Shown here: one piece after another, positions 1-49,993 of the stretch
Numbering within the stretch: position 1 is the first letter of the stretch
Layout of the letters: every line of letters begins with the position of its first letter
Assembly: GCA_017472665.1 (NCBI GenBank)
Contig: JAFUOS010000016.1
Location: 1 to 49,993, forward strand
From: Tyzzerella sp.
GTDB lineage: Bacteria; Bacillota; Clostridia; Lachnospirales; Lachnospiraceae
DNA: 49,993 nucleotides
Direction: 5' to 3'
The notes under the pieces: generated by a model
Seen by the model: the letters and a program-made list of their open reading frames with translations, nothing else
Databases searched by the model: none
What the model was told of the DNA's origin: nothing
Translations under genes and position numbers: made by a program

Positions 1-72
1 ACTCTCCTTTCCATCCAGATACAGATTTACAGCATAAATTTTATCCTCAACCGATACTTTTCTTTTAGACAT
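1..72 (-). CDS. Transposase OrfA-like N-terminus (partial)
   Basis: Only the first 24 codons are in the window. They read MSKRKVSVEDKIYAVNLYLD and onward, the usual opening of an IS3-family OrfA helix-turn-helix DNA-binding protein, which selects the element's ends for transposition. The ATG at 70-72 has an AGGAGGGAG ribosome binding site 7 bases upstream. The gene runs off the left edge. I cannot tell whether an OrfB follows or whether the element is intact. Confidence 0.6.
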   Translation of the reverse strand, partial: MSKRKVSVEDKIYAVNLYLDGKES

Positions 73-140
73 AAAATATGCTCCCTCCTAAGTGACAAAT
101 TTTTATTATTTCACTTGTCTACCTAGAAGGGAGCATATCA
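1..140 (-). mobile_element. End of an IS3-like insertion sequence
   Basis: The window opens inside an element whose outer end appears to be near 140. Read on the minus strand the end begins TGATATGCTCCCTT, and the 5'-TG start is usual for IS3-family ends. The same arm recurs inverted just before the transposase start: 76-98 pairs imperfectly with 117-138, sharing ATATGCTCCCT and GACAA. The rest of the element lies left of the window, so family and completeness are inferred. Confidence 0.55.
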
Positions 141-402
141 CTTTGATTATCAAAATCAAGGACCTGGAAGTTTGTTTTTTAAAAAGAGGTTCAAAGATTT
201 TTAGTGTTGTGGACCTATGATTAGGTTACATTAGTCTATATGAAAATATATGTGAAAATACAAAACTTTTTCACACACACATGAAACTTTTGTGTATTGT
301 TATGAAATATAAAAAAAGATATAACCAAAGTAGGATGATATAAGTGTTATATGGAGAAAAAATAAGAGAGGAGAATGGGAAAGCAGGAGGTACAGAAGAG
401 AA

Positions 403-1308
403 ATGAAATTAAAATTTGAAACAGAAATAATAAAAGCACAACCCGATCCATTCATGTGTGAGACAAAGGATGGATGGGCAATGTATGTAACTGGTACAGA
501 AGGAATAGGTGCGTATGCAGCCGAATCGCCTTTTGGAACATGGGAATATAAAGGTCTGATTCTACAGATAGAAGGATGTAAAGAATATTGGGCACCTTGT
601 ATGATTTGTATTGATGATTGGTATTATCTTTATTTTTCCTGTTCTAATGATAGAATGTTTGAACATTTACATGTTGCAAAATCGAAACATCCTTTTGGTC
701 CATTTCAGGATGTCAAACGATTATATCCATATTTCAGTATTGACCCACATGTTGTTCAGACGAAAGATGGTTTGTTTCTGTGGTATTGCATGAACAATAT
801 GCAGTGTGAAAGAGTAGGTACAAGAGTTTATGTTGAAAAAATGATAGATCCTTATACACCAGATGGACATCCGGTGGAAGTGGTCAGGCCATCCTTTGAC
901 GAGGAAATCTTTATGAGAAATCGTTTCGAAAAAGGTGAAGATTGGCATACCCTTGAAGGACCTTTTTGGGTGGAACATGATGGTTATCAGTATGTAATGT
1001 ATAGTGGAGCATGTTATCAAAACGACACCTATCATATTGGATATGCATCTGCCAGAACAGATGAACAGGATTTGACAAAGATAGAATTTGTGAAACATAC
1101 AGATAATGGTGAATTTGCCCCATTAATGACAAAAAATGAGTTCGAAGAAGGGGTTGGACATCACAGTGTCATACATTATAATGGTGAATTCTATGCAGTA
1201 TATCATGGCCGAGATATTGATGACCATAATAAAGCAATAGGAGATAAACGTACAGCTCGTATATGCAAACTCCAGATTAAAGATGGCGTGATTATAGCAG
1301 AGCGATAA
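403..1308 (+). CDS. Glycoside hydrolase family 43-like protein
   Basis: A 301-residue protein with the single-domain five-bladed beta-propeller pattern of GH43 enzymes, which remove xylose or arabinose from plant polysaccharide side chains. The three expected acidic residues are visible: Asp15 in PDPF (general base), Asp114 in SIDPHV (pKa modulator) and Glu185 in EGPFW (general acid). There is no signal peptide, so it should act in the cytoplasm on imported oligosaccharides. The ATG has an AGGAGG site 12 bases upstream, a little far but the only good one. No transporter or other sugar gene sits beside it. It lies alone between an IS end and broken genes, so it may be a transferred or stranded remnant of a sugar locus. 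The exact substrate cannot be read from the sequence. Confidence 0.85.
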   Translation: MKLKFETEIIKAQPDPFMCETKDGWAMYVTGTEGIGAYAAESPFGTWEYKGLILQIEGCKEYWAPCMICIDDWYYLYFSCSNDRMFEHLHVAKSKHPFGPFQDVKRLYPYFSIDPHVVQTKDGLFLWYCMNNMQCERVGTRVYVEKMIDPYTPDGHPVEVVRPSFDEEIFMRNRFEKGEDWHTLEGPFWVEHDGYQYVMYSGACYQNDTYHIGYASARTDEQDLTKIEFVKHTDNGEFAPLMTKNEFEEGVGHHSVIHYNGEFYAVYHGRDIDDHNKAIGDKRTARICKLQIKDGVIIAER

Positions 1309-1319
1309 AAGAAGCGTCA

Positions 1320-1826
1320 TGTAGTTATGCTGTCCCTGTCATGAAGGTGCAGAATTATTCGATTGACGCAATTTTTGGGAAGCGATTGTTCTTTCTGATT
1401 CCATTTCATATTTTTGTATATGAGAAGAATTTTGAAGTATACGATCGAGATGAACAGAGAATGATAGAACTGACGAAAGTTTATGAAGAGATTGTTGAAA
1501 AGTTGAATGTCTATGCCAAGGAACAAGTAATTGACGAGTATACAAGAATTACGATTATCGATATGTCAAAGAAGGTATTGGAACATCTTGCAAAGAAATA
1601 TTCCAATGTAAGAGAGGAAGTAGGTGCGATTATGGGTGGAAAGATATTGGATTATCCAGCGAAGGACATATTAAATCAGGGGCGTGCAGAAGGACGTGCA
1701 GAAGAACTCGCTTTTCTAGTGAAAAGAAAATTAGAGCGAGGGGATTCCGTAGAAAAGATTGCGGATGACTTAATGGAAGAGGTGTCTGTGATTGAAGAGA
1801 TTGTAGCCAAACTTCAAACAATCTAA
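1320..1826 (+). pseudogene. C-terminal remnant of an Rpn/PD-(D/E)XK nuclease-type gene
   Basis: The frame is open from just after the GH43 stop, and family-like sequence starts about 1320 (SYAVPVMKVQ). The part from the ATG at 1341 gives 161 residues. It matches the C-terminal half of Rpn-type proteins common in Lachnospiraceae, with a basic coiled tail. The last 47 codons are almost the same as the tail of the intact gene at 2799-3761 (shared VKRKLERGDSVEKIADDL). The N-terminal nuclease core is gone and there is no ribosome binding site before 1341. I read it as a 5'-truncated gene. A reinitiated short product is possible but unlikely. Confidence 0.7.
1685..1826 (+). repeat. Direct repeat of Rpn tail sequence, copy 1
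   Basis: About 140 bp here match 3636-3769 at nearly every base, including the shared run ending GTAGCCAAACTT and the bases after the stop codon. The similarity covers the C-terminal coding part of two otherwise different Rpn-type genes. This points to gene conversion or to recombination between family members. The fuller copy is in the gene at 2799-3761. Confidence 0.8.
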
Positions 1827-1867
1827 GTGTAAAAGAATTTTCAAAAACGGATTGACTTACAGTTTAT

Positions 1868-1891
1868 GGGGGACGTAATGTTCCCCTTTTT
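1868..1891 (+). terminator. Intrinsic terminator after the Rpn remnant
   Basis: GGGGGAC (1868-1874) pairs with GTTCCCC (1880-1886) across a 5-base loop and is followed by five T residues. It would end transcription coming from the GH43 gene and the Rpn remnant. Confidence 0.7.
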
Positions 1892-1909
1892 ACATTCAGA
1901 GGAGGGCTT

Positions 1910-2180
1910 ACAAATGAAATAGTTATTTTTGAAACGGAAGATAAGAGCGTTTCTTTACCAGTGACAATGGAAAATGAAACAATGTGGTTGACACAAGCGC
2001 AAATGGTAAGTTTGTTTCAAAGAGACGTATCTGTTATTTCAAGACATATTCAAAAAGTATTTAAGGAAGGTGAAGTGAAAAAAAACAATTTGCATTTTGG
2101 GCAAATTGCAAATTCGGACAAACCAGTTGCGTACTATTATTCCATTTAGTTTAACAAAAGAAATTAGAGACTTTGAATAA
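1910..2180 (+). pseudogene. RhuM-family remnant
   Basis: The frame from 1910 to 2149 reads TNEIVIFET, then ENETMWLTQAQMVSLFQRD and SVISRHIQKVFKEGE. This is the conserved N-terminus of RhuM (virulence RhuM) proteins, which are small DNA-binding-like proteins often found on mobile islands. It diverges right after NSDKPVAYY, where an intact gene would continue for about 200 residues. A second frame (2148-2180, SLTKEIRDFE then stop) may be the far C-terminus, which would mean an internal deletion. The codon where a start is expected (about 1910) is ACA, so the start is also lost. An internal ATG exists at 1961 but has no good ribosome binding site. Confidence 0.7.
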
Positions 2181-2200
2181 TTGAATTGTCGAAGTTGAGG

Positions 2201-2231
2201 GCACTTATCAGAAATGCGATAGGTGCTTTCC
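2201..2231 (+). terminator. Probable intrinsic terminator
   Basis: GCACTTATC (2201-2209) pairs with GATAGGTGC (2218-2226), allowing one G-T pair, and is followed by TTTCCTT. It sits just after the RhuM remnant and is probably the old terminator of that gene. Confidence 0.55.
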
Positions 2232-2314
2232 TTATGCTTATTTTTTTAAGGTATAATTCTTTGTACAGAAAATTACTTTGGAAAAGGTGGTGAAACGGAG
2301 TGATGGAGATTTTA

Positions 2315-2336
2315 AAGTGGTCGTATTCGACCACTT
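2315..2336. repeat. Perfect 9-bp hairpin
   Basis: AAGTGGTCG and CGACCACTT are separated by a TATT loop. There is no T-run on either side, so it is not a typical terminator. It lies between the RhuM remnant and the ATPase remnant and has no assigned role. Confidence 0.6.
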
Positions 2337-2344
2337 AGACAACA

Positions 2345-2437
2345 AGTATTTTTCATACGATATCTTTGGAGTATAATGTGAGATTATATTCAAGAGAGTC
2401 TTTGATTATTTTTGATGAAATTCAAAAATTCCCGTAA
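2345..2437 (+). pseudogene. Fragment of an AAA ATPase (Walker B region)
   Basis: The frame from 2345 to the stop at 2435-2437 reads NVRLYSRESLIIFDEIQKFP. This is the Walker B segment and flanks of the ATP-binding proteins with a DUF4143-type C-terminus that are common in gut Clostridia. Only about 30 codons survive: no Walker A and no C-terminal domain. It is a deletion remnant. Together with 1320-1826 and 1910-2180 it marks this stretch as a place where accessory genes decay. Confidence 0.65.
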
Positions 2438-2483
2438 ATTATTTGTAAATGATGCTCAGTAAATAATATAAATGTGGAAACAG

Positions 2484-2552
2484 TGTGGAAAACTTTGCGG
2501 GGTTATCCACACTGTTTTCGCATTTATGCACATTTTCCTTGAGTTATCAACA
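2484..2552. promoter_or_regulatory. Phased DnaA-box-like array, copy 1
   Basis: TTATCCACA (2503-2511) and TTATGCACA (2524-2532) fit the DnaA box consensus TTATNCACA exactly. TTATCAACA (2544-2552) differs by one base. TGTGGAAAA (2484-2492) is an inverted box with one mismatch. The three direct sites start 21 and 20 bp apart, about two helical turns, so they face the same side of the DNA. The array ends 10 bp before the -35 element. DnaA binding is inferred. Confidence 0.6.
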
Positions 2553-2561
2553 TTTTCATGC

Positions 2562-2591
2562 TTGTATCTGTAGATGGAGCAGTGATATAAT
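2562..2591 (+). promoter_or_regulatory. Sigma-A type promoter in repeat copy 1
   Basis: TTGTAT (2562-2567) and TATAAT (2586-2591) are separated by 18 bp. Both hexamers and the spacing are kept in the second repeat copy. It would produce a leader of roughly 200 nt before the gene at 2799. Confidence 0.65.
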
Positions 2592-2798
2592 ACCCTTACC
2601 AACCAATTATGATTTTAAATGAAATCATTCAAAGAGCTCTTATTTATATGTTGGGAAAACCTATCTGATTTCAAGGCGTTTCCGCCAAGAGATTCAAATG
2701 ATAAAACAGAAGATTGAAAAGACGAATGGACACAAATATTAAGGGAAGTAGTTTGTGGTTCTTTTTGTCTTTGCAGCAGAAGGAAGGAGTGCATTTAC

Positions 2799-3761
2799 AT
2801 GGGAAAAGGGCATATTGCCGTCAATAAGTACATAAGTGATAAGACAAGATTTGCGGACCTGATTAACGGAAAACTGTTTGGTGGGGAGCAGGTCGTCTTG
2901 CCGGAAGAATTGGAAAAAGTGGAGGGAGAATCGGAGATTCTTTTAGAGGATAAGAATGGAAAAACCAGTGGAAAAACACGCTACCGGGATGTGGTGATGC
3001 GTTGGAAGAAAGGGGTGGATTTTTGCTTTTTCGGGTGTGAAAATCAGGAGGAGATTCATTTTGCCATGCCTGTCCGAAATATGTTGTATGACAGCTTGTC
3101 ATATACGAATCAGATTGCAGAGTTATGGAAGTCTCATAACAAGGGCATAGGTCAGGATTTAGAGCCGGCAGAATATTTATCAAGGTTTCAAAAAGAGGAT
3201 AAAATTTATCCTGTGGCGACCATTGTATTTTACTATGGTTCTAAACCGTGGTGTGGAAATCTTGATTTGTACAGTATGTTTCAGATGAGTGGAATGACAA
3301 AAGAAAAGTTGCAGAAGTACATTCCGAATTACTGGATCAATCTGGTGGATGCAGACAATATTGAGGATATTGCTTGTTTTAGAACGGATTTACAAAAGAT
3401 AATGGGCATGTTAAAATGTAAGAACAACAAAGATGAATTGCAGAAATATATGCGTGAAAATGAAGCATTTTTTGGACATGTGGATTATAATACCAGCCAG
3501 GCGATTAGTGAATTTTTGCAGTCGGAGAAGCTGGCTAAAAAGTTGGTAAATAGAGAAAAAGAGGAAGGTGAAACAGATATGTGCAAAGCGTTAGATGATT
3601 TGTACCAGGAAGGAATTGATTTGGGAGAAGCAAGGGGTCGTGCAGAACAACTTGTTGATTTGGTGAAAAGAAAATTAGAGCGAGGGGATTCCGTAGAAAA
3701 GATTGCGGATGATTTAATGGAAGAGGTGTCTGTGGTTGAAGAGATTGTAGCCAAACTTTAA
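2799..3761 (+). CDS. Rpn-family PD-(D/E)XK nuclease / putative transposase-like protein
   Basis: A 320-residue protein of the Rpn (recombination-promoting nuclease) type found in many copies in Lachnospiraceae. Members are PD-(D/E)XK endonucleases; E. coli Rpn proteins cut DNA and promote RecA-independent recombination. The likely catalytic acids are Asp64 (RYRDVV) and Glu81 with Gln83 (ENQ). The mid-region has the family's FYYGSKPWCG and NYWINLVDA segments. The C-terminal 50 residues are a charged coil shared with the remnant at 1320-1826. The ATG has GGAAGGAG 10 bases upstream. The gene follows repeat copy 1 and its promoter. Substrate and biological role are unknown. Confidence 0.8.
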   Translation: MGKGHIAVNKYISDKTRFADLINGKLFGGEQVVLPEELEKVEGESEILLEDKNGKTSGKTRYRDVVMRWKKGVDFCFFGCENQEEIHFAMPVRNMLYDSLSYTNQIAELWKSHNKGIGQDLEPAEYLSRFQKEDKIYPVATIVFYYGSKPWCGNLDLYSMFQMSGMTKEKLQKYIPNYWINLVDADNIEDIACFRTDLQKIMGMLKCKNNKDELQKYMRENEAFFGHVDYNTSQAISEFLQSEKLAKKLVNREKEEGETDMCKALDDLYQEGIDLGEARGRAEQLVDLVKRKLERGDSVEKIADDLMEEVSVVEEIVAKL

Positions 3762-3769
3762 ACAATCTA
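3636..3769 (+). repeat. Direct repeat of Rpn tail sequence, copy 2
   Basis: This is the partner of 1685-1826. It encodes the C-terminal coil of the intact Rpn-type gene and continues past the stop codon (AAACAATCTAA is shared). The identity beyond the coding part shows duplication of DNA rather than constraint on the protein. Confidence 0.8.
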
Positions 3770-3821
3770 ATAGATAAGAAACAAAAAAATGATACTCAGT
3801 AAATAATATGTGTGGAAACAG

Positions 3822-3890
3822 TGTGGAAAACTTTGCGGGTTTATCCACACTGTTTTCGCACTTATACACATTTTCCTTGAGTTATCAACA
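3822..3890. promoter_or_regulatory. Phased DnaA-box-like array, copy 2
   Basis: TTATCCACA (3841-3849) and TTATACACA (3862-3870) match TTATNCACA exactly. TTATCAACA (3882-3890) has one mismatch and TGTGGAAAA (3822-3830) is an inverted near-match. The spacing (21 and 20 bp) equals that in copy 1. The N position of the second box changed from G to A between copies while the consensus was kept, which hints at selection on the site. Confidence 0.6.
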
Positions 3891-3899
3891 TTTTTATGG

Positions 3900-3929
3900 T
3901 TGTATCTGTAGGTGGAGCGGTGATATAAT
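3900..3929 (+). promoter_or_regulatory. Sigma-A type promoter in repeat copy 2
   Basis: TTGTAT (3900-3905) and TATAAT (3924-3929) are 18 bp apart, as in copy 1. A second AT-rich -10-like sequence lies nearer the gene (about 4184), so the 4208 gene may have two starts of transcription. Confidence 0.6.
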
Positions 3930-4207
3930 ACCCTTACCAACCAATTATGATTTTAAATGAAATCATTCAAAGAGCTCTTAATTTATATGTTGGAAAAACC
4001 TATCTGATTTCAAGGCGTTTCTGCCAAGAGATTCAAGTGATAAAACAGAAGATTGTAAAGATGAATGGGCACAAACCTTAGGAAAAGTAGTAGTTTGTGG
4101 CTCTTTTGTCTTTGTAGCAGAAGGAAGTACTGCATATGAACGTAAAAATTTTCAATTTTATGTTGTGATGCAGCAATAGACTATGATATTATGAAAGGAA
4201 ATAAGAC

Positions 4208-5026
4208 ATGGAAGACAGAGAAAAAGTGCGGGAGATTGTGCGTCAATTGAATATCATTGACGATACATTTTTCCAGAAGATGGCAGAAGATATTGGGTTC
4301 TGTGAAGAGATGATTTCCACTATTCTAGGGCAAAAAGTAAAAGTGAAGAGAGTGGTTCCGCAGAATAGTATTAAGAACCTGCAAGGGCGTTCGGTTGTGT
4401 TGGATGCGCTATGCACATTGGAAAACGGTGAAGACTGCAACGTGGAAGTACAAAAGGCAGATGATGATAATCATGTGAGGCGTGTACGCTATAATACTTC
4501 TTGTGTTACAGCGAATATTACCGAACCAGGAACAAAGTTTGAAAAAGTACCGGATGTAATTGGAATATACATATCTAAGTTTGATATGTTCAAGTCGGGA
4601 AAGACGGTTTACCATATAGACCGTGTAATTCGGGAGACAGGCGAAGTACAGGACAATGGTCTGCAGGAGATTTATGTAAATACGAAGATTAATGATGGTT
4701 CGGATATTGCGGAATTGATGCGTATTTTTAAAGAAACGGATGCGTATGATTTTAAGAAGTTCCCAAAGGTGTCAGGGCGTAAGAGACAGTTTAAGGAAAG
4801 TGAAGGAGGAAATGAAACGATGTGTGATCTTGTAGAAAGTTATGCAAACGAGCGTGCGGCAAAAGTGGCAGCAGAAGCAGAAAAAAAAGCAGTAGCAGAA
4901 GCGAAGGCTAGTGCCTTAAGACTTTTTCAGAATGGGGCAAGCTATGAATTAGTCAGAGCCTCCATTACTTCATTGAGTGATGAAGAGTTGCAGGCGATTT
5001 ATCGGAACGCGATGAAGGGTGAATAA
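4208..5026 (+). CDS. Rpn/PD-(D/E)XK nuclease family transposase-like protein
   Basis: A 272-residue protein of a second Rpn-type subfamily (PDDEXK_2-like). The nuclease core shows Asp66 in VVLDALC and the Glu80-Val-Gln82-Lys83 motif (VEVQK), the usual D...ExQ/K arrangement. The mid-region VIGIYISKFDMF is typical of the family. The C-terminus (about 210-270) is an Ala/Glu/Lys-rich coil and a short helical tail. The ATG has GAAAGGAAA 8 bases upstream. It is not closely similar to the gene at 2799 although both carry the same upstream repeat. It probably encodes an active nuclease, but its substrate and regulation are not known. Confidence 0.8.
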   Translation: MEDREKVREIVRQLNIIDDTFFQKMAEDIGFCEEMISTILGQKVKVKRVVPQNSIKNLQGRSVVLDALCTLENGEDCNVEVQKADDDNHVRRVRYNTSCVTANITEPGTKFEKVPDVIGIYISKFDMFKSGKTVYHIDRVIRETGEVQDNGLQEIYVNTKINDGSDIAELMRIFKETDAYDFKKFPKVSGRKRQFKESEGGNETMCDLVESYANERAAKVAAEAEKKAVAEAKASALRLFQNGASYELVRASITSLSDEELQAIYRNAMKGE

Positions 5027-5075
5027 TTATATATTATAAACAAGGATTAAGGCGTATGTTTACGGACTGCACTGG

Positions 5076-5113
5076 GGCGAGGCGGATAGATTCCGACCTC
5101 GCCGCTTATATTT
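5076..5113 (+). terminator. Weak terminator-like hairpin
   Basis: GGCGAGG (5076-5082) pairs with CCTCGCC (5097-5103). A T-rich but interrupted stretch follows. It lies between the convergent 4208 gene and the histidine kinase and may end transcription of the former. Confidence 0.4.
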
Positions 5114-5128
5114 TGGGAAAAACATAAA

Positions 5129-6535
5129 TTACGCTTTCTTCAGTGAGAAGATAAACTCCGTCCCCACCCCTTCCGTGCTAATCACATTAATATTCTCATT
5201 ATGCGCCTGAATAATTTCCTTCACAATCGCAAGCCCAAGCCCAGTTCCCTTCTTGTCCTTTCCGCGGGACAAATCCGTCTTATAAAACCGATCCCAAATC
5301 TTCGAAATCGATTTCTTCGGAATCCCAATCCCATGGTCTTTTACAGAAACAAAAACTTTCCCGTTTCGCTCGGTAGTTTCAATCGTAATCTCCGAATCAT
5401 TCGGACTAAATTTGATTGCATTGTCCAATAGATTATAGAGAACCTGTTGGATCTTTCGTTTGTCTGCATTCACGTTCAGTATCTTGGAGTTTAATAGCAA
5501 TTCAATGGAAATTCGCTTCTGCGTGCAAGTGCCTTCGAAAGAACTTGCCGTATTTTTGATAACCTCGTGGATGTCAAAAGAGGTACAATCCAGCAAGAGA
5601 TTTTGGGTGTCAAATTCATTCAATGTCAAAAGGTCGGCCGTTAAATCTGTCAATCGTTCTGTTTCAAACAACAATATTTTAAAATAACGCTCCTGCATTT
5701 CCACTGGAATCGTACCATCTGCCATCGCTTCCAGATAACCTTTGATAGACGTTAAAGGAGAGCGGAAGTCATGGGACACATTTCCGATAAATTTCTTCTG
5801 ATAATCTTCCATATCTCGGAGCTGAGTTGACATATAGTTTAACGAAGCAGAAAGGTAGCCCATCTCATCCTGCGTGTTGACTGGAATCTCATAATCCAGG
5901 TTTCCAGATGCGTATTGTTGCGCGGCTTCCGTAATCTGACGAAGCGGACGATACACGAAAATCTGGAATGCAATTAAAATAGAAAGAGACAGAATGAAAA
6001 TCACGAATACAGTGATATAAACCGGGCGCAGCAACGCGTCGCATTCTGCCTGTAAGCTTGCATAAGGCCTGTGGATTAGCAAATATCCATTTGTAGTAAA
6101 CCCGGAAGTGACAGGAGTAATTACCGTAATCATTTTTTCTTGAAAATAGTCATGGTAAGTGCTGATGGAGTACGTATCGCTGCCATTTTCCGCAGGATTA
6201 AAATTTGCGATTTTTTGTGGCGCGGAAGGCTGCCCGCTCAAAGAGCAGGAAGCAATCATCGTGCCGTCCTGTTCTACAAACCAAATATTGGCTTCCATAT
6301 AATCTTGCATGCCAGAAAGCTGGTTCCGTACATCCAAAACAGTTAATTCTCCAGAAAAATAATCTGGAAGATAATCTGTGGCGAACAGGGATGCTTCGCG
6401 GTAGAGAGCAGAAGAGGTCTGCGCTTCCATGCGGTTCAGCATCAGTTCAGGTGTAATGGATGCCACGCAAAAAATGGAGAGGAATCCAAATGAGAGGTAT
6501 ACAAGAGCAAATTTAATATATAAGGTACTGCGCAT
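5129..6535 (-). CDS. Two-component sensor histidine kinase
   Basis: A 468-residue membrane sensor kinase. It has TM1 (about 7-27), an extracellular sensing domain (28-168), TM2 (about 171-194), a HAMP linker (195-247), HisKA with the phospho-accepting His255 in NVSHDFRSPLTS, and an HATPase domain with the N box (LYNLLDNAIKF), G1 (KDHGIGI) and G2 (GTGLGLAIVKEI). It should phosphorylate the response regulator encoded just upstream, whose stop codon is one base from this ATG. The signal it senses cannot be read from the sequence. The pair resembles general PhoR/ResE-type systems and no target operon lies next to it. Confidence 0.92.
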   Translation of the reverse strand: MRSTLYIKFALVYLSFGFLSIFCVASITPELMLNRMEAQTSSALYREASLFATDYLPDYFSGELTVLDVRNQLSGMQDYMEANIWFVEQDGTMIASCSLSGQPSAPQKIANFNPAENGSDTYSISTYHDYFQEKMITVITPVTSGFTTNGYLLIHRPYASLQAECDALLRPVYITVFVIFILSLSILIAFQIFVYRPLRQITEAAQQYASGNLDYEIPVNTQDEMGYLSASLNYMSTQLRDMEDYQKKFIGNVSHDFRSPLTSIKGYLEAMADGTIPVEMQERYFKILLFETERLTDLTADLLTLNEFDTQNLLLDCTSFDIHEVIKNTASSFEGTCTQKRISIELLLNSKILNVNADKRKIQQVLYNLLDNAIKFSPNDSEITIETTERNGKVFVSVKDHGIGIPKKSISKIWDRFYKTDLSRGKDKKGTGLGLAIVKEIIQAHNENINVISTEGVGTEFIFSLKKA

Positions 6536-6536
6536 A

Positions 6537-7238
6537 TTATTTCACCTCAAATTTGTAACCGATTCCCCAGACAGTGCCGATAGACCAGGTCTCGTGGTCT
6601 TTGATTTTTTCGCGGAGACGTTTGATGTGCACGTCTACGGTACGGGTATCGCCGATGTACTCGTATCCCCAAATCTGGTCTAACAGTTGTTCACGAGTGA
6701 ACACTTGATTTGGAGAGGAAGCTAAGAAATATAATAATTCCAGTTCCTTTGGAGGCATATCGACTGTTGCTCCGTCCACTACAACGGAATAGTTCGTTAA
6801 GTTGATTTCAATGCCAGGGTAGGTGACGCGCTTCGTCTTGTCTGTCACTGGTGTTTCCGCCTTGACAGGCTGATAGCGTCTGAGCACGGCTTTCACACGC
6901 GCAATCATTTCTTTCGGGTCAAATGGCTTGATAATATAGTCATCGGCGCCTAATTCTAATCCGAGTACTTTGTCAAATACCTCGCCTTTTGCGGAAAGCA
7001 TGATAATCGGCGTGTTTGATTTTGCGCGAATCTCACGGCAGACCTGGTAACCGTCGATGCCTGGAAGCATCAAGTCTAAAAGAATCAGATTCGGAGCATA
7101 AGCTTCGAAAGCGCTTAGGGCTTCTTCGCCGTCATGCACCATCATTGTATCAAAGCATTCTTTGGTCAGGTAAAGTGAGATTAATTCGGCAATATTTTCG
7201 TCGTCATCTACAATGAGTATTTTTTGTTTTGTAACCAT
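6537..7238 (-). CDS. OmpR/PhoB-family response regulator
   Basis: A 233-residue regulator with an N-terminal receiver domain (acidic pocket DDDEN at 11-15, phospho-acceptor Asp55 in LILLDLMLPG, conserved Lys in IIKPFDP) and a C-terminal winged helix (about 130-230, ending in DVHIKRLREKI and GIGYKFE). It forms an operon with the kinase at 5129-6535. The ATG follows AAGGAGGGAACGA, a strong site. Regulated genes are not evident nearby. Confidence 0.93.
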   Translation of the reverse strand: MVTKQKILIVDDDENIAELISLYLTKECFDTMMVHDGEEALSAFEAYAPNLILLDLMLPGIDGYQVCREIRAKSNTPIIMLSAKGEVFDKVLGLELGADDYIIKPFDPKEMIARVKAVLRRYQPVKAETPVTDKTKRVTYPGIEINLTNYSVVVDGATVDMPPKELELLYFLASSPNQVFTREQLLDQIWGYEYIGDTRTVDVHIKRLREKIKDHETWSIGTVWGIGYKFEVK

Positions 7239-7300
7239 TTCGTTCCCTCCTTGGGTCGGGACAGCTCGAAAAATCGTATATTTCTGCTATTCCGAATTGT

Positions 7301-9676
7301 TTAATAAAACTCCACAATCGTAACACCTGCATCGCCCTCGCCAAATGCGCCGAGCCGATACGATTTTACATGTTTTTGTCGTTTCAGATAGTTATGGATG
7401 CCTGCGCGGAGCGCACCGGTTCCTTTTCCGTGTACGATTCGCACCGGACTTAGGTGTGACAGGTAGGCATCGTCCAAATATTTATCCAGCTCTGCAATCG
7501 CCTCATCCACAGTCTTTCCAAGCAAGTTGATTTCTGGACTTACCGTCATGGATTTGCCCATTTTCATCTTGCCGGCGGAAGTGCGTTGGCGCTGTTTCTC
7601 TGTCATAGTCATAGGTTCTTCTATAATTTCCAAATCGGAAATGTTAACCTGAGAGCGCAGAATTCCCATCTGGACGGTCAGGTTGCCCTTGGCGTCTGGA
7701 AGAGAGATGACTGAGCCCTTCAAGTTCAGGCTGAGCACTTTTACAGATTCCCCAAGGCGGAAATCGCTTGGCTTATGCTGTTTCTTCGGCTTTTTCGGCT
7801 CGATTTTCATGCCAGTCTGGGTTTTTGCCATTTTCTGACGGAGACGTTCGCGTTCTTTTTCTAATTCTGCAGCGGAAATGTTTTCTTTTCCAAACTTGCG
7901 GAATTGTTTCATAGTTTCATCGGCCACTTCTTTGGCTTCGCGCAAGATGGCGTTGGCTTTTTCGTTTGCCTCTTGGATAATGCGCTCTTTGCGTTCGTCT
8001 AGTTTTTCGTGTTTTGCGTGCAATTCTTGTTTGAGCTGCTCGATTTCTCGTTTGTATGCGGCAATCTCTGCCTGCTCTTTTTCTATCGTACGGCGGTTTG
8101 TCTCCAAATCTGCCAGCAAATCTTCGAAAGATTCGTCCTGTTCGGATAAATGTGTCTTCGCGCTTTCGATAATGTGGTCTGGAAGACCGAGCTTGCTGGA
8201 AATGGCGAAAGCATTACTTTTTCCCGGGATACCGATTAATAAATGGTAGGTCGGGCGCAGTGTATCTACGTTAAATTCGCAGCATGCATTTTCTACACCA
8301 GGGGTAGAGAGCGCAAATACTTTTAATTCGCTGTAGTGTGTCGTAGCCATTGTGCGGATGCCTCTATCATGTAAATAAGAGAGAATGGCGATCGCAAGTG
8401 CGGCTCCTTCTGTTGGGTCGGTTCCGGCTCCAAGCTCGTCGAAGAGAACGAGGGAGTGTTCGTCTACCTCCTGCAGGAAAGACACGATATTTGTCATGTG
8501 AGAAGAGAAGGTACTGAGGCTTTGCTCAATACTCTGTTCGTCACCGATGTCTGCGTATACATTTTCAAAAACGGCTAATTCTGAGCGGTCCAGTGCAGGA
8601 ATGTGAAGTCCTGCCTGCCCCATCAAGGTAAATAAGCCGACTGTTTTTAAGGAAACGGTCTTACCGCCGGTATTTGGTCCGGTGATGATTAATAAATCAA
8701 ATTCTCCGCCCAGGGTCACTGTAATTGGGACTACTGTCTTCTTATTTAATAATGGATGGCGCCCTTCGCGGATGTGAACGTAGCCTTTGGTATTGAAAAT
8801 TGGTCGGCTTGCATTCATGGACAGTGCCAAGGAACCTTTAGCGAAAATGAAGTCAAGTTCGCTTAAGATTTTGTAGTTAGTGCGGATTTCATCCATGTAT
8901 TCTGCCACATCTACGCTGAGTCTTGCAAGAATGACTTGAATTTCTTCCTGTTCTTTGCCGTAAAGTTCTTTGAGGTCATTGTTTAATTTCACGACGGCCA
9001 TCGGTTCTATGAAAAGGGTAGAACCAGTGGAAGACTGGTCGTGAATCATGCCGTTTACTTGACTGCGGTACTCCGCTTTTACAGGAATGCAGTAGCGGTC
9101 GCCACGCATGGTAATAATCGGGTCCTGCAGGTAGCTGCGGAGGGAACCATTTACCAGTGAGGTCAAAGTGGAATGTACTTTGTCATTGATGGCCTCAATG
9201 CTTCTTCGAATGTGCTTTAACGTGCTGCTGGCATCGTCGCTGATTTCTTCTTCGGAAATGATGCAGCGGCGAATCTCTGTGCTGAGCGGCGTGAGTGGCG
9301 ACAGTTGCTCGAAATAAACATCGAGGCAGTCAGCCAGTTCATCCACGGTGTCGTGCCTTCCATACGATTTGGCCCGGTTTGCTACTTCCAATAATTTGCA
9401 AATGCGAAGGAGCTCCGGCGCGCTGAGTGCGGCGCCGACTTCCAGGCGTTTCATGGAATCTTCTACGGCATAGCATCCACTGAAAGAAAGCCGTCCTTTT
9501 TTTACGATTCTGGTAAAGGCGGCTGCCGTCTGTTCCTGTGCTGTATTTATCTCTTCTAAATCGGTCAGCGGTTTTAAATTCTTGCAGCGGATTTTGCCGC
9601 TTTCAGAGGAGGCTTGATCGACTAGAAGGTTTATGATTTTGTCATATTCTAGTTTTGATAATGTTTTTTCATTCAT
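7301..9676 (-). CDS. mutS2: Endonuclease MutS2 (RqcU)
   Basis: A 791-residue MutS2 protein. It has the MutS-like core and lever, the ATPase with Walker A (GPNTGGKTVSLKT), the Walker B segment (LVLFDELGAGTDP) and TTHYSELK, a long coiled coil (about 515-625), a KOW-like region and a C-terminal Smr nuclease domain (about 715-791) with HGKGTGALR. MutS2 lacks mismatch-repair recognition domains; in Firmicutes it limits recombination and acts on collided ribosomes. Length is normal for the family. The ATG has AGGGTGAAA upstream. It is close behind the response regulator start but separated by about 60 bp, and is likely its own unit. Confidence 0.95.
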   Translation of the reverse strand: MNEKTLSKLEYDKIINLLVDQASSESGKIRCKNLKPLTDLEEINTAQEQTAAAFTRIVKKGRLSFSGCYAVEDSMKRLEVGAALSAPELLRICKLLEVANRAKSYGRHDTVDELADCLDVYFEQLSPLTPLSTEIRRCIISEEEISDDASSTLKHIRRSIEAINDKVHSTLTSLVNGSLRSYLQDPIITMRGDRYCIPVKAEYRSQVNGMIHDQSSTGSTLFIEPMAVVKLNNDLKELYGKEQEEIQVILARLSVDVAEYMDEIRTNYKILSELDFIFAKGSLALSMNASRPIFNTKGYVHIREGRHPLLNKKTVVPITVTLGGEFDLLIITGPNTGGKTVSLKTVGLFTLMGQAGLHIPALDRSELAVFENVYADIGDEQSIEQSLSTFSSHMTNIVSFLQEVDEHSLVLFDELGAGTDPTEGAALAIAILSYLHDRGIRTMATTHYSELKVFALSTPGVENACCEFNVDTLRPTYHLLIGIPGKSNAFAISSKLGLPDHIIESAKTHLSEQDESFEDLLADLETNRRTIEKEQAEIAAYKREIEQLKQELHAKHEKLDERKERIIQEANEKANAILREAKEVADETMKQFRKFGKENISAAELEKERERLRQKMAKTQTGMKIEPKKPKKQHKPSDFRLGESVKVLSLNLKGSVISLPDAKGNLTVQMGILRSQVNISDLEIIEEPMTMTEKQRQRTSAGKMKMGKSMTVSPEINLLGKTVDEAIAELDKYLDDAYLSHLSPVRIVHGKGTGALRAGIHNYLKRQKHVKSYRLGAFGEGDAGVTIVEFY

Positions 9677-9774
9677 TTTATTTCACCCTGGTTACATTTT
9701 ACCCTATTTGAGTTGCAAAGAAAAGAAGAAATATTGTATACTTATAAGAAGATATTTAGAAAGGACCTATGTGT

Positions 9775-11022
9775 ATGGATACAGGACATGGACCAGAAGA
9801 GTATTCTTTCCTGCAGGAAATCATCAAGGATGAGCAGAAAGATCTCAAGAAGATTGTAAAAAAGATTGCCAAGTGGGCGATTCTCGGATTCGTTTTTGGA
9901 ATGACTGCCTGCATGGGATTCTTTGCGCTGAAACCGTGGGCAGAGGCGACATTTCAAAAGGATACAGATAAGGTTGAGATTCCAAAAGATGAAGAGGCTG
10001 AGGAAGTGACGCAGACGGAGACGGTTACTGAGCCTGTGCAGCAGGAACTTACGATTGAAAATTATCGGGAACTGAATCAAATGATAAGTGAGGTTACCGC
10101 AGAAGCGCAGAAATGCGTAGTACAGGTGACCGGGATTGCGCAGGATGGCAGCTGGGCGAACGAGCAAGATGCTGATGCGTTGCAGAGTGCCGGACTGATT
10201 GTGGCAGATAACGGAAGAGAATTGTTGATTCTTACGAGTTATTCTAGTATAAAAGACGCAAGCCTGTTTCAGGTGAAGTTTGTGGATGGAACGGACCATG
10301 AGGCAGTCTTGAAGCAGAAAGATGGAACGACTAATCTGGCGATTTTTTCGGTTGCTAAAAGTGGCATTTCAGAAGATACATGGGCGAAAATTAAGGTGGC
10401 TGAGCTTGGTAATTCGAATACATTGCCACAGGGCAGGACACTGATTGCGGTTGGAAGCCCATTTAGCTATGCAGATGGTGTCGGAGTAGGTGTTGCAAGT
10501 TCAGTGGACGAGACGATTATCCGTGCAGATGGAAAATACAGTGTCATTATTACGGATATGCCAGAGGCGGATAAGAGCAGCGGTTTTCTGTTTGATACGT
10601 ATGGGAACGTGCAGGGAATTATTGACTCGAGCCTTATGAACGAAGGAAGTGCTGGAACGCTGTCGGCGATTGGAATTTCGGCGGTGAAGAGTGAGATTGA
10701 GCTGATGTCAAATGGAAAAAATGTGCCGTATGTCGGCATTGTTGGAACTGTCGTGACGAAGGAAATGTCGGAAGCACAGGGGATTCCAGTCGGTTTGTAT
10801 GTGACAGAAGTCGAAGTCGATTCGCCGGCGATGAAGGCGGGGATTCAAAGCGGAGATGTAATTACGAAAGTTGGCGGCAATGGATTTTCCACTTTGGAAG
10901 GGTATCGAAAAGCGATTCTGAATCAAGAGGCTGGAAAGACGATTACTTTGACTGGGCAGAGACGCGGAGCTGAGAATTATGTGGATATTAAGTTCAGCGT
11001 GACTGTGGGAGTGAAGCAATAA
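9775..11022 (+). CDS. Membrane-anchored HtrA/DegP-like pseudoprotease with PDZ domain
   Basis: A protein of 415 residues. It has a short cytoplasmic N-terminus, one TM segment (about 35-54), an acidic linker, a trypsin-like domain (about 95-300) and a C-terminal PDZ domain (about 310-405, GDVITKVGG). The layout is that of S1C/HtrA proteases, but two catalytic residues are changed. The His of the usual NYHVI segment is Ser157 (TSYSSIKDA), and the Asp of the usual TDLA segment is Asn187 (TTNLAIF). A Ser is kept near the nucleophile position (DKSSGFL), although GNSGGP is lost. It may bind misfolded or envelope proteins without cutting them. I chose the ATG at 9775 because its spacing to AAAGGA is 9; the ATG at 9769 is only 3 away. 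It is divergent from mutS2 and not in a clear operon. Confidence 0.8.
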   Translation: MDTGHGPEEYSFLQEIIKDEQKDLKKIVKKIAKWAILGFVFGMTACMGFFALKPWAEATFQKDTDKVEIPKDEEAEEVTQTETVTEPVQQELTIENYRELNQMISEVTAEAQKCVVQVTGIAQDGSWANEQDADALQSAGLIVADNGRELLILTSYSSIKDASLFQVKFVDGTDHEAVLKQKDGTTNLAIFSVAKSGISEDTWAKIKVAELGNSNTLPQGRTLIAVGSPFSYADGVGVGVASSVDETIIRADGKYSVIITDMPEADKSSGFLFDTYGNVQGIIDSSLMNEGSAGTLSAIGISAVKSEIELMSNGKNVPYVGIVGTVVTKEMSEAQGIPVGLYVTEVEVDSPAMKAGIQSGDVITKVGGNGFSTLEGYRKAILNQEAGKTITLTGQRRGAENYVDIKFSVTVGVKQ

Positions 11023-11122
11023 GCGGCTTGCTATAAATTATGAAGTAGGAGATTTCGCAACAGAAGATTTTGCGATGAATTGTGGCAGTAAATAAAAATT
11101 TAGATATGAAAAGAGGAATAGT

Positions 11123-12064
11123 ATGAGATTTATTAACACATTACGAGAGGGCGACACAATCAGATCCATCTATTTATGTAAGACAAAACGTTCTGCAGAG
11201 ACGAGAAATGGCAAACCATATGATAATCTGACTTTGCAGGATAAGACGGGAACTTTAGACGGAAAAGTATGGGATCCAAATTCGGGCGGAATCGCAGATT
11301 ACGACGAGATGGATTTCATCGAGGTGTTTGGGGAAGTCATCAGCTATAACAATGCGCTGCAGCTGAACATTAAACAGCTTCGCAAGGCATATGAAGATGA
11401 GTACAATGCAGCAGATTACATGCCGACCAGTGAGAAAAGCGTAGATGGCATGTATAACGAACTGCTTTCTTATATCAATCAGGTAGAGAATAAGTATTTG
11501 CATCAATTATTGGAATACTATTTTGTAAAAGACCAAGCGTTTATCAAAACGTTTAAGACACACTCAGCGGCAAAAAGCGTACACCATGGTTTTGCAGGTG
11601 GGCTTTTGGAACATACGCTGAGCATTGTGAAAATGTGTGAGTATTATGTGAAGGCATATCCATTACTTAGCAAAGATTTGTTGTATACAGCAGCAATTTT
11701 TCATGACATTGGAAAGACAAGAGAACTATCAAGTTTCCCAGAAAATGATTACACGGATGATGGACAGCTCCTGGGGCATATCATAATCGGCGTAGAGATG
11801 ATTAGCGAAGGCGTAAGGAATATTGAAGGATTTCCTGCGAAAATTGCAAGTGAGTTGAAGCATTGCGTGGTGGCGCACCATGGTGAGTTGGAGTTTGGTT
11901 CGCCGAAGAAGCCGGCGCTGGCGGAGGCTGTGGCGCTGCATTATGCGGATGCGACGGATGCGAAGCTGCAGACGCTCGCGGAAATTTTTAAGGATAAGGA
12001 TGGGAATGAGTGGCTCGGATATAATAAGTTGTTTGAGTCGAATTTGAGGAAGAGTAGTATTTAG
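11123..12064 (+). CDS. yhaM: 3'-5' exoribonuclease YhaM-like
   Basis: A 313-residue protein with an N-terminal OB-fold nucleic-acid-binding domain (about 1-100) and a metal-binding HD hydrolase domain (HHGFAGGLLEHT at about 153, FHDIGK at about 194, HHG at about 250). This is the YhaM/CBF1 arrangement. Its members degrade RNA and sometimes single-stranded DNA from the 3' end, with roles in mRNA turnover. The ATG has AAGAGGAA 6 bases upstream. It is about 100 bp behind the HtrA-like gene and may be read together with it. Confidence 0.9.
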   Translation: MRFINTLREGDTIRSIYLCKTKRSAETRNGKPYDNLTLQDKTGTLDGKVWDPNSGGIADYDEMDFIEVFGEVISYNNALQLNIKQLRKAYEDEYNAADYMPTSEKSVDGMYNELLSYINQVENKYLHQLLEYYFVKDQAFIKTFKTHSAAKSVHHGFAGGLLEHTLSIVKMCEYYVKAYPLLSKDLLYTAAIFHDIGKTRELSSFPENDYTDDGQLLGHIIIGVEMISEGVRNIEGFPAKIASELKHCVVAHHGELEFGSPKKPALAEAVALHYADATDAKLQTLAEIFKDKDGNEWLGYNKLFESNLRKSSI

Positions 12065-12150
12065 TCTATTTGAGAAGAGTAGTATTTGGCTCATTTGGGG
12101 ACGATGTTACATGATTTTATGAATGATGCAGTGGGTTTTGCACTTCCTTT

Positions 12151-12318
12151 GGGTATATAGAAAATTTTTGAGTTAATATACCCTGAAAAAGTGGAAAATT
12201 CACTGTTTTTCTTGATTTTTCGACTGAGCTTTTCTATATATAGAGAAAATGCTCTGTTATCCCCTGAACTTGTCTGAAAGTGAGGGTATTACAAGACAAT
12301 TTGGGGCTATATAGAAAT
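12151..12318 (+). repeat. Dispersed 168-170 bp intergenic element, copy A
   Basis: It begins GGGTATATAG and ends ATATAGAAAT, and is 168 bp long. It shares these ends, a middle CTATATA/GAAAA block, a first TATACCCT arm about 30 bp in and a GAGGGTAT arm near 130 with copies at 29601-29770 and 32457-32624 (inverted). Here the first hairpin (GGGTATA with TATACCC) is intact and the second is weakened (TATCCCC facing GAGGGTAT). It occupies the gap between yhaM and the rlmD-like gene. Confidence 0.75.
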
Positions 12319-12427
12319 CGCATGGTTACTTGAGTTTTGAGACCACTACATATCTGATAAAATATGTGAGATGTTTAATTTAGTAGCTATAAAATAGAAG
12401 AAGCCTTTTTTGAAAGGAACATGGAAG

Positions 12428-13813
12428 ATGGAAAAAAATGAAAAACTTGTAATAAAGATAGAAGATATTGGGGTAAACGGCGAAGGAATCGGAAAGGTCG
12501 ATGGTTACACGCTGTTTGTAAAAGACGCACTCATTGGCGATACGGTAGAAGCCGTTATCACAAAAGCAAAAAAGAATTATGGTTATGCAAAGATGTTGAA
12601 GGTATTGGAACCATCCCCGCATCGTGTTGAAAAACGCTGCCCAGTAGCCCGTCAATGCGGCGGCTGTCAGATTCAAGAACTTTCCTACGAAGCACAGCTC
12701 GATTTTAAGACAAAAAAAGTGTATGGAAATCTGGAAAGAATCGGCGGATTTTCGCCAGAATTTTTAGACAGTGTTATGGAGCCGATTTGCGGGATGGAAA
12801 ATCCATTCAACTACCGCAACAAGGCACAATTCCCGATTGGAACTGACAAAGAAGGAAATATCGTGACTGGTTTCTACGCCGGACGCACACATCAGATTAT
12901 TCCGAACATGGAATGTGCGCTTGGCGTGGAAGTGAATCAAGAGATTTTGAAAATCATCGTAGATTTCATGAATGAAAATCATATTTCCGCATATGACGAG
13001 ACGACACAAAGAGGGCTTGTCCGTCATGTGCTGATTCGTTATGGATTTAAAACTGGGGAAATCATGGTTTGCCTTGTGATAAATGGGGATAAGTTTCCAA
13101 AATCTGAAAAACTTGTGGATAAGTTATCTCAAATCGAAGGCATGACGAGCATTACGTACAGTGTGAACCGTGAAAATACGAATGTCATTATGGGAAAAGA
13201 GATTGGTATCCTGTGGGGACAAGGGTATATTACGGATTATATTGGTAATGTGAAATATCAGATTTCGCCACTTTCATTCTTCCAAGTGAATCCAGTACAG
13301 ACGGAGAAACTTTATGGACTTGCGTTAGAGTATGCAGGGCTGGAAGGAAATGAAACTGTGTGGGATTTGTACTGTGGCATCGGAACGATTTCACTATTTT
13401 TGGCACAGAAAGCTAAGAAAGTATATGGCGTGGAGATTATTCCGCAGGCAATTGATGATGCGAGAAACAATGCGAAGATTAATGGCATTGAAAATGCAGA
13501 GTTCTTTGTTGGAAAAGCGGAGGAAGTATTGCCGGAGTATTATGCACAGTACGAAAAAGAGCATGGGGAAAAGGCTTATGCGGATGTGATTGTGGTGGAT
13601 CCGCCGAGAAAAGGGTGCGATGAGACATTGCTTCATACGATGGTGAAGATGCAGCCGGAGAGGATTGTGTATGTGAGTTGTGATTCGGCGACGTTGGCGA
13701 GGGATTTGAAGTATCTTTGCGAGAATGGGTATGAGGTGAAGAGGGTTAGGCCTGTAGATCAATTTCCGAGCACAGTGCATACAGAGGTCGCCTGCTTACT
13801 GCAAAAAAATTAA
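12428..13813 (+). CDS. rlmD: 23S rRNA (uracil-C5) methyltransferase RlmD/RumA family
   Basis: A 461-residue SAM-dependent enzyme that makes 5-methyluridine in 23S rRNA. It has an N-terminal TRAM RNA-binding domain (about 5-60), a [4Fe-4S] cysteine cluster (RCPVARQCGGCQ), the SAM motif DLYCGIGTISLFLA, VDPPRKGCD, and the catalytic Cys418 in YVSCDSATLARDL. I chose the ATG at 12428 because AAAGGA stands 9 bases before it; the frame is open further up only through a TTG. A strong terminator follows. A second family member without TRAM lies at 18161, so the division between U747- and U1939-type targets is open. Confidence 0.92.
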   Translation: MEKNEKLVIKIEDIGVNGEGIGKVDGYTLFVKDALIGDTVEAVITKAKKNYGYAKMLKVLEPSPHRVEKRCPVARQCGGCQIQELSYEAQLDFKTKKVYGNLERIGGFSPEFLDSVMEPICGMENPFNYRNKAQFPIGTDKEGNIVTGFYAGRTHQIIPNMECALGVEVNQEILKIIVDFMNENHISAYDETTQRGLVRHVLIRYGFKTGEIMVCLVINGDKFPKSEKLVDKLSQIEGMTSITYSVNRENTNVIMGKEIGILWGQGYITDYIGNVKYQISPLSFFQVNPVQTEKLYGLALEYAGLEGNETVWDLYCGIGTISLFLAQKAKKVYGVEIIPQAIDDARNNAKINGIENAEFFVGKAEEVLPEYYAQYEKEHGEKAYADVIVVDPPRKGCDETLLHTMVKMQPERIVYVSCDSATLARDLKYLCENGYEVKRVRPVDQFPSTVHTEVACLLQKN

Positions 13814-13831
13814 ATATGTTGAGAAATAAAG

Positions 13832-13884
13832 GCATTGCAACGTTTCTGTGAGTATTAAGTTGAAACGTTGTAGTGCTTATTTTG
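13832..13884 (+). terminator. Strong terminator after the rlmD-like gene
   Basis: A 15-bp stem (13832-13846 with 13862-13876, AACGTTTC/GAAACGTT at the top) is followed by a T-rich run. Confidence 0.75.
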
Positions 13885-13912
13885 TGTATATAAATTTAAT
13901 AGTTAGGGCAGG

Positions 13913-13991
13913 ATAGTTGCGTTCTCTAGTACGCTTTACATAGCCACCTTGGCAAAGAGGCTAGATCTGTGCGACAGGAGGACGCAGCTAT
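13913..13991 (+). promoter_or_regulatory. Structured RNA that sequesters a ribosome binding site
   Basis: An outer 14-bp stem pairs 13913-13926 with 13978-13991, with only two G-U pairs. Its 3' arm contains the whole GGAGG ribosome binding site (13977-13981) and the first two bases of the ATG at 13990. Inside are a second stem (13929-13934 with 13971-13975, one bulged A) and a third (13941-13945 with 13959-13963). An alternative pairing exists: GCTTTAC (13933-13939) can pair with GTAAAGC (14000-14006), and ACATAGC (13938-13944) with GCTATGT (13987-13993). The layout is that of a translational switch. I do not recognise it as any named riboswitch class. Confidence 0.5.
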
Positions 13992-14052
13992 GTCAAATTG
14001 TAAAGCAATTGACTTTAATTCCAAACGAATGATTTTTAACGAGAAACATTAA
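13990..14052 (+). CDS. Small ORF of 20 codons downstream of RNA structure
   Basis: MSNCKAIDFNSKRMIFNEKH then TAA. A strong GGAGG site lies 8 bases before the ATG, a stronger signal than chance usually gives, but it is buried in the hairpin at 13913-13991. The peptide has no family I recognise, no TM segment and one Cys. It ends 8 bases before the -35 of the next promoter, so it is not simply the leader peptide of the DUF2975 gene. It may be a regulated microprotein or a leader ORF; the evidence is the ribosome binding site and the RNA structure only. Confidence 0.4.
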   Translation: MSNCKAIDFNSKRMIFNEKH

Positions 14053-14059
14053 AAACCGA

Positions 14060-14088
14060 TTGACAAACGTTAAATGACATGTTATGAT
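14060..14088 (+). promoter_or_regulatory. Consensus promoter for the DUF2975-HTH pair
   Basis: TTGACA (14060-14065) and TATGAT (14083-14088) are separated by 17 bp and lie about 30 bp upstream of the start of the DUF2975 gene. Confidence 0.75.
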
Positions 14089-14120
14089 TTTATCATAAAA
14101 AACCTTTGGAGGTATGTAAG

Positions 14121-14681
14121 ATGAAAGGTATTAACAAACTTGGAAAAATCGTTACAAAAATATTGGAGGTATTCCATTGGGTTGCAGTTGCATTGATGAC
14201 AGCGGCTGCTGTTTGCTCTATGTCCGCTCCGGACTGGATTGGTTATTTTGTCAGCTTCGATGCAAAAGAGTGTTGCGGGGCAAATCTGGAGGTATACGGC
14301 TTTGAAGTCAATGCTCCAGTCACGAATGGAAATGTGGATATGACGACCTTCCTACTCTTTGGAATTGGTGCAATTATTATCCTGGCACTTATGGCAATGG
14401 TGTTCCGCAATCTCCATCTCATTTTCAAGAAATCCGAAAACGCAACTCCTTTTCAAAAAGATAACATTCGGATGATGAAGGAAATTGGTATCTTCGCCAT
14501 CGCTGTTCCTATAGTTGGACTCGCTATGAGCATTATTGCACGTATTGTGATTGGCGTCGATTTAGCGGCAGAGATTAGCGTAGACACGAGTGGCATCTTT
14601 ATGGGCATCATTGTTCTATGTTTGACACAGTATTTTATTCACGGAGCTGCTCTTGAAAAAGATGTAGAAGGACTTCTGTAA
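14121..14681 (+). CDS. DUF2975 membrane protein (YoaS-like)
   Basis: A 186-residue integral membrane protein with four predicted TM segments (about 15-36, 71-96, 121-143 and 153-174) and a DUF2975 pattern (NLHLIFKKSENATPFQKDN before TM3). In Bacillus and many Clostridia this family is paired with a small Cro/CI regulator, as here, where the next gene starts 10 bp downstream. The function is unknown; a stress- or envelope-linked role is often guessed but not shown here. The ATG at 14121 has GGAGG 8 bases upstream; the open frame further up depends on a TTG and is not needed. Confidence 0.85.
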   Translation: MKGINKLGKIVTKILEVFHWVAVALMTAAAVCSMSAPDWIGYFVSFDAKECCGANLEVYGFEVNAPVTNGNVDMTTFLLFGIGAIIILALMAMVFRNLHLIFKKSENATPFQKDNIRMMKEIGIFAIAVPIVGLAMSIIARIVIGVDLAAEISVDTSGIFMGIIVLCLTQYFIHGAALEKDVEGLL

Positions 14682-14691
14682 GGGGGACACT

Positions 14692-14901
14692 ATGGGTAAA
14701 ATTGTTTTAAGACTTGACAGAATGATGGTGGAACGAAAAATGTCCCTCAATGAGCTCGCCGAGCGTGTAGGCATTTCCAATGTCAATCTGTCTAAAATCA
14801 AAAATAACAAAGTAACGGCTATTCGCTTTGCAACCCTGGCAGCTATTTGTGAAGCATTAGACTGCGAAGCGGGAGATATTCTCGAATTTCAGAGGGATTA
14901 G
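14692..14901 (+). CDS. Small Cro/CI-type helix-turn-helix regulator (YozG-like)
   Basis: A 69-residue protein that is little more than one HTH_3 domain: IVLRLDRMMVERKMSLNELA, then RVGISNVNLSKIKNNK as the recognition helix region. It is the usual partner of DUF2975 proteins and probably controls its own operon. It is co-transcribed with the gene at 14121 (GGGGG ribosome binding site, 10 bp gap). A truncated relative is at 46585. Confidence 0.88.
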   Translation: MGKIVLRLDRMMVERKMSLNELAERVGISNVNLSKIKNNKVTAIRFATLAAICEALDCEAGDILEFQRD

Positions 14902-14933
14902 GTTATGTGAAAAACAGAAATATCGTTAAAGTA

Positions 14934-14992
14934 TTGACAATGTCCACAGCATGCGTTATACTACCAATACCAAAAGTTAGTCGACACTAACT
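14934..14992 (+). promoter_or_regulatory. ldhA promoter and GTTAG-N6-CTAAC operator
   Basis: TTGACA (14934-14939) and TATACT (14957-14962) with a 17-bp spacer form a near-consensus promoter. Just downstream lies the palindrome AGTTAGTCGACACTAACT (14975-14992), with 7-bp arms around CGAC. A repressor bound there would block transcription of the D-lactate dehydrogenase gene. The same GTTAG-N6-CTAAC pattern occurs twice at 34864-34904. Confidence 0.7.
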
Positions 14993-15057
14993 ATTGGAAA
15001 TGCATGGATAATTCCATCCACAAACGATTATACTAGATATTATAGGAGGAATTCAGT

Positions 15058-16047
15058 ATGAGAATTTTATTTTACGATACAAAAAATTATGACAGAGATT
15101 CATTTAACAGCCAGCTCGCCAATTTCCCAGGCATTGAGATTGATTACCTGAAAGGAGACCTTGCACCAAAGTCAGCTGTGATGGCAGAAGGATATGATGC
15201 CGTATGTGCATTCGTAAGTTCAGACGTTGGAGCCGAAACATTGAAGGTACTTCATGCGCATGGTGTGAAACTTGTTCTGATGCGCTGTGCCGGCTTCAAC
15301 AATGTTGACCTAAATGCAGCAAAAGAACTCGGAATCAAAGTTTTCCGCGTGCCAGGTTATTCTCCAGAAGCAGTTGCAGAGCACGCAATGATGCTCGCAC
15401 TTGCAGCAAACCGCCACGTACACAAATCTTACGTAAAGGTCCGTGAAAATGATTTCAGTCTCGGCGGTCTGATGGGCATTAATTTCTATCAGAAAATAGC
15501 TGGAATTGTGGGTACCGGTAAAATCGGTGCTGCAATGGCACGTATCTGCCACGGATTCGGCATGAAAGTGCTGGCCTATGATATTTACCAAAATCCGTCT
15601 CTTGATTTTGTGAAGTACGTATCCCTCGACGAATTGCTGGCAAAGAGTGATCTGATTTCGCTGCACTGCCCATTGACAGAAGAAAATTATCACCTGATTA
15701 GCCGTGAAACAATTCAAAAAATGAAAGACGGAGTGATTCTTGTCAACACCTCACGTGGTGGACTTGTGAAAACGGACGACTTGATTGAAGGAATCCGTGC
15801 ACATAAATTCTTTGCGGTGGGTCTGGATGTTTACGAAGAGGAAGTTGCTAACGTGTTTGAGGACCGTTCCGATGAGATTTTGGAGCACTCTACAACAGCG
15901 CGCCTGCTTTCCTTCCCAAATGTTATTATTACTTCTCATCAGGGATTCTTTACAGAGGAGGCGCTGAGTGCGATTAGTCAGACGACGCTGGAGAATGCAG
16001 TTCTCTGGGAGAAGGGCGAGACATCGGATAATGAGGTGCATGCATAA
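15058..16047 (+). CDS. ldhA: D-lactate dehydrogenase (LdhA-like D-2-hydroxyacid dehydrogenase)
   Basis: A 329-residue NAD-dependent enzyme that reduces pyruvate to D-lactate and regenerates NAD+ in fermentation. The N-terminus resembles E. coli LdhA closely (RCAGFNNVDL, PGYSPEAVAEHA). The NAD fold has GTGKIG, and the catalytic set is Arg233 (NTSRGGLV), Glu260 (DVYEEE) and His294 (SHQGFF). The ATG has AGGAGG 8 bases upstream. It is a single-gene unit with its own promoter, operator and terminator. A 71-bp piece of its 5' coding region recurs at 17999-18069 beyond the neighbouring ATPase gene. Confidence 0.92.
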   Translation: MRILFYDTKNYDRDSFNSQLANFPGIEIDYLKGDLAPKSAVMAEGYDAVCAFVSSDVGAETLKVLHAHGVKLVLMRCAGFNNVDLNAAKELGIKVFRVPGYSPEAVAEHAMMLALAANRHVHKSYVKVRENDFSLGGLMGINFYQKIAGIVGTGKIGAAMARICHGFGMKVLAYDIYQNPSLDFVKYVSLDELLAKSDLISLHCPLTEENYHLISRETIQKMKDGVILVNTSRGGLVKTDDLIEGIRAHKFFAVGLDVYEEEVANVFEDRSDEILEHSTTARLLSFPNVIITSHQGFFTEEALSAISQTTLENAVLWEKGETSDNEVHA

Positions 16048-16070
16048 TTAAAGCAGAAATGTAATTATGA

Positions 16071-16100
16071 AGGGGAAACCGGTACTAACCGATTTCCCCT
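16071..16100. terminator. Bidirectional terminator between ldhA and the ATPase gene
   Basis: AGGGGAAACCGGT (16071-16083) pairs with ACCGATTTCCCCT (16088-16100) with one mismatch and an ACTA loop. It sits between convergent genes. T-runs are weak, so efficiency is uncertain. Confidence 0.6.
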
Positions 16101-17902
16101 CAGACTGTAGACAAACTCTTTAAATATTCTTCCACATTTACATATGTCATATCTTCCGTCGCATTTTCGACCACATCTTTTAGCGATGTTGTCTGACCTC
16201 TATAGATCACATACTTACCGGTAATCGTGCCATATCTAAATTCTGTATCCTTACATTTCTGTTCATCTAGCAAATGCTTACACTGTTCTGGAACTACTTC
16301 CATACTATGCTTAATCTCATAAATCTCACAGTTGCCTTCTTCTGGATTGAAAACTACCATATCGAACTCGCCGATAGCAAATTGCAATCGAAATACTTCG
16401 CAGCTCTTTTTTGAAAGCTTCGTTTCAAGTAGAACGATATCCTCCATCATTCTACCTTTGATTTCATCAAGAATACGGTCTGTTACCCGCTTTCTTTCCT
16501 CTAAGGACATATCTCTGAATTTTTCATCCTGCATAAGAGATTTAATCAGCGCCTCTGCCTGCGAGTATCGCATACCTGGCTGTGAGAATGTTGTTCTTGT
16601 TTCTTTGCGGTTATAGTCAGACATCCATCTGCTTTCAATTTCAACTGTGAGATCTAAAAGATCCAAATATTCTTTTATCTCAAAACGATGAGCGTCCTGT
16701 ATTTCCACAGACTGTTCTGCTTTATCTCTGATTTCCAACAGAGATTTCAAAGTTCCATTTACACTTGCTATATCAATGCGATCCAAAATATCCGTAGGTT
16801 CCTCTCGGTCTTTTCGCAGATTCTTTGCCGATATTCTCAAATCATTTGATTTAAAATCTCTGGTCAGAACCTCCAGGGTAAAACGATGATTGATATCCTC
16901 TACGATTCGGTTAATAGCATTCGTCAATTCATTTTTCTCATATAATTCTCTCAGTGAGCGGAAATGCCCTTCATACTGATAGTTTTTTAGAGAATGCTGA
17001 ATATTACGAGCAATTGCGCTATCCACATATTTATCCGTACTCTTTTTGGTGGCAAAAATCATGGAAGCGTCATTGTAATGCTTTCCACCCAAACTCATGG
17101 TACCGCCATAGCGAATGTAATCATCAATACCAACAATACCAAGCACACTTTCAAACTCGCGATATGGAATGAAGGTCGTATGAGACATAATGCATCTATC
17201 ATATAATTCTTCATCCTCTGTAAACATAAATCCAAGGGAATCTGTGCCAGAGAGAACAATTTTCATTCCACTTGCCGCAAACACATCTGAAAACAAAGCG
17301 GCACCTTCAATAAAGTCATTCAGAAGTGTAACTTCGTCAATAAACACATACTGGTAACCATTTGTTTCCAAATATTTTAAGTCCCGATTTACATCATCCA
17401 GTGTCCTACTGTCCTGTATCTGAATAAAGACTGTCTTGCTTTTCATTTCAGTATTCATTTCTGAAATCAACTGACGAATCAAGGTTGTTTTTCCGGTTCT
17501 TCGTAGTCCATACAAAATGTATACTCTATCAGGAATGTCACCATAAATGTAATCATGTAGCTGCTGATAACACTCACGCTTTGCCCACTTGGCGACAGGC
17601 TTCACAAAACGGTCCAGTTCGTTCCCAATTCTTACTGCACAATGAAACTGATGAGCAGGTTTTGATGTCTCAGCTATATTTATCTCTGTGACTTTTAATT
17701 GATTTTGAAGTTCTTTTCTTCTTTCAATCTGTTTTGTTAGTAACTCTAATTCATCGTCTTTGGCTCTTCGGGAGTGTTGCTTTCCATTTTCGCGCCATTG
17801 ATAATAGGCATACTCTCTGCCGTTTATTTTCTTGTAAGTGATACCGCCTGATGGCAGTGTTTCAATCTCAGCAATGATTTTACTATGTTCTTCGCTTGCC
17901 AT
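16100..17902 (-). CDS. AAA ATPase with C-terminal nuclease-like domain
   Basis: A 600-residue ATP-binding protein. An N-terminal SGGITYKKINGREYAYYQW segment and a coiled helix come first. Walker A follows (YGLRRTGKTT, Lys138) and Walker B (YVFIDEV, Asp189-Glu190), then a helical region. The C-terminal domain has FDMVVF and YEIKHS, which look like the D and ExK of a PD-(D/E)XK fold. This is the general layout of the DUF4143-type ATPases that are frequent in gut anaerobes. Their function is not settled; some act in toxin or defence systems. AAGGAGG precedes the ATG. The gene is flanked by ldhA and a fragment of ldhA, suggesting it came in, or was captured, by a duplication. Confidence 0.8.
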   Translation of the reverse strand: MASEEHSKIIAEIETLPSGGITYKKINGREYAYYQWRENGKQHSRRAKDDELELLTKQIERRKELQNQLKVTEINIAETSKPAHQFHCAVRIGNELDRFVKPVAKWAKRECYQQLHDYIYGDIPDRVYILYGLRRTGKTTLIRQLISEMNTEMKSKTVFIQIQDSRTLDDVNRDLKYLETNGYQYVFIDEVTLLNDFIEGAALFSDVFAASGMKIVLSGTDSLGFMFTEDEELYDRCIMSHTTFIPYREFESVLGIVGIDDYIRYGGTMSLGGKHYNDASMIFATKKSTDKYVDSAIARNIQHSLKNYQYEGHFRSLRELYEKNELTNAINRIVEDINHRFTLEVLTRDFKSNDLRISAKNLRKDREEPTDILDRIDIASVNGTLKSLLEIRDKAEQSVEIQDAHRFEIKEYLDLLDLTVEIESRWMSDYNRKETRTTFSQPGMRYSQAEALIKSLMQDEKFRDMSLEERKRVTDRILDEIKGRMMEDIVLLETKLSKKSCEVFRLQFAIGEFDMVVFNPEEGNCEIYEIKHSMEVVPEQCKHLLDEQKCKDTEFRYGTITGKYVIYRGQTTSLKDVVENATEDMTYVNVEEYLKSLSTV

Positions 17903-17998
17903 TTGTATCCCTCCTTACAAGATAATTTTAACTTTTTTAACTTTATTTGTAAAGTTAAAAATAAAAATTCGTATTTATTTATAGTTTCTCTCGAGAAA

Positions 17999-18069
17999 CA
18001 AAAAATTATGACAGAGATTCATTTAACAGCCTGCTCCCAATTTTCCAGGCATCGAGATTGAATGCCTGA
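17999..18069 (+). pseudogene. Fragment of ldhA 5' coding region
   Basis: 71 bp match 15080-15151 closely (shared GACAGAGATTCATTTAACAG), with a few substitutions and a one-base deletion that breaks the frame. It is a partial duplicate of codons about 8-31 of ldhA on the other side of the ATPase gene. No start or promoter remains. Confidence 0.85.
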
Positions 18070-18160
18070 GTTTTTTGTTAGAAAAATTGAATATTGAAAT
18101 TGAGTTAAAGAGTGTTATCCTATATAATTAATATAAATTATTAAAACAAGAGGAACGATT

Positions 18161-19318
18161 ATGGCAAATCAAGGAACATGTCTTGTGGCAAAAAAATGCG
18201 GTGGATGTCAGTATCAAGGCGTTGCATATAAAGAACAATTAAAAAAGAAGCAGCAGATGGAAGAAACTTTGCTGAAGAAGTTCTGCAAAGTGGAAAACAT
18301 CATTGGGATGGAAAATCCTTATTATTACCGCAATAAAATGCATAGAACTTTCGGACGAGACCGAAAAGGGAATACGATTTCCGGAACTTATCAAGAAGGC
18401 ACCCATCGCATTGTCCCAGTGGAAGAGTGCCTGATTGAAGACCAGAAAAGTCAAGAAATTGTTCATACAATCAGAGGATTACTGAAATCTTTTAAAATCA
18501 AAACTTACGATGAAGATACGGGATATGGACTTTTGCGCCATGTGCTAGTACGTCGTGGATTTAAAACAGGCGAGATTATGGTTGTCTTGGTGCTTAGTTC
18601 ACCTATTATGCCGTCCAAAAATAATTTTGTGAAGGCTATCCGAAAAGCACACCCGGAGATTACAACCGTGGTATTAAATGTGAATGACAAAAAGACCAGT
18701 ATGATTCTCGGAGAAAGAGAAAATACGATTTACGGCAAAGGATTTATCAGGGATGAATTGTGTGGATGTACATTTCGCATTTCTCCAAAGTCATTTTATC
18801 AAGTGAATCCGGTGCAGACGGAGATTCTTTATCAGACAGCAATCAGTTACGCAGGCCTGACTGGAAAAGAGGAAGTAATCGATGCCTATTGTGGAATCGG
18901 AACAATCGGTATGGTCGCGGCGAAGCATGCGAAAAAAGTGATTGGTGTGGAATTAAATGGCGATGCGGTGCGAGATGCGCGCATGAATGCCAAGGAAAAT
19001 AAGATGCAGAATATCGAATTCCGCCAGGGGGATGCCGGAGAATTTATGGTTGCTATGGCTGCAAAAGGGCAGAATGTGGATGTGGTTTTCATGGATCCTC
19101 CGAGAGCGGGGAGTGATGAAAAGTTTCTATCTTCTGTTGTGAAGATGGGGCCGAAGAAAGTGGTTTATATTTCTTGCAATCCGGTGACTTTGGAGCGGGA
19201 TTTGAAATATTTGGTGAAACATAAATATGAAGTGAAGAAGATTCAGCCGGTAGAGATGTTCCCTTTCACAGAACATGTTGAGACAATCGTCTTGCTTTCT
19301 AAGGGAGATTTGCAATAA
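18161..19318 (+). CDS. 23S rRNA (uracil-C5) methyltransferase, RlmCD-like without TRAM domain
   Basis: A 385-residue paralogue of the gene at 12428. It starts directly with the [4Fe-4S] cluster (CLVAKKCGGCQYQ), with no TRAM domain. It has the SAM motif DAYCGIGTIGMVAA, FMDPPRAGSD and the catalytic Cys339 in YISCNPVTLERDL. In B. subtilis one enzyme (RlmCD) methylates both U747 and U1939. With two family members here, each may have its own target. Loss of TRAM probably changes RNA binding. The ATG has AAGAGGAAC 8 bases upstream. A HAD gene follows 15 bp downstream and is likely co-transcribed. Confidence 0.88.
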   Translation: MANQGTCLVAKKCGGCQYQGVAYKEQLKKKQQMEETLLKKFCKVENIIGMENPYYYRNKMHRTFGRDRKGNTISGTYQEGTHRIVPVEECLIEDQKSQEIVHTIRGLLKSFKIKTYDEDTGYGLLRHVLVRRGFKTGEIMVVLVLSSPIMPSKNNFVKAIRKAHPEITTVVLNVNDKKTSMILGERENTIYGKGFIRDELCGCTFRISPKSFYQVNPVQTEILYQTAISYAGLTGKEEVIDAYCGIGTIGMVAAKHAKKVIGVELNGDAVRDARMNAKENKMQNIEFRQGDAGEFMVAMAAKGQNVDVVFMDPPRAGSDEKFLSSVVKMGPKKVVYISCNPVTLERDLKYLVKHKYEVKKIQPVEMFPFTEHVETIVLLSKGDLQ

Positions 19319-19333
19319 GGAGACTAATGAACC

Positions 19334-19939
19334 ATGATTAAAAACATAGTATTCGACGTAGGAAAAGTCCTCGTCTCATTCGAACCAGAACAATATCTTA
19401 AAGATATAGGATATGACGAAATCACCAGAAAAATAGTGATGTCCTCCATATTTAAAAGCCCACTGTGGAACGAAGTTGACAGAGGTGTTATGTCCACACA
19501 AGAATTAGCAGACGCTTTCGTGACAAATGCACCAGAATACGAAACACAAATCAGAGAAGCCTTCAAGCATGTGGGAGGTACCATCGAATTGATGCCGCAC
19601 GCTATAAAGTGGGTAGAAGATTTAAAAGCCCGCGGTTACCATTTGTATATTATTTCGAATTATGGGGAATACACGTATGAGCAGACCGAACACAAATTAA
19701 AATTCCTTCCGTACATGGAGGGTGTCATTTTCTCATTCCAATATAAAATGCTCAAACCAGAAAGAGAAATTTACGAGACATTCTTGCAGGAATTCCAACT
19801 CAAGGCCGAGGAGTGTGTATTTATCGATGACCGCCTGGAAAACATAGAAGGTGCGAAAGCAACCGGTTTTTATGGAATCCAATTTCATAATTTTGAGCAG
19901 GCAAATGCTGAACTGAATCAGCTGCTTCTTATGTGTTAA
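19334..19939 (+). CDS. HAD-superfamily phosphatase (YihX-like)
   Basis: A 201-residue HAD subfamily IA hydrolase. Motif I is FDVGKVLV, where the usual second Asp is replaced by Gly as in YihX-type sugar phosphatases. Motif II is YIISNYG, Lys is in MLKPERE, and motif IV is FIDDRLENIEGA. YihX acts on alpha-glucose-1-phosphate; the substrate here is not known. The gene follows the methyltransferase closely, with AAGGAG 11 bases upstream of the start, and ends at a terminator hairpin. Confidence 0.85.
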   Translation: MIKNIVFDVGKVLVSFEPEQYLKDIGYDEITRKIVMSSIFKSPLWNEVDRGVMSTQELADAFVTNAPEYETQIREAFKHVGGTIELMPHAIKWVEDLKARGYHLYIISNYGEYTYEQTEHKLKFLPYMEGVIFSFQYKMLKPEREIYETFLQEFQLKAEECVFIDDRLENIEGAKATGFYGIQFHNFEQANAELNQLLLMC

Positions 19940-19955
19940 AGTAGTATAATCTAAA

Positions 19956-19983
19956 AGGAGACATGCTTTAGGTCATGTTTCCT
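19956..19983. terminator. Terminator hairpin between the HAD and LysR genes
   Basis: AGGAGACATG (19956-19965) pairs with CATGTTTCCT (19974-19983) with one G-T pair. It lies between convergent genes. The sequence after it, CTCAGACTGTGGACAAA, recurs as CTCAGACTGTAGACAAA at about 16099. Confidence 0.6.
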
Positions 19984-20037
19984 CAGACTGTGGACAAAGT
20001 TTTTATGTAAACTGTATTTATTTATAATTTCTTTACA

Positions 20038-20937
20038 TCATGCCCTGCAGGGAATCCGCAACCCTTCTATAAATTTTTGGCAGGCAAATGACTGCTGACG
20101 TTCTGGATCAGACAGCAGGCAGATAGAGCGGTTTGGAAGCGGCTCGTCAAGTGTCAACTCTACAACTCGCTGAGTTCTAAGTGCTTGATCTGCAAAAATA
20201 CGCGGTACGAATGCGATTCCGATATTTTGCTCTGCCATAGGAGTAATCAAATCCGCTGAGGAAAGTTCAATATCTGGCTGCAAATGAATTCCATGCGTAG
20301 CAAACAGTGTTTCTAGATATTGTCTGCCGGAAGTCTCTGGTTCCAGGCAGATCATAGGATATTTGGAAACATCCTGGTAGGTCAGCGGACGGCTTTGCAG
20401 ATGAGCAAACGAAGTTCCTGCAATACATACCATAGAAAAATCTACCAGGCGATGGGTTGTCAGACCATTGTCAGGAAATGGTGTAGTCATAATCGCAAAA
20501 TCAAGAGAGCCGTTCCGTATGGATTCATTTACCAACTGACATGTCGTATTACAAATCCGAAGCTGAATATTCGGATATTTCGCTTTAAACCTGCCAAGGA
20601 CAGGAATCAGATAATTTCGCAGAGAAGTTTCAGAAGCTCCTATTTTAATAAGTCCCCTTCCCATATTTAAATATTCTTTTAATTTTTCTTCCCCTTGGGT
20701 AATCTCAGCATAAGCTTTCGAAATATGTTCAAAAAGTAATTCTCCTTCTGGCGACAGCCGCATACCTTTTTTGGAACGGATAAAAAGCTTACAGTTCAAT
20801 TCCTTTTCCAGATTCAGAATATAGTGGCTCACAGTAGGCTGAGTCAAAAACAGTGCCTTGGCCGCTAGAGTAATATTTTGGTAATAAGCGACATAATAAA
20901 ACACTTTATAAGAATCATAACTGACAGACATGTTCAT
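20038..20937 (-). CDS. LysR-family transcriptional regulator
   Basis: About 300 residues. An N-terminal winged HTH (SYDSYKVFYYVAYYQNITLA, then LFLTQPTVSHYILNLE) is followed by a LysR substrate-binding domain. I chose the ATG at 20935-20937 because AAAGGAGG is directly upstream; the longer frame to 20979 passes through that site and is unlikely. The next ATG (20931) is also possible. It is divergent from the ATP synthase operon, with about 115 bp to its promoter. LysR regulators often control a divergent gene, but nothing here links it to the ATPase. Its effector is unknown. Confidence 0.88.
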   Translation of the reverse strand: MNMSVSYDSYKVFYYVAYYQNITLAAKALFLTQPTVSHYILNLEKELNCKLFIRSKKGMRLSPEGELLFEHISKAYAEITQGEEKLKEYLNMGRGLIKIGASETSLRNYLIPVLGRFKAKYPNIQLRICNTTCQLVNESIRNGSLDFAIMTTPFPDNGLTTHRLVDFSMVCIAGTSFAHLQSRPLTYQDVSKYPMICLEPETSGRQYLETLFATHGIHLQPDIELSSADLITPMAEQNIGIAFVPRIFADQALRTQRVVELTLDEPLPNRSICLLSDPERQQSFACQKFIEGLRIPCRA

Positions 20938-21051
20938 GTGCCCTCCTTTGGGTTGTAAAAATTTATATTTTATTTTCATTTTACACTTTTTATTTTAGAA
21001 AAAGTGAACAATCCATAGAAAATCTGAATATTTTAACTAAAAAATATTTAT

Positions 21052-21080
21052 TTTACAAATATTTTCCACTCAAGTATAAT
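21052..21080 (+). promoter_or_regulatory. ATP synthase operon promoter
   Basis: TTTACA (21052-21057) and TATAAT (21075-21080) are separated by 17 bp and lie about 60 bp upstream of atpB. Confidence 0.7.
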
Positions 21081-21141
21081 GTCGTCAATCTGAAAAAGCA
21101 AGAGAGGATGTGATTTTACGGAAAAATTAACAACAGCTCTT

Positions 21142-21804
21142 ATGGAGGAGCTAAACTGCGAAACGGTATTTACCATCCCGATATTTGGGGGAATTGATAT
21201 CGGAGAATCTGTTGTAGTAACCTGGATTATCATGGCAGTGCTTGTAGGATTATCGATTTTAGTGACAAGAAACTTAAAGGTGGAGAATCCAGGAAAAGGC
21301 CAGGTGATATTGGAGACGGCAGTCACCAGCCTGCACAATATGGTTAGTGGAATGGTTGGAGAGAATGGTCAGAGGTATGTTCCTTATTTGATGACCGTTT
21401 TGGTTTACATAGGATTTGCAAACATTATCGGGCTGTTCGGGTTTAAGCCGCCGACAAAAGATTTGACTGTGACAATCGCACTGGCGGTCATGAGCATTGT
21501 GCTGATTGAGTTCGCGGGAATCTATGCAAAAGGAGCGAAAGGATGGGTGAAAAGTTTTGCCGAGCCGGTCGCAATTATGACGCCATTTAATATTTTGGAA
21601 ATTGTGATTAAGCCATTATCATTATGTATGCGTCTTTTCGGAAACGTACTGGGAGCATTCGTTATTATGGAACTGATTAAGCAGGTGATTCCAGTGGTAC
21701 TTCCGGTTCCGTTTAGTTTGTATTTTGATATTTTTGATGGCCTGATTCAGGCGTATGTGTTTGTTTTCCTTACATCATTATTTGTAAAGGAAGCAGTGGA
21801 ATAG
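21142..21804 (+). CDS. atpB: ATP synthase subunit a (Fo)
   Basis: A 220-residue membrane subunit that forms the two half-channels for the coupling ion against the c-ring. The essential Arg is in the MRLFGN segment (about residue 164), and about five TM segments are visible. The start is not clear. The ATG at 21142 has no ribosome binding site, whereas GAGAGG at 21102 is well placed for an ACG codon at 21118 in the same frame (adding TEKLTTAL). Either a non-standard start is used or the annotated start gives weak translation. It is the first gene of the atp operon; no atpI is seen upstream. Confidence 0.92.
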   Translation: MEELNCETVFTIPIFGGIDIGESVVVTWIIMAVLVGLSILVTRNLKVENPGKGQVILETAVTSLHNMVSGMVGENGQRYVPYLMTVLVYIGFANIIGLFGFKPPTKDLTVTIALAVMSIVLIEFAGIYAKGAKGWVKSFAEPVAIMTPFNILEIVIKPLSLCMRLFGNVLGAFVIMELIKQVIPVVLPVPFSLYFDIFDGLIQAYVFVFLTSLFVKEAVE

Positions 21805-21817
21805 GAGGATAATATTT

Positions 21818-22042
21818 ATGTCAACATTATTAGCAATTGGTGCAGGTATTGCAGTTTTAACAGGTGTAGGAGCAGGTATTGGTATTGGATTAGCTACTTC
21901 AAAAGCAGCAGAGGCAATCGCAAGACAGCCGGAAGCAGAAGGTAAAATCACGAAGGTTCTGATGCTTGGTTGTGCTTTGGCAGAAGCAACTGCCATCTAT
22001 GGTTTCGTAATCGCGCTTTTAATTATTATCTTTTTGAAGTAG
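21818..22042 (+). CDS. atpE: ATP synthase subunit c (Fo)
   Basis: A 74-residue hairpin of two TM helices joined by the polar loop ARQPEAEGK. The ion-binding carboxylate is Glu56 (ALAEATAIYG). Sodium-type rings carry a Gln in TM1 and a Ser next to the Glu. Here the corresponding positions look like Ile23 and Ala57, so the ring is more likely proton-coupled. AGGAGG stands upstream of the ATG. The gap to atpB is 13 bp. Confidence 0.95.
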   Translation: MSTLLAIGAGIAVLTGVGAGIGIGLATSKAAEAIARQPEAEGKITKVLMLGCALAEATAIYGFVIALLIIIFLK

Positions 22043-22064
22043 TAGGAAAGGCAGGTAGAGAAAA

Positions 22065-22568
22065 GTGCTGAATATTAGTCCGTGGAATCTGCTGTTTACT
22101 GTAGTAAACTTATTGGTTCTTTTAGCATTGATGAAAAAATTTTTATATAAGCCGGTGCTGAATATTATTGCAAAACGTCAGGAGTTAATCGACAGTCAGT
22201 TTGCTCAGGCACAGGCATCCCAAGAAGAGGCAAAGCAGTTAAAAGAACAGTATGAAAGCTGTCTGGCTGATGCAAAAACAGAGCAGGAAAGCATCCTGAA
22301 AGAAGCAAAAGTGCAGGCAGGAATAGAATACGATAAAATTTTAGCAGATGCAAATGAAAAAGCAGCTCAGATGATTGAGGATGCAAAGAAAGTCGGTCTG
22401 GAGGAAAAAGAAAAAGCAGTCAAAGACGCAGAATCTGAAATTGCGAAACTGGCTGTTGCAGCTGCATCGAAGATTGTATCTCAGGCATCTGATGAGAAAA
22501 ATGATTATGTGATTTATGAGGAATTTCTGAAAAAAGCAGGTGAGAAGAGTGAGACAGACAGAAATTAA
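22065..22568 (+). CDS. atpF: ATP synthase subunit b (Fo)
   Basis: A 167-residue peripheral stalk protein: one N-terminal TM helix (about 6-25, [16 protein letters not shown]) and a long charged coiled coil (about 30-140). The start is GTG at 22065, with GCAGGTAGAG upstream. The last codons overlap the next gene by 20 bp. It should dimerise and hold the delta-like domain of the fused subunit that follows. Confidence 0.92.
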
Positions 22569-24327
22569 TGGTACACCAAAATCGCCAGACTGTCTGGAAG
22601 CGGTACTTACTTATGTGACAGCACCTACGCCAGAACAACTGGAGGGAATTCAAAGATTTCTCAAGAAAAAATATGGTGCTGAAAGCGTAAGGATTGTAGA
22701 GAAACAGGACACGTCTTTAGGCGGTGGATTTAAGCTTCAGGTAGAAACCGATGAGTTTGACTGGAGCACAAAAGAAAAAGTAAGGCAGTTGGAAGAAAAA
22801 CTGACAAGTGCCGTTAAAAAAGAGCATGACAGCAGCAAAGAGATTATTACAATTTTAAAAGAGGAAATTGATAATTTTAATGCAAAGATAGAGGGACGCG
22901 AAATTGGTTTCGTGAACTTTGTGGGAGATGGAATTGCCAATATTGATGGAGTCAATCACGCGGAATATGGAGAAATCCTGTTGTTTGACACTGGTGTAAA
23001 AGGAATGGTGCAGGATATCCGAAAGGATGAAGTCGGCTGTATCCTTTTTGGACGGGAAGGCGGAATCAAAGAAGGAACCCGCGTGGTCCGCACCGGAAAG
23101 AGAGCTGGTATTCCTGTTGGCGAAGCATTTCTGGGGCGCGTCATTAATGCACTTGGTGCACCGATTGACGGTCAGGGAGAAATCAAGGCTTCCGATTACC
23201 GCCCGATTGAGCAGAAGGCTCCGGGAATTGTGGAAAGAAAATCGGTCAGCGTTCCAATGGAAACGGGGATTTTGGCAATCGATTCTATGTTCCCAATTGG
23301 AAGAGGCCAGCGTGAATTGATTATTGGTGACAGACAGACTGGAAAGACGTCGATTGCGATTGACACCATTTTGAATCAGAAGGGAAAAGATGTCATCTGT
23401 ATTTATGTGGCTATAGGGCAGAAAGCATCGACAGTAGCAAAGCAGGTGAATACCTTGAAAAAGATGGATGCGATGGATTACACCGTAGTGGTTTCTGCAA
23501 CAGCAAGTGAACCGGCATCTTTACAATACATTGCCCCTTATGCAGGTACAGCTATGGCAGAATACTTTATGTATCAGGGCAAAGATGTTTTGATTGTTTA
23601 TGATGACTTATCGAAACATGCAGTGGCATACCGTGCTTTATCATTACTTTTGGAACGTTCTCCTGGACGTGAAGCATATCCAGGTGATGTTTTCTATCTT
23701 CATTCCAGACTGTTGGAACGTTCCAGCAGATTGAACGAAGAAAATGGAGGAGGCTCCATCACGGCACTTCCTATTATTGAAACACAGGCAGGAGATGTGT
23801 CTGCTTACATACCAACCAATGTCATTTCGATTACAGATGGTCAGATTTTTTTGGAAAGCGACCTGTTCTTCTCAGGTATGCGTCCAGCGGTAAATGTAGG
23901 ACTTTCTGTTTCACGTGTTGGTGGTGCAGCACAGACAAAAGCAATGAAAAAAGCTGCCGGAAGTATTCGAATTGATTTGGCACAGTTTAGAGAAATGGAA
24001 GTGTTTACCCAGTTTGCATCTGATTTGGATGATGCGACGAAAGAGCAGTTGGCTTATGGAAATGGTTTGATGGAATTATTGAAACAGCCTTTATGCCATC
24101 CACTGAGCTTACACGAGCAGGTAATCACGCTGTTTTTAGCTTCACAAAAAGAGTTCCTCTCTGTAGAAAAGGTGTGCATAAAAGAATATCAAAAAGCGCT
24201 TCTGTCATATTTTGAAGAGGAATATGCGGATATTGTGCAGGAAATTGAGCAGACAAAAGATTTGTCAGACGAGTTGAAGCGCAAAATTTTGGAGGCAGCT
24301 GAGCAATTCAAAAGTAGGTGGGAATAA
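22549..24327 (+). CDS. atpA: ATP synthase delta (C-terminal part)-alpha fusion
   Basis: A protein of 592 residues, about 90 longer than a normal alpha subunit. Residues about 95-592 are a complete F1 alpha: Walker A is GDRQTGKTS, and [14 protein letters not shown] is present. Residues about 10-85 ([35 protein letters not shown]) match the C-terminal domain of delta/OSCP, the part that holds subunit b. The delta N-terminal helical domain, which normally binds the alpha N-terminus, is missing, and no separate atpH is present. Fusing the delta tail to alpha would make that contact covalent. The GTG at 22549 has AGGTG 6 bases upstream; GTG at 22540 is also in frame. If all three alpha copies carried the domain the complex would hold three delta tails. 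Confidence 0.9.
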
Positions 24328-27054
<2,727 letters not shown>

Positions 27055-27061
27055 TGGGATG

Positions 27062-27093
27062 CAGTCTTATGCTTCGGCGTAAGGCTGTTTTTT
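27062..27093 (+). terminator. Terminator of the ATP synthase operon
   Basis: An 11-bp stem (27062-27072 with 27077-27087), capped by a TTCG loop, is followed by six T residues (27088-27093). Confidence 0.9.
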
Positions 27094-27229
27094 AATTTGT
27101 AGGAAAGTAGTCTCGCAGAGCCTATTTCCTACAAATTAAAAACACTCCGTGAGGATCGCAGAGGCGCGGACAAGGAAGTTATTGCTACGCAATCGCGCCT
27201 CGCGCAAGAGTTCGCGAGCGAACTCTTTG
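27094..27229. repeat. Cluster of GC-rich hairpins after the atp operon
   Basis: There are three palindromes in a row. AATTTGTAGGAAA (27094-27106) pairs with 27125-27137. GAGGCGCG (27161-27168) pairs with CGCGCCTC (27194-27201), enclosing a small ATTGC-TAC-GCAAT hairpin. AAGAGTTCG pairs with CGAACTCTT at about 27207-27228. The middle one shares GGCGCG-N25-CGCGCC with 41941-41977. The stretch is much richer in GC than its surroundings and holds no gene. Confidence 0.6.
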
Positions 27230-27284
27230 TTCCCAGTTTTCACGGAAATGAAAGAAATTGTATTTCTTTGCATAAAGTATTGTA

Positions 27285-28436
27285 ATGAGAGAAAATGATG
27301 TGAGGCCGTTCGTGAAGAAAAGTAGAATTGCTATATTGTTATGTGTGATTTTGGCGTTAGGTAACTTGTGGCATGTGAGAAGTGTAAACAATGAGACAAC
27401 GCAGACTGGGGATGTAGATACAGACACACAAGAGAAAGACTATATTAAATGGGTAGAATTCAACGTAACCTGTGAAGCTATGAAAAAAGCGTACCAGTAT
27501 GACTTGGATACATATGGAAAAGAAGTCCATCTGAACTGGGTGAGTCTATTGGCATATCTGGGAGCAAAGTATGGTGGCGATTTCGGGCAGTATAAGGCGA
27601 AAGATATGGATGAAATTGCTGAGCTTATGATAAATGGAGAAAAGACAGAAGATGGTCTGGCTCAAGAAATGCAGTATTACAGTTATTACAGAGAAGCATA
27701 CGGTGCTGTGCTGGATGGTATGGTGGGAGAGTATCAGATGGAGTACGCTGAGAGTACTGAATCTGAAAAAACGTCAAAGACATCGAAAGAATCAGAAGCC
27801 ACAGCGGGAACTGGGGAGACAGCAGACGAATCTGGGACAGCGGAGGAGTCAAAAACAGCATGGAAGACAGTATATGGTCTAAAAGCATTTCACCCAATTG
27901 CAAAAAGTTTTCCCTACTCAGACTACGACGATTTTGGCGTCTCCAGAACCTATGGCTACAGACGAAACCACTTGGGTCACGATATGATGGGCCAGGTAGG
28001 AACCCCGGTAATCGCAGTCGAGTCTGGCTACGTAGCAGAACTCGGATGGAATCAGTATGGCGGTTGGCGCATCGGAATCAACAGCTTTGACGGCAAACGC
28101 TATTATTACTATGCACACCTTAGACAGAATCGTCCTTATGCAGAAGGTCTGGAAAAAGGCGACATTGTGCAGGCAGGAGATGTCATAGGATATATGGGAA
28201 GAACAGGTTACAGCACAGAGGAAAATGTCAATAACATTGACGAATACCATTTGCATTTTGGATTGCAGCTTATTTTCGACGAGTCTCAGCGGGAAGGTAA
28301 TAATGAGATATGGGTGAGCGGATTCGAACTGGTGAAGTTCTTGTATCAACACCAATCGGAAGTGCAGCGTAATGATGAAACAAAGGAGTGGACGCGGGTG
28401 TATCAGATTAAGGATCCGGTGGTAGAAAATGATTGA
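27285..28436 (+). CDS. M23-family peptidoglycan endopeptidase-like protein
   Basis: 383 residues. It has an N-terminal TM/signal-anchor (about 14-30), an extracellular helical region (about 50-155), a Ser/Thr/Glu-rich linker (about 155-190) and a C-terminal LytM/M23 domain (about 200-360). The zinc ligands are visible as NHLGHDMM (HxxxD) and HLHFG (HxH). It probably cuts peptide cross-links of the cell wall or acts as a wall-hydrolase activator. The start lacks a clear ribosome binding site; the ATG at 27285 or a GTG at 27300 could be used. It is a single gene between hairpins and an esterase. Confidence 0.85.
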   Translation: MRENDVRPFVKKSRIAILLCVILALGNLWHVRSVNNETTQTGDVDTDTQEKDYIKWVEFNVTCEAMKKAYQYDLDTYGKEVHLNWVSLLAYLGAKYGGDFGQYKAKDMDEIAELMINGEKTEDGLAQEMQYYSYYREAYGAVLDGMVGEYQMEYAESTESEKTSKTSKESEATAGTGETADESGTAEESKTAWKTVYGLKAFHPIAKSFPYSDYDDFGVSRTYGYRRNHLGHDMMGQVGTPVIAVESGYVAELGWNQYGGWRIGINSFDGKRYYYYAHLRQNRPYAEGLEKGDIVQAGDVIGYMGRTGYSTEENVNNIDEYHLHFGLQLIFDESQREGNNEIWVSGFELVKFLYQHQSEVQRNDETKEWTRVYQIKDPVVEND

Positions 28437-28502
28437 TGTCCCTATCAGATTTCGCGCATTGGCATATAATAAAAGCAAGGAAAATCGAGATGGAAATCTA
28501 TA

Positions 28503-29477
28503 ATGAAAAGAAGAATTTCTCTTGAACCAGAGGCAATTGCAGTTTGTAATGAAAGTGCTGTTCCTCCGCTTATCTTTCAATTGCCGCCATGGCAAGGCCG
28601 TCAAATGCTGGAAAAAGCGCAAAACACGCCAATCCGCATGTATCCTGCGGATATACAAAAGACGATTGTGGACACAGGAAAGTGGGGAAGTCTGCCTGTT
28701 TATATCGTCAGCCCCACTACAATAGAAACACCTTCAAATGTCATTTTTTATATTCATGGTGCAGGATGGGTTTTCGGAAGCTTCCACACTCACGAAAAGC
28801 TTGTGAGGGAGTTGGCAGCGAGGACCAGATGCATTTTAGTATTTCCAGAATACAGTCGTTCCCCAGAGGCACACTATCCAGTAGCAATCGAGCAATGCTA
28901 TGATGTGCTCTGCAAGATTCCGGAGCTACTTAGAAAGTTCGGATTCCATATAAATTCGAATACTTTGACAATAGCAGGGGATAGCGTGGGAGGAAACATG
29001 ACAATCGCAATGACATTGATGGCAAAAGAACGGAAAGGACCATATATACAGAAGCAACTGATGTATTATCCCGTTACAAACGCCTGTTTCTGCACGGACT
29101 CATATCGTCAGTTTGCAGAGGGATATTATCTTTATCGAGCGGGTATGATGTGGTTTTGGAATCAATATACGATGTCGGAATGTGACCGAAACAGGATTAC
29201 AGCTTCACCACTAAGGGCAAGAACAGACCAGCTAAGGGGCCTTCCGGAAGCTATGATTTTGAATGGAGAAGCAGATGTGCTTCGCGATGAAGGAGAAGCA
29301 TATGCCAGAAAACTTCGGGACGCAGGTGTACCAGTAACGGCAATGAGATTTCAGGGAATCATACATGATTTTGTGATGTTAAATGCATTAGACCAGACAA
29401 AAGCGTGTCGCGCAGCAATGGATGCGTCTGTTTCTTGGATAAATACAAGAAATCTGTGTTGGGGAGAAGATGCATAA
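28503..29477 (+). CDS. Alpha/beta hydrolase, HSL-type esterase
   Basis: 324 residues of the hormone-sensitive-lipase-like esterase family. The oxyanion segment HGAGW begins at His85 (HGGG in relatives). The nucleophile is Ser161 in GDSVGG, the acid is Asp in GEADVLRDEGE, and the base is His in IIHDFVML. It should hydrolyse short-chain acyl or acetyl esters. No secretion signal is visible. It is followed by copy B of the dispersed element and lies in no clear operon. Confidence 0.9.
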   Translation: MKRRISLEPEAIAVCNESAVPPLIFQLPPWQGRQMLEKAQNTPIRMYPADIQKTIVDTGKWGSLPVYIVSPTTIETPSNVIFYIHGAGWVFGSFHTHEKLVRELAARTRCILVFPEYSRSPEAHYPVAIEQCYDVLCKIPELLRKFGFHINSNTLTIAGDSVGGNMTIAMTLMAKERKGPYIQKQLMYYPVTNACFCTDSYRQFAEGYYLYRAGMMWFWNQYTMSECDRNRITASPLRARTDQLRGLPEAMILNGEADVLRDEGEAYARKLRDAGVPVTAMRFQGIIHDFVMLNALDQTKACRAAMDASVSWINTRNLCWGEDA

Positions 29478-29600
29478 CGCAATAGAGTCTTGACATATCA
29501 TTATAAAAAGCATATGGAAGATGATTTCATGATGAAAGAATTGTAATTATAAGTTTTCCAATGTGGAACTAGAATGTATTGTGAGTATTTTGCTTCCTAA

Positions 29601-29770
29601 GGGTATATACGAAAAAAAGCTACGCTCTATACCCTTGGGGCGCAACAAAATAGATTAATTTTGTCTTTGTTTTAGCGAATTTTCCTATATAGAAAAAATC
29701 ATTTCCAAAATACCCTCATTTTTCATGAAAACGAGGGTATGGTTAGATAATTTTGGAACATATAGAAATT
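29601..29770 (+). repeat. Dispersed 168-170 bp intergenic element, copy B
   Basis: 170 bp, starting GGGTATATAC and ending ATATAGAAATT. Here both hairpins are intact: GGGTATA with TATACCC in the first 35 bp, and ATACCCTC with GAGGGTAT at about 29710-29739. Its left flank CTTCCT is also found before copy A. It fills the gap between the esterase gene and the convergent membrane protein gene. Confidence 0.75.
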
Positions 29771-29776
29771 CTCGAA

Positions 29777-30538
29777 TTATTCTGTAAGATAACCGATAAA
29801 TTCTAATGTTAAATCTTTATGTGGAGCATTTTCTGTAATACTTAAAACCACTGTATCTGTAGATTCACCATAGATATCCATTAGTTTTTGACTTCGACTC
29901 ATATCAATCATTACCGGTATCGGCTTTTCCATCGTTTCTGGCTCCGCACAATTTGGAATCAGAATCTCTGAGGCATCTTCATCATCTTCGAAGGCTTTCT
30001 GCCTTTGTTCGATTACTGCCTGGTCTATATATAGGAAGTATGGCTCATATTGTGCATACTGTTCTTCGGTCAAAATCTCGGACAAGTCTGCAAAATAACT
30101 TTTATAGGCGATGTCTGTCATGGCATCTAAATCACCGGTTATAAAATCAATGGAACCTGCAGCTATCCAAGCCATAAGAGCCTGAGTCGTTTCATAATTG
30201 GCAGCGTCTGAGTTTTCACCAGTCATCCAAGAGAGGCTGTCATTTAAATCAATGCTGTATTCAGAAGTATCAATCTCTTGTAATTCGTAAAATTTGTTAA
30301 TAATGTCAGTTGTAGGATCGTCATCATTCCCTAGACTGTGAGTATTGATTAGGATACCGCTTAATACTGTCTCAGGGGTCGTTACTACGTGATAAATGTA
30401 CCAACCGATTACGGAAACGATAATCACAGGTATGATCACATACCATTTATAATATCCCCAGAAATAGGTAAGTTTTTGTTTTGGTGTACCATTTTTTATG
30501 TTTTCGCGTTCTTCTTTAAATTCATCCATTACTGCCAT
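29777..30538 (-). CDS. Membrane-anchored protein of unknown function
   Basis: 253 residues. A charged cytoplasmic N-terminus with TYFWGYYKWYV leads into one TM segment (about 34-52). An acidic extracytoplasmic domain rich in Asp and Glu follows. Proteins with this start (KQKLTYFWGYYKWY) are common in gut Clostridia and have no known role. The region after the membrane (DLDAMTDIAYKSYFADLSEI) looks faintly like solute-binding protein folds, but this is weak. AAAGGAAG precedes the ATG. It is convergent with the esterase gene. Confidence 0.75.
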   Translation of the reverse strand: MAVMDEFKEERENIKNGTPKQKLTYFWGYYKWYVIIPVIIVSVIGWYIYHVVTTPETVLSGILINTHSLGNDDDPTTDIINKFYELQEIDTSEYSIDLNDSLSWMTGENSDAANYETTQALMAWIAAGSIDFITGDLDAMTDIAYKSYFADLSEILTEEQYAQYEPYFLYIDQAVIEQRQKAFEDDEDASEILIPNCAEPETMEKPIPVMIDMSRSQKLMDIYGESTDTVVLSITENAPHKDLTLEFIGYLTE

Positions 30539-30631
30539 ATGATTTGTCTTCCTTTGGTTGTGTTTTGTATTCCTTTGATTTTGTTAAGTATAACATAAAG
30601 TGGAGGGGAGCTCAAATTAAAAAAATATAAA

Positions 30632-30650
30632 GTGCCCCGATAAGGGGCAC
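30632..30650 (-). terminator. Terminator of the ymaF-like gene
   Basis: GTGCCCC (30632-30638) pairs with GGGGCAC (30644-30650). Read on the minus strand it is followed by TTTATATTTTTTT, so it would end the ymaF-like transcript. Confidence 0.8.
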
Positions 30651-30657
30651 ATTCATA

Positions 30658-31008
30658 CTAATCGTAATCTTTAAAATCAATCGGACTATCAATCAAAGTG
30701 GCAGCCTGGAACTGATGCCTGTGTCCATCTTCTACTTCAGTGAAATCCTTAATAAAATGAACGTGTTTTCCATTTCCTACCTCAATTGCTCTGGAAGTTT
30801 TACCACAGAATTCATGAAAATGTTCGTCTGTAAAGTCAGTGTGGAATTTAACTTCGTGTACATGGCTATTTCCCATTTTGATCGCTTCACCAGATACGGT
30901 ACAGAAGCGATGGTTATGGCAATCGTCACATTCTTGCACAACAGCAGTGCTGCCGGTTATTTCGTGTACATGTTTTTGGTCGTCGTAACATTCGTTTTGA
31001 TTATACAT
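30658..31008 (-). CDS. YmaF-family protein
   Basis: 116 residues, rich in His, in the YmaF pattern of repeated HVHE/HxH segments (KHVHEITG, NSHVHEVKF, DEHFHEF, KHVHFIKDF, GHRHQF). The regular His pairs suggest metal binding, but the function of the family is unknown. AAAGGAATC stands upstream of the ATG. It is divergent from the FAD oxidoreductase gene and ends at a strong terminator. Confidence 0.85.
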   Translation of the reverse strand: MYNQNECYDDQKHVHEITGSTAVVQECDDCHNHRFCTVSGEAIKMGNSHVHEVKFHTDFTDEHFHEFCGKTSRAIEVGNGKHVHFIKDFTEVEDGHRHQFQAATLIDSPIDFKDYD

Positions 31009-31099
31009 AGAAGATTCCTTTCAAATTAGTTAGTTTATAATATGAATGGATTCTGAAATGGTGTACATACTAATCCGAAAAAGAGTTCGAGGATTTTTT

Positions 31100-32449
31100 A
31101 TGGAATCATTATGGAGAAAACAGACCCCTAAATTAATATCAAAATCAAGCACAGATCATTCAGTACCAGAAAATACCCACCGCGACATAATTGTGATAGG
31201 TGCAGGTATGGCGGGACTTCTAATTGCCTATTATCTGAAAGAGAAAGGGAAAAATGTGCTTGTTCTCGAGGCAGATGAAATAGCTTCGGGACAGACTGAA
31301 CGGACGACAGCCAAGATTACAAGCCAGCACGATTTGAAATACCGTGAAATGATTGAAACCATGGGCACAAAAAAGGCGAGATTATACGCACAGGCAAACG
31401 AGGCGGCAATTAGAGAATATGAGCGGCTCATCCAAAGTCAAGGGATAGAGTGCCAATTTAAAAAAGTTCCAGCATATCTATATACCATGCAGGATGAAAA
31501 GGTGCTTCGGGATGAGGCGGAAGCAGCCCGTTCTCTCGGAATCGATGCATTTTTCACGAAAGAAACAGAGCTGCCTTTCGAGGTGACAGGTGCGGTGTGT
31601 TTTCGCAATCAGGCGCAGTTCTCTCCGTTAGAGTTTCTAAAGCATATTTCTCAAGAGTTAGAAATTTGGGAACGCACCAAAGTAATAGAAATCAAAGGGA
31701 ATCAAGTCATAACAAATGATATGGTGATGACAGCGGATAAGATAGTAGTTGCAACTCATTATCCGCTTCGAAATGTGCCAGGATTTTATTTCTTGCGTCA
31801 ACATCAAGAACGAAGTTATGTGTTGGCACTTTCAGGATGCAACAACATAGAAGGAATGTATATCGGGATTGATAAGAATGGTCTTTCGTTTCGACAGGCG
31901 GGAGAGTATTTGTTGTTTGGAGGAAGTTCCCATCGAACAGGAGAAAATAAGAACGGAGGCGCATATAGCTATTTGGCGGAAATGTCAAAGCGGTATTACC
32001 CAGACAGCAAAGAGGAAATGCGATGGTCGGCACAGGATTGCATGCCTCATGACGGGATTCCGTTTATAGGAAAATATTCAATTCTCACACCAAATCTTTA
32101 TGTTGCAACTGGATTTCAGAAATGGGGAATGACTTCTTCTATGGTTGCGGCCATGATTTTGCGGGATGAGTTGTGCGGAGCTGAAAATCCATATAGCGAA
32201 CTGTTTCGTCCGCAACGAATCAATTTGCGTGCAGGAATTGGCAAATTTCTTGCTGATGTGGTGGAAAGCGTGAAAGGACTTACGAAGGGATTGTTTCATA
32301 AAAACGGACCAAGGTGTCCGCATATGGGATGCGAGCTTGTGTGGAATCCGGATGAGGAGAGTTGGGATTGTCCGTGCCATGGGTCGAGATTTGAGAAGGA
32401 TGGGAAATTGGTGGATAATCCGTCGAAGAGGTGTATTGAAAATAAGTAG
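31100..32449 (+). CDS. FAD-dependent oxidoreductase with C-terminal Rieske domain
   Basis: About 449 residues. A DAO-type flavin fold (IVIGAGMAGLLIAYYLKE at about 32-50) is followed by a C-terminal Rieske [2Fe-2S] domain with CPHMGC and CPCHGSRF. The family couples amine or similar oxidation to electron transfer; its substrate here is unknown. I chose the ATG at 31100 because GAGG stands 7 bases upstream; the frame is open to 31046 but without such a site. It is followed by the inverted copy of the dispersed element. Confidence 0.88.
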   Translation: MESLWRKQTPKLISKSSTDHSVPENTHRDIIVIGAGMAGLLIAYYLKEKGKNVLVLEADEIASGQTERTTAKITSQHDLKYREMIETMGTKKARLYAQANEAAIREYERLIQSQGIECQFKKVPAYLYTMQDEKVLRDEAEAARSLGIDAFFTKETELPFEVTGAVCFRNQAQFSPLEFLKHISQELEIWERTKVIEIKGNQVITNDMVMTADKIVVATHYPLRNVPGFYFLRQHQERSYVLALSGCNNIEGMYIGIDKNGLSFRQAGEYLLFGGSSHRTGENKNGGAYSYLAEMSKRYYPDSKEEMRWSAQDCMPHDGIPFIGKYSILTPNLYVATGFQKWGMTSSMVAAMILRDELCGAENPYSELFRPQRINLRAGIGKFLADVVESVKGLTKGLFHKNGPRCPHMGCELVWNPDEESWDCPCHGSRFEKDGKLVDNPSKRCIENK

Positions 32450-32456
32450 AGAATTA

Positions 32457-32624
32457 AATTTCTATATGGCGAAAAATTATCCTATTATACCCGACATTAC
32501 AGACAAACTAAGGGTATTATGGGATGTTTTTCCCTATATCGAAAAAATAGCCCAAAAAACTGCAAAAATTTATGGATTTTGTTGCTTTTGAGGGTACAGA
32601 ACACTAGTTTTTCTGTATATACCC
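32457..32624 (-). repeat. Dispersed 168-170 bp intergenic element, copy C (inverted)
   Basis: 168 bp. Read on the minus strand it begins GGGTATATAC and ends ATATAGAAATTT. Both hairpins are kept in outline (GTACCCT facing GGGTATA; ATACCC facing GGGTAT). It fills the gap between the FAD/Rieske gene and the PBP gene. Unlike A and B it lacks the CTTCCT flank. Confidence 0.75.
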
Positions 32625-32755
32625 GAGTCCCTCCTATTGTTTAAGATTTCATTAATATTTATATATTTGCTTGACTTGTAAATCTTATCAGTGCAAAATC
32701 TAAGAAATAAAAAAGAAAATTATGGAAAGTATTAGAACGAGGGAGGAGTATCATC

Positions 32756-34807
32756 ATGACAAGTAGTAGAAAACATAAGCAAAACTTAATTCCAATTATT
32801 GTGATAGGAATCGTTATAGCAGTCATCATCCTATGCGCTGTCATTTTCCTTACAAAAAGCAATGGAAAACAAACACCAGAAGAACTTTTAACTACATACA
32901 TGAAGCGCATTCCAGAAAAAGAATACGAAAAAATGTACGCCATGCTGGATGTAGAAGCATCTGGAAACATCAGTAAGGAAGATTTTGTGGAGCGCAATTC
33001 CGCAATATACGAAGGTATTGAAGTACAGAACATAAAAATTGAAATTGTAGAATACAACAAAGAAGAATTGAAGGTAACATACAATACGTCGTTCGATACG
33101 GCAGCAGGAAACATGACTTTTGAAAATACAGCTTCTTTCGCAAAAGGAGAAGATGGCTATCTGTTGGTTTGGAATGACTCCCTGATTTTCCCAGAATTAG
33201 AATCCACAGATAAAGTGCGAGTAGCCACAACGGAAGCAGAGCGTGGAGAAATTTTGGATAGAAGCGGCAGGGTACTTGCAGGAAAAGGAACAGCTTCCTC
33301 AGTTGGAATTGTACCGGGTAAATTGGCAAATAAAGAGAATGCAATCACGCAGCTTGCTTCTATATTAGAAATCGAGGCAGAAACCATTGAGAAAAAATTG
33401 TCAGCATCGTGGGTGAAGGATGATTCCTTTGTTCCGATGAAAACCATTTCCACGGAAAAAGAAGAAGAAATTCAAGATGCGCTTCTGGCGATTCCAGGGA
33501 TTAAGATTACGAATACAACAGTGCGAAGATATCCATTGGGAGAGTCGGCTGCACATTTGGTCGGCTACGTCCAGAACGTTACTGCAGAGGATTTGGAAGA
33601 ACATGCAGGTGAAGGATATACATCAACCAGCGTCATTGGAAGAACAGGAATGGAAGCTCTGTTTGAAAAAGAATTAAAAGGGCAGAACGGCTGCCGCATT
33701 TACATCGTAGATGAAAATGGGGATGACAAAGTAGAATTGGCAAACAGAATTGTGGAGCATGGGCAGGATGTGAAATTGACGATTGATGCAGTGCTGCAAA
33801 CTGCATTATATGAACAATTTCAGACAGATAAAAGCTGTTCTGTTGCAATAAATCCATATACAGGCGAAGTGTTGGCGTTAGTCAGCACACCGACGTATGA
33901 TAACAACGATTTCATATTAGGATTGTCAACGGCACAGTGGGATGCGTTAAATAATGACGAGAACAAACCGCTATTGAATCGGTTCCGCCAGACCTTTGCA
34001 CCAGGTTCTACATTTAAACCAATTACGGCGGCTATTGGACTTGAAACAGGCGCAATCGACCCGAATGAAGACTTTGGAAATGAAGGCCTAAGCTGGCAGA
34101 AAGACGATAGCTGGGGTTCTTACAAAGTAACCACACTGAAGTCTTACGAACCGGTTATCTTGGAAAATGCGCTGATGTATTCGGATAATATCTATTTTGC
34201 AAAAGCAGCATTGAAGATTGGAGCAGACGATTTTGAAAAATCGTTGCAGGCGTTAGGATTTAATGAAGAGATTCCATTTGAAATCAAAATGGGTGAGTCG
34301 CAATATTCTAACGACGAACATATTGAAGGAGAAATTCAGTTGGCAGACAGTGGCTATGGACAGGGCGAGGTCTTGGTGAATCCATTGCATATGGCTGGCA
34401 TTTACACTGCATTTTGCAATGATGGAAATGTGATAAAACCGTATCTTGTTTATAAGGAAAATGCGACAGCAGAGAATTGGATTGAAGGCGCATTTTCAAG
34501 CGAGACTGCGAATGAAGTGTTGGAAGGCATTAAGAAAGTAGTGAGTGATCCGAAGGGAACAGGATACACGGCTCACAGAAATGACATCGTTCTGGCAGGA
34601 AAAACTGGAACGGCTGAGATTAAAGCATCACAAGACGATACTACTGGCACAGAGCTGGGCTGGTTTGCAGTTCTTACGGCGGAAGAAACGGTGGAGAAGC
34701 CGATTTTGCTTGTGAGTATGGTGGAAGATGTGAAAGGAATCGGCGGAAGCGGTTATGTTGTGAAGAAGGATGTGCAGGTTTTGGATAGTTGGTTCCAAGG
34801 AAAATAG
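32756..34807 (+). CDS. Class B penicillin-binding protein with MecA-N (NTF2-like) domain
   Basis: A 683-residue transpeptidase. It has an N-terminal TM anchor (about 11-34), an NTF2-like MecA-N domain (about 39-145), a dimerisation/pedestal domain (about 150-320) and a transpeptidase domain (about 340-680). The active-site motifs are Ser418-Thr-Phe-Lys (STFK), Ser476-Asp-Asn and Lys616-Thr-Gly. It cross-links peptidoglycan. This layout is shared by PBP2a of MRSA and by the low-affinity PBPs of Clostridia, so reduced beta-lactam binding is possible but not shown. AGGGAGGAG precedes the ATG. Confidence 0.93.
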   Translation: MTSSRKHKQNLIPIIVIGIVIAVIILCAVIFLTKSNGKQTPEELLTTYMKRIPEKEYEKMYAMLDVEASGNISKEDFVERNSAIYEGIEVQNIKIEIVEYNKEELKVTYNTSFDTAAGNMTFENTASFAKGEDGYLLVWNDSLIFPELESTDKVRVATTEAERGEILDRSGRVLAGKGTASSVGIVPGKLANKENAITQLASILEIEAETIEKKLSASWVKDDSFVPMKTISTEKEEEIQDALLAIPGIKITNTTVRRYPLGESAAHLVGYVQNVTAEDLEEHAGEGYTSTSVIGRTGMEALFEKELKGQNGCRIYIVDENGDDKVELANRIVEHGQDVKLTIDAVLQTALYEQFQTDKSCSVAINPYTGEVLALVSTPTYDNNDFILGLSTAQWDALNNDENKPLLNRFRQTFAPGSTFKPITAAIGLETGAIDPNEDFGNEGLSWQKDDSWGSYKVTTLKSYEPVILENALMYSDNIYFAKAALKIGADDFEKSLQALGFNEEIPFEIKMGESQYSNDEHIEGEIQLADSGYGQGEVLVNPLHMAGIYTAFCNDGNVIKPYLVYKENATAENWIEGAFSSETANEVLEGIKKVVSDPKGTGYTAHRNDIVLAGKTGTAEIKASQDDTTGTELGWFAVLTAEETVEKPILLVSMVEDVKGIGGSGYVVKKDVQVLDSWFQGK

Positions 34808-34847
34808 GCTGCAGATTACAGTAGATAAAATTGGAAATAGAATCTTG

Positions 34848-34904
34848 TTGACAAACCTCTTTGGTTAGGATAAACTAACAATGTTTGTGTTAGGAGAAAC
34901 TAAC
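34848..34904 (+). promoter_or_regulatory. Promoter with two GTTAG-N6-CTAAC operators
   Basis: TTGACA (34848-34853) and TAAACT (34871-34876) have a 17-bp spacer. Operator 1 (34864-34879, GTTAGGATAAACTAAC) covers the -10. Operator 2 (34889-34904, GTTAGGAGAAACTAAC) lies just downstream, with centres 25 bp apart. The layout is that of tight repression. The same pattern is in the ldhA promoter (14976-14991). Confidence 0.7.
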
Positions 34905-34920
34905 CAACAGGAGGTAGAGC

Positions 34921-35124
34921 ATGAAAAAAAGAAAAGCGATTATGGCAATTAACTGGATTATGTTAATTTCATTAATCACTGTATTTGTAACAGGATTTTT
35001 ACTAAAGCCAATGCCAAGCATGTGGATGGGAATTACACACGGCGTATCAGGATTTGTGATGGTAATCAGCGCGGCAATTCATTGCGTGCAGCACGGTATG
35101 TTTAAGAGAAAGAAAACAGCATAG
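34921..35124 (+). CDS. Small two-TM protein, DUF4405-like
   Basis: 67 residues: a basic start, TM1 (about 9-27), TM2 (about 38-56), and His residues in THGVSG and IHCVQHG. The His pairs resemble those of small cytochrome b-like DUF4405 proteins that may bind haem. AGGAGG stands 7 bases before the ATG. It is a monocistronic gene under a double operator, so it is probably tightly regulated, perhaps by metal or redox state. Confidence 0.7.
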   Translation: MKKRKAIMAINWIMLISLITVFVTGFLLKPMPSMWMGITHGVSGFVMVISAAIHCVQHGMFKRKKTA

Positions 35125-35130
35125 TACATA

Positions 35131-35159
35131 AGGGGCATCTGGAAAAGGTGCTCCTTTTA
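35131..35159 (+). terminator. Terminator of the DUF4405-like gene
   Basis: AGGGGCATCT (35131-35140) pairs with AGGTGCTCCT (35146-35155) with G-T pairs and is followed by T residues. Confidence 0.75.
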
Positions 35160-35213
35160 TGTTATAGTGACATAAGTGGTTGTGCTGTGGAAACTCGAGA
35201 TGCCCACAGCCCA

Positions 35214-35239
35214 GGGAGCTCATGCGTGAGCTCCCTTTT
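35214..35239 (+). terminator. Second terminator-like hairpin
   Basis: GGGAGCTCA pairs perfectly with TGAGCTCCC around a TGCG loop and is followed by TTTT. It lies between the convergent DUF4405-like and MFS genes. The T-run is on the plus strand. Confidence 0.7.
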
Positions 35240-35246
35240 ATTAGAT

Positions 35247-36470
35247 CTATTTTCTCTTTACAACCTTCAACAATCTCACATGCATCGTAAACATCAGCAC
35301 CAAGATAAGCAACAAATAAATCGGAAACAAAGCAACACTAACATGATTTGCAATCAAACCAAAAACTGCAGGCATCGCCAAACTTCCAACATAAGCACTT
35401 GCCATCTGCACCCCTATAATCGCCTGCGATTTATCAGCACCAAAGTTTTCCGGTGTAGAATGAATAATGCACGGATAAATCGGAGCACATCCAAGTCCGA
35501 TTATAATCAGACCAATCAGTGCGACTTGATGTCCAAACGGCAGCACCATCAAAGCAATGCCGATAAAAATGATTGCCTGACCGAGACGAATCATCTGATT
35601 ATCTTTTAGTTTCATCGTAACGAATCCGCTGATTGCACGTCCAATCGTAATTCCAACAAAGAATAAGCTGCCATAGCCCGCAGCTGTCTCTGCATCCAAT
35701 CCATGTTTTAATACCATGTAACTACTAGCCCAAAGCCCTGCTGTCTGTTCCAATGCGCAATAACAGAAAAACATAAGCATGAGCGGTTTTGCGCCAGGAA
35801 TGGAGAAGATTTCCTTGAGGGTAAGTGCCTTCTCGGTTTTGTTTTCGGAAATCGTTTTGTTGTCAGCAACAGTTTTATTTTCAGCAATGGTTTCAGTTTC
35901 AGCAATTGCGCTCTCCGTAGAAACACGATTTTTCCATAACGGAAGGCTCAGCATAATAATTGCCGTAAGTACAAATTGAATGATAGAAATATAACGATAT
36001 CCCATGTTCCATCCATGTCCATTTGTCATAGCAAAGCTCAAAATGTATGGTCCGGCACTCGCGCCGACACCCCACATACAGTGAAGCCAGCTCATATGAC
36101 GGCTTTCATAATGAAGTGCCACGTAATTGTTCAAAGAAGCATCCACGCTTCCAGCCCCAAGCCCATATGGAATCGCCCAAAGAAGCATCATCCAATAAGA
36201 ACCGCTGATTGAAAATCCAAACAACGCAACTGCTGTTGTAAGGACACTGAAAGCGGTTACCTTTCCAGTTCCAAATTTCTTCGTGAGGCGATCACTTTGC
36301 AGACTGGAAAAAATCGTTCCTGCCGAAATCGTCATGGAAATAATTCCAGCATAGGAGACTGGTACATTAAATTCTTGATAAATGGTCGGCCAAGCCGAGC
36401 CTAACAGTGAGTCCGGAAGTCCCAGACTGATAAAAGATAAATATATAACTGCTAATAATAATTGAAACAT
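35247..36470 (-). CDS. MFS transporter
   Basis: 407 residues with about 12 TM segments in two halves (GLPDSLLGSAWPTIY near the N-terminus, the MFS signature around RLTKKFGTGK). The central cytoplasmic loop (about 200-235) carries near-repeats of a short unit (TIAENKTVADNKTISENKT), which look like a recent expansion. The substrate cannot be inferred; relatives are annotated as sugar or fosmidomycin-type carriers. AGGAGG is 10 bases before the ATG. Confidence 0.85.
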   Translation of the reverse strand: MFQLLLAVIYLSFISLGLPDSLLGSAWPTIYQEFNVPVSYAGIISMTISAGTIFSSLQSDRLTKKFGTGKVTAFSVLTTAVALFGFSISGSYWMMLLWAIPYGLGAGSVDASLNNYVALHYESRHMSWLHCMWGVGASAGPYILSFAMTNGHGWNMGYRYISIIQFVLTAIIMLSLPLWKNRVSTESAIAETETIAENKTVADNKTISENKTEKALTLKEIFSIPGAKPLMLMFFCYCALEQTAGLWASSYMVLKHGLDAETAAGYGSLFFVGITIGRAISGFVTMKLKDNQMIRLGQAIIFIGIALMVLPFGHQVALIGLIIIGLGCAPIYPCIIHSTPENFGADKSQAIIGVQMASAYVGSLAMPAVFGLIANHVSVALFPIYLLLILVLMFTMHVRLLKVVKRK

Positions 36471-36590
36471 CCCTTGTTTTCCTCCTTAGAAACTGATACG
36501 ATTATATATCATTGGATTGGAAAAAACTAGTATCAAATCAATAATTTTCTAAAACAAAATCTTTGAAAAAAGATTAGGGGGAATATACAA

Positions 36591-37730
36591 ATGAAAAAAC
36601 GAAATATCATATCAGAACTATGGAATTGGTGTAAAAAGGAGGCCGTGCTGAGCGTAGCCATAATACTGGCTGTTGTCTCATCTTTCTTGGTACATCCAGA
36701 CAGAGAATACTTGGGATATATTGATTTTAGAACATTAGCCATTTTGTTTTGCCTGATGGCGGTGATGGCAGGACTTCAGCAGATTGGACTGTTTGGTTAT
36801 GTAGCTGAGAAACTTTTGAAATTAGTAAAGCACATCAGAGGAATCATTTTTATTTTAATAATGCTGTGTTTCTTTTCAAGTATGCTCATTACCAACGATG
36901 TGGCGCTGATTACTTTCGTGCCATTTACATTTATTGTTTTAAAAATGATATTGGGTGAACGGGCAGAAAAATTAATTGTACCTGTCGTAGTCATGCAAAC
37001 AATCGCTGCAAATTTGGGCAGTATGTTAACACCGATTGGAAATCCACAGAATCTATATTTATATGGAAAGGCAGCTATGAATTTTGGCAGTTTTATTATG
37101 TTTATGCTGCCGTATACTGTGATAGCATTTATTTTATTGACAGCATGGTGCCTGCTATTTCCTTATAAAGGAGAAAAACGGGTTGATTTAGAGTTAGAAA
37201 AGGAGACTTCGCTAGCATCTTACAAAAAGCAATTGACGGTGTATGGCGTGTTGTTTGTTTCATGTTTGCTCACGGTGGCACATATTTTACCGTATGAAGT
37301 GACATTATTGACAGTATTGGTAGTCGTATTTTTCTTGGATAAAAATGTGTTGGGTCAGGTGGATTATGCACTGTTATTTACATTTGTGGGATTTTTTATC
37401 TTTATTGGTAACATGGGACGAGTGCCTGCATTTAATGCTTTCATTCAGGAAATCATTACTGGAAATGAAGTTATTACAAGTGTGATTGCAAGTCAGTTTA
37501 TGAGTAATGTTCCAGCTGCGTTGCTGTTATCGGGTTTCACAAACCAGTATGAGCTCTTGATTATTGGAACGAATTTGGGTGGGCTTGGAACAATTATTGC
37601 GTCTATGGCCAGCTTGATTTCATTCAAATATATTGGGAAAGAATATAAACAGTTGCGTGGCAAATATTTGCTTTATTTTACAGTGGCAAATATTCTGTTT
37701 TTAGTGGTGTTATTATTTTTTAATCTGTGA
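36591..37730 (+). CDS. SLC13/ArsB-type anion permease
   Basis: 379 residues with about 10 TM segments in the ion transporter superfamily pattern. The paired substrate-binding motifs are present as SMLITNDVALITF and SQFMSNVPAALL, with NLGSMLTPIGNPQNL between. Relatives carry citrate, dicarboxylates, sulfate or arsenite. The protein is slightly shorter than typical SLC13 members. AGGGGG lies 11 bases before the ATG. It is a single gene. Confidence 0.85.
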   Translation: MKKRNIISELWNWCKKEAVLSVAIILAVVSSFLVHPDREYLGYIDFRTLAILFCLMAVMAGLQQIGLFGYVAEKLLKLVKHIRGIIFILIMLCFFSSMLITNDVALITFVPFTFIVLKMILGERAEKLIVPVVVMQTIAANLGSMLTPIGNPQNLYLYGKAAMNFGSFIMFMLPYTVIAFILLTAWCLLFPYKGEKRVDLELEKETSLASYKKQLTVYGVLFVSCLLTVAHILPYEVTLLTVLVVVFFLDKNVLGQVDYALLFTFVGFFIFIGNMGRVPAFNAFIQEIITGNEVITSVIASQFMSNVPAALLLSGFTNQYELLIIGTNLGGLGTIIASMASLISFKYIGKEYKQLRGKYLLYFTVANILFLVVLLFFNL

Positions 37731-37793
37731 TAATATAAAACTATGAAATTTGAAACGAAAATCTAGAAAGATATATTTAGGAGGTTACATTTT

Positions 37794-38426
37794 ATGAATA
37801 CAAACGCATTTCGCAGTTTATCTTATGGAGTTTACATTATCTCTACTTTGGACGGAGAAAGACCAACTGGTTGTGTTGCGAACAGTGTGATGCAGATTAC
37901 ATCTTCACCTGCCACAATCGCAGTCAGTATGAATCACGACAATTACACAAATTCGTGCATCGAGAAATCTGGAAAGTTTGCAGTTTCCATTTTATCAGAA
38001 CAGTCTGCTCCAGGCCTTATCGGAACCTTTGGTTTTCAATCTGGAAAAGAAGTCAATAAATTTGACGGAGTGGAAGCAGTTGAAAAAGAAGGAATTTCGG
38101 TAGTCGCAGACGCTTGTGCTTATGTAGTTTGCAAAGTGATTGATAAGATGGAGACTTCTACCCATACCGTATTTCTAGGGGAAGTGATTGATGCAGATGT
38201 TCTGAAAAATGAGGATCCGATGACATATGCATACTATCATAAGGTGGTAAAAGGTAAGAGCCCGAAAAATGCACCAACTTATCTGCCAGAGGAAAAAGAG
38301 GAAGAAAAGGATGAGGGTGAGAAATGGGTATGCAGCATTTGTGGTTATGTTCACGAAGGGGAGCTGCCGGAAGATTATAAGTGTCCAGTTTGCCAGCAGC
38401 CTAGAAGTGTGTTTGTGAAGAAATAA
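37794..38426 (+). CDS. Flavin reductase-rubredoxin fusion (high-molecular-weight rubredoxin type)
   Basis: 210 residues. Residues 1-160 are a flavin-reductase-like FMN-binding domain (GVYIISTLDG, PTGCVANSVMQITS). Residues about 175-210 are a rubredoxin with two CxxC knuckles (WVCSICGYVHEG, KCPVCQQP). The same fusion in Moorella (Hrb) passes electrons from NADH to a flavodiiron protein that removes oxygen or nitric oxide. No flavodiiron protein gene is adjacent. AGGAGG precedes the ATG. Confidence 0.9.
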   Translation: MNTNAFRSLSYGVYIISTLDGERPTGCVANSVMQITSSPATIAVSMNHDNYTNSCIEKSGKFAVSILSEQSAPGLIGTFGFQSGKEVNKFDGVEAVEKEGISVVADACAYVVCKVIDKMETSTHTVFLGEVIDADVLKNEDPMTYAYYHKVVKGKSPKNAPTYLPEEKEEEKDEGEKWVCSICGYVHEGELPEDYKCPVCQQPRSVFVKK

Positions 38427-38457
38427 GTGACAGCTGGAAAAAGGATAATTTTGGAGA

Positions 38458-38484
38458 AGCATTTGCCAATGGTAGATGCTTTTT
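38458..38484 (+). terminator. Terminator of the flavin reductase-rubredoxin gene
   Basis: AGCATTTGCC pairs with GGTAGATGCT (G-T pairs allowed) and is followed by TTTTT. Confidence 0.75.
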
Positions 38485-38514
38485 CTTGTGTGGAGACAAA
38501 AGAAATTTCTATTT

Positions 38515-38548
38515 TGTAACCTACCCGTAACACACCCTACATTATAAT
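38515..38548 (+). promoter_or_regulatory. ABC-transporter promoter with 11-bp-phased direct repeats
   Basis: TGTAAC (38515-38520) and CGTAAC (38526-38531) are repeated at an 11-bp step, as expected for OmpR-family regulators. They cover the -35 area of a promoter with TATAAT at 38543-38548 and no good -35. The response regulator at 42014 is the natural candidate. Confidence 0.5.
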
Positions 38549-38579
38549 ACACCCATCAAACCGAGAGGAGTATGAAAAA

Positions 38580-39248
38580 ATGGAAATCTTAAAAGTAGAA
38601 AATCTAACAAAAATATACGGAAAAGACAGCACAGAGGTCGTAGCCCTCGACCACGTTTCCTTTTCCGTCCAAAAAGGAGAATTTGTAGCAATCGTCGGAG
38701 CCAGCGGTTCCGGAAAATCCACCCTGTTGCATCTGATTGGCGGCGTGGACAGACCAACCGAAGGAAAAGTTTATATCGATGGCAAAGACATTTTTGAATT
38801 TGACGATGACAAACTGGCAATTTTTAGACGGAGACAGGTTGGCCTAATTTATCAGTTCTATAACCTGATTCCGATTTTAAATGTAGAAGAAAACATTACA
38901 TTGCCACTGAGTTTAGACAACAGGGAAGTCGGTGAAGAGAAATTAAATGAACTTTTGAAAACACTCGGAATGGAAAGCAGAAGAACACATTTGCCAAATG
39001 AACTGTCAGGCGGGCAGCAGCAAAGAACGAGTATCGGCAGAGCCCTTATTACTAATCCATCTATCATCCTTGCAGATGAACCAACTGGAAATTTGGACTC
39101 AAAAGCAAGTGATGAGATTGTGGAACTTCTGAAAAAATCCAACTGGGATTACAATCAGACAATCATCATGATAACCCACGATATGGAAATCGCCAAATAC
39201 GCCGACCGCATCCTAAAACTGGAAGATGGCAGAATTGTAGGTGAGTAA
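38580..39248 (+). CDS. ABC transporter ATP-binding protein (MacB/BceA type)
   Basis: 222 residues with Walker A (GASGSGKSTLL), Q-loop (YQFYNLIP), signature LSGGQQQR, Walker B (IILADEPTG) and H-loop (ITHD). It belongs to the LolD/MacB/BceA class that pairs with FtsX-type permeases. The permease ATG is 2 bp after its stop codon. AGAGGAG lies 9 bases before the ATG. Confidence 0.93.
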   Translation: MEILKVENLTKIYGKDSTEVVALDHVSFSVQKGEFVAIVGASGSGKSTLLHLIGGVDRPTEGKVYIDGKDIFEFDDDKLAIFRRRQVGLIYQFYNLIPILNVEENITLPLSLDNREVGEEKLNELLKTLGMESRRTHLPNELSGGQQQRTSIGRALITNPSIILADEPTGNLDSKASDEIVELLKKSNWDYNQTIIMITHDMEIAKYADRILKLEDGRIVGE

Positions 39249-39249
39249 T

Positions 39250-41931
39250 ATGACATTGTTAAACAGACTTACCTTAAAGAATTTGAAATTAAATAAGAAA
39301 AGAACGATTGTGACCGTCATCGGCATTATTTTGTCGGTTGCATTGTTAACAGCGGTTGCAAGTATGTTTTTTAGTGCCAGAGAAAGCCTGATTCAATTTC
39401 AGAAACAAGAGCAGGGGAATTATCACTATAGTTTTACATCCGTTTTGCAAGAGGGCGTGCAGGAATTAAAGCAGAACCGAAAAATCGAGTCGTTGTATGT
39501 GACAAAGACGCTCGGTTATGCGAAATTAGATGGGGTTGAAAATGAGTATAAGCCTTATGCGTATGTGAAAGAATTCGATCAAGAAGCATTAGAGAACATG
39601 AGTATTACGCTGACAGAAGGAAGATTGCCGGAAAATGCAAACGAAATTCTGATTCCTACGCATCTGAAATCGAATGGCGGTTTAGCGTTAAAAGTAGGCG
39701 AAACAATTACACTTGAAGTCGGAACGCGCGTGTCTGAAGGAGGAGTGCTGAATCAATTCAATCCTTTCAATACGGAAGTTCCGGAGGAAATTGTTGACAC
39801 GCAGACAAAGACATATAAGATTGTTGGAATTATGGAAAGGTTCGCTTATCGAATTGAGAACTATGAAGCACCGGGATATACGTTTGTTTCTTATTTGGAA
39901 GACAGTGATTCTGTGAAAGAAGCAGACGTATATGTGAGATATACGAAAGAAGGTTTGAAGGATTATCTGCGCACAACTGCACAAATCTTAGAAGTGGATG
40001 AGGAAGCTTATGTCGCTTTAAACGGACCGGGTGCAGCATTTACGGAAGAAGAGCATGCAGAATTTCAAGAAAAAGTAGGAGAACCAAAGTATGATGCAGT
40101 TGCGAACGACTATCTGATTACATTGGAAAGCGGCGTTTTTGGTGACAGTACTTTGAACGCGTTGGCGTCAGCGGTAGTAATTGTGGTAATAATCATTATT
40201 GTTACATCCGTGTTCTGCATAAAAAATAGCTTTGATATCTCCATTACGGAGAAAATCAGGCAGTATGGAATGCTCGCCAGCATAGGCGCCACCAAGAAGC
40301 AGATTAAGAAAAATGTATACTATGAAGCAATGATTCTTGGCGCTTTGGGAATCCCGCTTGGAATTTTGTCAGGTGTTTTTGCAGCATTTGTATTGATTCA
40401 AATCAGCAATCTCTTTATTGGAGATATGTTGGATTTTGATTTAGTATTTTCTTTCTCATGGCTTGCGATACTGTTCGCTGTCGTTTTGGGAATCGTGACG
40501 CTTCTGTTATCTGCGCGAAAGAGTGCGAACAGAGCCAGCAAGATTGCACCGATTCAGGCAATTCGAAATAGTGGAGAAATCAAAATCCGGGCAAAGAAAA
40601 TTAAATCGCCGAAATGGGTTAAAAAGGTATTTGGAATTGGTGGAGAAATTTCTTATAAGAATCTGCAGAGAAGCAAGAAAAAGTATCGCACAACGGTAGT
40701 GAGTATCGTGGTTTGTGTTTCTGTTTTTATTGCGTTGAGTTCGTTTGTGAATCTTGCGTTTGACACGATTCGGGCAGAGTTCCAGGGAACGGACTACAAT
40801 TTGCAATTAGTTTATCAGAATAATGAAGAGATTGAGGAAAAGAAAGAGGAAATTCGCAATCTGGAAGGGGTAAAACGATTTATAGATACGGCATTTACAT
40901 CTGTAGAATTTGAGGCGGATGAAGAACAATTTACCGACGAATATTTGAAAGTCTATCCTAAAGCAGGAAAAGACTATAAAGATGAAAATGGGGAAATGCA
41001 AAAGTATTACGAAAGCTTGGATGTGCGTGTCATAAATGAGGAGGCATTTCAAGAATATGTAGAGTCGCTGCACTTGAAGTACGAGGAAGTCAAAGAAAAA
41101 GGGATTTTGCTAAATACGGTTTGGGTATCTCAGTATGATGAGGAAGGTAAGTATTCTCAGATTGAAATGGAGCAATATTCCATGAAAGCCGGTGATAGAA
41201 TAAAAGGGCAAGTGACCTTGGATTACGACGAAGATGCACAGAATGCAACTGCAGATTTAGATATTGAAATTGCAAAGGTGACGGATGAAGTTCCAATGGG
41301 TATGGAAGAGTACAGAGCTTCTGCTTCGTTAGTTGTTGGCGGGTCATATTATGGCAAAATATTAAACAGCCATCATCATGCGTATATTTATATCGACTCA
41401 GAGGATGCGGGAAAAACTCAGGAAGAGATTGAAGAAATCTTTGATAATATGAGTAGTTATGATGGATATTATCATCTTAACAACCTTGAGGAAAATGCCC
41501 GCATGATGCAATCCTTCTATACGCTGATTTCCATTTTCCTTTATGGTTTCATCACGGTAATTGCCCTTATTGGAGTAACAAATATCTTCAATACCATTAC
41601 GACTAACATGAATCTCCGCAGAAGGGAATTTGCAACCTTAAAGAGTGTCGGAATGACGAAGAAAGAGTTTAACCGCATGATTCAGCTGGAAAGCTTCTTC
41701 TACGGAATGAAATCGTTGGTGATTGGAATTCCAATTGGATGCGTATTGTCATATTTGATTTATCATGTTTTGGCAGGCGGAGAGATTGTTATCGCTTATA
41801 GCCTGCCGATTGCAGCAATTTTGATTTCTATCATTGCAGTATTTTTACTTATCACAGTGATTATGAAATACTCCATTGGTAAAATTAATAAGCAGAACGT
41901 GATTGAGACGATTCGCAACGAAAATATTTAA
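39250..41931 (+). CDS. ABC transporter permease with two FtsX domains
   Basis: About 894 residues. TM1 (about 17-40) is followed by a large extracellular domain (about 45-290), an FtsX core of three TM segments (about 290-420), a second extracellular domain (about 500-740) and a second FtsX core at the C-terminus (three TM segments from about 757). The FtsX sequence ATKKQIKKNVYYEAMILG is typical. With its ATPase it should work as a mechanotransmission pump on antimicrobial peptides, lipids or cell-wall substrates. The ATG at 39250 has AGGTGAG upstream; the GTG at 39241 is in frame but overlaps the ATPase gene. Confidence 0.9.
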   Translation: MTLLNRLTLKNLKLNKKRTIVTVIGIILSVALLTAVASMFFSARESLIQFQKQEQGNYHYSFTSVLQEGVQELKQNRKIESLYVTKTLGYAKLDGVENEYKPYAYVKEFDQEALENMSITLTEGRLPENANEILIPTHLKSNGGLALKVGETITLEVGTRVSEGGVLNQFNPFNTEVPEEIVDTQTKTYKIVGIMERFAYRIENYEAPGYTFVSYLEDSDSVKEADVYVRYTKEGLKDYLRTTAQILEVDEEAYVALNGPGAAFTEEEHAEFQEKVGEPKYDAVANDYLITLESGVFGDSTLNALASAVVIVVIIIIVTSVFCIKNSFDISITEKIRQYGMLASIGATKKQIKKNVYYEAMILGALGIPLGILSGVFAAFVLIQISNLFIGDMLDFDLVFSFSWLAILFAVVLGIVTLLLSARKSANRASKIAPIQAIRNSGEIKIRAKKIKSPKWVKKVFGIGGEISYKNLQRSKKKYRTTVVSIVVCVSVFIALSSFVNLAFDTIRAEFQGTDYNLQLVYQNNEEIEEKKEEIRNLEGVKRFIDTAFTSVEFEADEEQFTDEYLKVYPKAGKDYKDENGEMQKYYESLDVRVINEEAFQEYVESLHLKYEEVKEKGILLNTVWVSQYDEEGKYSQIEMEQYSMKAGDRIKGQVTLDYDEDAQNATADLDIEIAKVTDEVPMGMEEYRASASLVVGGSYYGKILNSHHHAYIYIDSEDAGKTQEEIEEIFDNMSSYDGYYHLNNLEENARMMQSFYTLISIFLYGFITVIALIGVTNIFNTITTNMNLRRREFATLKSVGMTKKEFNRMIQLESFFYGMKSLVIGIPIGCVLSYLIYHVLAGGEIVIAYSLPIAAILISIIAVFLLITVIMKYSIGKINKQNVIETIRNENI

Positions 41932-41940
41932 AAACAAGGA

Positions 41941-41977
41941 GGCGCGCAAGAGGTATTTATTACTTCACAACCGCGCC
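41941..41977. repeat. GGCGCG-N25-CGCGCC hairpin element
   Basis: GGCGCG (41941-41946) pairs with CGCGCC (41972-41977) around a 25-base loop. The stem extends outward with one bulge. The loop length and some loop bases (CAAG near its start, TATT) match the hairpin at 27163-27199. It lies between the permease and response regulator genes and may attenuate transcription between them. Confidence 0.6.
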
Positions 41978-42013
41978 TTCCGTTGTTATACTGAGTAGGA
42001 GAGGAGCGTGCGT

Positions 42014-42673
42014 ATGAACATTTTATTGGTGGAAGACAATTTGACGATTGTAAAAGGCTTGGAGTATGCGTTTCAGAGTAATGGATATGCATTTCATGGA
42101 ACGGGTACAGTTCGTGATACAAAGAAATATTTAGAACAGCAAAATGCAGATTTGATTGTGTTAGACATTGCGCTCCCAGACGGAAACGGACTGCGATTAT
42201 ATGAGGATTATATTCGAGCAAAAAACATTTCGACAATCTTTCTGACGGCAGAGGATGACGAAGAGATCGTGGTAAAAGGATTGAATCTCGGCGCAGATGA
42301 TTATATTACAAAACCATTTTCCACAAAGGAATTGATGGCGAGAGTCAATCGCGTTTTAATGCGGAATCGAAAGGAGGCAATTGTTCGCGTCGGGCAAGTC
42401 GCTTTTGATCTGGACAAAATGATTGTCACCAGAGAGGGTAATCCAGTAAATCTCACAAGCCTCGAATTAAAACTTTTGCATTTATTATTTTTGAATTTGA
42501 ATAAAGTGGTAAGCCGCAATACCATTCTCGACAAAATCTGGGAATGGACAGGGAATGATGTGGATGACCATACGGTCACCGTTTATTTGAAACGAATTCG
42601 AGAAAAAATCGGGAACGACGTCATCGTTACCGTAAAAGGAATTGGTTATAGGATTGATCAGGATGAAAAATAA
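42014..42673 (+). CDS. OmpR-family response regulator
   Basis: 219 residues. The receiver domain has phospho-acceptor Asp51 (LIVLDIALPDGNG) and Lys in ITKPFSTKE; the winged-helix output domain is about 125-219 (VDDHTVTVYLKRIREKI). It overlaps the kinase that follows (ATG within its last codons). AGGAG precedes the ATG at 42014; the GTG at 42008 is in frame but poorly spaced. It likely controls the ABC operon upstream. Confidence 0.9.
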   Translation: MNILLVEDNLTIVKGLEYAFQSNGYAFHGTGTVRDTKKYLEQQNADLIVLDIALPDGNGLRLYEDYIRAKNISTIFLTAEDDEEIVVKGLNLGADDYITKPFSTKELMARVNRVLMRNRKEAIVRVGQVAFDLDKMIVTREGNPVNLTSLELKLLHLLFLNLNKVVSRNTILDKIWEWTGNDVDDHTVTVYLKRIREKIGNDVIVTVKGIGYRIDQDEK

Positions 42674-43979
42674 AGTAAATTTAAAAAGATGTTTGTGGCA
42701 GTGCCTTTCTGTGATTTTGGTATTCTTGATTTTATTCTTGGGTTTTCAATGGAAAGGGTATCGGGAATATACGTCAAATTACAATCGAAAAATGGATGCC
42801 ATACTGAGAGAAGTGCGTGAAAAATATCCGGATATTACAAAGGCAGAATTGATGGAAATCTTGAATGCCAGCGAAGAAAGGGTTTATGATGAATTGGAAG
42901 AGTCCTTTGTGGACAGCTTCGGAATTGATTTGGAAAAAGACTCGTTGATTTTGGAAAATGAAACTGGATTTCGCCATTCTTTGATGTTGAATGGATTGTT
43001 TGTAATTTTGCTTTCCAGTGCACTGGTGGGTTTATTTTTAAAATATAACTACAATAAAGATAAAGAATTGGAGCAGATTACAAGATATATTGAAGAAATT
43101 AATCAGCGAAATTATAAGTTGGAAATCGACGATATTTCCGAGGATGAGTTGTCTATTTTGAAAAATGAGATTTATAAGACGACGGTGATGCTGAAAGAGA
43201 CGGCGGAGAATTCGATGAGGGCGAAGAATGATTTGAAGGAGTCGCTGTCGGATATTTCACATCAGCTCAAGACGCCGTTGACCTCCATTTTAGTGATTCT
43301 GGATAATCTGATTGACGACCCTGAGATGGATGTAGCAGTAAGACAGGATTTTATACGGGATATCAAGCGTGAAATTACGAACATTAATTTCTTGGTGCAG
43401 TCGCTTTTGAAGCTTTCAAAGCTGGATTCGGATACGGTGGTTTTTATGAAAGAAGAGGTTGCAGTGAGGAGGATTGTGGATGCGGCGGTGCAGAATGTGG
43501 CGACGCTGTGCGATTTAAAGAATGTGCAAGTGGAGAGAGACGGTGGCGGTTTGGAGAATGTGCGAGTGGAGACAGATGGCGCCGGTTTGGAGAATGTGCG
43601 AGTGGAGACAGACGGTGTCGGCTTGGAGAATGCAGAAGATCCTTCGATTATCTGTGATTTCCGCTGGCAGGTAGAAGCAATTACAAATATTCTAAAGAAT
43701 TGCGTGGAACACTCGCCGCAGGGCAGTAAAGTCCTTATTAAAACAGAAAGGAATAGCGTATATACGGCCATCTCGATAAGAGATTTTGGCGATGGGATTG
43801 ATGAAGAAGATCAAAAGCATATTTTTGAACGATTCTACAAAGGTAAAAATGCATCGCAGGACAGTGTTGGAATTGGGCTTGCGTTGGCGAAGGCAATTGT
43901 GGAGGCTGACCGGGGGCATATTAGTGTGGAATCGGGAGATGGCGGAACGAAGTTTGTTGTAAAATATTTTCAAGTGTAA
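42663..43979 (+). CDS. Sensor histidine kinase with internal tandem repeat
   Basis: 438 residues: TM1 (about 10-28), a small extracellular domain (about 29-108), TM2 (about 109-126), a HAMP-like linker, HisKA with His200 (LSDISHQLKTPLTS), and HATPase (NILKNCVEHS, IRDFGDGI, GIGLALAKAIVEA). Between HisKA and the N box, residues 287-322 are three copies of a 12-residue unit (NVRVETDGAGLE type), coded by three 36-bp repeats. An intact kinase needs a short beta strand there, so the copies probably lengthen a surface loop. The gene overlaps the regulator gene and is its cognate partner. Confidence 0.9.
   Translation: MKNKVNLKRCLWQCLSVILVFLILFLGFQWKGYREYTSNYNRKMDAILREVREKYPDITKAELMEILNASEERVYDELEESFVDSFGIDLEKDSLILENETGFRHSLMLNGLFVILLSSALVGLFLKYNYNKDKELEQITRYIEEINQRNYKLEIDDISEDELSILKNEIYKTTVMLKETAENSMRAKNDLKESLSDISHQLKTPLTSILVILDNLIDDPEMDVAVRQDFIRDIKREITNINFLVQSLLKLSKLDSDTVVFMKEEVAVRRIVDAAVQNVATLCDLKNVQVERDGGGLENVRVETDGAGLENVRVETDGVGLENAEDPSIICDFRWQVEAITNILKNCVEHSPQGSKVLIKTERNSVYTAISIRDFGDGIDEEDQKHIFERFYKGKNASQDSVGIGLALAKAIVEADRGHISVESGDGGTKFVVKYFQV
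43521..43628 (+). repeat. Three 36-bp tandem repeats inside the kinase gene
   Basis: The units are 43521-43556, 43557-43592 and 43593-43628. Each begins AATGTGC and ends TTGGAG. They are in frame (12 codons), and units 2 and 3 are more alike than unit 1. Such an array can gain or lose units by slippage without breaking the gene. Confidence 0.95.
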
Positions 43980-43995
43980 TAAACTCATAATAAAC

Positions 43996-44009
43996 CAACT
44001 CGTAAGTTG
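43996..44009. promoter_or_regulatory. Palindromic operator-like site before the oxidoreductase gene
   Basis: CAACTCGTAAGTTG sits in a 35-bp block (AATAAACTC, AATAAACC, then this palindrome and GAT) that is repeated at 45138-45170 before the ATPase gene. Here the palindrome has a mismatched centre. It is 37 bp from the Gfo/Idh/MocA start codon. Confidence 0.55.
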
Positions 44010-44046
44010 ATAAATGAATTAAATTCTACTGGGAGAATAAATCATT

Positions 44047-45036
44047 ATGAAAGAAATAAAATTAGGAACAATCGGTTCGGGCACCATAGTCCGTTCCATT
44101 CTCAACGGAGTAAGCCAAACAGAGGGAATCCGCTGCGCAGCAGTATACTCCCGAACATATGAAAAAGGAAAAAAGCTTGCAGACGAATATAGTGTAAACA
44201 AAGTCTACACAGATATGGAAGCATTTCTCGACGATGAAGAAATGAATTTTGTATACATTGCAACACCAAACCATCTGCACTATGAACAAACGAAGAAGGC
44301 GCTCCTTGCAGGGAAAAACGTTATTTGCGAAAAGCCATTTTGTACACGCGAAGAACAGGCAGCAGAACTGATAGCCCTTGCGAAAGAACAGAGATTATTT
44401 TTGGTAGAGGCTGCGCCAACCACGTTCCTCCCAAACTATGAAATCTTAAAGCGTGAGTTGCCGAAAATTGGAAAAATTCGTTTGGTGATGTCAAATTTTA
44501 GTCAGTATTCCAGTCGATATGACAACCTTTTAAATGGTGAAATTCCAAATATTTTTAACCCAGACTATGCGGGCGGATGCCTCATGGATATCAATTTCTA
44601 TAATGTATATTTGAATGTAGCATTGTTTGGCAGACCGGAAAAAGCGGTATATTATCCAAACTTCTTCACAAGTCCAAAGGTTGACACGTCTGGAATGATG
44701 GTTATGCAGTATGAGGATTTTGTCAGTCAAAATGCTGGTGCAAAGGATACATGGGGTGTCAATTTCTTTCAGATCGAAGGAGAGAAAGGGTATATCTATG
44801 TGACAGGCGGTAGTAGTTCGCTACAGAGCATCAAAGTGGTGACAAAAAATTCTGAGGAAGAGTTTAATGAGCAGCCGAGTCAAGATAGGTGGCTTTATGA
44901 AGTGCAAAATTTGACGAAGTTAATTTTGGCAGATGATTTTGAGGAGATTTCTCGGAGATTGGAGGTTACTTTAGATGCGGTTCATGTGATGGAGAAGGCG
45001 AGAAAAGATGCGGGGATTTCTTTTCCGGGGGATTAG
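44047..45036 (+). CDS. Gfo/Idh/MocA-family oxidoreductase
   Basis: 329 residues. The N-terminal Rossmann fold (GTIGSGTIVRSIL) is followed by ATPNHLHYEQ and the catalytic-lysine motif CEKPFC, then a C-terminal alpha/beta domain with LMDINFYNV. Members oxidise or reduce sugars, inositols or related alcohols with NAD(P); the substrate is open. The ribosome binding site is only GGGAG at about 44031. No sugar transporter is adjacent. Confidence 0.9.
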   Translation: MKEIKLGTIGSGTIVRSILNGVSQTEGIRCAAVYSRTYEKGKKLADEYSVNKVYTDMEAFLDDEEMNFVYIATPNHLHYEQTKKALLAGKNVICEKPFCTREEQAAELIALAKEQRLFLVEAAPTTFLPNYEILKRELPKIGKIRLVMSNFSQYSSRYDNLLNGEIPNIFNPDYAGGCLMDINFYNVYLNVALFGRPEKAVYYPNFFTSPKVDTSGMMVMQYEDFVSQNAGAKDTWGVNFFQIEGEKGYIYVTGGSSSLQSIKVVTKNSEEEFNEQPSQDRWLYEVQNLTKLILADDFEEISRRLEVTLDAVHVMEKARKDAGISFPGD

Positions 45037-45043
45037 ATAGAAG

Positions 45044-45078
45044 CCAGATTGTCCGAGGGCAGTCTGGTCTATTTTTTT
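45044..45078 (+). terminator. Terminator of the oxidoreductase gene
   Basis: CCAGATTG (45044-45051) pairs with CAGTCTGG (45060-45067), with a G-T pair, and is followed by TCTATTTTTTT. Confidence 0.8.
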
Positions 45079-45108
45079 ACACGTTTTAAAATGGAAAATA
45101 GTATTATC

Positions 45109-45167
45109 TTGACAAGAAAAAAGAAAAATGGGTATAATAAACTCGTAATAAACCAACTCATGAGTTG
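45109..45167 (+). promoter_or_regulatory. Promoter and palindromic operator of the AAA ATPase gene
   Basis: TTGACA (45109-45114) and TATAAT (45133-45138) are 18 bp apart. The perfect 14-bp palindrome CAACTCATGAGTTG (45154-45167) follows at about +10. A protein bound there would block elongation from this promoter. Confidence 0.7.
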
Positions 45168-45189
45168 ATATTAAAGAAGGTGACATGTT

Positions 45190-46584
45190 ATGTTTTATTG
45201 TAGAGAAAACGAATTAAATGAATTGAATAAACGTTACAACAAAGAAAACTTCGAGTGTGTCGTTATCTATGGACGTCGACGTGTAGGAAAAACAGCGCTG
45301 ATTAATGAATTCTGTAAAGACAAACCTACGATTTTTTTTTCAGCCCTGAATGCATCATCACAAGAAAATCTAGAGGGATTATCCAAGGCTATCTATGAAA
45401 AAAAGTATCCAGATATTGCAACAGCACCAGTGTATCATAACTATAATGACGCCTTTGACGAGATTACTCGGATGGCGGAGTCAGAACGGCTTGTATTTGT
45501 TATTGATGAATATCCTTATCTTGCCAAAGCAGAGAAATCCATTTCCTCTCGATTGCAGCACATTATTGACCATGTTTGGCAGCAGGGAAAACTGTTTCTG
45601 ATTCTTTGTGGTTCATCAATGAGTTTTATGGAGTATCAGGTACTCGGATATGAGAGCCCTCTTTATGGTAGAAGGACGGCACAGTTTAAAATACAGGCCC
45701 TGACGTATCGAGAGATGACCGCGTTTAAGCCAGAACTCAGCAATGAACAGCAGGCGTTAATTTATGGAATTACAGGTGGCATTCCACATTATATTAACAA
45801 GCTAGGAGTAGAAGAAGATGTGGATGAGGCATTGAAGGAAAATCTGTTCAACAGTTCTAGTTATCTTTATGAGGAACCTGAAAACTTATTGAAACAGGAA
45901 CTGCGTGAGCCAGCTATTTACAATTCAGTGATTGCCGCGATTGCCGGCGGTGCTTCGCATTCCAATGAGATATCCACAAAGGTAGGAATCGAATCTGGAA
46001 TCTGCGCTAAATATTTAAAAGTATTGTTGGATCTTGGAATCTTGAAGAAGGAAACTCCAGTCACTGAAAACACTGGTAAGAAAACTATATACACCATTGG
46101 TGATAATTTTTTCCGTTTCTGGTATCGTTTTGTACCAAAGAATACATCGGCAATCAATACAGGTCGCATTGAGAGAATCTATGAACCGGTAATTAAACAA
46201 TATTTATCGGATTATATGGGGCTTGTATTTGAGCAGATGTGTCGGGAGTATCTGCTTCGGTACGCGGAAAATCTTCCGATTATGCTTTCAGATGTAGGAC
46301 AATGGTGGGGCTCTGATCCGAAGACAAAAAAAGAGGTGCAGATTGATATTGTGGGGACTCCGGTTGAAGGCGGAGAATATATTATTGGCTCATGTAAGTA
46401 TAAAAATAAACCAATTGGCGTGGATGAGTTGGAACTATTAAAGCAGTATGCCGATGTTTTTGGAAAAGGAAATAAGTATCATTTTTATATTTTCTCGAAG
46501 GGCGGCTTTACGAAAGGATTGGAGGAGCTTGCCTTAAAGGGTGAGGTCAAGTTGGTGTCATTGGATGATATTTATCAGGATTAA
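45190..46584 (+). CDS. AAA ATPase of the DUF234 / archaeal-ATPase type
   Basis: 464 residues. Walker A is YGRRRVGKTALI (Lys34) and Walker B is LVFVIDEYPYL. A winged-helix part follows (about 250-320), and the C-terminal DUF234-type domain (about 320-460) holds a PD-(D/E)XK-like IDIVGTP and SCKYKNKP. Such ATPases are widely distributed in gut Clostridia and their role is not established; a switch or defence function has been proposed for relatives. GAAGGTGAC precedes the ATG. The gene is followed in frame by a remnant of an HTH regulator. Confidence 0.88.
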   Translation: MFYCRENELNELNKRYNKENFECVVIYGRRRVGKTALINEFCKDKPTIFFSALNASSQENLEGLSKAIYEKKYPDIATAPVYHNYNDAFDEITRMAESERLVFVIDEYPYLAKAEKSISSRLQHIIDHVWQQGKLFLILCGSSMSFMEYQVLGYESPLYGRRTAQFKIQALTYREMTAFKPELSNEQQALIYGITGGIPHYINKLGVEEDVDEALKENLFNSSSYLYEEPENLLKQELREPAIYNSVIAAIAGGASHSNEISTKVGIESGICAKYLKVLLDLGILKKETPVTENTGKKTIYTIGDNFFRFWYRFVPKNTSAINTGRIERIYEPVIKQYLSDYMGLVFEQMCREYLLRYAENLPIMLSDVGQWWGSDPKTKKEVQIDIVGTPVEGGEYIIGSCKYKNKPIGVDELELLKQYADVFGKGNKYHFYIFSKGGFTKGLEELALKGEVKLVSLDDIYQD

Positions 46585-46647
46585 ATTAATATTGATGTGA
46601 TGCTTGCAAAACGGAAAATGAGCGTGACGGAATTGGCAGAAAGAGTC
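46585..46647 (+). pseudogene. Remnant of a YozG-type HTH regulator
   Basis: The 21 codons right after the ATPase stop read INIDVMLAKRKMSVTELAER then V. This is the start of the same family as the regulator at 14692-14901 (IVLRLDRMMVERKMSLNELA). The recognition helix and the rest are replaced by a terminator hairpin. No start codon precedes the remnant. Confidence 0.7.
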
Positions 46648-46650
46648 GAA

Positions 46651-46688
46651 AAATGGGTCTGGTATTTCATATATATCAGACCCATTTT
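46651..46688. terminator. Bidirectional terminator
   Basis: AAATGGGTCTG (46651-46661) pairs perfectly with CAGACCCATTT (46677-46687). A-rich and T-rich flanks lie on both sides, so it can serve both the ATPase gene and the convergent symporter gene. Confidence 0.85.
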
Positions 46689-46698
46689 GCATATATAT

Positions 46699-48081
46699 TT
46701 ATTTCTTAAAATGTTCTTTCACCAATCTAACCACCGTTCCCGATAACAAGAACAGCGCAATCAAGTTTGGTATCGCCATCAATCCGTTAAACGTATCAGC
46801 AATCCCCCAAATCAATCCCAAATCGGCAGTTGCTCCAACAATTGCAACTAACGAATAAACCACCATGAAAGGTTTGATAACCTTTTCACCAAAAATAAAT
46901 TCGATACATCTTGCACCATACAATCCCCATCCGAGAATCGTTGAGAATGCAAAGCAGCAAAGCGCAATCGCCGTGAAAATAGAGATCCAGCTGCCATATG
47001 TAGAAACAAAGCCGCTGATTGTAAGTTCGGCACCTGCATCAACTCCGTAGTTGATAGAAACACCACTGCAAAGAATGGTAAGTGCTGTTAACGTACAGAT
47101 TACAATCGTATCTGCAAATACTTCAAAGATACCGAAAAGTCCCTGATGTACAGGCTTGTCTGTATCAGCACATGCATGTGCGATAGAACCAGTACCAAGA
47201 CCTGCTTCGTTTGAGAAGATACCTCTTGAAACACCCTTTTTCATGCTGAGGAAGAAACTTCCCACAACACCACCGGTAAATGCTTTTGGATTAAATGCAC
47301 CAGCAAAAATAGATTGAAATACAGCTGGAATACTTTCAATATTTAATATCACAACGCCAAGTCCTAAAACAATGTAAAGAACTGCCATAAAAGGCACAAG
47401 TTTTTCAGTAACTTTTCCAATACGTTTGATACCGCCGAGTAAAACAGCAGCAACAAGTATCGTGATGATAATACCGATTACAAGACTTGCCGTTTCCACA
47501 GAAGACTCGCCAATCAGATTGTAATTTAACAATGCGGAATTAATTGCAGTTGTAATGGTATTTACCTGAGTTGCATTTCCTGTTCCAAATACAGTCAGGA
47601 CACCGAAGGCTGCAAATAAGTAGGCAAGCCACATCCAATTTTTGCCTAACCCATTTTTTATGTAATACATCGGTCCACCGACATAGTCGCCGTGTTTATT
47701 TTTCTCGCGGAAATGAACGGCGAGTGTTACTTCTGAGAATTTTGTACACATTCCGAGTAATGCGGAAATCCACATCCAGAATACAGCACCCGGCCCGCCG
47801 ATTGCGATAGCACCTGCGACTCCGGCAATGTTACCAGTACCTACGGTCGCCGCCAGAGCAGTACATACCGCCTGGAATGGTGTCATGGAACCATCCGAAG
47901 CTTCTTTCTTGTCAAAAATGCGACCAATGGTCATTTTCAGCGCATGGCCAAATTTACGAATCTGGATAAAGTTTGTGCGGATACTTAAGATAAGTCCGAC
48001 ACCAATAATACAAATCATTGCTGGAACGCCCCAGATAAAACTGTTCACAGCACCGTTGATATTTTCGATTGTTTGTAACAT
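46699..48081 (-). CDS. Sodium:alanine symporter family protein (AlsT/AgcS)
   Basis: About 460 residues with 10-11 TM segments. The family features are visible: GNIAGVAGAIAIGGPGAVFW, SRGIFSNEAGLGTGSIAHA and a Trp-rich WGLYGARCIE. It takes up alanine, glycine or glutamine with sodium. The ATG at 48079-48081 has AGAGGAAG just upstream; the frame extends 12 codons further, but this site fits better. It is divergent from the TPP-controlled gene. Confidence 0.9.
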   Translation of the reverse strand: MLQTIENINGAVNSFIWGVPAMICIIGVGLILSIRTNFIQIRKFGHALKMTIGRIFDKKEASDGSMTPFQAVCTALAATVGTGNIAGVAGAIAIGGPGAVFWMWISALLGMCTKFSEVTLAVHFREKNKHGDYVGGPMYYIKNGLGKNWMWLAYLFAAFGVLTVFGTGNATQVNTITTAINSALLNYNLIGESSVETASLVIGIIITILVAAVLLGGIKRIGKVTEKLVPFMAVLYIVLGLGVVILNIESIPAVFQSIFAGAFNPKAFTGGVVGSFFLSMKKGVSRGIFSNEAGLGTGSIAHACADTDKPVHQGLFGIFEVFADTIVICTLTALTILCSGVSINYGVDAGAELTISGFVSTYGSWISIFTAIALCCFAFSTILGWGLYGARCIEFIFGEKVIKPFMVVYSLVAIVGATADLGLIWGIADTFNGLMAIPNLIALFLLSGTVVRLVKEHFKK

Positions 48082-48177
48082 AATACTTCCTCTTTCTCTT
48101 TCCCATAAATTATGCAAATATCGTTACTATGATACCATAAAGTGGTAAAAAAGTACAGTAATAAAAAGATTCGGTAA

Positions 48178-48206
48178 TTGACAATTTTGAAAACAAGTAG
48201 TACACT
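48178..48206 (+). promoter_or_regulatory. Promoter of the TPP-riboswitch transcript
   Basis: TTGACA (48178-48183) and TACACT (48201-48206) are 17 bp apart, about 16 bp before the riboswitch. Confidence 0.7.
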
Positions 48207-48221
48207 TACTAAGACAATTAA

Positions 48222-48309
48222 AAGGGGCGCTGGTAATTGAGCCGGCTGAGATGAGGTGTATTCACCTCGAACCCAAGAACCTGATCTGGATAATGCCAGC
48301 GTAGGAAGA
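48222..48309 (+). promoter_or_regulatory. TPP riboswitch (THI element)
   Basis: The aptamer consensus is clear: GGGGCGC at the 5' end, GCTGAGAT (48245-48252) as the pyrimidine-sensor core, AACCTGATCTGGATAATGCC (48278-48297) as the pyrophosphate-binding core, then AGCGTAGGAA. The hairpin in between (GAGGTGTATTCACCTC) is the variable P3a arm. TPP binding should favour the terminator that follows and switch off the thiamine gene. Confidence 0.95.
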
Positions 48310-48339
48310 GTACATTTTCGATTATAGAATTGAAATTCG

Positions 48340-48373
48340 AGCACCTGGGTATCCGTATACCTAGGTGCTTTTT
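48340..48373 (+). terminator. Riboswitch-controlled intrinsic terminator
   Basis: AGCACCTGGGTAT (48340-48352) pairs with ATACCTAGGTGCT (48357-48369) around a CCGT loop and is followed by TTTT. It is the expression platform of the TPP riboswitch. Confidence 0.9.
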
Positions 48374-48432
48374 GTACTCCAAACACAAGTCAGGTTCATA
48401 ATCTATTCAAACAAGAAAAGGAGAAGAACATT

Positions 48433-48519
48433 ATGAACGCAAGTGTAGCAATTCAAGTTCTGCCAAAGGCAGAAAACGACGATGAATTAATCCGTATCGT
48501 AGACGAAGTGATTGATTAG
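48433..48519 (+). pseudogene. Thiamine-binding protein gene, interrupted by the IStron
   Basis: The N-terminus MNASVAIQVLPKAENDDELI, then RIVDEVID, matches the small ferredoxin-fold thiamine-binding proteins (MTH1187/YkoF type, about 95 residues), which bind thiamine or HMP for salvage. AAGGAG is 9 bases before the ATG. The frame stops at TAG (48517-48519), exactly where the IStron begins. If the group I intron splices the whole element out of the RNA, the protein could still be made; the rest of the gene lies outside the window. Without splicing the 28-residue product is useless. Confidence 0.75.
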
Positions 48520-48965
48520 AAAAACTTCACGCACACTCGTTACTTCAGTGATGAGTTAGTGAGGAGCAAATAGTCAGCATATACAGAAATGTGTATGTAG
48601 TGATGGGCACTACACCCATCCAATACTACCTGAATTGCTGGAAACCCCTAAAGACAGCAAAACTACAACGCACTGCCTGAAATGGCAGAAACGTGAATGT
48701 GGCGAAAGCAGAAAAAATTTGTTGTATGGTGCAAGGTTAAACCCTAAACACTACAATGCAATGGGCAATCAGCAGCTAAGACCGAAAGGTAAAGTTCAAC
48801 GACTATTCCTCTTGAGGGAAGTACACTGCAAGCGATAGGCAGTGGAAGTGGGTAGCCCCTAACAGGTAAGGCTGAGGGAGAAGATATAGTCTGTGCTTAT
48901 GTGAAAGCATAAGAAGTTCATGAGAGAACTGTACGAAGCGTAGCGGCTTTGTATGAACGATAACC
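48520..48965 (+). ncRNA. Group I intron ribozyme core of the IStron
   Basis: The conserved core is visible. R is GTTCAACGACTA (48794-48805) and S is AAGATATAGTC (48891-48901); their GACTA/TAGTC parts pair as P7. Q-like AATCAGCAGCTAAG is at about 48767. P8 is CACTGC with GCAGTG. P9 is CTTATG with CATAAG at 48906 on. A 5' hairpin, ACTCGTTAC with GTGATGAGT around TTCA (48536-48557), opens the RNA. Translated ORFs in this stretch are short and random. The class is likely IA, as in other IStrons; P1 and the exact splice sites were not resolved by eye. Confidence 0.8.
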
Positions 48966-49037
48966 TCTACACGACAAACAGGACCTTAGGGTTCTTATAT
49001 ATGTTAGTTATGTACTTTGCTTCTATAACTATTGCAA

Positions 49038-49098
49038 ATTGTTTTCATGAAAAACAATCGAACAAATGTTTGTATAATTGAATCGTTTGTGATACAAT
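49038..49098 (+). promoter_or_regulatory. tnpB promoter with LexA-like box
   Basis: TTGTAT (49070-49075) and TACAAT (49093-49098) are 17 bp apart. CGAACAAATGTTTG (49059-49072) overlaps the -35 and fits the Gram-positive LexA box CGAAC-N4-GTTYG. Just upstream, ATTGTTTT and AAAACAAT (49038-49058) form another palindrome. LexA control is inferred from sequence only. Confidence 0.5.
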
Positions 49099-49126
49099 AG
49101 ATTTATGGAAAGTGAGGTGAAACATA

Positions 49127-49993
49127 ATGGAGAAAGCTTATAAGTATCGCATTTATCCAAACAAAAGGCAGAAAGAACTTTTGGAGAAAACCTTTGGATG
49201 TTGCAGATACGTTTATAATCATTTCTTAAATAAACGTATCGAGACATACCAAACTGAGCAGAAAACAATGACTTACAATCAGTGTTCCTTGGAACTGACG
49301 AAATTAAAGTCAGAATTCGAATGGTTAAAGGAACCAGATAAATGTTCTCTGCAAAATGCTTTAAAAGACATGGATAGAGCATATAAGAATTTCTTCAAAA
49401 ACAATGCAGGATTTCCAAAGTATAAGTCCAAGAAAACACACCGTTTTTCTTACCGGACAAATGCAACAAACGGAAACATTGCGTATTGTGAAAAACACCT
49501 TAAGCTTCCGAAGCTTGGCATGGTAAAAACCAGAACCAAGCTGATACCACAAGGCAGAATCCTGAATGCAACCATCACGCAGGAACCAAGTGGGAAATAT
49601 TATGTTTCGCTTTGTTGTACCGATGTAGAAATTCCACAACTCGAAAAAACGGGAAATGAGATTGGCATCGATTTGGGAATCAAAGCCTTTGCCGTTACAA
49701 GCAATGGCGACTCCATTCCAAATCCGAAATATCTGCAAAAGTCTTTGAACAAACTTGCAAGGTTACAGAGAGAGTTGTCTCGAAAAACAAGAGGCGGCTC
49801 CAATTGGAATAAGGCAAGAATCAAAGTTGCAAGACTGCAAGAATACATTGCCAATCAGAGAACGGATTTTCTACAGAAGTTATCTACTAAAATGATTCGT
49901 GAAAATGATGTCATATGCATTGAGGACTTGCAGGTAAAGAACATGATTCGTAACCACAAGTTGGCAAGAAACATTGCAGATGTTTCTTGGTCA
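49127..49993 (+). CDS. tnpB: TnpB RNA-guided nuclease (IS605 family), partial
   Basis: 289 codons are in the window with no stop; a full TnpB has about 370-400. The N-terminal YKYRIYPNKRQKELLEKTFG and RYVYNHFL are typical. The first RuvC acid is Asp182 (GIDLGIKAF) and the second is Glu266 (ICIEDLQVKN). The third acid and zinc ribbon would lie past the edge. TnpB is the ancestor of Cas12 and cuts DNA guided by an omega-RNA made from the element's 3' end, which helps the element persist. GAGGTGA precedes the ATG by 6 bases. Nothing seen suggests loss of activity. Confidence 0.92.
   Translation, partial: MEKAYKYRIYPNKRQKELLEKTFGCCRYVYNHFLNKRIETYQTEQKTMTYNQCSLELTKLKSEFEWLKEPDKCSLQNALKDMDRAYKNFFKNNAGFPKYKSKKTHRFSYRTNATNGNIAYCEKHLKLPKLGMVKTRTKLIPQGRILNATITQEPSGKYYVSLCCTDVEIPQLEKTGNEIGIDLGIKAFAVTSNGDSIPNPKYLQKSLNKLARLQRELSRKTRGGSNWNKARIKVARLQEYIANQRTDFLQKLSTKMIRENDVICIEDLQVKNMIRNHKLARNIADVSWS

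What the first reader, a model, noticed from the sequence alone, without database searches (positions are those of the whole stretch)
48178..49993. IStron inserted into a TPP-riboswitch-controlled thiamine-binding gene
A TPP riboswitch, its terminator, the first 28 codons of a thiamine-binding protein, a group I intron core and tnpB follow each other on one strand. If the transcript escapes the riboswitch terminator, the same RNA must then self-splice to rebuild the reading frame. A metabolite sensor, a ribozyme and an RNA-guided nuclease would act in series on one mRNA, and thiamine status would control how much intron RNA (and perhaps omega-RNA) is made. Layout and motifs are seen; the coupling is inference.
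Basis: partly seen in the sequence, partly recalled or inferred. Interest (0 to 1): 0.85.

Follow-up and report, generated by a model that had tools for sequence, protein, structure and literature searches.

The report
Self-splicing transposon inside a thiamine-switch gene
A jumping gene that carries its own self-splicing intron and an RNA-guided DNA cutter sits inside a vitamin-B1-controlled transport gene; the layout is real, but vitamin B1 control of the cutter is probably incidental, because the cutter gene seems to have its own DNA-damage-type promoter.

Summary
The window is a whole MAG contig (C9) that ends inside tnpB. Contig C7 of the same genome starts with the last 135 bp of the window, finishes tnpB, ends the element with TCAG, and continues in frame with the missing half of the thiamine-binding gene (98 aa). 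Seven congeners carry that gene uninterrupted, each behind a TPP riboswitch, so riboswitch and gene are ancestral and the element is a later insertion. It meets the sequence criteria I could test for a group A IStron (TTGAT target, no target duplication, group I intron, TCAG end, ISDra2-like TnpB); the IA2 subclass was not resolved and splicing is inferred. The thiamine coupling is weak: 1 of 12 IStron-like loci with a scanned 5' flank lies behind a riboswitch, and the intron is about 96% identical at a non-riboswitch site. tnpB also has its own promoter-like leader overlapping a LexA/SOS-type box (CGAACAAATGTTTG), like boxes before uvrA and uvrB in relatives and recA and lexA in this genome. 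Model: the riboswitch sets spliced host mRNA, while DNA damage sets TnpB and guide RNA from a transcript too short to splice. The element is a new member of a known kind; for the SOS-type tnpB promoter my searches found no report.

The parts
48178..48206 (+). host promoter-like site TTGACA-17-TACACT before the riboswitch
   Evidence: 10 of 12 consensus; not enriched over shuffles
48213..48325 (+). TPP riboswitch aptamer
   Evidence: RF00059, 65.0 bits; same family before the same gene in 7 of 7 congeners
48339..48378 (+). intrinsic terminator between aptamer and gene (hairpin 48339-48370, then T run)
   Evidence: fold of 48335-48378 -22.0 kcal/mol; hairpin plus T run between aptamer and ATG found in 6 of 7 congeners (none in L008; no shuffle control made)
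48433..48516 (+). 5' exon: first 28 codons of the thiamine-binding protein gene
   Evidence: joined protein is PF01910 Thiamine_BP
48512..48516 (+). TTGAT target of the IStron (also the likely TAM of its TnpB)
   Evidence: TTGAT as target and TAM of ISDra2: PMC8612924 passages
48517..49993 (+). group A IStron, first 1477 of 1824 bp; the remaining 347 bp are on contig C7 (L005/L018 136-482) and end in TCAG
   Evidence: 88% identical full-length copy in L040
48517..48519 (+). TAG stop codon in frame with exon 1, the first three bases of the intron
48536..48555 (+). left-end hairpin CTCGTTAC-TTCA-GTGATGAG, shared with intron-less IS605-type elements
   Evidence: identical 20 bases in L040, L027, L028, L036, L037, a related hairpin in L060. 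L036 has a full and L028 a shortened tnpA-like frame behind it (by eye); L037 is cut by its contig end; no tnpA or tnpB follows in L027. The C2 copy differs by one base
48573..48577 (+). internal guide sequence GUCAG pairing with UUGAU of exon 1 (U-G wobble at the 5' splice site)
   Evidence: same exon/IGS letters in C9, C2 and L040; pairing drawn by hand
48573..48913 (+). group I intron catalytic core
   Evidence: RF00028, 68.1 bits, model 1-253
48955..48960 (+). GAACGA motif after which IStrons carry their IS part
   Evidence: position; motif rule from PMC4227781
48990..49005 (+). 5' arm of a 16-bp perfect inverted repeat that loops out the tnpB region (3' arm at element position 1722-1737)
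   Evidence: IR stem is a general IStron feature (PMC4227781)
49059..49072 (+). LexA/SOS-type box CGAACAAATGTTTG in the tnpB leader
   Evidence: like boxes before uvrA, uvrB (genes named by eye), recA and lexA
49070..49098 (+). probable tnpB promoter TTGTAT-17-TACAAT (TTG of the -35 and all of the -10 conserved in C9, C8 and L040 copies)
   Evidence: not reported by the promoter scan, whose threshold it misses
49112..49119 (+). ribosome-binding site GTGAGGTG
   Evidence: sequence; conserved in three copies
49127..49993 (+). tnpB, first 289 of 368 codons
   Evidence: PF12323, PF01385, PF07282; TnpB 8bf8 E 5e-102

Best explanation
A group A IStron (group I intron fused to a TnpB-only IS200/IS605-type element) inserted 3' of a TTGAT that ends codon 28 of a thiamine-binding protein gene, which heads a TPP-riboswitch-controlled ABC transporter operon. 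Transcripts from the host promoter that escape the riboswitch terminator contain the whole intron. It is expected to self-splice (exon 1 UUGAU on the internal guide GUCAG, terminal G at the 3' site) and restore the 98-aa frame, and the TAG at intron base 1 stops ribosomes before they enter the ribozyme. A second promoter behind the intron core, overlapping a LexA-type box, is expected to make a shorter tnpB transcript that runs through the right end into exon 2. That RNA lacks the intron core and the 5' splice site, so it cannot be spliced out and can keep the scaffold joined to a guide taken from exon 2, directed at the empty TTGAT-TACATC site. So thiamine sets the level of host mRNA, and DNA damage probably sets TnpB and guide RNA. 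Shown: insertion, frame, empty sites, families, the box and its likeness to SOS promoters. Inferred: splicing, LexA control, guide production, cleavage.
For: Insertion and frame. Empty sites with riboswitch in 7 of 7 congeners with the gene. Intron, riboswitch and Pfam matches. All 5 insertions whose flanking frame I saw read as intragenic and sense: thiamine-BP, ThiF-family gene, ribF, a transporter-like frame on C13 (by eye, no Pfam hit) and an oxidoreductase-like gene in L040 (by eye); 4 of 5 are in the phase that puts TAG in frame (C27 and C13 judged from the 3' side alone). The only ribF found in this genome starts at model position 17 right after the element, so a gene recalled as essential would depend on splicing. 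TnpB matches TnpB 8bf8 (ISDra2, name recalled) over residues 2-359 with the three catalytic acidic residues aligned. SOS box: exact in both IStron leaders of this genome that could be read (C9, C8; the C27 and C13 contigs start behind the leader). The pattern CGAACNNNNGTTYG occurs at 5 places in the genome: recA promoter, lexA promoter, the two IStron leaders, and one inside an ABC-transporter gene. The 5 BLAST hits to the leader in family genomes precede uvrA (2), uvrB (1), a radical-SAM protein (1) and an unknown (1), named by eye.
Against: No RNA data, so splicing, promoter use and guide RNA are all inferred. The C9-C7 join is by overlap that C13 shares. The genome is 65% complete and has no Y1 TnpA hit, so current mobility is uncertain. 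The SOS box is not general to IStrons: L040 has one mismatch, and of 9 other IStron-like loci none has it at the tnpB promoter. In the genome-wide pattern scan the reversed control gave 4 strand-matches against 6, so only the positions, not the count, argue for it. The tnpB promoter is missed by the promoter scan. In 44 viral-contig tnpB leaders the box is not enriched. The C13 copy is not in the TAG phase.
Confidence: 0.7

Rival explanations
1. Riboswitch-gated IStron: most intron, tnpB and omega-RNA comes from the host promoter, so low thiamine raises splicing substrate, TnpB and guide together.
For: Same strand, in series, terminator between aptamer and exon 1. Nothing excludes read-through transcripts from the host promoter, and the inner promoter scores weakly.
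Against: A promoter-like, SOS-type tnpB leader lies behind the intron core. Spliced transcripts would separate scaffold from guide (antagonism recalled from Zedaveinyte 2024; only its title was seen in reference lists, and the paper is not held). Riboswitch context in 1 of 12 IStron-like loci.
Confidence: 0.2
2. Dead insertion: the intron no longer splices and the element is a simple knock-out of the thiamine-binding gene, giving a 28-aa stub.
For: No RNA data; TAG truncates the unspliced frame at codon 29.
Against: Full-length RF00028 match, exon/IGS letters kept in three copies, 5' 513 bases about 96% identical to the C2 copy, intragenic sense insertions in 5 of 5 including ribF.
Confidence: 0.12
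3. Assembly artefact: the end of C9 and the start of C7 belong to different IStron copies or strains, and the gene is not interrupted in most cells.
For: MAG; C7 and C13 share the same 135-bp overlap with C9.
Against: Exon 1 on C9 and exon 2 on C7 make exactly one intact conserved gene, and C13's flank is a different frame. A second pair, C2 and C8, behaves the same way: identical 141-bp overlap and one ThiF-family gene across the element.
Confidence: 0.08
4. Allosteric coupling: TPP binding changes intron folding, as in the c-di-GMP riboswitch-ribozyme of C. difficile.
For: Aptamer upstream of a group I intron on the same RNA.
Against: Terminator and 84-nt exon lie between them. The C2 copy is about 96% identical over its 513 bases without an aptamer. 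Leader-intron duplex energy is not better than shuffles (170 of 200 mononucleotide shuffles reached it).
Confidence: 0.02

Closest known systems
Group A IStrons (CdISt1 and relatives; survey PMC4227781)
   Same: TTGAT target, 3' TCAG, no target duplication, intron starting UAG, GAACGA then IS part, IR stem around the ORF, TnpB without ORF A, intragenic insertion
   Different: Host gene is under a TPP riboswitch, and tnpB has an SOS-type leader; neither appears in the survey sections read (14-16 and part 1 of section 20)
ISDra2 of Deinococcus (TnpB, TTGAT; PMC8612924 passages)
   Same: TnpB homologous over residues 2-359 with catalytic residues aligned, same target motif
   Different: No group I intron in ISDra2 (recalled); it carries tnpA, and no tnpA was seen in this element
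c-di-GMP riboswitch plus group I intron of C. difficile (described in PMC3984707 passages)
   Same: Aptamer upstream of a group I intron in one RNA
   Different: There the aptamer controls splice-site choice; here aptamer and intron look independent and the intron is a transposon
SOS-regulated transposases such as those of ISCR elements (PMC13393415: abstract start, passage)
   Same: A transposon protein put under LexA control
   Different: Different family; here the gene is the RNA-guided nuclease tnpB and control is only predicted from sequence

Membership tests
Group A IStron | Group I intron upstream of IS200/IS605-type ORF B on one strand | tested here: met
Group A IStron | Intron of class IA2 | tested here: inconclusive
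   RF00028 does not assign a subclass; P7.1/P7.2 and P9.x were not modelled one by one
Group A IStron | Insertion 3' of TTGAT (or ATTAT, TTTAT) without target duplication | tested here: met
   TTGAT in 3 of 3 copies with a visible 5' flank (C9, C2, L040); no duplication for the window copy by comparison with 7 empty sites
Group A IStron | 3' end TCAG | tested here: met
   5 of 5 visible 3' ends (C7, C8, C27, C13, L040)
Group A IStron | Subterminal hairpins and IR stem around the ORF region | tested here: met
Group A IStron | Self-splicing in vivo | not testable with these tools
   only comparative support
RNA-guided TnpB nuclease | RuvC acidic triad and zinc ribbon | tested here: met
   alignment to 8bf8, PF07282; read on the C9+C7 join
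RNA-guided TnpB nuclease | omega-RNA from the right end | not testable with these tools
   right-end region folds into hairpins (no shuffle control); no RNA data
TPP riboswitch | THI-box aptamer over gathering score before a thiamine gene | tested here: met
LexA/SOS regulon | CGAACRNRYGTTYG-type operator at the promoter (this consensus recalled; GAACN4GTTC for B. subtilis in PMC4234289) | tested here: met
LexA/SOS regulon | LexA present in the genome | tested here: met
LexA/SOS regulon | Induction by DNA damage through LexA | not testable with these tools
   needs an experiment

The most novel reading that the evidence does not exclude
The IStron splits its two jobs between two signals. Transcripts from the host promoter (here thiamine-gated) carry the full intron and are spliced. 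Transcripts from an internal LexA-repressed promoter lack the ribozyme, cannot splice, and so keep scaffold and guide together. SOS induction then arms TnpB against the empty site just when single-stranded DNA and repair templates are abundant. This would resolve the conflict between splicing and guide RNA production by promoter choice. It would also make TnpB an SOS-induced RNA-guided nuclease, and some intron-less IS605-type elements may do likewise (boxes before tnpA or tnpB).
Probability: 0.45. Interest if true: 0.8.

Novelty: new member of a known kind. Interest (0 to 1): 0.5.

Why it matters
The in-series layout predicted from one contig end was confirmed by a second contig and seven empty sites, so this is a clean natural example of an intron-bearing transposon in a metabolite-gated gene. 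The tnpB leader matters more. If LexA controls tnpB, the element has a way to make guide-bearing RNA that its own ribozyme cannot destroy, and TnpB activity would be tied to DNA damage. That can be tested with one reporter fusion and one RNA-seq experiment.

Tried and rejected
Allosteric TPP control of splicing: rejected as unlikely. A clear antiterminator for the riboswitch: the fold gave a pairing GAGUACA/UGUACUC that encloses the terminator and does not break it, so the off/on mechanism is assumed from the family and not shown.

Recurrence of the riboswitch layout: not found. Twelve IStron-like loci had a 5' flank that I scanned at gathering threshold: the window, C2 (L017), L040, and 8 viral contigs and 1 plasmid picked by intron-core BLAST, of which 3 pass RF00028. 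Only the window has a riboswitch. L276 (Fusobacterium) gave no intron-core hit and is not counted. The other group I introns over the cut-off in 397 family genomes (G270 once, G184 twice) showed no TnpB similarity in their 3.3-kb loci; for L120 and L125 I read the neighbouring frames, which look like membrane proteins of a conjugative element by eye.

SOS box as a general IStron feature: rejected. It is exact in C9 and C8, has one mismatch in L040, and is absent at the tnpB promoter of 9 other IStron-like loci (the match in L235 lies in the IR stem; L275 was scanned for 190 bp only). As a general tnpB feature: mixed. 9 of 76 genome tnpB leaders against 1, 1, 4 and 0 for four permuted patterns (80 loci, 4 dropped for short upstream; L056, L057 and L061 are close relatives). 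10 of 88 family leaders within 600 bp against 0-7 for 11 permuted half-sites, strict form 6 against 0-4, but only 1 of 88 within 150 bp and 2 of 88 within 300 bp (one of the 10 is this genome's own C8 copy). Most of the hits lie 450-490 bp before tnpB, where tnpA would be in tnpA-tnpB elements (gene order not checked there); several look like one related IS family, so they are not independent. 1 of 44 viral leaders within 600 bp against 0-4.

Literature: no report of LexA control of tnpB or of a riboswitch-IStron was seen in the listings (open-licence library only; the listings were capped). PMC4234289 lists one C. difficile transposase with GAAC....GTTT at -217 (passages only). Zedaveinyte 2024 is not held; what I say of it is recalled.
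Full report
1. What is there. The window is the whole of contig C9 of a 1.66-Mb, 65%-complete MAG. Near its right end, on the + strand, lie a promoter-like site (48178-48206), a TPP aptamer (48213-48325), a terminator hairpin (48339-48370 plus T run), an ATG at 48433 with 28 codons, a group I intron core (48573-48913) and an open tnpB from 49127. The Rfam matches are well over gathering scores. The promoter and terminator scans alone are not above chance.

2. The missing half. Contigs C7 and C13 both start with the last 135 bp of C9, the usual sign of an assembly break in a repeat. On C7, tnpB ends, the element closes with GGGAGGTTCAG, and the next base opens TACATCAAATCA..., which continues the 28 codons in frame to a 98-aa protein. 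That protein is Pfam Thiamine_BP (E 2.9e-26) and resembles the solved structures 1yqh, 2ibo and 1vk8. An ABC permease, an NMT1/THI5-like binding protein and an ABC ATPase follow on C7. C13 instead continues into an unrelated membrane-protein-like frame (no Pfam hit). The element is 1824 bp long by this join.

3. Empty sites. Among 10 genomes of the genus (own included), 8 have the gene. The 7 relatives carry it uninterrupted and collinear across the junction, with no duplicated or lost base, and all 7 have a TPP riboswitch before it. A hairpin with a T run lies between aptamer and ATG in 6 of the 7 (no shuffle control). So the riboswitch and gene are old and the element is a newcomer.

4. Other copies. 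In the same genome, C2 and C8 carry the two ends of an element in a ThiF-family gene (in frame, GAT|TTT) and overlap by 141 identical bases; C27 begins inside an element that ends in ribF, and C13 inside one that ends in a transporter-like frame. L040 (MAG labelled Tyzzerella, a Lachnospiraceae genus) has a full-length copy, 88% identical, in an oxidoreductase-like gene (gene named by eye). All 5 insertions read as intragenic and sense, and 4 of 5 are in the phase that makes TAG an in-frame stop; the C13 copy is not, and C27 and C13 were judged from the 3' side alone. The binomial chance is 0.031 for orientation (5 of 5) and 0.045 for phase (4 or more of 5 at 1/3), both from very small samples. 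The survey PMC4227781 reports 58% intragenic and 54% of those in frame.

5. Why it should splice. Exon 1 ends in UUGAU, which can pair with GUCAG at 48573-48577 with the U-G wobble at the splice site; the letters are the same in C9, C2 and L040. The element ends in G. The intron core matches RF00028 end to end and is aligned with three other family introns. A stop codon at intron base 1 keeps ribosomes out of the ribozyme, as discussed in PMC4227781 (part 1 of the discussion). ribF is found once in the genome, starting at model position 17 directly after the element. It is recalled as essential, so a copy that did not splice should be costly. All of this is inference; there is no RNA.

6. TnpB and guide. 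The joined TnpB (368 aa) aligns over residues 2-359 with TnpB 8bf8 (E 5e-102; that it is ISDra2 TnpB is recalled) with three acidic RuvC positions in register (D191 and E278 from PMC8612924 passages; the third is recalled). The very best PDB hit is an AI-designed nuclease, 9yyg (E 6.1e-113). ISDra2 uses TTGAT as target and TAM, with a guide RNA from the element's right end whose 3' end matches the target. By analogy the guide here would be the start of exon 2 and the target the empty thiamine gene.

7. Where tnpB RNA comes from. Between the IR stem (48990-49005) and tnpB is a leader with TTGTAT-17-TACAAT, a ribosome-binding site, and CGAACAAATGTTTG overlapping the -35. C9 and C8 share the 14 bases exactly while nearby bases vary; L040 has one mismatch. 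The search of 397 family genomes with the 5' 610 bp of the element had returned five short hits to this leader. They precede uvrA (2), uvrB (1), a radical-SAM protein (1) and an unknown (1), named by eye from the translations. In this genome CGAACNNNNGTTYG occurs at 5 places: recA promoter, lexA promoter, two IStron leaders and one coding site (RecA and LexA by Pfam). The reversed-pattern control has 4 strand-matches against 6, so the evidence is position, not number. Intron-less elements with the identical left-end hairpin (L028, L036) have GAACAAATGTTT before a HUH-transposase-like tnpA frame (by eye; full in L036, shortened in L028), and L060 has a related hairpin and a GAACATTTGTTC box before tnpB. 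Wider counts are mixed and given in Tried and rejected.

8. Reading. A transcript from this inner promoter lacks the intron core and 5' splice site, so it cannot be spliced and can keep the scaffold joined to a guide. Host transcripts contain the whole intron and are consumed by splicing. Thiamine would then mainly set host mRNA, and DNA damage would set TnpB and guide. A side effect would be riboswitch-independent transcription into the transporter operon during SOS, since I saw no terminator at the right end (by eye; not scanned). These are predictions.

9. Against it. No RNA data; MAG assembly; the SOS box is limited to this IStron lineage; the inner promoter is missed by the scan; no Y1 TnpA was found in the incomplete genome.

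10. Verdict. It is weak on thiamine control of the nuclease. The element is a new member of group A IStrons; the riboswitch context looks accidental; the SOS-type tnpB promoter is the lead worth testing.

Noticed in passing
L036 1557-1568, L028 1557-1568; L150, L162, L171, L172, L201 upstream of tnpB: Intron-less IS605-type elements of the family carry LexA-type dyads (GAACAAATGTTT, GAACACTTGTTC). In L036 and L028 the box lies right before a tnpA-like frame (shortened in L028); in the others it lies 326-475 bp upstream of tnpB, close to a TATAAT-like -10. Possible SOS control of IS605 transposases in general.
   Followed up: partly
L056, L057, L061, L085, L060 leaders of tnpB: tnpB genes of Paraliobacillus, Oceanobacillus and Anaeromonas also have GAACNNNNGTTY 68-96 bp before the start; in L056, L061 and L085 it sits near the -35 region of a TATAAT promoter (by eye).
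   Followed up: partly
L021 (G000:C27) 1-1193: Another IStron copy ends directly in ribF; the 5' part of ribF was not found in the assembly, so a gene recalled as essential appears to be intron-split.
   Followed up: partly
L120 1501-1830, L125 1501-1830, L121 1501-1830 (minus): Group I introns with a core like the IStron's but without TnpB similarity; beside L120 and L125 lie membrane-protein genes that look like those of a conjugative element (by eye).
   Followed up: partly
L225, L227, L228, L234, L235, L238, L239, L248: IStron-like elements (intron core plus tnpB) in contigs classed as viral in IMG/VR, so phages or prophages may carry group A-like IStrons.
   Followed up: no
L040 6486-8293: Group II intron pieces lie about 1.3 kb downstream of the IStron in the Tyzzerella contig.
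   Followed up: no
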